Positions 1-34,415 of a stretch of 34,415 bases of DNA are shown here, piece by piece. The notes beneath the pieces were generated by a model. The model worked only from the letters and a program-made list of their open reading frames with translations. It did not search any database and was not told the origin of the DNA. Source of the stretch: Pedobacter schmidteae (lineage in GTDB: Bacteria; Bacteroidota; Bacteroidia; Sphingobacteriales; Sphingobacteriaceae); the NCBI GenBank assembly GCA_945901155.1, contig CAMDKO010000019.1, forward strand, positions 1 through 34,415. Direction: 5' to 3'. Every line of letters starts with the position of its first letter. The first letter of the stretch is position 1. Made by a program: the position numbers and the translations under genes.

Positions 1-1808
1 TGAGAAAAGTCGAAACGAAGATAATCTCCATTTACGAGAGAGCCTTTTTGATTCACATGCGCCCCTAAAACCTGTTTTAAAGCTGCATGCAACAAATGTG
101 TAGCCGAGTGATTATTTTCTGTAGCTATCCTGTTTATCGGATCTACTATAGCTCTAAATGTGCCTGAAGGGTTATCCGGAATCTGATCCAAGTAATGAAT
201 GATCAGTCCGTTTTCTTTTTTTGTATCCCTTACCTCGTATTCAATCAATCCGGCATGATCTTCAATCTTACCGGTATCACCTGCTTGTCCGCCACTCTCT
301 GCATAAAATGGGGTACGGTTCAACACTACCTGAAACTGATCCTTTCCTTTTGCAGTAACCTTACGATATCTAAGGATTTTACAATCGCTTTCCAAGTAAT
401 CATATCCAACAAATTCAATCTCATCTCCTTCAGTTGCGATAACCCAGTCGCCAGCATCAATTGCTGTAGCCGCACGTGAACGCTGTTTTTGCTGCTGAAG
501 TTCAGCCTCAAATCCCTCCATATCAACGGTACAACCTTTTTCTCTTGCCATAAGCTCGGTCAAATCAATTGGAAATCCGAAAGTATCATATAACTCAAAG
601 GCAAAGTCACCCTTGATCAGTTTATCTGTTGTTTCAAAACGTTCAAACCGTTGAATTCCTGTAGCTAGGGTTCTTAAAAAAGACATCTCTTCTTCCAAAA
701 CAACCTTCTGAACAAAATTCTGCTGTTTTTTAAGTTCAGAAAAAACGCCATCAAACTGATCAGCAAGTATTGGTACAAGCTTATTTAAAAATGGCTCCTT
801 AAGATCAAGAAAAGTATAGGCATACCTTACTGCTCTTCTGAGAATTCGCCGAACCACATAACCGGCCTTATTATTTGAAGGAAGTGTTCCATCGGCAATA
901 CAAAAACAGATCGCACGAATATGATCTGACATTACTCGCATGGCAACGGCCGAACCCCAACCCTCTTCACCGGGAATTGAATTTCCATGATATGGAGTGC
1001 TCGATTGCTCTGAAATATACTGGATCAATGGCTGAAATACATCGGTATCATAATTTGATGTTTTATTTTGAATAACCCGAACTAAACGCTCCAAACCCAT
1101 GCCTGTATCAACATGCTGATTTGGAAGCTTTTCAAGTGAACCATTTTTGAGTCGGTTATATTGCATGAACACGTTATTCCAAACCTCAATAACTTGTGGA
1201 TTATCCTGATTAACCAGTGTACTTCCATTTACTTTTTTGCGTTCAGATTCTGACCGCATATCTACATGGATTTCAGAACATGGCCCACAGGGACCAATTT
1301 CACCCATTTCCCAGAAATTGTCTTTTTTATTGCCAAGAAGAATTCGATCCTCAGAAATATAGTTCTTCCAAATTTCAAATGCTTCTTGATCTTTAGGAAG
1401 GCCCTCCTTTTCATCACCTTGAAATACACTTACATATAACTGGTCTTTTGGGATTTTATAAACTTCAGTCAAAAGTTCCCAGCTCCAAGCTATAGCCTCT
1501 TTTTTAAAATAATCACCGAAGCTCCAATTACCAAGCATCTCAAACATGGTATGATGATAGGTATCAATTCCAACCTCTTCAAGATCATTATGCTTACCTG
1601 ATACACGTAAACAACGCTGTGTATCAGCTATCCTCGAATGCTTAATTGCTGCTTCACCCAGAAAAAGTTCTTTGAATTGATTCATACCTGCATTGGTAAA
1701 CATCAATGTAGGATCGTCTTTTACCACAATGGGTGCCGATGAAACTACCTGATGCCCTTTTTGGGCAAAAAAATCTAAAAAACTCTGTCTTATTTCTTTG
1801 GTAGTCAT
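1..1808 (-). CDS. alaS: Alanyl-tRNA synthetase, N-terminal ~602 residues (3' end outside window)
   Basis: AlaRS charges tRNA-Ala with alanine in the cytoplasm and hydrolyses mischarged Ser/Gly-tRNA. The reverse strand reads without interruption from ATG at 1808 ([14 protein letters not shown]...) to the window edge. It shows the class II aminoacylation core ([49 protein letters not shown]) and then the start of the editing domain, with the HxxxH zinc motif ([14 protein letters not shown], around residue 575). Family members are about 870 residues, so about a third is missing, only because of the window border. It diverges from the MerR gene. A TATATTTG promoter element lies 18 bp upstream of the start. 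Identity is certain at family level. Confidence 0.97.
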
Positions 1809-1826
1809 CCTTGATTAGCTATTCTG

Positions 1827-1834
1827 CAAATATA
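1827..1834 (-). promoter_or_regulatory. Putative Bacteroidota -7 element for alaS
   Basis: On the minus strand the sequence is TATATTTG, an exact match to TAnnTTTG, 18 bp upstream of the alaS ATG. No clear TTTG -33 element is visible at 19-21 bp, so the call rests on the -7 match and its position. Confidence 0.5.
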
Positions 1835-2024
1835 AATATTGATGCGGATTTGTGTGTGGAGAATATAAGAATATTTGGATACAAAATTCATATTCATTAA
1901 ACATGGCTCATTTTACCAATATGGTTAATTTTTCGATGTTTGATGGAAGAAAAAAGGTTTTGGCACTTCACTTCTGTTGTTAACTAGTCAAATAGTATTA
2001 TTTTTACAAAGAAAAATTAAGGCT

Positions 2025-2360
2025 ATGCCATACAAAGATCGAGAAATCACAAAGTTGTACTATACTATGGGTGAAGTAACCCAAATGTTTGATGTGAATG
2101 CGTCTCAGATCCGTTATTATGAGCGAGAATTTGAAATTCTTCAACCAAAAAAAAATAAAAAGGGCAACCGTCTGTTCAGTCCCGATGACGTTGAGAATTT
2201 AAGAATCATCTTTAGTCTCGTAAAAGATAAAGGATATACTCTTCAAGGTGCAAAAGATCATCTTCGAAGTAATAAAAACGAAGAAAAAGAGAATCAAAAA
2301 GTAATTGACTCATTAGAACGACTAAAACATTTTCTCCTCGAAGTAAAGGAAAAGCTTTAA
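2025..2360 (+). CDS. Small MerR-family transcriptional regulator
   Basis: A 111-residue DNA-binding protein of the MerR superfamily. The winged-helix HTH reads LYYTMGEVTQMFDVNASQIRYY, where the SQIRYYE segment corresponds to the MerR recognition helix. It continues with the GNRLFSPDDVENL wing and a helical tail with a charged, possibly coiled-coil end (KVIDSLERLKHFLLEV). There is no effector-binding domain, and no cysteine suggesting metal sensing. I chose ATG 2025 because the longer frame back to 1977 begins with TTG and adds 16 residues that look non-coding. It stands alone, diverging from alaS and converging on comEC. Target and signal are unknown. Short stand-alone MerR proteins of this kind are common in Bacteroidota. 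Confidence 0.85.
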   Translation: MPYKDREITKLYYTMGEVTQMFDVNASQIRYYEREFEILQPKKNKKGNRLFSPDDVENLRIIFSLVKDKGYTLQGAKDHLRSNKNEEKENQKVIDSLERLKHFLLEVKEKL

Positions 2361-2385
2361 TTATACGATCAAGCCCCTGCTGCAC

Positions 2386-2407
2386 TTTGTTTAATTTAAA
2401 AAACAAA
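2386..2407. terminator. AT-rich inverted repeat between convergent merR and comEC
   Basis: TTTGTTT (2386-2392) pairs with AAACAAA (2401-2407) across an 8-nt loop, directly against the comEC stop codon at 2408. The position between convergent genes fits a weak bidirectional terminator. The all-A/T-rich stem makes this tentative. Confidence 0.3.
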
Positions 2408-4507
2408 TTATTCTAGCTTAACGATATATGCCGGGTATTTCTTTAATGAAATACAAGTAATTTTTAAACTTTTGGCTTCCCTTAGCCAGGCCTTTATTTT
2501 ATACTCCGGATTAGATGAATCTATAATTACAGATTTAAATTCAACCATCTCACTAATATAGCGCAATCCCTTTGCCGAGCCTTTGCTTAAAAGCAACAAA
2601 TCAACTGCAATTCTCTTGTTGAGAACAAGCTTATTAAATTCATTTCTCCACCTAAGTATCCTGAAATTGCCGAATTGCATAAAATCAGAATCTGACCAGT
2701 AGTTAGATCCTGAAAATTGTTTTTCAGGATCAAAAACAAGACTTTCTTCACTACCGAGCATTGAAATTGAAGGCTTTATTGAATACGTATTTCGTTTATC
2801 AGACGGCTTTACATCAGTAATAACAATACTTTGACCTTTAAATAAATACGCTATTGCAGTATTTTTTCGAAGACTATAAAAGATCAATTCATGTCTATTA
2901 AAATTTTCAATTGATTTCATAGACAGACTGACAGCAAGTATAATACTAATAGATAATGATAGCCAGATGATGATTTTATTTCTAAATAATTGCCAGAACA
3001 CGAATGAAATAAGCAATGAACTAATCAGCATGTACTCAAAAGTACTGACCCAAATGCCTTCAAGGGCTGAAAATGGCAGTTGTTCAATTTTGTATAAAAT
3101 GTCATTTGTAAAATTGATTAGCCAATTTAGAAACTTGCCAAGAGGCAGTATAATTAAAGGGTATGGGATGATTAAGAAAGCAATACCTGCATACATGATG
3201 AATGCAACAGGCAATACGATGAGCAAATTGCTTAGCAGAAAATAAACTGGGAATTGATGGAAATAGTAAATACTAAGTGGAAAGGTAGCTAATTGTGCTG
3301 CAATTGATAAAGCGCAATAGCTCCAAATATGTTCAAATAATTTATTTTTAATATAAAGTACATTGAAAATTATTGGATGGAAATATACCAAGCCAACAAC
3401 AGCCAGATAGGACAGCTGAAAACCAAGGTCAAACAAATAAAATGGATCATACAAAAGCAAAAAAAAAGCAGAGATAGCGATTAAATTATAGGTATTCTGA
3501 TTTTTATTCATCGCCTTACCCAACACTACAAAACTTAACATGAGTGCAGATCTACAAACGGATGGTGAAAATCCAGTAAGTAGAGCGTAGAACCAAATTA
3601 CTGCAATAATGATAATGGCTCTTAACAAGATTAAGTTTTTGCTCCTGTTCATTGGTTTAAGCAAAAAAGACAAAACAAGAAATACAATTCCAACATGCAT
3701 TCCTGATACAGAAAGTACATGCATTGTACCGGTTTTTGAATACGCCTCAATAAGATCTTTACTAAGATCAGCTCGGTAGCCTAGAATCAGGGTTGATGCC
3801 ATTGAAGAGGCCTCCTGGTCAGGTATATACCTGTCGAACTTTTTTACAAGATCTTTCCTTAATTTGAATGCAAATGAAATGAATGGATTGCCAGTATTTT
3901 GGGAAACACGTTTAACCTCATCTGCTTGAAGAAACATCTGATAATAGATCTGCTTGTCCTTTAAATAGGATTTGAAATCAAATTCTCCTGGATTATACGA
4001 TGGTTCTACTTCTTGATAATTTGCTGGAATTAGAAATATATCTCCATAATTAACTTCAATTGCATTCAAAGGATCAAGCTTCATGGCAATTAATAGCTTT
4101 CCATTAGTATTCTGAATACGTTTTTTAGAATAAACGGCTATAACTTCAGACTCAAAGCGAACAATTCCTGTCGATAATTTTGGTTCATTAATTATTTTAA
4201 CAAAAAGAGTTTCAGATTTTAATGTACTAAAATGGCTTGGATCAAACCTCGCAGAGAAATGAATGCTAAGTTCATAGGCTAATAGTATGAGGTAAAAATG
4301 AATGAGTAAACCAAATAACCATCCCCATCTAAACAATTTATATTTTTTGTAAGCCAATAATCCGATCAAAAAGGATCCAAAAAGCAAATTAATCAGACCA
4401 AATCCCCATGAATAAATCAAGGGATCAGCAAAATTATATGCGACTAAAATTCCAATAATCAAGGGGAATAACAATCGTACAAACGGCACCTCCCCTTTAA
4501 AGAACAT
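2408..4507 (-). CDS. comEC: ComEC/Rec2-family DNA-uptake membrane channel
   Basis: Probable inner-membrane channel that carries single-stranded DNA into the cytoplasm during natural transformation. The 699-residue protein has two or three N-terminal membrane helices (about 8-80), a soluble DUF4131/OB-fold-like stretch (about 90-200), and a polytopic Competence domain opened by the family signature HVLSVSGMHVG (263-273), with many further helices to about residue 540. The last ~150 residues sit where other ComEC proteins have a metallo-beta-lactamase domain, but the HxHxDH metal motif is not visible, so that domain looks degenerate or replaced. It begins 2 bp after the HhH/beta-barrel gene, so the two are almost certainly co-transcribed. 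Family identity is firm; activity in DNA uptake is inferred. Confidence 0.92.
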   Translation of the reverse strand: MFFKGEVPFVRLLFPLIIGILVAYNFADPLIYSWGFGLINLLFGSFLIGLLAYKKYKLFRWGWLFGLLIHFYLILLAYELSIHFSARFDPSHFSTLKSETLFVKIINEPKLSTGIVRFESEVIAVYSKKRIQNTNGKLLIAMKLDPLNAIEVNYGDIFLIPANYQEVEPSYNPGEFDFKSYLKDKQIYYQMFLQADEVKRVSQNTGNPFISFAFKLRKDLVKKFDRYIPDQEASSMASTLILGYRADLSKDLIEAYSKTGTMHVLSVSGMHVGIVFLVLSFLLKPMNRSKNLILLRAIIIIAVIWFYALLTGFSPSVCRSALMLSFVVLGKAMNKNQNTYNLIAISAFFLLLYDPFYLFDLGFQLSYLAVVGLVYFHPIIFNVLYIKNKLFEHIWSYCALSIAAQLATFPLSIYYFHQFPVYFLLSNLLIVLPVAFIMYAGIAFLIIPYPLIILPLGKFLNWLINFTNDILYKIEQLPFSALEGIWVSTFEYMLISSLLISFVFWQLFRNKIIIWLSLSISIILAVSLSMKSIENFNRHELIFYSLRKNTAIAYLFKGQSIVITDVKPSDKRNTYSIKPSISMLGSEESLVFDPEKQFSGSNYWSDSDFMQFGNFRILRWRNEFNKLVLNKRIAVDLLLLSKGSAKGLRYISEMVEFKSVIIDSSNPEYKIKAWLREAKSLKITCISLKKYPAYIVKLE

Positions 4508-4509
4508 AC

Positions 4510-6552
4510 TTAAAATTGATAGCGTATTTGCATCCTTACATCCGACCTTTTATTTCCATTGATTTCATCATCTCCACTACCCACTATTTTTTGATCATAA
4601 TAGCTTGTCAATGAATATCTTAGCCACAGATCAAAACCTCTAATTAAGGTATACCGAGCATTGACATAAAACCGGACACCCTTGCCTTGATAAGCAGGAA
4701 CCGAATAAGAGTACAAAACATCATTTTCATAGGCATATATCCTCGAATTAAAACTTTCTGTATCAAAAATCCCAAACCGTATATTGCCTGAAAGCCTTGA
4801 ACTCATTGGTTTGTAAATAATATCCTGATAATTTAAAAATCCAAGTTCAAATTTTGAGTTTCCCTTTTGATAACGAACCATTTCAGCACGGTTTCTAAAG
4901 CTAAAGCGATCATTAATGCTATAAATAATCTCAATACGATAATTTTGCTTATCCACAGTTTCCAAACCAGAATTGGCCTCCGAATTTTCTTCCCTAACCT
5001 GCTGCTTAAAGCGACTGCTTAAGTTCAGTTTCTTATTCATTCTGTAGTTAATCTGAGTAAATATTTCGTAGCCTGCCGAAGGAGCATTAACCCTAAATTT
5101 CAACCATGGAAACCTGAAAAAGTCGGAATATGTAAATAAATCCCATTTAGAATCCAACTTAAGTGACAGGGCGGAGTAAAAACCACTTTCATTTACAGCA
5201 TTTGAGGCTTCAGAAACTGACTGATTAAAAAATGAATGATAATTCTTAGCATACCTGCGATGCATAAGTACCAGAGAAACTCTGGGAGAAAGGCTACTCA
5301 TAATTCCATTAATAAATGCAGACCCACCATTTTTGCTATGTGCCACCTCACCAAAAAAGTAGGTATTCCTATAGTTATAATCGTAATTAAATCCCAGATT
5401 CATCAGCAAGTTTCCTCTAAAATCGTATTGTTCATAAAGTGATTTCCCAATACTAAAAGGAAGGCTAAACTGGGTTTGAAAAGAAGTGAAACCGATGTTT
5501 AAACTTTTGCTATTAAATTGAATATGAGCTCCATAAATCGTAGATAATAGTTGTGATTTATTAACAATTTCACTTTTTGTACGGTGAAGACCACTGATAT
5601 TGATCGTACTAACTTCTTTTCCCTGATCCGTTAAACTAGCGTCCAAGTTTTTCTTTGAAAAAAAAGGAGTAAAAGAAAGTTTTCTAAACTTAAACGTACC
5701 CGAAGCACCTCTTAAAAACATAGACTCATTAACCGAACTGTAGGGCTTTAAACCAAAATCCTGTTTGGCAATGGTACTTATCCCAGCACCCTTACCAAAA
5801 CCTAAGCCCGACCACATCACTAAACCCTGGCCAAATTGTAGCGCATAATCACCAATAAGCAGTTTCTTAACTATACCACTTCCTCTAAACGATATATTTC
5901 CAGAATAAAAATCGAAGCCTTTGTTTTTAGTGCTATCAAAAAATTGCTCGCCGGCATCTTTTTCCATATTAAGTGATGCGGCCAACGTATTCGAAAAACT
6001 ATATCGGTAACGAGTTAAAATTCTCCATGCAGAGCCCTGATAGTTTGCCTCCTTTGCATTGGCTAGTTTTGAAAACCCAGCCTGTCTTTCAAGTATTTTT
6101 CCCATTCTAATCATAAGATCATGGTCAGCTTTCTGAACAAGTTTTTTGAACTTCATATCTTTAAAAGGCGGAGGCAATGTTACCTTGACAAATTTTATGA
6201 GCAAGTTGATAGACTCAATGTCGAGACTCCTGATACTTTGAAGCTCAAAAACATCAAGAAAAGGACCATGTTCAAGACTGTGATTCAAAATTTCATTGAT
6301 TTGAATTGGGCTCAGAAAAATCAGCTCTTTCAACTGGTCTTTGGTTGCATTATTAAGGTCAATTGGATGTTTCCTATAATAAGTTAACCTCTCGGCTATA
6401 TCTGAATAATCCTGATCCTCGCCTAGTTCAGAGGAAAGAATATCCAGAATCTTTTCAATGATATCAGTATCATCGTCTTGAGCGTAAGTAATTTGAGGGT
6501 TTATACTTAATAGAAAAAGAATAAATCCGAGGTATTTACAATTAAAATTCAT
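4510..6552 (-). CDS. Secreted protein with ComEA-like HhH region and outer-membrane beta-barrel
   Basis: About 680 residues with an N-terminal signal peptide (ends near TYA-Q, residue 24). A ComEA-type helix-hairpin-helix region follows (about 50-125; IDLNNATKDQL at 64-74, EHGPF at 94-98). The rest, from about 140, has alternating polar/hydrophobic strands, many aromatic residues and a terminal ...RYQF, typical of an outer-membrane beta-barrel. The hairpins themselves are degenerate: the usual GIG of ComEA is replaced by FLS. ATG 6552 is chosen because the longer frame starts with TTG; this makes the start overlap the upstream stop by 11 bp. It lies between a PorQ-like protein and comEC. A role as outer-membrane DNA receptor or pore is an attractive inference from context but unproven. 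Confidence 0.75.
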   Translation of the reverse strand: MNFNCKYLGFILFLLSINPQITYAQDDDTDIIEKILDILSSELGEDQDYSDIAERLTYYRKHPIDLNNATKDQLKELIFLSPIQINEILNHSLEHGPFLDVFELQSIRSLDIESINLLIKFVKVTLPPPFKDMKFKKLVQKADHDLMIRMGKILERQAGFSKLANAKEANYQGSAWRILTRYRYSFSNTLAASLNMEKDAGEQFFDSTKNKGFDFYSGNISFRGSGIVKKLLIGDYALQFGQGLVMWSGLGFGKGAGISTIAKQDFGLKPYSSVNESMFLRGASGTFKFRKLSFTPFFSKKNLDASLTDQGKEVSTINISGLHRTKSEIVNKSQLLSTIYGAHIQFNSKSLNIGFTSFQTQFSLPFSIGKSLYEQYDFRGNLLMNLGFNYDYNYRNTYFFGEVAHSKNGGSAFINGIMSSLSPRVSLVLMHRRYAKNYHSFFNQSVSEASNAVNESGFYSALSLKLDSKWDLFTYSDFFRFPWLKFRVNAPSAGYEIFTQINYRMNKKLNLSSRFKQQVREENSEANSGLETVDKQNYRIEIIYSINDRFSFRNRAEMVRYQKGNSKFELGFLNYQDIIYKPMSSRLSGNIRFGIFDTESFNSRIYAYENDVLYSYSVPAYQGKGVRFYVNARYTLIRGFDLWLRYSLTSYYDQKIVGSGDDEINGNKRSDVRMQIRYQF

Positions 6553-7336
6553 AACTAAACGCCAGATTAGGTGAATAGCCAAGATTTGGATGTGAAGAGC
6601 TTGCTACATCTAAGGCAAATCGATGATACTGAAGACCAAAGCCTGCATATTGCTTAAATGGGTTTGCAGACATCCCTCCCCTCAAGGCAAACCACTTAAT
6701 CAATCGATATTCAAGGCCCAGCTTTGTATCAATCGTAGCATTTAACACCTTATGTATATCACTAATTATTAAGACCTTATCACTAAATTCAAAAGCAACA
6801 CCGAAAGAAAGACTAAGGGGAATAGTTGAACCTAAAAGATCTTGAAACTTACTATTTGACGGATTTGAAATATGCGTTCCGATCAAAAATTTGTCGTTGA
6901 TTCGATATTGCATGCCAACATTCATGCTTAAAGCGCTTGATTCGCCATATTTATGGATACTTAGCTGATGATAATTCAGCATAATTGAGAGTGCCAAAGC
7001 ACCTGAAAAATTTCTGGAATAGGCAATTCCTGCTGTTTGATCAGAATATTCATTAATGCCATAACGATGAATACTCAATCCAAAAACATGCTGCTTATAT
7101 GGGATAGCAAAAACAGCTTTTTGAGTACTTAAATCCTGATCAGAAAAATGACGCTCATATCCTACAGCAAATATTGGCCTCCGGATTTCGGCAATGCCCG
7201 CAGAATTATGCTGTAATGACCATATTTCCTTTAAAGCAACTCCAGCCGAACCCATAGATAAAGACCTTGGCCCCGGGCTTATCTGAGCAATTAATTCGGT
7301 TTGGAAAAAGATAAAAATCAAACAAATGTATTTCAT
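6542..7336 (-). CDS. PorV/PorQ-like outer-membrane protein
   Basis: A 264-residue protein with signal peptide (MKYICLIFIFFQTELIAQ) followed by SLSMGSAGVALKEIWSLQHNSAGIA. This resembles the opening of PorV/PorQ/UPF0164-type barrels, in which a conserved MGxAGVA is followed by an N-P/S-AG motif. The remainder alternates short amphipathic strands and Gly/Asn turns and ends in YEF, consistent with a beta-barrel. In type IX secretion, PorV shuttles substrates and PorQ is an accessory, but this copy is not near other T9SS genes. It is the first gene of the tight cluster with the HhH/barrel protein and ComEC. I set ATG 7336 because the longer frame starts at TTG. Family assignment is moderate and function unknown. 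Confidence 0.6.
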   Translation of the reverse strand: MKYICLIFIFFQTELIAQISPGPRSLSMGSAGVALKEIWSLQHNSAGIAEIRRPIFAVGYERHFSDQDLSTQKAVFAIPYKQHVFGLSIHRYGINEYSDQTAGIAYSRNFSGALALSIMLNYHQLSIHKYGESSALSMNVGMQYRINDKFLIGTHISNPSNSKFQDLLGSTIPLSLSFGVAFEFSDKVLIISDIHKVLNATIDTKLGLEYRLIKWFALRGGMSANPFKQYAGFGLQYHRFALDVASSSHPNLGYSPNLAFSYEF

Positions 7337-7446
7337 TTGAATGAAAATACTTTCCCGACAAGAAAAGCTCAAATAAAATTATTAAACGGTCATAAGTAAC
7401 AATATCCGGAATAATCCGTCTATTTGTGAGATCAATTATTTAAGAT

Positions 7447-8130
7447 ATGAAGAGAATCATTTTAAGTTTTGTACTGTTGTTTTCAGCAACTGTAATTTAT
7501 GCCCAGTCAAGCAATTCTGCAAACACAGGTAAAATAACTGAGGGTACTATTATTTATACCGTTGAATGGAAATTGCCTGAACAAATGGCGGCTATGGCCA
7601 GTAGTTTCCCAAAAGAGTTAACCGTTTATTTCAAAGGAGACTCTTCTAGTTTAAAAACTGAATCTGCAATGTACAGCAGTACAAATATTCTAAATGTAAA
7701 TAAGGAATATGAACGTCTTTTATTAAATATACCCATGATGGGTAAAAAGTTTTCTGTATTGTTTAGTCCAGCTGATCAAGAAAAAATGCAGGCAAATTTG
7801 CCCGAATTAACATTGAAAGCTAGTACAGAAACTAAAAGCATTGCCGGATTCAATGTTTTAAAGCATGAAGTTAACGAGAAGAAATCAAATCAGAATTTCG
7901 AAGCATGGTTTACAAAGGATGTGGAAGTGACTCAAAATGCATTAAGCCGCTTTTTCGACAAAAACTTTGGTTTCCCAGTTGAATTCGTTTCGTTCATGAA
8001 TGGCTTGAGTGTAAAAGCTATTGTAAAAGAAATCAAAGCCGGCACTGTACCTGCTGGTTCATTTTCTGCATCAAAAGATTTTGAAGAGATCAGTATGGAT
8101 CAACTGATGCAAATGCAAGGAGGTAGATAA
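7447..8130 (+). CDS. Secreted DUF4412/GLPGLI-like protein of unknown function
   Basis: A 227-residue protein with a clear signal peptide (cleavage after VIYAQ, about residue 20). The mature part opens with ITEGTIIYTVEWKLPEQ, continues as beta-rich sequence, and has SIAGFNVLKHEV near residue 135. That last pattern, a modified-protein strand phrase of the type T.TI.GY.C.K, recalls the DUF4412 and GLPGLI families of Bacteroidota periplasmic proteins. There are no catalytic motifs, no cysteines after the signal, and no lipobox. The C-terminus is Met/Gln rich (MDQLMQMQGG). It is followed by the LtaS-type gene after 61 bp containing a long inverted repeat. The protein is probably periplasmic; no function can be assigned. 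Confidence 0.7.
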   Translation: MKRIILSFVLLFSATVIYAQSSNSANTGKITEGTIIYTVEWKLPEQMAAMASSFPKELTVYFKGDSSSLKTESAMYSSTNILNVNKEYERLLLNIPMMGKKFSVLFSPADQEKMQANLPELTLKASTETKSIAGFNVLKHEVNEKKSNQNFEAWFTKDVEVTQNALSRFFDKNFGFPVEFVSFMNGLSVKAIVKEIKAGTVPAGSFSASKDFEEISMDQLMQMQGGR

Positions 8131-8150
8131 CATAAAATTAACATTAAGAT

Positions 8151-8207
8151 TAAAGCTTTTTAACATACAGTGTTTTTTATAACTTGCACTGATGTTAAAA
8201 AGCTTTA
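8151..8207 (+). promoter_or_regulatory. Long inverted repeat whose right arm contains the start codon of the next gene
   Basis: Bases 8151-8166 pair perfectly with 8192-8207 (16 bp). After one unpaired A (8167), CAGTG 8168-8172 pairs with CACTG 8187-8191, leaving a 14-nt loop (8173-8186). ATG 8192-8194 and the first five codons of the LtaS-like gene form the right arm. In RNA this would bury the start codon; in DNA it could be an operator. The loop contains TATAACTTG, a weak -7-like sequence 5 bp before the ATG. Confidence 0.75.
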
Positions 8208-10054
8208 TTGTTTTTGGTCGGTTTTTCCTGTTCTGGATCGTTTTCTTCTTTCTTGAGAGGTTTATATTTCTAGTTTATTTTTCAGATAGAATTTCATACC
8301 TCCAAACTGCTGAAATACTAAGTACGTTTTGGCGTGCTTTGAGACTTGATATCTCAATGGCCGCGTATATTTCTGTACTACCTGCTATTTTTTATATCAT
8401 TCTACTTTTTCTGCCTTCTGTCAAGATTCCCAAAATAATAGCTAAATCATATGTAATTTTCTTTATTACATTATTTTCAACTATTGCAATCAGTAATCTC
8501 AACCTATACAGAGAATGGGGTTCAAAAATAAATTATAGGGCAGTCGACATAGCGTTTAATTCTCCAAAAGAAGCAATTGCCTCAACTTCATCCTCTCCGT
8601 TAATCCTCATATTTAGCATTTTATTTGCTTACCTGATTTGCTCTATTTATATCAGTTCAAAATTCATTCTGTATAAAATTGCCGATCGTACAAAATCATT
8701 GGGAATTAAACTGACGCTCAGTTTTTTAGTTTTAAGTACATTATTTCTTGCAATAAGAGGGGGTTGGCAGCTAACTCCAATCAACCAAAGCATGGCCTAT
8801 TTTTCAAACAACATAGTATTAAACCATGCTTCAGTCAATACTGAATGGAACCTTATTCAAGATGTTATCAATAATAAATTTGACAATGAGAATCCATATA
8901 AATACTATGAAAAAGATGAGGCAAAAAAAATTGTATCCTCATTATTTAAGAAACCCTCTCAATCAACTGTCAAAGTTTTAAAATCTGAGCGTCCAAACAT
9001 TGTACTTATTGTACTTGAAAGTTTTACCGCAGAACTAGTAGGTAGTCTTGGTGGAGAACAAGGTGTAACTCCCAACATAGATAATTTAGCAGCTGAAGGT
9101 ATTCTTTTTGAACAGGTTTATGCTGCTGCAGGCCGTACCGACAAGGGAATAACGGCAACAATAAGCGGATTCCCTGCACAGGCTATCAGAAGCATTATTA
9201 AGCAAAATGCCAAGCATGAAAAACTGCCCGGTATTGCTCAAGAACTGGAAATAAACTCCTATTCAACATCTTTTTACTATGGTGGAGAAAGCGAATTCTT
9301 TAATATAAAATCCTATATTTTAAGTCATGGCTACAAAACTCTGGTCGACAAACATTCATTTAAATCGAAGGACATGAATTCGAAATGGGGTACCTATGAT
9401 GAGAAGGTATTTAGTAAACAAATGAAAGACATGGATACTGTAAAACAACCATTCTTTTCTACCATTCTGACCTTAACAAATCATGAGCCTTTTGAACTTC
9501 CTGTTAAAAGCCATTTTCCGGGTGATAACGTGGAAAATAAGTTCAGAAGCACAACTTTTTATACAGATTCTTGTTTGGGTGCCTACTTGAAAGAAGCTAA
9601 GAAAAAACCTTGGTATAAGAATACATTATTTATAATTCTTGCAGATCATAGCCACCGCTTACCAGCAAATTTGGCGGAGCATGATCCAAGAAGGTATCGA
9701 ATTCCTCTGTTGTTTTTTGGCAATATGATCAAGCCAGAATTTAGAGGAACAAGAATTAGTAAAACAGGAAATCAAACAGACCTAGTTGCTACATTATTAA
9801 ACCAGCTAAGCATCGATCCTATTCGATATAAGTGGAGTAAAGATCTACTGAATCCGGGCACTCAGAGTTTCAGTTTTTTTAATTGGGATAATGGCTTCGG
9901 TTTTGCAACTGAAAACCAGATCATATCTTTCGACAATGTCGGTAAAAAAATTATTCTCAGAAAGAACTCCCCTAATGCTAAAATTGACAACGAATTGCTT
10001 AAAAACGGTAAGGCATATATGCAGGAAGTATTTCAGCAATATCTAGATTATTGA
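8192..10054 (+). CDS. LtaS-type membrane sulfatase-fold phosphoglycerol/phosphoethanolamine transferase
   Basis: A 620-residue inner-membrane enzyme with an N-terminal block of about five transmembrane helices (roughly 5-30, 50-75, 85-105, 135-160, 170-190) and a periplasmic alkaline phosphatase/sulfatase-fold domain from about 265. The metal-site pattern of LtaS-like enzymes is visible: E276 (VLIVLESFTAE), the nucleophile candidate T316 (AAGRTDKGI), H431 (LTNHEPFEL) and D485-H486 (ILADHSH). Such proteins move a phospho-head group from a phospholipid to an envelope acceptor. A Gram-negative does not make classical lipoteichoic acid, so an LPS or periplasmic glycan substrate is more likely. 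The stop codon abuts that of the convergent gene (TGATCA). Translation start may be controlled by the inverted repeat at 8151-8207. Confidence 0.88.
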   Translation: MLKSFIVFGRFFLFWIVFFFLERFIFLVYFSDRISYLQTAEILSTFWRALRLDISMAAYISVLPAIFYIILLFLPSVKIPKIIAKSYVIFFITLFSTIAISNLNLYREWGSKINYRAVDIAFNSPKEAIASTSSSPLILIFSILFAYLICSIYISSKFILYKIADRTKSLGIKLTLSFLVLSTLFLAIRGGWQLTPINQSMAYFSNNIVLNHASVNTEWNLIQDVINNKFDNENPYKYYEKDEAKKIVSSLFKKPSQSTVKVLKSERPNIVLIVLESFTAELVGSLGGEQGVTPNIDNLAAEGILFEQVYAAAGRTDKGITATISGFPAQAIRSIIKQNAKHEKLPGIAQELEINSYSTSFYYGGESEFFNIKSYILSHGYKTLVDKHSFKSKDMNSKWGTYDEKVFSKQMKDMDTVKQPFFSTILTLTNHEPFELPVKSHFPGDNVENKFRSTTFYTDSCLGAYLKEAKKKPWYKNTLFIILADHSHRLPANLAEHDPRRYRIPLLFFGNMIKPEFRGTRISKTGNQTDLVATLLNQLSIDPIRYKWSKDLLNPGTQSFSFFNWDNGFGFATENQIISFDNVGKKIILRKNSPNAKIDNELLKNGKAYMQEVFQQYLDY

Positions 10055-10660
10055 TCAGATTTCCTTTTCTAAGGATTTTATCCAGTCATTAAATAATTTG
10101 GTCTCAAATTCTACTGCTTTGTCGGCATGTTTTTGCCAGTCGGGCGAGAAATTCTTTAGTTGCATAAGCATTTCCTCAAGATGACCCTCCTCTTCAAGGA
10201 TGATAGATTTCACATTCACTTTACTACCCGCCTTATCCAAAACCTCCTGATATAAAGGATAAAGCTCATCGGCACGCACTTCAATTGCATAGGTTACCAA
10301 CAGATATGCTGCAAATTTCAATTCATTGCCCCTTAAATGAAGCATAGTTTTCAAATATTTGCAAACAAAAACATCCAAAATATTTAGATAATATCTGCTA
10401 CTTGAACTGGCAAGTAGATAGTGATCAGCATAAGTGGGACAAGCATCCGCACTCAATTTAGAGATCTGCTTTTTAAGGTAATAGGCATGCCTGTGCTCTT
10501 CAGCAGCATGTTTTAAAATAATAAGGGTCACATCTTTTTTGTGTTCGCTGGCAGAGATTTTTCGAGCTCCGGAGTTTTCCATTAAGGAAAGGGTATTTAA
10601 CCAGCGTGCATGTTTATCATGATCAGAAACTATCTCTGAAAGTAATTGACTAAAATTCAT
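10055..10660 (-). CDS. Ferritin-like di-iron-site protein encoded directly after bioA
   Basis: A 201-residue all-helical protein. Four helices carry the ligand set expected of a ferritin-like di-iron carboxylate site: E28 (SLMENS), E55-x-x-H58 (AEEHRH), E127 (AIEVRADE) and E157-x-x-H160 (EEEGH). No signal peptide or membrane segment is seen. It starts 2 bp after the bioA stop and is the last gene of the CDF-Nudix-bioA operon. I do not recognise a named family. Known ferritin-like proteins in cofactor synthesis (chlamydial CADD in pABA formation) show that an oxidative role in a vitamin pathway is possible, but a link to biotin rests only on gene order. Iron handling or peroxide defence are alternatives. 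Confidence 0.75.
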   Translation of the reverse strand: MNFSQLLSEIVSDHDKHARWLNTLSLMENSGARKISASEHKKDVTLIILKHAAEEHRHAYYLKKQISKLSADACPTYADHYLLASSSSRYYLNILDVFVCKYLKTMLHLRGNELKFAAYLLVTYAIEVRADELYPLYQEVLDKAGSKVNVKSIILEEEGHLEEMLMQLKNFSPDWQKHADKAVEFETKLFNDWIKSLEKEI

Positions 10661-10662
10661 TT

Positions 10663-11937
10663 TTAAAATCGCTCAAGCGCCTCTTCAATTTTTTTGTAAA
10701 TATAATCGAGTTGTTCATCTGTAATACAATATGGAGGCATGATGTAAATAATATTTCCAAGAGGACGTAGAATAATACCTTGTTCCAGGAAGAAATTATA
10801 TAGGTTATCTCTTAAATTGTTAAAATAGGATGTTTCACCCCTTGTTGCCCATTCCAAAGCCAGAATAGTACCGGTTTGCCGGATACATTTTACTTTAGGA
10901 TGCATACTAATTCGTTTATTGAAAAGCTGGTGACTTGCTGTAATCCGTTCAATATTTACTAAAGTTTCACTCTCAAGCAGGATATCCATACTAGCCAGTG
11001 CAGCAGCACATGCAATTGGATTTGCAGTGAATGAATGACCATGAAATAAGGTCTTTAATTTATTGTCAGACAGAAAGGCTTCATAAATAATTGACGTGCA
11101 GGTTGTAACTCCTAAAGCCATTGTACCACCGGTAAGCCCCTTTGAAAAACACATCAGATCTGCCTTTTCAGATAAGTGATCAGAAGCAAACAATTTACCA
11201 GTACGACCAAATCCGGTCATTACTTCGTCTGCAATTGTAAGAATCCCGTTATTTTTGCAATGTTTTATTAATTCATCAAGATATTCAGCATCATACATCT
11301 GCATCCCACCTGCACCCTGAACCAGAGGTTCGAAAATAAAGGCAGACACTTCAGAAGCGGATGCTGAAATTTGTGATTTAAGCTTATTCAAATTATTAAA
11401 ATCCGGAAGGTCTAAGAATTCAACCTCAAATAGTAATTTTTCAAAAGGTTTTGTAAAAGCACTTCTGGCACTAACAGCCATAGCACCGAAGGTATCTCCA
11501 TGATAAGAGTTATTAAATGCTAGAACTTTGGTCTTTTCTTTACCCTGATTGCTCCAATACTGAAAGCACATTTTTAGCGCAACTTCTACTGCAGTTGATC
11601 CATTATCAGAATAAAATACCTTCTGCTGACTAGCAGGCAAAATACTGATCAATCGTTCAGCTAGTTCAATTGCACCCGGATGTGTAAAACCAGCAAATAT
11701 TACATGCTCAAGAGTACTAAGTTGTTCAGAAACTTTCTTCGCAATGTAAGGATGAGCATGACCATGAATGTTTACCCACCAGGAAGATATCGCGTCAATA
11801 TACTTTTTACCATCTTCTGCAATCAGAAAAATACCTTCACCCCTAACGATAGGAATTGGTGTAGGTGCATTTTGCATTTGTGTATAGGGATGCCAGATCA
11901 GATCCTGATCACGTTCTGCTAAAGATTTATTGGCCAT
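10663..11937 (-). CDS. bioA: Adenosylmethionine-8-amino-7-oxononanoate aminotransferase
   Basis: BioA makes 7,8-diaminopelargonate from 8-amino-7-oxononanoate (KAPA) using SAM as the amino donor, in biotin synthesis, with PLP. The 424-residue class III aminotransferase begins with the BioA-typical DLIWHPYTQM (12-21) and SSWWVNIHGHAHP (51-63). It has D237 in IADEVMTGFGRTG, which binds the PLP ring nitrogen, and Schiff-base K266 in CFSKGLTGG. Length is normal. Its start overlaps the Nudix gene by 19 bp, and the ferritin-like gene follows after 2 bp. No other bio gene is in this window, so the rest of the pathway must lie elsewhere. Cytoplasmic. Confidence 0.95.
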   Translation of the reverse strand: MANKSLAERDQDLIWHPYTQMQNAPTPIPIVRGEGIFLIAEDGKKYIDAISSWWVNIHGHAHPYIAKKVSEQLSTLEHVIFAGFTHPGAIELAERLISILPASQQKVFYSDNGSTAVEVALKMCFQYWSNQGKEKTKVLAFNNSYHGDTFGAMAVSARSAFTKPFEKLLFEVEFLDLPDFNNLNKLKSQISASASEVSAFIFEPLVQGAGGMQMYDAEYLDELIKHCKNNGILTIADEVMTGFGRTGKLFASDHLSEKADLMCFSKGLTGGTMALGVTTCTSIIYEAFLSDNKLKTLFHGHSFTANPIACAAALASMDILLESETLVNIERITASHQLFNKRISMHPKVKCIRQTGTILALEWATRGETSYFNNLRDNLYNFFLEQGIILRPLGNIIYIMPPYCITDEQLDYIYKKIEEALERF

Positions 11938-12371
11938 TTTTCTTTTAACAATTTTAAAACCTGCTGATCTGTAGGGAAGGTAAGCTCCTGAACAGATAAC
12001 TCATGAATTCCTTTCCACCTAAAGGCTTGTAAGATATCCCCCTTAGTTTGAAAATCAAAAGGAAGTTCTTTGAAATCTAAATCCAAAACTGAAACAGGCT
12101 TAACCAAATAATAGACACTAATCACCTGACTATCATTGAATACAGACTGAATAAAGAAATCTGTGGTGTAAAAGTGCTCTAAAACTTCAATTTCGGCATT
12201 GCACTCCTCCATAAACTCCCTTTTTAAACCATCAATTAGACCTTCTCCATATTCAAGTCCGCCACCAGGAAATTTACTGAACTGAAATCCGTATTCCTCT
12301 TCATCGCTAATTAATATCTGGTTCTGTTCATTAAACAGAAGGCCATAAACACGTAAATTAAATTTATACAT
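11919..12371 (-). CDS. Nudix hydrolase
   Basis: A 150-residue Nudix-fold enzyme. The Nudix box runs from G37 to about residue 60 (GGLEYGEGLIDGLKREFMEE) and has the G-x5-E-x7-REUxEE pattern, with R51, E52, E55 and E56 as Mg-binding residues. Asn replaces the usual Gly near the end of the box (ECNAEI). The first residues (MYKFNLRVYGLLFNEQNQIL) form the usual opening strands. The family cleaves nucleoside diphosphates linked to another moiety; the substrate here cannot be deduced. It overlaps the CDF gene by 8 bp upstream and bioA by 19 bp downstream, so it is translationally coupled in one operon. Confidence 0.9.
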   Translation of the reverse strand: MYKFNLRVYGLLFNEQNQILISDEEEYGFQFSKFPGGGLEYGEGLIDGLKREFMEECNAEIEVLEHFYTTDFFIQSVFNDSQVISVYYLVKPVSVLDLDFKELPFDFQTKGDILQAFRWKGIHELSVQELTFPTDQQVLKLLKEKWPINL

Positions 12372-13347
12372 CCCGCGTAAAATGTTTTTGATTTTTAGTT
12401 ACATTTTCAATAGTCCAGGCAATATCCATATTTTTAGGCTCCGATCTAACACTGCATTCAAGCATTCTGCAGTAGTGGCAGCATTCCGGCATACATGGAT
12501 CTGCATGTATAAAAAATTCTGTTCTTGAATTTGCCTTGAAATTAACCAACTTGTCTACTTCCGAGACCTCTTCATGTACTTTATTCAGATCAAAATAATA
12601 AGGTAGCGTGAGATGACAATCAATATGAATATCAGGCCCATAGCGTTGTGTACGTAAATTATGCATATCAATCCAAGAATCTTTTCGATGTGTATTTAAT
12701 ATAGCAATGATTTCATCACTTGTATCGAAATCAGATTCATCCATCAATCCCGAAACCGATTTTCGAACCAATTTATAACCACTATAAATAATGAAAATAC
12801 CAATGGATATCGACAAAATACTATCGAGGTAATTTAAACCGGTAAAATGTATGAGCATTAGTCCAATAACCAAGCCCACACTGGTATAGGCATCTGTTTG
12901 AAGATGCTTGCCATCCGCATTTAATGTGAGTGAGTTATGCTTTTTGCTTTGATCAATCAAATAATAGCCTAGAGCATAATTTATTAAACCTGAAATACCT
13001 ATAATTAGAGTTCCAATGATCAATTCGCTGATTTGATGCGGATAAAATAAATTATAAACAGATTTAAAACTGATTAAAATTCCAGCAATAATAATGAGAG
13101 TCCCTTCGATAAAGACAGAAAAAAATTCAACTTTTCCATGACCATATGGATGATTTAAATCTTTTGGCTGAGCAGCAACATAAATACTATAAAATGCAAA
13201 AAGACTTGCCAGAATATTAACAATACTTTCAGCTGCATCTGTTAAAATGGAATTGGAAGAAGTGATCAAATAGGCTGTAAACTTAGCAAGCATCAGCAAT
13301 ACCCCTACGATAAGGGAAAGTAAAATAACCTTTTTTTGAGTTTGCAA
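12364..13347 (-). CDS. Cation diffusion facilitator (CDF) metal transporter with Cys-rich tail
   Basis: A 327-residue inner-membrane efflux antiporter for divalent metals. About six helices lie between residues 6 and 195, followed by a cytoplasmic domain. The predicted transport site is E40-xxx-N44 in helix 2 (DAAESIVN) and H148-xxx-D152 in helix 5 (KHLQTD), unlike the D-xxx-D/H-xxx-D of FieF. The C-terminal domain ends with five cysteines in 14 residues (DPCMPECCHYCRMLEC, 283-298), a probable extra metal site. The start is TTG 13347: an in-frame stop occurs at 13366-13368, no ATG lies between, and the next Met (residue 19) would cut helix 1. First gene of the operon with Nudix and bioA. Metal specificity is unknown. 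Confidence 0.88.
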   Translation of the reverse strand: MQTQKKVILLSLIVGVLLMLAKFTAYLITSSNSILTDAAESIVNILASLFAFYSIYVAAQPKDLNHPYGHGKVEFFSVFIEGTLIIIAGILISFKSVYNLFYPHQISELIIGTLIIGISGLINYALGYYLIDQSKKHNSLTLNADGKHLQTDAYTSVGLVIGLMLIHFTGLNYLDSILSISIGIFIIYSGYKLVRKSVSGLMDESDFDTSDEIIAILNTHRKDSWIDMHNLRTQRYGPDIHIDCHLTLPYYFDLNKVHEEVSEVDKLVNFKANSRTEFFIHADPCMPECCHYCRMLECSVRSEPKNMDIAWTIENVTKNQKHFTRDV

Positions 13348-13366
13348 ATCAGATACGTATTTACCT

Positions 13367-13400
13367 CAAATTTAGACATTACAAAAGAGCATTTATCAAA
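13367..13400 (-). promoter_or_regulatory. Putative promoter of the CDF-Nudix-bioA operon
   Basis: The minus strand has TAAATTTG at 13374-13367, a perfect TAnnTTTG, 19 bp before the TTG start. TTTG at 13400-13397 lies 22 bp upstream of it, slightly wider than the usual 19-21 bp. The -33 element is inside the inverted repeat 13384-13430. Confidence 0.5.
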
Positions 13401-13430
13401 AAATCATAAAATTTAGGTGGAATGCTCTTT
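13384..13430. repeat. Inverted repeat between the divergent CDF and aminotransferase promoters
   Basis: AAAGAGCATT (13384-13393) and AATGCTCTTT (13421-13430) are perfect 10-bp inverted arms with a 27-bp spacer. The left arm is next to the CDF -33 element and the right arm ends 4 bp before the aminotransferase -33 element, so one bound dimer or loop could affect both promoters. No bound regulator can be named. Confidence 0.5.
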
Positions 13431-13434
13431 AATT

Positions 13435-13465
13435 TTTGCTTTGGCAGGTCATGTTTCTATATTTG
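13435..13465 (+). promoter_or_regulatory. Promoter of the aminotransferase gene
   Basis: TTTG (13435-13438), a 19-bp spacer, and TATATTTG (13458-13465) match the Bacteroidota consensus TTTG-N19-21-TAnnTTTG exactly. The -7 box ends 8 bp before the ATG, so the transcript should have almost no leader. This is the best promoter in the window. Confidence 0.75.
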
Positions 13466-13473
13466 CGTTAATT

Positions 13474-14670
13474 ATGAGCACATTATCAAACCGTATTGAA
13501 AACCTATCCGAGTCAGCCACCATCAAAATGGCAAAAATGGGCCGGGAATTAGCAGCAAAAGGAGTAGATGTTATCAGCTTAAGTTTAGGCGAAACTGATT
13601 TTTTTACACCTGATTTTGTTAAGGAAGCAGCCAAACAGGCTATCGACAAGAATTATTCTTATTACACACCAGTTCCGGGATATCCAGAACTTCGTAAAGC
13701 AATTGCTGCAAAGCTAAAACGGGAAAACAACCTCGATTATGATTTCGATCAAATCGTTGTTTCTACAGGAGCAAAACAATCGCTGGCCAATGCCATACTT
13801 TGCCTTGTGAATCCGGGCGAAGAGGTGATTATACCCACTCCATATTGGGTTTCTTACTCAGAACTTGTAAAGCTTGCTGAAGGAGAATCTGTATTTATTC
13901 ATGCTACCTTAGAAAGTGATTTTAAAATTACTGCAGAAGAGCTTGAAGTAGCGATTACACCGAAAACTAAGTTATTCATGTTTTCATCTCCAAATAACCC
14001 TACAGGAACTGTATATACCCGTGAAGAACTCGCTTCGCTTGTGAAAGTTTTTGAAAAGTATCCGAATATCTTTATTATTTCTGATGAGATATACGAGCAT
14101 ATTAACTTTTTGAATGACCATGAATCTATTGCGCAATTTGCTTCAATAAAAGACCGTGTAATTATTATCAACGGACTATCAAAGGCGTATGCGATGACTG
14201 GATGGCGTATTGGCTATTCTGCTAGCAGTAAAGCAATCGCTTTGGCCTGTGATAAACTTCAGAGTCAGATCACCTCAGGCACCTGCTCAATTACACAAAT
14301 GGCAGGAATTGCAGCATATGAAGGTGGATTAGCAACCATACTAGAGATGAAAAAAGTGTTTAAAGAACGTCGCGACCTTGTTTATGGTTTACTGAAAGAA
14401 ATACCTGGTTTAAAAGTTAATTTACCTGGTGGTGCCTTTTATTTCTTTCCTGAAGTGAGTTCATTCTTTGGTAAAACTACCCAGGCAGGCGAGCTTATCA
14501 AGAATGCTGAAGACCTTTCACTTTACTTGTTAAATACCGGTCATGTTGCCACAGTTAGCGGTGATTCATTTGGCGATCCAAATTCGATTCGTATTTCATA
14601 CGCAGCTGCTAATGTGAAATTGATTGAAGCTATGAAGCGTATCAAAGAGGCTTTAGGAGCTTTGAAATAA
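13474..14670 (+). CDS. PLP-dependent class I aminotransferase, aspartate aminotransferase type
   Basis: A cytoplasmic class I/II aminotransferase of 398 residues that probably interconverts aspartate/2-oxoglutarate and oxaloacetate/glutamate. Visible motifs: YSYYTPVPGYPELRKAIA (61-78), VSTGAKQSL (97-104), NNPTGTVY (174-181), SDEIYEHI (203-210, PLP-binding D and Y), and GLSKAYAMTGWRIGY (234-248) with Schiff-base K237. The last motif is characteristic of the Igamma AspAT group. I place the start at ATG 13474 rather than 13417, because the promoter ends at 13465 and the 19 extra residues would lie in it. The neighbouring heptose kinase follows after 55 bp with a hairpin between them. Exact amino-acid specificity (Asp, aromatic, or prephenate) is open. 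Confidence 0.9.
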   Translation: MSTLSNRIENLSESATIKMAKMGRELAAKGVDVISLSLGETDFFTPDFVKEAAKQAIDKNYSYYTPVPGYPELRKAIAAKLKRENNLDYDFDQIVVSTGAKQSLANAILCLVNPGEEVIIPTPYWVSYSELVKLAEGESVFIHATLESDFKITAEELEVAITPKTKLFMFSSPNNPTGTVYTREELASLVKVFEKYPNIFIISDEIYEHINFLNDHESIAQFASIKDRVIIINGLSKAYAMTGWRIGYSASSKAIALACDKLQSQITSGTCSITQMAGIAAYEGGLATILEMKKVFKERRDLVYGLLKEIPGLKVNLPGGAFYFFPEVSSFFGKTTQAGELIKNAEDLSLYLLNTGHVATVSGDSFGDPNSIRISYAAANVKLIEAMKRIKEALGALK

Positions 14671-14685
14671 ATAATTTTCTTAAAT

Positions 14686-14704
14686 ACCGGGCTAAACACC
14701 CGGT
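14686..14704. repeat. Short GC hairpin between aminotransferase and heptose kinase genes
   Basis: ACCGGG (14686-14691) pairs with CCCGGT (14699-14704) over a 7-nt loop, 16 bp after the aminotransferase stop. No T-run follows, so it is not a classical intrinsic terminator. It may stabilise a 3' end or partly terminate. Confidence 0.4.
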
Positions 14705-14725
14705 TATTAAACAGATCAAAGCTAA

Positions 14726-15700
14726 ATGACTAACATCTTCGAAAAGTTCAATTCCTTGAATGTTCTTATAATCGGGGATGTAATGATTGACAGCTATATA
14801 TGGGGTAAAGTAGAGCGTATTTCTCCTGAAGCACCCGTTCCGGTAGTAAGAGTAACAAAAAAAGAAAATCGTTTAGGAGGGGCTGCAAACGTGGCTTTAA
14901 ACATTCAATCGCTTGGAGCATGTCCTTACATTTGCGCGGTAATAGGTGAAGATTCTGATGGTGAAAATTTTCTTTCATTATTAAATGCACAGGGGCTATC
15001 CGATGAGGGGCTTATTAAAATAAAAACAAGGCCAACTACCGTCAAGACCAGAATAATTGCCCATAATAAGCAAATAGCAAGGTTTGATGCCGAAACTGAA
15101 CGTAATCTAACCAGCTATAACACCATCATTGTTCTGAATAAGATAAAACAAATCATTGCTGATCACAGAATTGATGCAATTATCTTTGAAGATTATGATA
15201 AAGGGCTAATTACAGAAGAACTCATCGATAAAACTGTAAAACTGGCCAAAGAAATGGGGATTATCACGGTAGTTGACCCTAAAAAAAGAAATTTCCATGC
15301 CTATAAAGGCGTTCAGCTTTTCAAACCGAACCTTAAAGAATTAAGAGAAGGTCTTAAAATTGACATTGATCCTTCGGATATAGAGCAGATTGAGCAAGCA
15401 GTTGAAAAATTAAAGAAACAACTCGGGGCAAAGACTGTTATGCTAACCCTTTCTGAACATGGAGTTTATGTTAGTTCGGCAACTGGGAATAAGCATATAC
15501 TTGCACATAAACGCAACATAGCCGATGTTTCTGGAGCTGGAGACACCGTTATAGCTACCGCAGCACTATGTTTGGCGGCAGGTTTAAATGAATTTAAAAC
15601 TGCCGAAATAGCAAATTTAGCTGGAGGATTAGTCTGCGAACATGTTGGGGTGGTACCAATTGATAAGGCTAGATTGCTGAGAGAGGTTGAGGAGTTGTAA
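14726..15700 (+). CDS. hldA: D-glycero-beta-D-manno-heptose-7-phosphate kinase (PfkB family)
   Basis: Phosphorylates heptose-7-phosphate at C1 on the route to ADP-heptose for the LPS inner core. The 324-residue PfkB-fold protein opens with VLIIGDVMIDSYIWGKVERI (13-32) and has SPEAPVPVV (33-41), the ligand GG of RLGGAANVALN (49-59), and VSGAGDTV (268-275), the anion-hole and catalytic-base motif with D273. The SPEAPVPV phrase is diagnostic for RfaE domain I within the sugar kinase family. The nucleotidyltransferase domain II of E. coli HldE is absent, as in organisms with separate kinase and adenylyltransferase genes; that partner is not in this window. The repeat array starts about 20 bp after its stop. 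Confidence 0.9.
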   Translation: MTNIFEKFNSLNVLIIGDVMIDSYIWGKVERISPEAPVPVVRVTKKENRLGGAANVALNIQSLGACPYICAVIGEDSDGENFLSLLNAQGLSDEGLIKIKTRPTTVKTRIIAHNKQIARFDAETERNLTSYNTIIVLNKIKQIIADHRIDAIIFEDYDKGLITEELIDKTVKLAKEMGIITVVDPKKRNFHAYKGVQLFKPNLKELREGLKIDIDPSDIEQIEQAVEKLKKQLGAKTVMLTLSEHGVYVSSATGNKHILAHKRNIADVSGAGDTVIATAALCLAAGLNEFKTAEIANLAGGLVCEHVGVVPIDKARLLREVEEL

Positions 15701-15748
15701 TTGATTGGTTAGTACATTAAATTGGAACCTAGAGCCAAGAGCCAAGAA

Positions 15749-15788
15749 CAAAGACTGTTTAGTGCTAATTGAAATTTTCTGCTTTTTT
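15749..15788 (+). repeat. 40-bp core copy 1 (G/T subtype)
   Basis: Starts CAAAGACTGTTTAG and ends TTTTCTGCTTTTTT. It belongs to the subtype with G after TTTA and GAAATTTTC in the middle, as in copy 4. Confidence 0.9.
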
Positions 15789-15884
15789 AATACTTCATAC
15801 CTCAGACTTCATACCTCAGACTTCTGACCTCATACCTCAGACAACTGATAACTGACAACTGAACCAAGAACCAAGAGCAAAGAG

Positions 15885-15924
15885 CAAAGACTGTGTGGTG
15901 CTAATTGAAATTTTCTGCTTTTTT
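15885..15924 (+). repeat. 40-bp core copy 2 (G/T subtype, two changes)
   Basis: Same core with TGTGTGG in place of TGTTTAG and GAAATTTTC in the middle. It is the most divergent copy, with two substitutions from copy 1. Confidence 0.9.
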
Positions 15925-15999
15925 CTGACTTCTGACTTCAGACTTCAGACTTCAGACCTCAGACAACTGAAATTGGAACCAAGAGCCAAGAACCAAGAG

Positions 16000-16039
16000 C
16001 AAAGACTGTTTACTGCTAATTGAAAATTTCTGCTTTTTT
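16000..16039 (+). repeat. 40-bp core copy 3 (C/A subtype)
   Basis: Has C after TTTA and GAAAATTTC in the middle, identical over 40 bp to copy 5. It is followed by a broken CAGACCT run and the AGTATTG heptamers. Confidence 0.9.
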
Positions 16040-16177
16040 CAGACCTCCCTTTCTCAGACAACCAATTTTGAGTATTGCGTATTGAGTATTGAGATAAATT
16101 AGCTTCATTTCATACAAGTGCCTCTGACCTCATACCTCAGACAACTGAAATTGGAACCAAGAGCCAAGAGCCAAGAA

Positions 16178-16217
16178 CAAAGACTGTTTAGTGCTAATTG
16201 AAATTTTCTGCTTTTTT
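16178..16217 (+). repeat. 40-bp core copy 4 (G/T subtype)
   Basis: Identical over 40 bp to copy 1. It is followed by six CAKACYT-type heptamers and five ACAACTG heptamers. Confidence 0.9.
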
Positions 16218-16327
16218 CATACCTCAGACTTCAGACCTCAGACTTCAGACTTCAGACCTCAGACAACTGACAACTGACAACTGACAACTGACAACTGAAC
16301 CAAGAACAAAGAGCCAAGAACCAAGAG

Positions 16328-16367
16328 CAAAGACTGTTTACTGCTAATTGAAAATTTCTGCTTTTTT
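16328..16367 (+). repeat. 40-bp core copy 5 (C/A subtype)
   Basis: Identical over 40 bp to copy 3. It is followed by a short CAKACYT run, then one ACAACTG and four ATAACTG heptamers that reach the permease stop codon. Confidence 0.9.
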
Positions 16368-16435
16368 CAGACCTCATACCTCCTACCTCAGACAACTGAT
16401 AACTGATAACTGATAACTGATAACTGACAACCCTC

Positions 16436-17683
16436 CTACTTACTCCTGATCGCTTCAACAGGATCTAACCTGGAAGCATTAAATGCTGGAATAAATCCTG
16501 AAATTAAACCAATAGCGGTAGAGAGAACCACTGTAAGAACTACTTTGCTTAAGTCTACTATAATTGTGAGATCAAAGAATGTTTTAGAAATAAATGCTAA
16601 TGCAAACACGATGAGGAGACCAATAAATCCACCCATTAAACAAAGCAGAACTGATTCAATAAGAAATTGAAGCAATATGAAATAATTCTTAGCGCCCAAA
16701 GACTTTTGAATTCCGATGATATTTGTACGTTCTTTTACAGATACAAACATAATATTAGCTATACCGAACCCGCCAACCAAAATTGAAAAGCCCCCAATAA
16801 TCGCACCTGCAATATCAATAATACCAAATAGCTGATCCAATTGCGCTGTAAGCACAGTTGTTTTGTTAAGAGAAAAATCATCGTCATCTTGCGGACCAAG
16901 CCTATGAATTGAACGCATTGTTCCTTTCAATTCACTCTCAAGTTCGTTTACTGAAATATTCTCTCTTCCCTTAATCGTAATTTGCGGCCCATAGCGTTCA
17001 TCTTCAACCTTAATTACACCCTTTGCAAAATTTAGCGGTATCAAAACGGTTTTATCAGCAGAAACGCCAAGCATATCTTCGCCTTCTTCAGTAAATACCC
17101 CAATAATGGTGACTCTCCTTCCTAAAACGGTAATAACTTTACCAATTGGATCTTCATTAGGGAACAAACCATCGGCAATTGAATAGCCAATAATTGCAAT
17201 AGGCCTACCGCCTTTTGATTCACTATCTGTAAAATAACGTCCAGATTGAAAATCGAATTTCCAAACCTTATAATAATCATGAGAAGCCGCTTTTATCTCT
17301 GCACCTTCAATACTATTATTTTTATACTTGATGGTACGATTTCCTACACCAATCTGAAATGAAATACCCTCAGCAGTTTGAAGACGTTCTGTAAGCTTTC
17401 CATAGTCACGTAGTGAGGGTTGAGGCCTGCTGATGTATTTCCACCACGGAAAATCTGGACCACCTACCCATGGCCACTTTTGAATATATATGGTATTACT
17501 TCCTAATTTTTCGACACTGTTTTGAATGTTGTTACGAAGGGTATCAACTGCCGAAAAAACTCCAACAATAGTCATTATACCGATCGTTATCCCTAACAAT
17601 GACAATATTGTTCTGAGTTTATTTTGCCTTAGGGCTCCAAAAGCAAACAAAAAACTCTCTTTTAAAAGCTTGAGAAATATCAT
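16436..17683 (-). CDS. ABC transporter permease, MacB/FtsX type
   Basis: A 415-residue inner-membrane permease with the MacB layout: one N-terminal helix (about 20-42, after ALRQNKLRTILSLLGITIGI), a large periplasmic domain (about 45-280), then three helices (about 287-310, 338-362, 378-400). It ends with the conserved coupling tail PAFNASRLDPVEAIRSK (PA..A..LDP.EAIR). ERTNIIGIQKSLGA is the typical cytoplasmic loop that touches the ATPase. Such transporters act as mechanotransmitters or exporters rather than classical importers. No ATPase is adjacent; the LolD/MacB-like ATPase at 20732-21493 on the same strand is the likely partner. Its stop codon touches the repeat array, so its transcript may run into it. 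Confidence 0.92.
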   Translation of the reverse strand: MIFLKLLKESFLFAFGALRQNKLRTILSLLGITIGIMTIVGVFSAVDTLRNNIQNSVEKLGSNTIYIQKWPWVGGPDFPWWKYISRPQPSLRDYGKLTERLQTAEGISFQIGVGNRTIKYKNNSIEGAEIKAASHDYYKVWKFDFQSGRYFTDSESKGGRPIAIIGYSIADGLFPNEDPIGKVITVLGRRVTIIGVFTEEGEDMLGVSADKTVLIPLNFAKGVIKVEDERYGPQITIKGRENISVNELESELKGTMRSIHRLGPQDDDDFSLNKTTVLTAQLDQLFGIIDIAGAIIGGFSILVGGFGIANIMFVSVKERTNIIGIQKSLGAKNYFILLQFLIESVLLCLMGGFIGLLIVFALAFISKTFFDLTIIVDLSKVVLTVVLSTAIGLISGFIPAFNASRLDPVEAIRSK

Positions 17684-17696
17684 ATACGTGTTAGAC

Positions 17697-17704
17697 CAAA
17701 TTTA
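17697..17704 (-). promoter_or_regulatory. Putative -7 element for the permease gene
   Basis: On the minus strand TAAATTTG matches TAnnTTTG exactly, 13 bp before the ATG at 17683. No clear -33 TTTG was found at the right spacing. Confidence 0.45.
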
Positions 17705-17751
17705 GTGAATTACGTTACAGGTCATGAGATGAATATTAATTTAAATATAGC

Positions 17752-17777
17752 ATTCTTAAATTTCTATCCTTAAGAAT
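17752..17777. repeat. Inverted repeat upstream of queA
   Basis: ATTCTTAA (17752-17759) and TTAAGAAT (17770-17777) form perfect 8-bp arms 10 bp apart, a spacing of about two helical turns between arm centres. It lies between the divergent permease and queA promoters. Confidence 0.4.
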
Positions 17778-17781
17778 AAAC

Positions 17782-17830
17782 ATTTATAGTTTTATTTTGT
17801 TAAATTTGCGCCCTGAAATACACTATAAAT
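17782..17830 (+). promoter_or_regulatory. queA promoter region bracketed by a 9-bp inverted repeat
   Basis: TAAATTTG at 17801-17808 matches the -7 consensus, 26 bp before the queA ATG. ATTTATAGT (17782-17790) and ACTATAAAT (17822-17830) are exact inverted arms around it. The -33 position holds no good TTTG. No preQ1 riboswitch-like sequence was recognised in the short leader. Confidence 0.45.
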
Positions 17831-17834
17831 AATT

Positions 17835-18884
17835 ATGAAATTATCTCAGTTTAAATTTGATTTACCTGAATCTTTAATAGCCCATAACCCAGTTGAAAAT
17901 CGCGATGAAGCCCGATTAATGGTTTTGGATAAGAAAACCGGAGCTATTGAGCATAAAATATTCAAAGATGTTTTAGGGTATTTTGAAGAGAAAGATGTGA
18001 TGATTTTAAACAACACCAAAGTTTTTCCAGCTCGCCTTTACGGTAATAAGGAAAAAACAGGTGCAACAATTGAAGTGTTTTTGCTTCGTGAGTTAAATCG
18101 TGAACTTCGTCTTTGGGATGTTTTAGTTGACCCTGCACGTAAAATTAGAGTTGGTAATAAGCTTTACTTTGGAGATGACGATCTGTTAGTTGCTGAGGTT
18201 GTTGACAATACTACTTCACGTGGAAGAACAATTCGCTTCCTTTTCGATGGTACGAATGATGAATTCCGTAGAAATATCGAGATATTAGGTGAAACTCCGC
18301 TACCAAAATATATAAAACGCAAAGCAACTGTTGAAGATAAGGAGAGATATCAAACGATCTACGCTAAAAATGAAGGGGCCGTAGCAGCTCCAACCGCTGG
18401 CTTACATTTTAGTCGTGAGTTGATGAAACGCCTTGAATTAAAGGGTGTTGATTTTGCTGAAATTACATTGCATGTTGGTTTAGGTACATTCAGATCTGTT
18501 GAAGTTGAAGACCTTACCAAACATAAAATGGATTCAGAGCAGTATATAATCGAGCAAAAAGATGCGGATATTGTTAACAAGGCCATTCTTGAAAAACGCA
18601 GAGTTTGTGCAGTAGGAACAACTTCTATGAGATCGATTGAATCTGCTGTTTCTGCAGGAAAGGAATTGAAAGCTGCAAATGACTGGACCAGCAAGTTCAT
18701 CTTCCCTCCATATGATTTCAGTATTGCCAATTGTATGATCACTAACTTCCATACCCCTGAGTCAACGCTTTTGATGATGGTTGCAGCATTTGGAGGTTAT
18801 GAAAATGTTATGAAAGCATACCAGGTTGCTGTGAAAGAAAAATATCGCTTTTACAGTTATGGAGATGCAATGCTAATCATCTAA
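17835..18884 (+). CDS. queA: S-adenosylmethionine:tRNA ribosyltransferase-isomerase
   Basis: QueA transfers and isomerises the ribosyl part of SAM onto 7-aminomethyl-7-deazaguanine at tRNA position 34, giving epoxyqueuosine. The 349-residue protein matches the family along its length: [19 protein letters not shown] (1-19), [55 protein letters not shown] (family hallmark, about 171-190), [15 protein letters not shown], and [20 protein letters not shown] near the end. Length is normal. ispD follows 73 bp downstream on the same strand with only a weak hairpin between. It implies that this organism makes queuosine, although no other que gene is in view. Confidence 0.96.
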
Positions 18885-18957
18885 TTATTTTGGGTATAAT
18901 GGGGTTAATTCTTTACCCTATAGCAACCTGAAAAATAAAATATCTCATATTTTAGTT

Positions 18958-19638
18958 TTGAAATACTACGCGATCATAGTAGGTGGTGGCTCCGGAAGCA
19001 GGATGCAATCTGATGTACCTAAACAATTTATGCTTTTGAATGGTAAACCTATTCTTATGCATACTATTGAGTCATTCTACTACTCAGATTTTAAGCCAGA
19101 GATCATTCTAGTATTAAATGTGGATTTCATCACTTATTGGGAGCAGCTTTGCGAAAAATATAATTTTTTAATTCCACATACCCTTATAAAAGGCGGGCTA
19201 CAACGATTCCACTCTGTTAAAAATGGAATTAAGGCAATAAAGGAAGACTCTGTTATTGCAATCCATGATGCAGTCAGGCCACTAGCCAGCAACGAACTAA
19301 TCTGTCGTTCTTTCAAAGAAGCTGAAGAATCAGGCAATGCAATAGTGGCTATTAAGTCTAAAGATTCAGTCAGACAACAAAAAGGCAATACAAGTCTATC
19401 ATTAAACAGAGATGAAATTTATCTGATTCAAACTCCTCAAACTTTTCAATTCGAGCTTCTTAATACAGCCTATAAGCAGGAATACAGCAATGAATTTACG
19501 GATGATGCATCAGTTGTAGAACGCACAGGCATTACTTTAAATTTGATAGAAGGCGAAAGTAAAAATCTCAAAATCACTTTTCCTGAAGACCTAAGTCTTG
19601 CTGAATTCTATCTGAGTCAAACAAAAAACAAAGCATAA
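18958..19638 (+). CDS. ispD: 2-C-methyl-D-erythritol 4-phosphate cytidylyltransferase
   Basis: IspD joins MEP to CTP, giving CDP-ME, the third step of the non-mevalonate isoprenoid route. The 226-residue protein has the nucleotidyl-transfer loop GGGSGSRMQSDVPKQF (9-24; Gly where many have Ala-Ala), LNGKPILMHTIE, IHDAVRPLAS (hallmark, about 102-111), and the QTPQTFQF / FTDDASVVE motifs. The start is TTG 18958: the sequence after it aligns with the family start MKYYAIIV, and no ATG is available upstream in frame. It probably shares the queA transcript. A strong bidirectional terminator directly follows the stop. Confidence 0.94.
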   Translation: MKYYAIIVGGGSGSRMQSDVPKQFMLLNGKPILMHTIESFYYSDFKPEIILVLNVDFITYWEQLCEKYNFLIPHTLIKGGLQRFHSVKNGIKAIKEDSVIAIHDAVRPLASNELICRSFKEAEESGNAIVAIKSKDSVRQQKGNTSLSLNRDEIYLIQTPQTFQFELLNTAYKQEYSNEFTDDASVVERTGITLNLIEGESKNLKITFPEDLSLAEFYLSQTKNKA

Positions 19639-19642
19639 AAAA

Positions 19643-19672
19643 ACCCTGCATAAGCAGGGTCTGTTTTTTTTT
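19643..19672. terminator. Bidirectional intrinsic terminator after ispD and DUF2795
   Basis: ACCCTGC (19643-19649) pairs with GCAGGGT (19654-19660) over loop ATAA. A T-run follows on the plus strand (19664-19672), and an A-run precedes the stem (T-run for the minus strand). The plus-strand T-run extends into the stop codon of the minus-strand DUF2795 gene at 19671-19673. Confidence 0.92.
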
Positions 19673-19892
19673 AATATTCGTCTTCGTTAAAAAAGAAATC
19701 GTCTTTGGTGGGATAATCCGGCCAAATCTCTTCTATATTTTCATAAGGCTCGCCATCATCTTCCAATGCTTGCAGGTTTTCTATAACTTCCACTGGTGCA
19801 CCTGAACGAATTGCATAATCAATTAGTTCATCTTTTGTTGCCGGCCATGGAGCGTCTTCTAGGTGTGACGCTAATTCTAATGTCCAATACAT
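19671..19892 (-). CDS. DUF2795 family small acidic protein
   Basis: A 73-residue cytoplasmic protein, very acidic at its end (DDFFFNEDEY). It contains PATKDELIDYAIRSGAPVEVIENLQAL (18-44), the DUF2795 core seen in a short, strongly conserved Bacteroidota protein. That core is a small helical region resembling a DNA-binding or protein-binding helix pair. No biochemical function is known to me. It stands alone, with its own TATTTTTG promoter element 32 bp upstream and the shared terminator at its 3' end, so it is an independent, probably well-expressed unit. Confidence 0.9.
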   Translation of the reverse strand: MYWTLELASHLEDAPWPATKDELIDYAIRSGAPVEVIENLQALEDDGEPYENIEEIWPDYPTKDDFFFNEDEY

Positions 19893-19924
19893 ATTTCTTA
19901 GAATTTGGTTTATACTATTTTTTG

Positions 19925-19932
19925 CAAAAATA
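19925..19932 (-). promoter_or_regulatory. Putative -7 element for the DUF2795 gene
   Basis: The minus strand reads TATTTTTG, matching TAnnTTTG, 32 bp before the ATG at 19892, in an otherwise A/T-only gap. Confidence 0.45.
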
Positions 19933-19974
19933 TAATAATTTAAATAACAATATTAATTATTTTTATTAAAAAAC

Positions 19975-20523
19975 TTAAACTCGCGGAAACCACTGATTTT
20001 CAGGTATATTACTATCGTGGCACAATTTTCTCGCTAGCACAAAAAGATAATCGCTAAGCCTGTTCAGGTAAACAATTACCTTTTCATCCACAAAACTTTC
20101 CTCCTTCAGGTGAACGATGATTCGCTCTGCCCTTCTGCAAACACATCTGGAAACATGGCAAAATGAAACCACCGGACTTCCACCTGGCAAAATAAAATGT
20201 TTTAGCTCAGGTAGCACTACATTCATCTCATCGATCTGATTTTCTAGAAAGGTTATATCCGAAAGGTGAAGATCCGGAATTTTCATTTTAGATTTCTCAG
20301 GGTCTGAAGCTAAGGCTGCACCAATAGTAAACAATCTGTCCTGTATTTCCTTCAACGTGTCCTTTTGATCTGTATGAATATCGTGATCACGAATCATACC
20401 GATATAGGAATTCAGCTCATCAACTGTACCATAACTTTCAATCCGTAAATCATATTTTGGCACCCGTGTTCCACCTATTAGAGAGGTTAGCCCCTCATCT
20501 CCGGTTTTGGTATAAATTTTCAT
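19975..20523 (-). CDS. Cob(I)yrinic acid a,c-diamide adenosyltransferase, PduO type
   Basis: Transfers the adenosyl group of ATP to cob(I)alamin, giving coenzyme B12. The 182-residue protein begins with the ATP-binding signature MKIYTKTGDEGLTSLIGGTR (1-20) and KYDLRIESYGTVDELNSYIG (23-42). It continues with helices containing HFILPGGSP (~108-116) and CRRAERIIVHL (~128-138), the R-x-x-E-R pattern of the active site, and YLNRLSDYLFVLAR (~150-163). These are standard PduO/MMAB features. It is flanked by unrelated genes and is separated from the upstream ABC ATPase by 208 bp, so it is probably transcribed alone. Its presence implies use of adenosylcobalamin, for example by methylmalonyl-CoA mutase or a class II ribonucleotide reductase elsewhere. 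Confidence 0.95.
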   Translation of the reverse strand: MKIYTKTGDEGLTSLIGGTRVPKYDLRIESYGTVDELNSYIGMIRDHDIHTDQKDTLKEIQDRLFTIGAALASDPEKSKMKIPDLHLSDITFLENQIDEMNVVLPELKHFILPGGSPVVSFCHVSRCVCRRAERIIVHLKEESFVDEKVIVYLNRLSDYLFVLARKLCHDSNIPENQWFPRV

Positions 20524-20685
20524 TTCTTTCTATTCATGTATTTCAGGTTTTCAACAAGACCTGATTTAATTTTGGGCGATATTAAGAATTATTCAGCAGA
20601 ATGTAATGAATTTAAATAGGTTAAACCCATTATTTTGACATTCATAAAACATAATTGCAATCAGAGCTTAGCATAAAATTGTGCT

Positions 20686-20706
20686 ATTGGTTTAATTCAA
20701 ACCAAT
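20686..20706. terminator. Hairpin in the 208-bp gap after the ABC ATPase gene
   Basis: ATTGGTTT (20686-20693) pairs with AAACCAAT (20699-20706) across 5 nt, about 25 bp after the ATPase stop. No T-run follows on the minus strand, so termination strength is doubtful. A smaller repeat TCAGGT/ACCTGA (20543-20564) lies nearer the adenosyltransferase start. Nothing else was recognised in 20524-20731. Confidence 0.4.
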
Positions 20707-20731
20707 TGATAGAAAATAGCCAGATTTTTAC

Positions 20732-21493
20732 TTATTGAATTTTCTCGAAGTCTGATTCCTTAGATTTCATATCGGCAAGTCTGGGAGAAACAGTCTTCAC
20801 ATTTTTATTCAAATAATCATTTTCAATTAGCCCGTCACGCATTCTAACAATCCTGTGCGCATGCTGAGCAATATCTTCTTCATGCGTTACCAGAATAATA
20901 GTATTGCCTTTAGAATGGATCTCTTCTAGTAATCCCATAATCTCAACAGAAGTCTTTGTATCAAGATTTCCAGTAGGTTCATCCGCAAGAATGATAGAAG
21001 GATTATTGACCAGTGCTCTTGCTACTGCAACACGCTGACGCTGCCCTCCCGATAATTCATTCGGCTTGTGGTGAACTCTGTTTCCAAGACCGACACTTTC
21101 AAGAGTTTTTTGAGCCCTATCATCTCGTTCTCTTCTTCCAATTCCAGCGTAAACCAATGGAAGTGCTACATTTTCAAGTGATGATGAGCGAGGTAATAAA
21201 TTAAATGTCTGAAACACAAAACCAATTTCCTTATTTCTAATTTCAGCAAGTTCACTATCGGTCATTTCACTAACCTGGTTTCCATTTAAAATATAAATTC
21301 CTTTCGTTGGCGTATCCAAACAACCAAGAATATTCATTAGAGTTGATTTACCTGAGCCCGACGGACCCATAAGGGCTACGAATTCACCCTTATTTATGGT
21401 TAATGAAACAGATTTTAAGGCATGAATAGTTTCAGCCCCAATTACATATTTCCTACCGATGTCTGTTAAAGTGATAAGAGGATCTTGAGCCAT
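20732..21493 (-). CDS. ABC transporter ATP-binding protein, MacB/LolD type
   Basis: A 253-residue cytoplasmic ATPase. Walker A is GPSGSGKST (about 43-51), Q-loop [10 protein letters not shown] (about 92-101), signature [15 protein letters not shown] (about 144-158), Walker [13 protein letters not shown] (about 164-175), and the switch His in VTHEED (about 200-205). The phrase [19 protein letters not shown] is typical of the LolD/MacB/FtsE group, which pairs with FtsX-like permeases. The only such permease in the window is at 16436-17683. The last ~25 residues (after the LIENDYLNK segment) are family-variable. It follows gatC after 52 bp on the same strand. Confidence 0.93.
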
Positions 21494-21545
21494 GTTTTTG
21501 TTTTTAGACTATCGGAATAGGTTCATTGTTACAGTATCTGATAAA

Positions 21546-21839
21546 TTAGGGCTTATTAATTACTTTGGCAACCCTAAAGAACTTTCCATCTTGCTTAGGC
21601 GCATTTTTTAAAGCCATAGCTCTGCTAATCTCCTGATTTATTACATCTTCACGCAAAACATTGATCTCATCATTCATGTAGATCAAGGGTTCAACTCCAC
21701 TAGTATCCACCTCATTTAGTTTATCCATGAAAGTAAGAATTTTACTCATGTCATCTAAAAGGCCTTGTTTTTCATCTTCATGCACCTCTAGCCTAGCCAA
21801 ATGGGCAATTTTATAAATCGTTTCTGGACTTAATTTCAT
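21546..21839 (-). CDS. gatC: Aspartyl/glutamyl-tRNA amidotransferase subunit C
   Basis: GatC is the small subunit that stabilises GatA-GatB in the amidotransferase converting Glu-tRNA-Gln and Asp-tRNA-Asn to their amidated forms. The 97-residue protein has the family pattern: ETIYKIAHLARLEV (5-18), a helix LLDDMSKILTFMDKLNEVDTSGVEPL (~27-52, with the ubiquitous D-T-x-G-V-x-P), LREDV (~61-65), and the C-terminal DGKFFRVAKVI (~84-94). Length is normal. gatA and gatB are not here, which is common. It is flanked by the PlsC acyltransferase (47 bp) and the ABC ATPase, all on the minus strand, so it may be in one transcript. Confidence 0.96.
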   Translation of the reverse strand: MKLSPETIYKIAHLARLEVHEDEKQGLLDDMSKILTFMDKLNEVDTSGVEPLIYMNDEINVLREDVINQEISRAMALKNAPKQDGKFFRVAKVINKP

Positions 21840-21886
21840 TAATAATTTAATTTAAATAGGCATTAACTGCTCTGAAATTAAAATTG

Positions 21887-22627
21887 CTATTTATTTTGCT
21901 GGGCATTAAGCTGATAAGATATAACTCCATAAACTTTAGCTTTCAAATCTTCAGCATCGGTTAAAATTAAACATGATGTATCAATAGGAGCGTGAACCCA
22001 AATATCGCAAATTCCCGGACTAGTTCCATATCGCTTTCCATCATCCCACATTAAATTCCAGTTATTACAAATAGTTACAGGTAAAATATGTACTCCCTGC
22101 TCGATGGCAAGTTTAAAAGGTCCATTTTTAAATGGCTGTAAAACCGGAGGGTAATTTTCACTGATCATTCCTTCTGGAAAGATTACGACATTTTTACCAT
22201 CTTTTAAACTTTCTTCGGCTTTTTTAAAAGCTCTGAAAGCCGACATTTTACTTTCTCTGTTTAATGGAATATCAATAGTCCGAAAGTAAATGCCGGTAAT
22301 AAAATTATCAAGAAGTTCCTCCTTGCCAATAAATACATAATTCCGTTTTGCCAATAATATAATAGCTGTTATATCGAGGTTTGAGGTATGATTTGCACAT
22401 ATAATATATCTATTCGACCAATCGATTTTTTCCTCATAGCTGAAGCGAAATAAAAAACCTGATAGAACCGAACTTAAATAACTAAATATCCATCGCATTC
22501 GGTTCATCCCATGAAACTTAACAGGGCTGCGGGAGAAATAAAAAATAATTGGATAAAGACACGTAAATACTAGAGCGAGCCAAATCTGAAAATAGTAAAG
22601 ATGTACGCTTTTAAAAAGTCTTTTCAT
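21887..22627 (-). CDS. 1-acyl-sn-glycerol-3-phosphate acyltransferase family protein (PlsC-like)
   Basis: A 246-residue membrane-associated acyltransferase with two N-terminal hydrophobic segments (about 10-32 and 45-60). Motif I NHTSNLD (76-82 region) is H-x4-D, motif II is around GIYFRTIDIPLNRES, motif III is VIFPEGMISE (F-P-E-G), and motif IV is LPVTICNNW (a V-P/T phrase). These place it in the PlsC/LPLAT family, which acylates lysophosphatidate in membrane phospholipid synthesis. Some members use other lyso-lipids such as ornithine lipids. The start at ATG 22627 lies only 5 bp after a TATTTTTG element, so the mRNA is probably leaderless. It diverges from trpS, with the two -7 boxes being exact mirror images. 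Confidence 0.88.
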   Translation of the reverse strand: MKRLFKSVHLYYFQIWLALVFTCLYPIIFYFSRSPVKFHGMNRMRWIFSYLSSVLSGFLFRFSYEEKIDWSNRYIICANHTSNLDITAIILLAKRNYVFIGKEELLDNFITGIYFRTIDIPLNRESKMSAFRAFKKAEESLKDGKNVVIFPEGMISENYPPVLQPFKNGPFKLAIEQGVHILPVTICNNWNLMWDDGKRYGTSPGICDIWVHAPIDTSCLILTDAEDLKAKVYGVISYQLNAQQNK

Positions 22628-22632
22628 TCATT

Positions 22633-22640
22633 CAAAAATA
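22633..22640 (-). promoter_or_regulatory. Putative near-leaderless -7 element for the PlsC gene
   Basis: The minus strand reads TATTTTTG, matching TAnnTTTG, ending 5 bp before the ATG. A transcript starting a few bases downstream would begin almost at the start codon. The -33 region has no clear TTTG. Confidence 0.5.
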
Positions 22641-22714
22641 CAAAAATCTATGGAGCTTTATAATAATTGGGAGGCATTTCAAACCCTTTCAGCATCAGTT
22701 ACAGAAAAAATTCT

Positions 22715-22722
22715 TATTTTTG
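22715..22722 (+). promoter_or_regulatory. Putative near-leaderless -7 element for trpS
   Basis: TATTTTTG matches TAnnTTTG and ends 6 bp before the trpS ATG at 22729. It decides the start: an upstream TTG at 22720 lies inside the element and is unlikely to be used. Confidence 0.55.
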
Positions 22723-22728
22723 CGACCT

Positions 22729-23724
22729 ATGGAAACTGTTGTTAGTGGTATCCGCAGTACCGGTAAACTGCATTTAGGAAATTTTTATGGTGCTGTAAAA
22801 AACTTTGTACAGATGCAGAATGAATTCAACTGCTATTTTTTTATTGCAGACTATCATTCTTTAACCACACACCCTACTCCAGAGGATCTTCATGGCAATG
22901 TAAGGCAAGTATTAATCGAGTATCTGGCTGCAGGGATTGACCCTGAAAAAGCAACAATTTATGTGCAATCAGATGTTCCTGAAATAGCAGAATTATACTT
23001 ATATCTAAACATGAATGCCTACCTTGGTGAACTTGAAAGAAGTACTTCATTCAAGGATAAAGTTCGTGCTCATCCCGACAATGTAAATGCAGGATTATTG
23101 ACCTACCCTGTTTTAATGGCTGCTGATATTCTGATTCATAAAGCTACAAAAGTACCCGTAGGAAAAGATCAGGAGCAACATCTGGAAATGTCAAGAACCT
23201 TTGGTAATAGATTCAACAGGCTTTATAATAAAGACTACTTCCCGGAACCATTTGCCTTTAATTTTACCGAGAACTTGGTAAAAGTTCCCGGGCTTGACGG
23301 CAAGGGTAAAATGGGTAAGTCGGAAGGTGAAGGCAATGCTATTTATCTGGCAGATGAACCTGAAGTAATCCGAAAAAAGGTAATGAGAGCTGTAAGTGAC
23401 AGTGGACCTACAGAAGAAAATCAGCCAAAAGCTGAATCCATTCAAAATCTATTTGACCTCATGAAAATTGTTTCATCAAAAAGTACATACGATCATTTTG
23501 AACAGCTTTACACTAATTGCGGAATTAGATATGGTGACTTTAAAAAGCAACTAGCTGAAGACATGATCATTGCTACAGCTCCAATTCGTGAACGAATAAA
23601 TGAGATAGCAAAAGATGAAACTTATTTACGAGAGGTTGCCCGTTTTGGCGCTATTAAAGCTAGAGAAAGCGCATCAACAACAATTAGAGAAGTAAGGGAA
23701 ATAATTGGCTTTAAAACTTTTTAA
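22729..23724 (+). CDS. trpS: Tryptophanyl-tRNA synthetase
   Basis: Class I synthetase charging tRNA-Trp. The 331-residue protein opens with METVVSGIRSTGKLHLGNFY, which carries the HIGH-type motif (HLGN). It has FIADYHSLTTHP, TYPVLMAADILIHKATKVPVG (tryptophan/ATP pocket, around 123-143), GKDQEQHLEMSR, and the KMSKS-type loop GKMGKSEG (around 192-199). Its length and motif order are normal for a bacterial TrpRS. I chose ATG 22729 because the promoter -7 box ends at 22722. It diverges from the PlsC gene, and the deoxynucleoside kinase follows 75 bp downstream. Confidence 0.96.
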   Translation: METVVSGIRSTGKLHLGNFYGAVKNFVQMQNEFNCYFFIADYHSLTTHPTPEDLHGNVRQVLIEYLAAGIDPEKATIYVQSDVPEIAELYLYLNMNAYLGELERSTSFKDKVRAHPDNVNAGLLTYPVLMAADILIHKATKVPVGKDQEQHLEMSRTFGNRFNRLYNKDYFPEPFAFNFTENLVKVPGLDGKGKMGKSEGEGNAIYLADEPEVIRKKVMRAVSDSGPTEENQPKAESIQNLFDLMKIVSSKSTYDHFEQLYTNCGIRYGDFKKQLAEDMIIATAPIRERINEIAKDETYLREVARFGAIKARESASTTIREVREIIGFKTF

Positions 23725-23764
23725 ATTCCCTTCATTAAAAAACTATTTGTATTTTCAAACACAA

Positions 23765-23781
23765 TTAGCGGCCGCCGCTAA
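23765..23781. repeat. GC-rich interrupted palindrome upstream of the deoxynucleoside kinase
   Basis: TTAGCGGC (23765-23772) and GCCGCTAA (23774-23781) are perfect 8-bp arms around a single C, containing GCGGCCGC, 18 bp before the kinase ATG. Eleven consecutive G/C bases stand out in this AT-rich gap. It fits an operator or a leader hairpin. Confidence 0.55.
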
Positions 23782-23799
23782 ACACTTACCGGAAACATC

Positions 23800-24414
23800 A
23801 TGCATATTGCTATAGTTGGAAATATCGGGGCTGGTAAAACTACCCTAACAGAGTTGCTTGCAAAGCATCTGAATTATGAAGCTCAGTTTGAAGCTGTTGA
23901 CAATAACCCATATCTGGAAGATTTTTATAGCGATATGAAAAGATGGAGCTTTAATTTACAGATCTATTTCCTGAACAGTCGTTTTCAGCAAATTCTTGAA
24001 TTACAGAACGCCGAACGGAATATCATCCAGGATAGAACTATTTATGAAGATGCCTATATTTTTGCTGAAAACCTACATGATATGGGCTTAATGACCAGCA
24101 GAGATTACGAAAACTATCGTTCAATTTTCGAAAATATTACATCTTTTATTAAGCCACCAGATCTGTTAATTTATCTGAAAGCATCAGTTCCTACTTTGGT
24201 TAACAATATACAGAGACGTGGAAGAGAATATGAGGCAGGAATTCGTCTAGACTACCTTTCTAAACTAAATGATAAATATAAAAAATGGATCGACACTTAC
24301 TCAAAAGGTAAGCTATTGGTACTTGATAAAGATAAACTTGACTTTGCAAACAAACCTGAAGACCTTGGATTTGTGATCAATAGTATTGAACGCGAGATCC
24401 ATGGTTTGTTTTAG
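23800..24414 (+). CDS. Deoxynucleoside kinase (dNK family)
   Basis: Phosphorylates deoxynucleosides with ATP in nucleotide salvage. The 204-residue protein begins MHIAIVGNIGAGKTTLTELL, whose P-loop is GNIGAGKTT (7-15). It has NNPYLEDFYSDMKRWSF with the substrate-contact W and the family LEDFY phrase, and QDRTIYEDAYIF with the D-R-x signature corresponding to the ERS/DRS motif. The lid region RRGREYEAGI, with R-x-R-x-x-E, lies near residue 148. This is the dAK/dGK/dNK type found in Firmicutes and Bacteroidota; which base it prefers cannot be read. kdsB starts 25 bp after its stop on the same strand, so they are probably co-transcribed. A GC-rich palindrome lies just upstream. Confidence 0.93.
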   Translation: MHIAIVGNIGAGKTTLTELLAKHLNYEAQFEAVDNNPYLEDFYSDMKRWSFNLQIYFLNSRFQQILELQNAERNIIQDRTIYEDAYIFAENLHDMGLMTSRDYENYRSIFENITSFIKPPDLLIYLKASVPTLVNNIQRRGREYEAGIRLDYLSKLNDKYKKWIDTYSKGKLLVLDKDKLDFANKPEDLGFVINSIEREIHGLF

Positions 24415-24439
24415 TCAATACCGATAATTTCAAAAGCCG

Positions 24440-25180
24440 ATGAAAATTCTCGGAATTATCCCAGCCCGTTTTGAATCCAGTCGGTTTCCAGGTAAACCCC
24501 TCATAGATATTGCCGGAAAAAGCATGATTCAAAGGGTATATGAGCAATGCCAAAAGTCTTCTCGACTTGACAAGTTAATTGTGGCAACGGATGATCAACG
24601 TATTTTGGATCATTTAAAAACTTTTGGAGGCCAAGGGATAATGACTTCATCAATACATGCCAGTGGCACTGATCGCTGCGGAGAAGTTGCCGAACACTTT
24701 CCTGAATTTGATATCCTAGTTAATATACAGGGCGATGAACCAATGATCGATCCACACCAAATCGACCTGCTCTGTTCCTGCTATGATGATCTCAATACCC
24801 AAATTGCAACTCTGGTTAAACTAATTCATACAAACGAGGAACTAGTTAACGAAAATACACCCAAGGTAATACTTAATAAAAACCATCAGGCAGTCTTTTT
24901 CAGCCGCGCCACAATTCCATACCTAAGAGGTAAAAAAATAGACAATTGGCTGAGTGAACATGCTTTTTATAAACATATAGGCATTTATGCCTTCAAAAGG
25001 CAAATACTTTCAGAAATTATCAAACTACCCGTATCGAATCTAGAAATAGCAGAAGGGCTGGAACAGCTGCGTTGGATTGAGAATGGATACCCTATTCAGG
25101 CTGCAATTACAACTAAAGAAAGTCAAGCTATTGACACACCAGATGACTTGATTAAGGTATTAAAACTCCTCAAAAATTAA
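24440..25180 (+). CDS. kdsB: 3-deoxy-manno-octulosonate cytidylyltransferase
   Basis: KdsB activates Kdo with CTP to CMP-Kdo, needed to build lipid A-Kdo in the LPS core. The 246-residue protein shows the family motifs: ILGIIPARFESSRFPGKPL (3-21), ATDDQRI, SGTDRCGEVAE (~77-87), DILVNIQGDEPMI (~92-104, metal-binding D-E), RATIPYLR, FYKHIGIYAFKR (~175-187), and LEIAEGLEQLRWIENGY (~204-220). Nothing is missing. It follows the deoxynucleoside kinase by 25 bp. Together with hldA it shows that the organism makes a Kdo/heptose-type LPS core. Cytoplasmic. Confidence 0.96.
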   Translation: MKILGIIPARFESSRFPGKPLIDIAGKSMIQRVYEQCQKSSRLDKLIVATDDQRILDHLKTFGGQGIMTSSIHASGTDRCGEVAEHFPEFDILVNIQGDEPMIDPHQIDLLCSCYDDLNTQIATLVKLIHTNEELVNENTPKVILNKNHQAVFFSRATIPYLRGKKIDNWLSEHAFYKHIGIYAFKRQILSEIIKLPVSNLEIAEGLEQLRWIENGYPIQAAITTKESQAIDTPDDLIKVLKLLKN

Positions 25181-25260
25181 TTTTATGCTGCTTTCAAATG
25201 CATAAATAGGAACAACAGACCCACTATTTTAACTATACGACTTATCATTTTAAATTTAGC

Positions 25261-26352
25261 ATGAAATATATTCTCATCATTTTAAGTTTAATAAATTCAC
25301 ATACTGCCAGTGCGCAGCTAGAAAAACGGCTTGATTCAGTTATCCATAATAGTATTTTGAAAGGCGAACCTGGACTTGCACTTTATGTTGAAACAAATGG
25401 AGAGACCCTGTACAATAAAGGCTTTGGAATAGCCGATTTTGGAAGTTTAAATAAAATTAAACCAAACACAAATTTTAGACTTGCTTCTGTTTCAAAACAG
25501 TTTACAGCTATGTGTATCCTGCTGCTTGAATTAGAACAGAAGATTTCATTTGATGACCCTATTTCGCGTTTTTTACCAGAATTACCCCCAAGTATTGCTA
25601 ATAACGTGTTGGTACGTCATTTAATTACCCATACATCAGGAATAATTGATTATGAGGAAGTAATGGATCATACCATTACCACTCCATTGCTAGATCTTGA
25701 TGTCTTGAATATTTTAAGAACCCAGAATAAAACATATTCAAATCCGGGCACTGAGTTCAGGTATAGTAATTCTGCTTATGCCCTTCTGGCATTGATCGTT
25801 GAACGTGTTTCAGGACAAACCTTTCCCGAATTCATGAAGGAAAGGATATTCAATCCGCTAAAAATGAAGAAATCGCTGGTTTATGAAGCTGCAACTTCTA
25901 TTCCTAATCGCTCCTTTGGATTTGCAAGAGATAAGAACTTGAAACTTTATGCAAATGATCAAAGTTCAACAAGTGCAATTAAAGGCGATGGTGGAGTTTA
26001 CACTTCGTTGGATGATTATAAAAAATGGACTCATGCTCTATGGAAGGGAACTTTATTAGATTTACCATCGGCATTTAAACGACTGAATTTTTCAATAAAA
26101 GAAGTTACCGGCAGCTTTTATGGTCCTGGATGGTTCTATTTCGATAAAGGCAACCTAGCATTATTCCATTCAGGAAGTACCTGTGGCTTCAGTACTTATT
26201 CGGTTAATATTCCAGGACAAAAAACTTCTATTGTGTATTTCTCAAATATTGCAGGTAATTCGGAAACCTTTAAAAAAATCCTAGATGTTTTAAAGACTGA
26301 AGGTATCAATAGCCCTTCTGAAGTATTTAGCTTACATCAATTGACACGATAA
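25261..26352 (+). CDS. Secreted serine hydrolase of the beta-lactamase/PBP4-like fold
   Basis: A 363-residue protein with a signal peptide (cleavage near TASAQ, residue 18-19). The serine beta-lactamase class C fold shows its three active-site elements: S76-V-S-K79 (LASVSKQFTAM), Y168-S-N170 (FRYSNSAYALL), and H303-S-G305 (LFHSGSTCGF), the HxG that replaces KTG in esterase and peptidase members. RHLITHTSGI (119-128) and GDGGVYTSLDDYKKW (242-256) are further family phrases. Substrate may be a peptide, an ester or a cell-wall fragment. Resistance to beta-lactams is not implied, because true AmpC enzymes have KTG. It is probably periplasmic and lies in a plus-strand run with kdsB and the pentapeptide gene. 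Confidence 0.9.
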   Translation: MKYILIILSLINSHTASAQLEKRLDSVIHNSILKGEPGLALYVETNGETLYNKGFGIADFGSLNKIKPNTNFRLASVSKQFTAMCILLLELEQKISFDDPISRFLPELPPSIANNVLVRHLITHTSGIIDYEEVMDHTITTPLLDLDVLNILRTQNKTYSNPGTEFRYSNSAYALLALIVERVSGQTFPEFMKERIFNPLKMKKSLVYEAATSIPNRSFGFARDKNLKLYANDQSSTSAIKGDGGVYTSLDDYKKWTHALWKGTLLDLPSAFKRLNFSIKEVTGSFYGPGWFYFDKGNLALFHSGSTCGFSTYSVNIPGQKTSIVYFSNIAGNSETFKKILDVLKTEGINSPSEVFSLHQLTR

Positions 26353-26383
26353 TCGCTGTTTAAAATGACCAAATGAATTGGGG

Positions 26384-26953
26384 ATGAATTATACTGTAGA
26401 TAAACTATTTGATAAAATAAAATTTCAGGAGGAGGCTCTGGAAATAGGAGAATATGAAAATTGCGTATTCAGACAATGCGATTTTTCAAATACAAATCTA
26501 TCTGAGATAAAATTTATTGATTCCGAATTTATTGGCTCTAATCTAAGTCTTGCTGTTTTAACAAAAACTGCATTTAGAGACATAAAATTCAATGAATGTA
26601 AAATGCTAGGGCTTCATTTTGAAAATTGTAATGAATTTGGCCTTGCATTTACATTTGAAAATTGCCAGCTGAATCACTCATCATTTTACAAAACAATAAT
26701 CAAAAAAACTACTTTCAATAATTGCCAGTTAATAGAAGTTGATTTTACCGAATGCGAGCTTACAGGTTCCATCTTTGAAAATTGCGATTTGAACAATGCT
26801 GTATTTAATAATACGACCATAGAAAAGGTAGATTTTCGTACCGCTTTCAACTATTCTATTGATCCGGAACTCAACCGTATTAAGATGGCCAAATTTTCAA
26901 TCCAGGGCATTCCGGGACTATTAAACAAATACCATATTGACATAGAAAGCTAG
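26384..26953 (+). CDS. Pentapeptide-repeat protein, Qnr-like
   Basis: A 189-residue cytoplasmic protein made almost wholly of pentapeptide repeats with Phe/Leu at the centre (CDFSNTNLSEIKF, FENCQLNHSSFYK, FENCDLNNAVF). These fold as a right-handed quadrilateral beta-helix. The repeats run from about 24 to 155. The last part (FNYSIDPELNRIKMAKFS ... IPGLLNKYHIDI) is a non-repeat helical tail, in the place of the dimerising tail of Qnr/MfpA proteins, which mimic DNA and protect gyrase. Whether it binds topoisomerase cannot be judged from sequence. Start is ATG 26384; a TTG six bases earlier is less likely. It follows the serine hydrolase after 31 bp. Confidence 0.85.
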   Translation: MNYTVDKLFDKIKFQEEALEIGEYENCVFRQCDFSNTNLSEIKFIDSEFIGSNLSLAVLTKTAFRDIKFNECKMLGLHFENCNEFGLAFTFENCQLNHSSFYKTIIKKTTFNNCQLIEVDFTECELTGSIFENCDLNNAVFNNTTIEKVDFRTAFNYSIDPELNRIKMAKFSIQGIPGLLNKYHIDIES

Positions 26954-26985
26954 ATTATTATTTTAGGTGAGCTTTTTCTATCAAC

Positions 26986-27040
26986 ACATCTGAGCTACAA
27001 TTAAAAAATTTATCCAGATGTTTTTACCTAGTAAAAACAT
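26986..27040 (+). promoter_or_regulatory. Two overlapping, mutually exclusive hairpins ahead of cysE-cysM
   Basis: ATGTTTTTAC (27018-27027) pairs with GTAAAAACAT (27031-27040) over a 3-nt loop, a perfect 10-bp stem. ACATCTG (26986-26992) can instead pair with CAGATGT (27015-27021), using part of the same arm. This could end the pentapeptide transcript, or act as an attenuator. No strong T-run follows (TCTTTTCGTT only). Confidence 0.5.
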
Positions 27041-27058
27041 TCTTTTCGTTAAACTTGC

Positions 27059-27070
27059 ATAGTTAACTAT
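27059..27070. repeat. 12-bp palindrome before cysE
   Basis: ATAGTTAACTAT is a perfect palindrome 26 bp before the cysE ATG, where a repressor site over the promoter would be expected. It is short enough to be a chance match in AT-rich DNA. Confidence 0.3.
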
Positions 27071-27096
27071 TTATAAAGTTTTTGGTATACATTAAG

Positions 27097-27915
27097 ATGA
27101 ACGAAGAATTTTTCAGGCAAATTTTAAAGAAGCAGCAAGACGCTGATGCAGTACCATCAAACAAGGAAATATCGAGATGGGCACTAGATCTGATAAGATT
27201 ACTTTTTCCTGAACAATCCAAACGCACCTTAAGTAATTTAGAGGAGCTAAAAAATGAATTCAATAAACTTGAAATCGAACTGTGTAAGATATTGGAAGCC
27301 ACCAAAGCTTGCATTAACTGTGATAATGCCAAATTAGCACAAGATTTTTTTAAACAAGTACCTGAAATATATCGACTTTTAAATACCGACATAAAAGCAA
27401 TTTTTGATGGTGATCCTGCAGCAAAAACCGAATTTGAGGTTATTAGGGCATATCCAGGGTTCTATGCAATCTCGTTTTACAGGCTAGCTCATTCATTATA
27501 CCTATTGGGTGTACCACTATTACCGAGGATTTTTACAGAGTATGCTCATTCAAAGACTGGAATCGATATCCATCCTGCAGCAGAAATCGATGAGTTCTTT
27601 CACATAGATCATGGCACAGGCATTGTTATAGGTGAAACCTGCAAGATAGGGAAACATGTAAAGATGTATCAGGGAGTTACATTGGGTGCTTTAAGCGTTC
27701 ATAAGAGCATGGCTGACACTAAAAGACATCCAACCATTGGCGATCGTGTAGTTGTTTATTCTGGCGCTACAATCCTTGGCGGAGAAACCTTCATTGGAAA
27801 TGACTGCACAATTGGAGGAAATGTGTGGATTACAAAAAGTATCCCTGCAGGTTCTTTTGTTTATAATACAGCTGAAGTGAAAATATCAAATGATAATGAA
27901 ATAAATAAACAATAA
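27097..27915 (+). CDS. cysE: Serine O-acetyltransferase
   Basis: Makes O-acetylserine from serine and acetyl-CoA, the first step of cysteine synthesis. The 272-residue protein has a helical N-terminal domain (1-150) and a left-handed beta-helix built from hexapeptide repeats. It shows RAYPGFYAISFYRLAHSLYL, GIDIHPAAEIDEFFHIDHGTGIVIGET (with the His-Asp-His catalytic surroundings), MYQGVTLGALS, KRHPTIGDRVVVYSGATILG and NDCTIGGNVWI. The extended N-terminus resembles EpsC/SATase-type enzymes. I chose ATG 27097, since the longer frame starts with TTG. The stop overlaps the cysM start (TAATG), so the two are translationally coupled. The short C-terminal tail (DNEINKQ) may bind the sulfhydrylase. 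Confidence 0.94.
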   Translation: MNEEFFRQILKKQQDADAVPSNKEISRWALDLIRLLFPEQSKRTLSNLEELKNEFNKLEIELCKILEATKACINCDNAKLAQDFFKQVPEIYRLLNTDIKAIFDGDPAAKTEFEVIRAYPGFYAISFYRLAHSLYLLGVPLLPRIFTEYAHSKTGIDIHPAAEIDEFFHIDHGTGIVIGETCKIGKHVKMYQGVTLGALSVHKSMADTKRHPTIGDRVVVYSGATILGGETFIGNDCTIGGNVWITKSIPAGSFVYNTAEVKISNDNEINKQ

Positions 27916-28787
27916 TGGCAGGCATCATTGATCTAGTAGGAAATACACCTCTGGTAGAGATAACAAGATTAAATCCTAATCCAAAAGTAAAGATCTATGC
28001 AAAGCTAGAAGGAAATAATCCAGGTGGTAGTGTAAAAGACAGAGCGGCATTAAACATGATTAGAAGTGCTCTTGAACGTGGAGAAATTAATAAAAATACC
28101 AAACTAATAGAAGCAACAAGTGGAAATACCGGCATAGCTTTAGCAATGATAGCGAGTGTGTACGGCATTGAAATTGAACTTGTTATGCCTTCAAATTCTA
28201 CAAGAGAACGAACACTTACCATGCAAGCCTTTGGTGCAAAGGTCACTTTATTGGATGGAATTGAGCTTTGCCGCGACTATGCTGAAGAAAAAGCAGCCAA
28301 TGGCACAAGTTTTCAACTCAATCAATTTGCCAACCCTGATAATTTTTGGGCACATTATAAAACTACCGGCCCAGAAATGTGGAGAGATACCGAACAAAAA
28401 ATAACCCATTTTGTAAGTTCTATGGGTACAACCGGAACGATAATGGGATGCTCCCGATTTTTAAAAGAAAAAAATCCCAATATTCAGATCATTGGTTGTC
28501 AGCCAACTGAAGATTCATCTATCCCCGGAATTCGCAGATGGCCTGAAGCGTACTTGCCCAAAATATTTGAGCCAAACCGTGTAGACCGAATAATGGATAT
28601 ATCTGAAGCAGAAGCTACAGCAATGAGTCGTAAACTTGCCAAAACAGAAGGAATTTTTGCAGGAATGAGTAGCGGAGGTGGGGCATCTGCAGCTTTCAGG
28701 CTTGCTTCTGAACTAGATAAAGGTGTCATCGTTTTTATTGCATGCGACCGTGGCGATAGGTACTTAAGCAGTAATCTATTTGGATAA
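27915..28787 (+). CDS. cysM: Cysteine synthase (O-acetylserine sulfhydrylase), CysM type
   Basis: Replaces the acetyl group of O-acetylserine with sulfide (CysM can also use thiosulfate), giving cysteine. The 290-residue fold-type II PLP enzyme begins IIDLVGNTPLVEITRLNP (4-21). It has the PLP lysine K41 in NPGGSVKDRAAL, the substrate loop EATSGNTGIALAM (65-77), the phosphate loop SMGTTGTIMG, and SSGGGASAAF near 253. The length and the APDR-free middle region are more like CysM than CysK. It starts on the last base of the cysE stop codon. No regulator is adjacent. Cytoplasmic. Confidence 0.94.
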   Translation: MAGIIDLVGNTPLVEITRLNPNPKVKIYAKLEGNNPGGSVKDRAALNMIRSALERGEINKNTKLIEATSGNTGIALAMIASVYGIEIELVMPSNSTRERTLTMQAFGAKVTLLDGIELCRDYAEEKAANGTSFQLNQFANPDNFWAHYKTTGPEMWRDTEQKITHFVSSMGTTGTIMGCSRFLKEKNPNIQIIGCQPTEDSSIPGIRRWPEAYLPKIFEPNRVDRIMDISEAEATAMSRKLAKTEGIFAGMSSGGGASAAFRLASELDKGVIVFIACDRGDRYLSSNLFG

Positions 28788-28842
28788 CCTCCTAAAAATT
28801 TTGATTTTTTCTTCCTGAATAATTTAAATTTTAAGAACTGAA

Positions 28843-29877
28843 TTAAGAATGTATAATTCCAAATTTTATGTTTTCAATTCTTGGGGATGATGAACCATGC
28901 TTTTGAATAATCTGGTCAATAATTGTGCTGGTCATATCGGGATAATTTACTTCCACTATTCTTGTTGAGTTAATCCAGGTTCGAATGACCATATCAAATT
29001 TGTCATTTAAATTTTTAATGACAGGCACTCCCATCTGCTTTAAAGCTGCTGCATTTAATTGCTGCTCATATTGATTTTTCATAGGAATAACCAATAGCTT
29101 CTTTTTCATAAATAAGGCTTCAGCAGGTGTTTCAAAACCAGCGCCACACAAGACACCTTCAGCCTGAGCCATACTCTTGATAAATTTTTCATTGTGAATA
29201 GGCTGTACAGAAACATTCATACTCCTGAATTGTTTCCTGTTATGTTTTGAAAACACGTCCCATGAAATATTTTTAAACTGGCTAAGCTTAGCAATTAACC
29301 TCTTATCATCGTATGAGGGAAGATAAACAGTGTAGTGTCCTTTGTTTTCAATAAGCTGATCTCTGACCTGCTTTCTTATTACCGGAGTAAAGATATTATG
29401 TTCATAAGATTGGAAATGAAACCCATAATGAGAGGTATTAGGTGCATAATTATTCAGAATGAGCTTTCCAATCATATCATGATGCTCAGTCTTTGGTGCG
29501 CCTTCAGCCAATACGGTAGCCTGATGGCTAAGACCAATGCAGGGAATGTTTTTCATATAGCATGCCCAGGCTGAAACTGGCTCAAAATCATTTATTACCA
29601 GATCGTAATTTTCAACCGGCAATGATTTAATCTCATTTACAAGCTTATGAATATTTGATTTTATACAGGTTTTCCAAAGGTCAACACCCCCCGATTTACC
29701 AAAAATAAAACTTAGACCTCTGAATTTGTATTTTATTTGAAATGGAATGCTAAGGTCTCCTTGTGTACCACTCACCAGAATATCGACCTTTCCATGCTGC
29801 TGAAGGCATGGAATAATATCCATAGCACGGCTTAAATGCCCATTTCCGGTGCCTTGAATGGCATAAAGTATCTTCAT
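28843..29877 (-). CDS. GT28-like glycosyltransferase, function unknown
   Basis: A 344-residue protein starting MKILYAIQGTGNGHLSRAMD. The GxGxGH-S-R loop is the nucleotide-sugar/acceptor loop of UDP-glycosyltransferases related to MurG. The C-terminal domain has GVLCGAGFETPAEALFMKKKLLVIPMKNQYEQQLNA (about 243-278), where G-G/A-FET-EAL and P...QYEQ are the donor-sugar-binding phrases of the Glyco_trans_1_3 group. No membrane helices or signal peptide. The sugar and acceptor are unknown; an envelope glycolipid is a reasonable guess. It is isolated: convergent with cysM (55 bp) and divergent from ppnP (264 bp). Confidence 0.85.
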   Translation of the reverse strand: MKILYAIQGTGNGHLSRAMDIIPCLQQHGKVDILVSGTQGDLSIPFQIKYKFRGLSFIFGKSGGVDLWKTCIKSNIHKLVNEIKSLPVENYDLVINDFEPVSAWACYMKNIPCIGLSHQATVLAEGAPKTEHHDMIGKLILNNYAPNTSHYGFHFQSYEHNIFTPVIRKQVRDQLIENKGHYTVYLPSYDDKRLIAKLSQFKNISWDVFSKHNRKQFRSMNVSVQPIHNEKFIKSMAQAEGVLCGAGFETPAEALFMKKKLLVIPMKNQYEQQLNAAALKQMGVPVIKNLNDKFDMVIRTWINSTRIVEVNYPDMTSTIIDQIIQKHGSSSPRIENIKFGIIHS

Positions 29878-29954
29878 TAAAAATAATTACGATGATGCTA
29901 AATTGCTAAAAATCTATGAAACAAGATTGCAAAATGGATAAATTAAATAATCAT

Positions 29955-29981
29955 ATTGGCTAAGGCAAATCTTAGGCCAAT
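29955..29981. repeat. Bulged hairpin in the glycosyltransferase-ppnP gap
   Basis: ATTGGC (29955-29960) pairs with GCCAAT (29976-29981) and TAAG (29961-29964) with CTTA (29971-29974), with one bulged G and a 6-nt loop. It lies 77 bp upstream of the glycosyltransferase start, so it could be in its leader or a protein site. Confidence 0.4.
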
Positions 29982-30022
29982 GTGAAAAATATTCATTAAA
30001 TTAAAAATATCCATTATTCTAA

Positions 30023-30040
30023 TTGGATTGATCAATCCAA
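30023..30040. promoter_or_regulatory. Perfect 18-bp palindrome, candidate operator, upstream of ppnP
   Basis: TTGGATTGATCAATCCAA is fully symmetric with no spacer, 57 bp before the ppnP -7 element and 101 bp before its ATG. A dimeric repressor or activator site is the natural reading. It also contains ATTGATCAAT, and the nearby hairpin shares TTGG/CCAA ends. Confidence 0.5.
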
Positions 30041-30097
30041 AACCACTATAATGATTAAATATTTACCATTAATCAATTTTCGTATTTTTAACAAAAA

Positions 30098-30105
30098 TAA
30101 ATTTG
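30098..30105 (+). promoter_or_regulatory. Putative -7 element for ppnP
   Basis: TAAATTTG matches TAnnTTTG exactly, 36 bp before the ATG at 30142. Upstream TTTT at 30077-30080 is a poor -33. Confidence 0.4.
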
Positions 30106-30141
30106 AATTATAAAAATATTAAAAGGAATAATCAGTTTAAC

Positions 30142-30423
30142 ATGATAGTAATAAATGAATATTTTGAAGGAGCTGTAAAATCTCTTGGGTATGAATCAAA
30201 AGATGGAAAATCAAGCATTGGCATTATTGAGGAAGGTGAATATAAATTTGGCACTTCTATGCATGAAACGATTATTATTCTGGAGGGAGAGCTAGAGGTA
30301 CTTCTACCGAAATCGGCCATATGGAAAACATTCACTAATGGTCAGAGGTTTGAAGTTTCCGCAAACCAATCGTTTACCGTGCGATCAAGAATGCAAACTT
30401 CTTATTTATGTAAATACAAATAG
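30142..30423 (+). CDS. ppnP: Pyrimidine/purine nucleoside phosphorylase
   Basis: PpnP (YaiE, DUF1255) splits several nucleosides with phosphate into base and ribose-1-phosphate. The 93-residue single cupin matches the E. coli protein closely in length and pattern: NEYFEGAVKSLGYESKDGKSS (5-25), GIIEEGEYKFGT (~27-38), ILEGELEVLLP (~47-57), NGQRFEVSANQSFTV (~65-79), and the terminal TSYLCKYK. I chose ATG 30142 because it gives the family length; a longer frame back to 30103 starts with TTG inside the -7 element. It converges with the exonuclease/GIY-YIG gene, with 2 bp between the stops. It complements the deoxynucleoside kinase in salvage. Confidence 0.92.
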   Translation: MIVINEYFEGAVKSLGYESKDGKSSIGIIEEGEYKFGTSMHETIIILEGELEVLLPKSAIWKTFTNGQRFEVSANQSFTVRSRMQTSYLCKYK

Positions 30424-30425
30424 TG

Positions 30426-31823
30426 CTAATTAGGAGTATCTTCAGCTATTAAGGTACTATTTGACCTGATCTTGAGAGGATATCGAATTGAATAATTAAA
30501 TACCATATTCCGTATATAATCATTGGAGGCATAAGGTGTCAGATGTTTTTTAATATCTGCTATATCTTCATCTTTGAGATCTGTCGAAACATATCCCATA
30601 CCATAAAACTGGCCCTCTTCCATTAAAATACAACTTTTTTCAGTTAGGTTTCTACCCTCATCAATAACTATAAAACTGGGCAAAGCAGATTTTAATTTAG
30701 AAAGAGCATTGATTACACGTTCATTATAACTAGCAGGGATCTCCATTTGTTCACATGCTTTTGTGCAAATTTGTTCATTGATTGATATACAGGGCTCATT
30801 ATTTCGCTGAACGAAACAAAGTTTAGGACAAAGATTAAATTCAGCGATCAGATTTTTTAGCAGAGCCTGGCCATCCAGAATTTTGTTAAAGGTGTAAAAT
30901 GGTTTTGAATATTTATTCTTTTTGTCTAAAGCTAGGCGTAAATATCCATTTTGATCATCAAACGAATATAAACCATAGGCATGTTCAAATCTTTTCAGCG
31001 AACGGTTATAAGCAGGCCATAATCGCTTAATCTCAATCGCTTCTAGAATAAAAGCCATTAATTCAGTACCACATTCCTGGAAACTGATATGGTGTATATC
31101 CCTTAAAAATTCTTGTTTTTGCTTGCCTGGTTTATTATTAGAAAAATGACTGGTCACTCTTTTTTTAATGTTTTTGGCCTTTCCAACATAGATCACCTTC
31201 GATTTACTATTGTGGAAATAATAAATTCCTGAAACTGTGGGGAGTTTATCCATATCCTCTTTAGGCAAATGAGGTGGCAGGGACTGCTCTTTTGACCTTG
31301 GGTTTAATGTTTTATTGATATGACCTTCATGATCCTTTTCAAGTAGCATTGAAAAAAGCTTTGAGGTAGCTTCCGCATCGCCCATAGCCCTGTGCCTTTC
31401 TACGACCTCTATTCCCACTTCTTTACAAAGGCGTCCAAGGCTATATGAAGCAAGTCCGGGAATGATCTTACGACTCAACCGAACTGTGCAAAGTTTCCGA
31501 GATTGTAAGTGAAGACCTGCTGCGGCAAGATGATAATGAAGAAATGAAAAATCAAAATTAACATTATGGGCTACAAAGATCTTATCATGCAATAGCGCAT
31601 AAATCTGCTGGGCAACCTCATTAAACCTGGGTGCAGATCTAACCATATCATCATTAATACCAGTAAGTGACTGGATATAAATAGGTATTGGAATTCCGGG
31701 GTTAACAAGCGTGCGAAACTGTTCAGTGACTTCTTTACCGTTATGAATTAAGATTGCGATTTCAGTGATACCATTTGCACTAGCATGGCCACCTGTTGTT
31801 TCAATATCGACTATCGCGTACAT
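30426..31823 (-). CDS. DnaQ-like exonuclease fused to UvrC-type GIY-YIG endonuclease domain
   Basis: A 465-residue nuclease. Residues 1-165 form a DEDDh 3'-5' exonuclease: D6-x-E8 (VDIETTG), D91 (AHNVNFDFSF), H144 and D149 (HRAMGDAEAT). Residues 193-275 form a GIY-YIG domain: GIYYFHN (199-205), YVGKAKNIKKR (212-222) with R222, and E261 with LEAIEIKRLWPAYN. The last part has a UvrC/Cho-like cysteine cluster (LCPKLCFVQRNNEPC..C..AC, about 343-370) and no HhH or UvrBC domain. This architecture is known in actinobacteria (for example M. tuberculosis Rv2191) and Bacteroidota. It probably acts in DNA repair, perhaps as a Cho-like back-up of UvrC with 3' trimming, but its substrate is not established. 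Confidence 0.93.
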   Translation of the reverse strand: MYAIVDIETTGGHASANGITEIAILIHNGKEVTEQFRTLVNPGIPIPIYIQSLTGINDDMVRSAPRFNEVAQQIYALLHDKIFVAHNVNFDFSFLHYHLAAAGLHLQSRKLCTVRLSRKIIPGLASYSLGRLCKEVGIEVVERHRAMGDAEATSKLFSMLLEKDHEGHINKTLNPRSKEQSLPPHLPKEDMDKLPTVSGIYYFHNSKSKVIYVGKAKNIKKRVTSHFSNNKPGKQKQEFLRDIHHISFQECGTELMAFILEAIEIKRLWPAYNRSLKRFEHAYGLYSFDDQNGYLRLALDKKNKYSKPFYTFNKILDGQALLKNLIAEFNLCPKLCFVQRNNEPCISINEQICTKACEQMEIPASYNERVINALSKLKSALPSFIVIDEGRNLTEKSCILMEEGQFYGMGYVSTDLKDEDIADIKKHLTPYASNDYIRNMVFNYSIRYPLKIRSNSTLIAEDTPN

Positions 31824-31840
31824 CGTTTAAAATTATGAAC

Positions 31841-31848
31841 CAAATATA
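31841..31848 (-). promoter_or_regulatory. Putative -7 element for the exonuclease/GIY-YIG gene
   Basis: The minus strand reads TATATTTG, an exact TAnnTTTG, 17 bp before the ATG at 31823. This arrangement is almost the same as at alaS. Confidence 0.5.
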
Positions 31849-31914
31849 AATAGAATATACTAATATTTTTAGCAATAATTAATGTGAATTGATTAATTGG
31901 CCTTTCAGAACATT

Positions 31915-32130
31915 TTATTTTCTTAATGGTTTTAAAAGGTATTCTAATCCATTGAGCTTAATTTCATACATTGTTGCAAGTAATATCCCAATCTTGCCTT
32001 GTGGAAACCCATTAGATTCATACCAAACAAGATAAAATTCTGGAAGATCACATATTAATTTGCCTTTGTATTTACCAAAAGGCATTCTCATACTGACCAA
32101 TTCGTTCAGGATCTCAGGATTCATTTGCAT
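31915..32130 (-). CDS. DUF3820 family protein
   Basis: A 71-residue cytoplasmic protein with the family core MPFGKYKGKLICDLPEFYLVWYESNGFPQGKIGILL (~15-50), the same phrase order as E. coli YpeB (MPFGKYKGR...DLPEEYLLWF...FPxGxLG). Its function is not established to my knowledge; the Pfam description as a quorum-regulated virulence factor comes from one pseudomonad and need not apply here. Two starts are possible (32130 or 32124), and both overlap the end of the MFS gene (17 or 11 bp), so it is translationally coupled to the transporter. Confidence 0.88.
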   Translation of the reverse strand: MQMNPEILNELVSMRMPFGKYKGKLICDLPEFYLVWYESNGFPQGKIGILLATMYEIKLNGLEYLLKPLRK

Positions 32131-33304
32131 GATCTATAACCTTTGCAGGTTTGTATATGAATTGAAGATAAATTAAGGCCAGCAAGGTCAATGCACCAAT
32201 CACATAAAAAGTTAGGGGTATCATTCTTACATCTGAAATGAAGAGCGACCCTGCAACAAAAGCACCCAATCCAATTCCAGCCTCTAAAGCTATGTACATA
32301 GTAGCAATAGCCTTCCCTCTATAATCAGGATGACTTAAGTCAACTATCCAGGCAGTTATTGCAGGAGATAACATTCCGGTTGCGACTCCATAAACTGCTG
32401 AAGAAAACATCAGAAATAATGCTGAATCTGATCTTGCAATCATAATCATCGCAATTACCAACAGGAATAAAGATAATTTGATGATGCTGACCCTCCCAAT
32501 ACGGTCTGACATTTTACCAGACAAAAATCGAATCAACAAAGATGAAATGGTAAAGACCATAAAAAAGAGGCCTTTATTTACCACTCCCAGATGAGTTCCC
32601 CAGTCAGAAATTACGGTAAGAATTGCTCCATAACTTAGGTAGGAAAGAAAAGTGACAAAAGCACCAGGCAATACCCTTAATTCAATCAATTCTTTGCGAT
32701 GCATCTTGAGCATTGAAAAGTTAAAACTTTCTTTCTTTTTAATAGTCTCCTTCATATTCATCAGGATGATGATCGATAATAACGCAATAAAAGAAGAACA
32801 ATAAAATAGTGCATTAATTGAGATTCTTTCTGTTAATTCGCTACCAATAGCTGGACCGATTGCTAAACCGGTACTAAAACAAAGTCCATGAATTCCCATT
32901 GCCTCGCCCCATCTGTTTGCAGGAACTATATCTGCAACATAAGCAGCTGTTGCCGTAGGCTTAAATCCTGTTGAAAAGCCATGAAACAACCTAAGCCATA
33001 AAAACCCTGCAACAGTAGTCAAAAGCGGATACAATAGCCCGCAGACAACACAAACCAATGAACCTATGGCCATTACTGGAACACGACCAATCTTATCGGT
33101 AAGCTTCCCGCTAAAGGGTCTGGCAATTCCGGCTGTGATAGTAAAAAGGCCTATGATATAGCCTTTATATTCTGCACCGCCCATACTACTAAGATATGCA
33201 GGCAATTCTGGAACCAGCATATTGAAGCTCGCTGAAAATAAGAATGAACTCAAACAGAGAAGAGCAAATTGGATGGTATAGATGGGGTGCTTTAGAGAAG
33301 GCAT
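32114..33304 (-). CDS. Major facilitator superfamily transporter
   Basis: A 396-residue inner-membrane transporter with about twelve helices. The MFS motif A between helices 2 and 3 is GKLTDKIGRVPVM (about 65-77), repeated in the second half as GKMSDRIGRVSII, showing the two six-helix halves. The loop KKKESFNFSMLKMHRKELI (~195-215) is the central cytoplasmic linker. It resembles drug/sugar efflux pumps of the DHA/YfcJ-like type, but the substrate is unknown. I chose ATG 33304 because the longer frame starts with TTG and adds 14 residues before helix 1. DUF3820 overlaps its 3' end. It diverges from the EnvC-like gene. Confidence 0.9.
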   Translation of the reverse strand: MPSLKHPIYTIQFALLCLSSFLFSASFNMLVPELPAYLSSMGGAEYKGYIIGLFTITAGIARPFSGKLTDKIGRVPVMAIGSLVCVVCGLLYPLLTTVAGFLWLRLFHGFSTGFKPTATAAYVADIVPANRWGEAMGIHGLCFSTGLAIGPAIGSELTERISINALFYCSSFIALLSIIILMNMKETIKKKESFNFSMLKMHRKELIELRVLPGAFVTFLSYLSYGAILTVISDWGTHLGVVNKGLFFMVFTISSLLIRFLSGKMSDRIGRVSIIKLSLFLLVIAMIMIARSDSALFLMFSSAVYGVATGMLSPAITAWIVDLSHPDYRGKAIATMYIALEAGIGLGAFVAGSLFISDVRMIPLTFYVIGALTLLALIYLQFIYKPAKVIDHANES

Positions 33305-33373
33305 AAATTGCGTGTGCCTAGCAAAAGTAATAAGAATTTCAACCAAATTATTGAAATAAAGACGGTTAATAAC

Positions 33374-33428
33374 TGAAATATTATTATCAGAAATAATGGC
33401 AGTATTTCATCTATTGTTAATAGTTTTG
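33374..33428 (+). promoter_or_regulatory. Promoter region of the EnvC-like gene with inverted repeats
   Basis: TAGTTTTG (33421-33428) matches TAnnTTTG, 19 bp before the ATG at 33448. CTATT-GTT-AATAG (33411-33423) is a short inverted repeat running into the -7 box. TGAAAT/ATTTCA with inner ATTATT/AATAAT (33374-33409) can form a bulged 12-bp stem. A/T-rich, so partly expected by chance. Confidence 0.4.
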
Positions 33429-33447
33429 CCACGCAAATTAACCATCT

Positions 33448-34415
33448 ATGCGTCTGCTTAAATTCACCATCTTTTTAGCTTTAATGATTACTGTTACTTC
33501 TACTTTTTCACAAAGTAGCTCCGCTCTTAAAAAGCGCAAAGATGTGATCAATAAAGAAATTGAACAGCTAAAGAAAAGCAGAAATAAAATTGATAAAAGC
33601 AAAAAACTATCACTGAATCAAATCAATTTATTAAATACACAGATCAGGTTAAGGGAAGAAAAGATCAACACTATAAATTCGGAGATCAGAATGCTCGATA
33701 GTAAAATTATCAGCAATACAACCGAGGTAAAGAGTTTACAATCAAATTTAGACAAGCTGAAGGCTGAATATGCAAAAATGATCCAATTTGCATTCAAAAA
33801 TCAGGGGGCTTACAATAAATTAATGTTCCTATTTGCTGCTAATGATTTTAATCAGGCCTATATGAGGTTAAAATACATTCAGCAGGCAGGACAATTCAGA
33901 AAAAGACAGGCCAGCAATATTCAGAGCACTCAAGTCATATTGAAGAAAGAAATTTCTGTTCTAGATCATAATAAAAAAGAAAAAAGTAGCTTATTGTTAG
34001 ATCAGATAACTGAGAAAAAAACATTAGGAAAAGATAAGATTCAACAATCCAAAATATTGACAACATTAACCAAACAACAAAAAGATCTTCAAAAGCAGTT
34101 GACTAAAAAACAAAAGGAGGCTTCCGACTTAAATAATGCTATTCAGGCAGCTATACGCAAAGAAATTCTAGCAGAACAGCGAAAAGCTGCTGAACGTGAA
34201 AGGCTGGCAGTCGTAGCAAAAGCAAAACTTACAAAAGAAAAAGTTTCAGAATCATCTAGCAATGAAAAGAAAACCATTATTGAAGCTAAAGGTTCTTCAA
34301 TATTAGCATCCAGTCCGGCAGATGCAAAACTTTCTTCTTCATTCATGGGAAGCAGGGGCCGTTTACAAAAGCCGGCATCAGGAATAATAACTCAGGGATT
34401 TGGCCAGCATAAATA
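33448..34415 (+). CDS. EnvC-like murein hydrolase activator (N-terminal 322 residues; cut by window)
   Basis: A periplasmic protein with signal peptide (MRLLKFTIFLALMITVTSTFSQ, first ~22 residues) and a long coiled-coil region (about 25-240; e.g. LKKRKDVINKEIEQLKKS and KQQKDLQKQLTKKQKEASDL). A linker follows, and then the start of an M23/LytM domain (GRLQKPASGIITQGFGQHK, with the typical L-x-x-P-x-x-G-x-I-x-x-x-FG). The catalytic or degenerate H/D/H residues lie beyond the window, so it cannot be said whether this is an active endopeptidase or an amidase activator. EnvC proteins position and activate amidases at division. A TAGTTTTG promoter element lies 19 bp upstream. It reads in one frame to the border. 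Confidence 0.9.
   Translation, partial: MRLLKFTIFLALMITVTSTFSQSSSALKKRKDVINKEIEQLKKSRNKIDKSKKLSLNQINLLNTQIRLREEKINTINSEIRMLDSKIISNTTEVKSLQSNLDKLKAEYAKMIQFAFKNQGAYNKLMFLFAANDFNQAYMRLKYIQQAGQFRKRQASNIQSTQVILKKEISVLDHNKKEKSSLLLDQITEKKTLGKDKIQQSKILTTLTKQQKDLQKQLTKKQKEASDLNNAIQAAIRKEILAEQRKAAERERLAVVAKAKLTKEKVSESSSNEKKTIIEAKGSSILASSPADAKLSSSFMGSRGRLQKPASGIITQGFGQHK

Follow-up and report, generated by a model that had tools for sequence, protein, structure and literature searches.

Heptanucleotide arrays beside genes in Daejeonella-type Sphingobacteriaceae share a strand polarity that is independent of the repeated word

Where a tandem heptanucleotide array adjoins a gene in these genomes, its G-richer (AGT-type) strand almost always runs 5′ to 3′ away from that gene, at stop and start codons alike. 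The parts of the earlier literature used here already record that heptamers are in excess and that single words are oriented at gene edges; added here are the word-independent rule, the arrays in IspG and MnmE loops, the apparent independence of the two arms of a slot, and the finding that models requiring a reverse transcriptase, a Y1 transposase or Ku lack support. That the rule is independent of the word is new here within a limited literature search, which found no published statement of it. Earlier explanations each dealt with one word; a rule valid for any word points to a single mechanism, one that is testable in culture with the isolate D. lutea. The tract at 15720-16435 of the window (the whole stretch of DNA analysed, 34 415 nt) is an example. 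Our tentative reading, which we hold to be short of probable, is that the tract belongs, as a single slot, to a population of heptanucleotide arrays spread across the genome in weakly constrained DNA, with a geometry set by DNA breakage and end processing. Weakly constrained DNA here means gaps between genes and variable loops of genes.

The window belongs to a draft genome of 2.74 Mb in 191 contigs (G000), whose nearest relatives by HldE comparison are Daejeonella-type Sphingobacteriaceae. Eleven congeners with at least 17 matches to one unit are termed array-rich and nine with at most two array-poor, and these match counts cover only words resembling those of the window. Some congener genomes are 68-87% complete. 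Daejeonella lutea DSM 22385 (G018) and D. oryzae DSM 19973 (G015) are named DSM strains, so the array pattern is not limited to metagenome bins.

The tract and the dispersal of its parts

The tract holds five units between two convergent genes (Table 1). The hldE-type gene has its stop at 15700 and a TIGR02198 score of 335.5 bits, slightly under the cut-off of 345; the permease gene has its stop at 16436 and matches PRK10535 with E 3.7e-55, a score far under the cut-off for that model. The unit order is [ARCCAAG]n, a 39-bp core, [CAKACYT]n and [AYAACTG]n. In unit 2 the ACAACTG run is one copy only, and unit 3 is broken by a TTGAGTA block and a second core, after which CAKACYT and ACAACTG resume. 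Tandem Repeats Finder (TRF) reported arrays of period 7 (also 14 and 21) of the types AGAGCCA/GAACCAA, ATACCTC/TTCAGAC, GACAACT/AACTGAT and TTGAGTA. These arrays and the sequence agree with an earlier model-written note on this DNA (the sequence-only reading), which had all families heptameric and in this same order. It had also placed the five units around a conserved 40-bp core; five exact copies of the core, AAAGACTGTKTRSTGCTAATTGAAAWTTTCTGCTTTTTT, are indeed present, with no match in 100 shuffles, but the core measures 39 bp. The shared register that it had noted, ACAACTG|AACCAAG, is correct, and by eye CAGACYT is held in that register too. The heptad register is not continuous through the core, because the flanking heptads stand 38 bp apart across it (counted by hand) and the T-run there varies between loci. 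By eye, the second core recurs beside TTGAGTA/CAATACT words in L006, L007, L011, L021, L023 and L024.

Table 1. Features of the tract and its conserved edges, in window coordinates
Feature	Position	Strand	Basis
hldE-type heptose-7-phosphate kinase gene, left conserved edge	14726..15700	+	ORF; NCBIfam TIGR02198, E 2.7e-100
Left edge remnant TTGATTGGTTAGTACATTAAATTGGAACCT	15701..15730	+	Sequence
Unit 1 ARCCAAG-type heptamers	15731..15752	+	TRF, sequence
Core copy 1	15750..15788	+	Pattern match, 0 mismatches
Unit 1 CAKACYT then AYAACTG heptamers	15790..15862	+	TRF
Unit 2 ARCCAAG-type heptamers	15861..15890	+	TRF
Core copy 2	15886..15924	+	Pattern match, 0 mismatches
Unit 2 CAGACYT heptamers and single ACAACTG	15923..15970	+	TRF, sequence
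Unit 3 ARCCAAG-type heptamers	15976..16005	+	TRF
Core copy 3	16001..16039	+	Pattern match, 0 mismatches
TTGAGTA (= AGTATTG) heptamers	16068..16093	+	TRF
Second core (GATAAATTAGCTTCATTTCATAC type)	16094..16118	+	By eye
CAKACYT and ACAACTG heptamers preceding unit 4	16121..16147	+	Sequence
Unit 4 ARCCAAG-type heptamers	16154..16183	+	TRF
Core copy 4	16179..16217	+	Pattern match, 0 mismatches
Unit 4 CAKACYT then ACAACTG heptamers	16216..16298	+	TRF
Unit 5 ARCCAAG-type heptamers	16297..16333	+	TRF
Core copy 5	16329..16367	+	Pattern match, 0 mismatches
Unit 5 CAKACYT then AYAACTG heptamers, adjoining the permease stop codon	16367..16431	+	TRF, edge listing
ABC transporter permease (MacB/FtsX-like) gene, right conserved edge	16436..17683	-	ORF; NCBIfam PRK10535

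The suggestion that a protein or RNA reads 7-nt steps found no counterpart: a search of 15500-16700 gave no Rfam match, RNA folds of five window pieces did not improve on those of shuffles (z -1.5 to +1.9), and we identified no protein that binds or adds heptamers. The only terminator-like site in 15600-16600 lies beyond the tract, at 16514-16532. A scan for sigma-70-type promoter-like sites gave none, which carries little weight since Bacteroidota promoters differ.

The core composite unit is clade-specific, dispersed and tandemly duplicated; heptamer arrays are not clade-specific. Counting the match to itself, the whole tract gave 83 BLAST matches within the genome it comes from, and the inner core (27 bp, at most three mismatches) has 25 copies in G000, 31 in G002 and 6 in G016. 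These matches, and the core copies in relatives, rule out a purely local duplication and answer the check proposed in the sequence-only reading, whether core and heptamers occur elsewhere. The core is clade-specific because it is present in those three genomes and, by the same match, has no copy in G001, G018 or G019. The seven further loci that were read repeat the unit order, L006 and L007 with extra blocks. One unit matched 20/60 genomes searched (own included), and (CAGTTNT)x3 was found in 42/395 Bacteroidota genomes and 22/170 genera, compared with 14 genomes (hand count) for the pattern reversed. The arrays are mostly noncoding, with a minority of segments inside ORF calls (26 at a limit of 100 codons, 22 at 150). 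Carriage of the core by phages or plasmids was unsupported: one exact scan of IMG/VR and one blastn against PLSDB plasmids each gave no match.

A 16-bp palindrome, CCCGATAGCTATCGGG, occurs in G000 and G002 (e.g. L022:1701, L007:479, L023:2368 and L206:5107). It has seven exact copies in 566 kb of G000, four of them within 100 bp of an array, six in 336 kb of G002 (three near arrays), one in 83 kb of G007 and none in the remaining sets scanned. Its presence differs between G000 and G002 at one slot, and it is also found inside the IspG loop of G019 (L271). D. lutea has a composite unit of its own, with GTTGAGR heptamers around a different core that carries ACTAAACGCTTAAAA (L185:17600-17970, 19040-19070), and a ACTAAACGCT motif adjoins other arrays there. 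An N run lies between array pieces at L185:18780-19010, and even isolate assemblies may therefore understate array length.

Seven-base period and turnover of words

The period-7 excess is not chance. A sample of ~170 kb, composed of the window and loci fetched for likeness to the tract, had 62 period-7 runs; among periods of 1-30 that are not multiples of 7 there were one run of 15, two of 27 and one of 30. Unselected surveys took contig starts or evenly spaced stretches. In 400 kb of G000, exact runs of periods 1-20 numbered 19 of 7, 6 of 14 and 2 of 11. The families keep a 7-bp period, as the sequence-only reading had claimed. D. lutea (320 kb) had 15 exact runs of 7, 3 of 14 and none off-multiple, G002 (220 kb) had 13 of 7, 5 of 14 and 6 others, and 441 kb from other Bacteroidota (68 loci) had 5 of 7, 2 of 14 and 5 others. 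Over 434 kb, a looser detector found 37 runs (2205 bp) of period 7, seven (206 bp) of period 6 and nine (358 bp) of period 15. With this detector the period-7 excess was seen in G000, G002, G007, G009, G018 and G019, was weak in G001, and no period-7 run was found in G003 or G015 (80 kb each). Non-7 periods occur, but rarely. Aligning G000 with G002, 14/34 periodic gaps were multiples of 7, and 8/40 in a second alignment, which suggests a moderate enrichment. A genome from another family, G041 (L255-L258), also has a period-7 excess, with seven runs (279 bp) in 74 kb.

From 308 runs we obtained 74 distinct circular words, the commonest including AACTGAT, AACTGAC, AACAGAT and AACAGAC. They have a common motif, approximately GTTRTCA, the reverse complement of the TAACTGA family; the EM log-likelihood of a shared motif was 51.1 vs 19.8 +/- 2.7 in 60 letter shuffles. 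The four families can no longer be called unrelated, as they had been in the sequence-only reading. Because the 74 words are not independent of one another, common descent suffices to explain the motif. GGG is found on either strand in 3/74.

Words turn over between close relatives at one slot, and the arrays are fast-evolving. Between the hldE-type and permease genes, G001 has CAGTTRT, TCCTTRY and GACAACY, G019 has CAGACMT, G018 has CAACTCT and CAACCGT, and in G006, G015 and G031 the gap is short and free of arrays. G000 and G002 are ~93% identical in most aligned pieces, yet wholly different at this slot.

Strand polarity at gene edges and inside genes

Gene edges are the ends of ORF calls, and short gaps were counted for both sides in the edge listing. 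With one vote per gap side, 89/97 were G-out (p 2e-18), where the vote takes in only arrays within 30 bp of the edge on that side, a limit chosen after distance-binned counts were known, and leaves out arrays with <60 bp on the far side and five ties. By genome, the counts were 39/45 in G000, 21/22 in G002, 9/10 in four other congeners and 20/20 in D. lutea alone; G000 and G002 have orthologous slots in common, so the votes are not fully independent. Stops gave 62:6 and starts 27:2. Unselected stretches (29/31) and hit-chosen ones (60/66) were alike G-out, the polarity sets of G000, G002 and D. lutea being partly of each kind. By gap class, votes were 30:4 in convergent, 37:2 and 18:1 in co-directional, and 4:1 in divergent gaps, the last being only five votes.

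Polarity is confined to the neighbourhood of the edge. The AGT strand was outward in 48/51 arrays within 30 bp; farther out, arrays were mixed (15/21, 15/28 and 7/20), and the latter two counts, from beyond 80 bp, have no polarity. A whole-region vote by Fisher test gave p 0.70 in the window's own genome (not significant), 0.008 in D. lutea and 0.0008 in G002. Gaps with both orientations had AGT words on the left and ACT words on the right in 15/16. GC skew was 0.26 to 0.47 at array edges (Daejeonella sets with at least 13 edges) and -0.04 to 0.12 at array-free edges. When arrays were trimmed from ORFs, lag-7 AGT/ACT counts were 40:5 at stops and 15:3 at starts, and counts of G over C were 80:17 and 39:9. 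Purine content is a weaker rule than G over C (73:24). An ORF-calling artefact, in which stop-bearing words would end ORFs at array edges, was considered as the cause, but polarity survived both this trimming and two ORF length limits. The idea of stop codons in all frames was dropped after inspection by eye.

At the right end of our tract the G-richer (AGT) strand is directed away from the permease gene. The left end belongs to the ARCCAAG-type edges, which are an exception by G skew (seven G, four C, four ties); there AAG was outward in 15/17 and CTT in two. All edges except this type gave 80/84 G-out. In other Bacteroidota, with the fixed word CAGTTNT, 16/21 clusters outside ORF calls were G-out (p 0.027), including two near ties (L310, L312) and one cluster that fills its gap (L318); the full set was 31 clusters in 30 loci, from which 10 inside ORF calls were set aside.

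Arrays exist outside promoters and terminators, as the in-gene cases show. MnmE and IspG were identified by NCBIfam TIGR00450 and TIGR00612, both above cut-off, and the arrays in their variable loops are in frame. The MnmE loop between NKxD and SAK carries arrays in 8/12 readable congeners, each with its own words; in the other four it is 51 bp and without arrays. Period-7 tracts are found in 10/16 parsed IspG loops. Among these 18 array loops (8 MnmE, 10 IspG), lag-7 AGT was scored in 16 left halves and three right halves, and lag-7 ACT in no left half and three right halves. Since ACT words that carry a stop codon cannot stand in coding sequence, it is the imbalance of AGT between left and right halves that supports the polarity inside genes. 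GC skew drops from left to right in all 18, though L265 is flat (0.36/0.35), and also in 7/10 array-free loops (5/6 IspG, 2/4 MnmE), so GC skew alone is not evidence inside genes. Arrays also occur in a menaquinone-biosynthesis gene of G002 (PF02621) and in D. lutea bioA. Housekeeping enzymes also gain protein variation from such in-frame loop arrays, which deserve attention for that reason.

Related repeats and possible origins

Cyanobacterial STRR are heptanucleotide repeats, and our arrays are like LSSR/STRR heptanucleotide repeats in having a 7-bp tandem excess over other periods and in being mostly noncoding and dispersed. Unlike those accounts, as far as they are cited in the sources used, the present one includes polarity and an analysis of in-gene loops. 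The 7-bp preference of bacterial repeats has been an open question since at least 2007, according to the parts used of MacGregor 2015 (PMC4679880) and Rehm 2015 (PMC4692102), which credit a hypothesis of heptanucleotide slippage preference to Mrazek 2007. One serious contender, though we would not call it probable, is replication slippage that inherently favours 7-nt steps in unconstrained DNA, on which selection for strand composition beside genes would later have imposed the polarity. It accounts for the period, the diversity of words and the confinement to free DNA, it fits the 14/34 gaps above, and heptanucleotides are reported to be the most frequent kind of long repeat in most genomes (same sources, same parts). 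It gives no ground, however, for outward words at both stops and starts, array-free edges have little skew, and we see no advantage that 5′ sides, 3′ sides and protein loops would all share.

MacGregor 2015 (PMC4679880) describes TAACTGA repeats in Beggiatoaceae, Cyanobacteria and five Bacteroidetes; in the parts used here, 147/170 sets of the orange Guaymas genome are directed toward the start codon (Table 1 of that paper), and Microcystis sets are mixed in orientation, in a small sample. The likenesses to those parts are the word family (AYAACTG), the 7-bp unit, mostly intergenic position, turnover between relatives and, in some Bacteroidetes examples there, mixed heptamers. TAACTGA directed toward starts is equivalent to the G-richer strand outward from the gene, the orientation of our starts (27:2). 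That account, so far as used, has one special word and possible translational regulation; ours has words by the dozen, composite units with a core, and arrays that also follow stops and lie within IspG and MnmE. Rehm 2015 (PMC4692102), in its parts used here, reports heptamers near ORFs, of GGGAATC type in Xanthomonas and GGGGAYT in Nostoc, which lie on the non-coding strand when they precede the ORF and on the coding strand when they follow it; it also mentions Calothrix heptanucleotides. Convergent pairs number 70 and 75 in two Xanthomonas genomes and are few in Nostoc; repeat-bearing regions are more stable than controls, and Xanthomonas has no replication-strand bias (same parts). Our arrays are like these in the 7-bp unit and in having the G-rich strand antisense before starts and sense after stops. 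The Rehm heptamers are discussed, in those parts, in terms of quadruplexes; unlike them, 71/74 of our words have no G-tract of three or more, so the geometry cannot depend on quadruplexes. A regulatory role, through quadruplexes as in Rehm 2015 or as sites of a post-transcriptional regulator near start codons as in MacGregor 2015, would suit the gene-proximal position of the arrays and the same geometry in both papers, as far as used. We nevertheless judge it improbable, as GGG is scarce, arrays also lie after stops and within MnmE and IspG loops, and the folds and Rfam search of the tract gave nothing in its favour.

If hairpins or bidirectional terminators had been selected in gaps, the left arm would pair with the right, as GAGAGTT/AACTCTC in L195 and CAGTTAT/ATAACAG in the MnmE gene of G002 could do. 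The arms of a slot are not clearly more complementary to one another than arms of different slots: shared 6-mers in the same slot vs different slots were 1.85 vs 4.67 in the window's own genome (20 slots), 2.80 vs 3.32 in G002 (10 slots) and 3.50 vs 1.60 in D. lutea (6 slots, permutation p 0.18). Given also the non-significant folds, we find this reading very unlikely. The observed geometry equals that of head-to-head telomere fusions, and some words resemble telomere repeats (GGGATTAGG, GGTTAGT). Tailing of DNA ends by a telomerase-like reverse transcriptase is, even so, scarcely credible, as RVT_1 is absent in 17/20 congeners, array-rich G000, G001, G002, G009 and G019 among them, with matches only in G003, G007 and G018; many words per genome are also a poor fit to a single RNA template.

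REP/RAYT elements and MITEs are dispersed intergenic units, and the composite unit is like them in this. A mobile element, with a MITE- or REP-like core unit and heptamers as its ends, would explain why the unit order recurs at seven further loci and why the core is multicopy in three close relatives. Against it, in-gene arrays and many others have no core, the core is absent from the array-bearing G001, G018 and G019, and it was not found in IMG/VR or PLSDB (one scan each). Unlike REP/RAYT, moreover, the unit is made of heptamer arrays, and the array-rich G002, G016, G017 and G018 have no Y1 transposase, which speaks against the REP/TnpA link that the sequence-only reading had proposed to check; G000 (one match above cut-off) and other congeners do have one. 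We regard a mobile element as an unlikely source.

Something beyond plain slippage seems needed because the gene-edge arrays follow strand polarity. The sequence-only reading had reached a similar view, which the edge polarity upholds, although its argument from unrelated families does not stand, as they share a motif. Common to all cases is an edge between conserved and dispensable sequence. On the breakage model, DNA would break inside the dispensable sequence and both ends would be processed in the 3′ direction, which would give the geometry in one step; two forms of the model fit it. In one form, each 3′ end ending in AGT-like sequence would be extended in 7-nt steps. In the other, an AddAB-type helicase-nuclease degrading the gap would stop, Chi-like, at words in one orientation, and arrays with the G-richer strand pointing at the break would survive beside genes. 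Polymerase slippage may then alter copy number and ectopic recombination may spread core units, the latter suggested by core dispersal. The mechanism by which arrays are written or kept is unproven, and we favour the break model by inference.

Chi sites of RecBCD and AddAB are short, G-rich and orientation-dependent, and are not known to be tandem. The words here are likewise short and G-rich, and they are oriented as a signal would need to be to shield the adjoining genes when the gap is broken; they differ in being tandem. Ku was found only in G003, G005, G006, G012, G015 and G018 among the 20 congeners. Its absence from 10/11 array-rich genomes (and presence in 5/9 array-poor ones), counts that ignore phylogeny, speaks against a need for Ku end joining; the ends would then have to be rejoined by a different pathway.

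A wider proposal is doubtful: several phyla may share a strand-specific DNA-end reaction, so far undescribed, that acts in dispensable DNA without reverse transcriptase and writes or preserves tandem 7-nt words outward from conserved sequence. If so, a single reaction would have produced the Xanthomonas quadruplex repeats, the Beggiatoaceae TAACTGA repeats and the Bacteroidota mosaic arrays, and the in-frame MnmE and IspG arrays would be its traces inside genes. The polarity rule predicts the appearance of repair junctions.

A PDDEXK_1 protein is found in 20/20 congeners, array-poor ones included, and the copy in the window's genome is AddB-related (TIGR02786, 77 bits, under the cut-off of 486.5). 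The AddB-related protein is a necessary condition only and does not discriminate. The PDDEXK_1 frame in three array-poor genomes (G005:C16, G015:C1 and G013:C9) is longer and lower-scoring, at 1055-1075 aa vs 962-1022 aa in the other 17.
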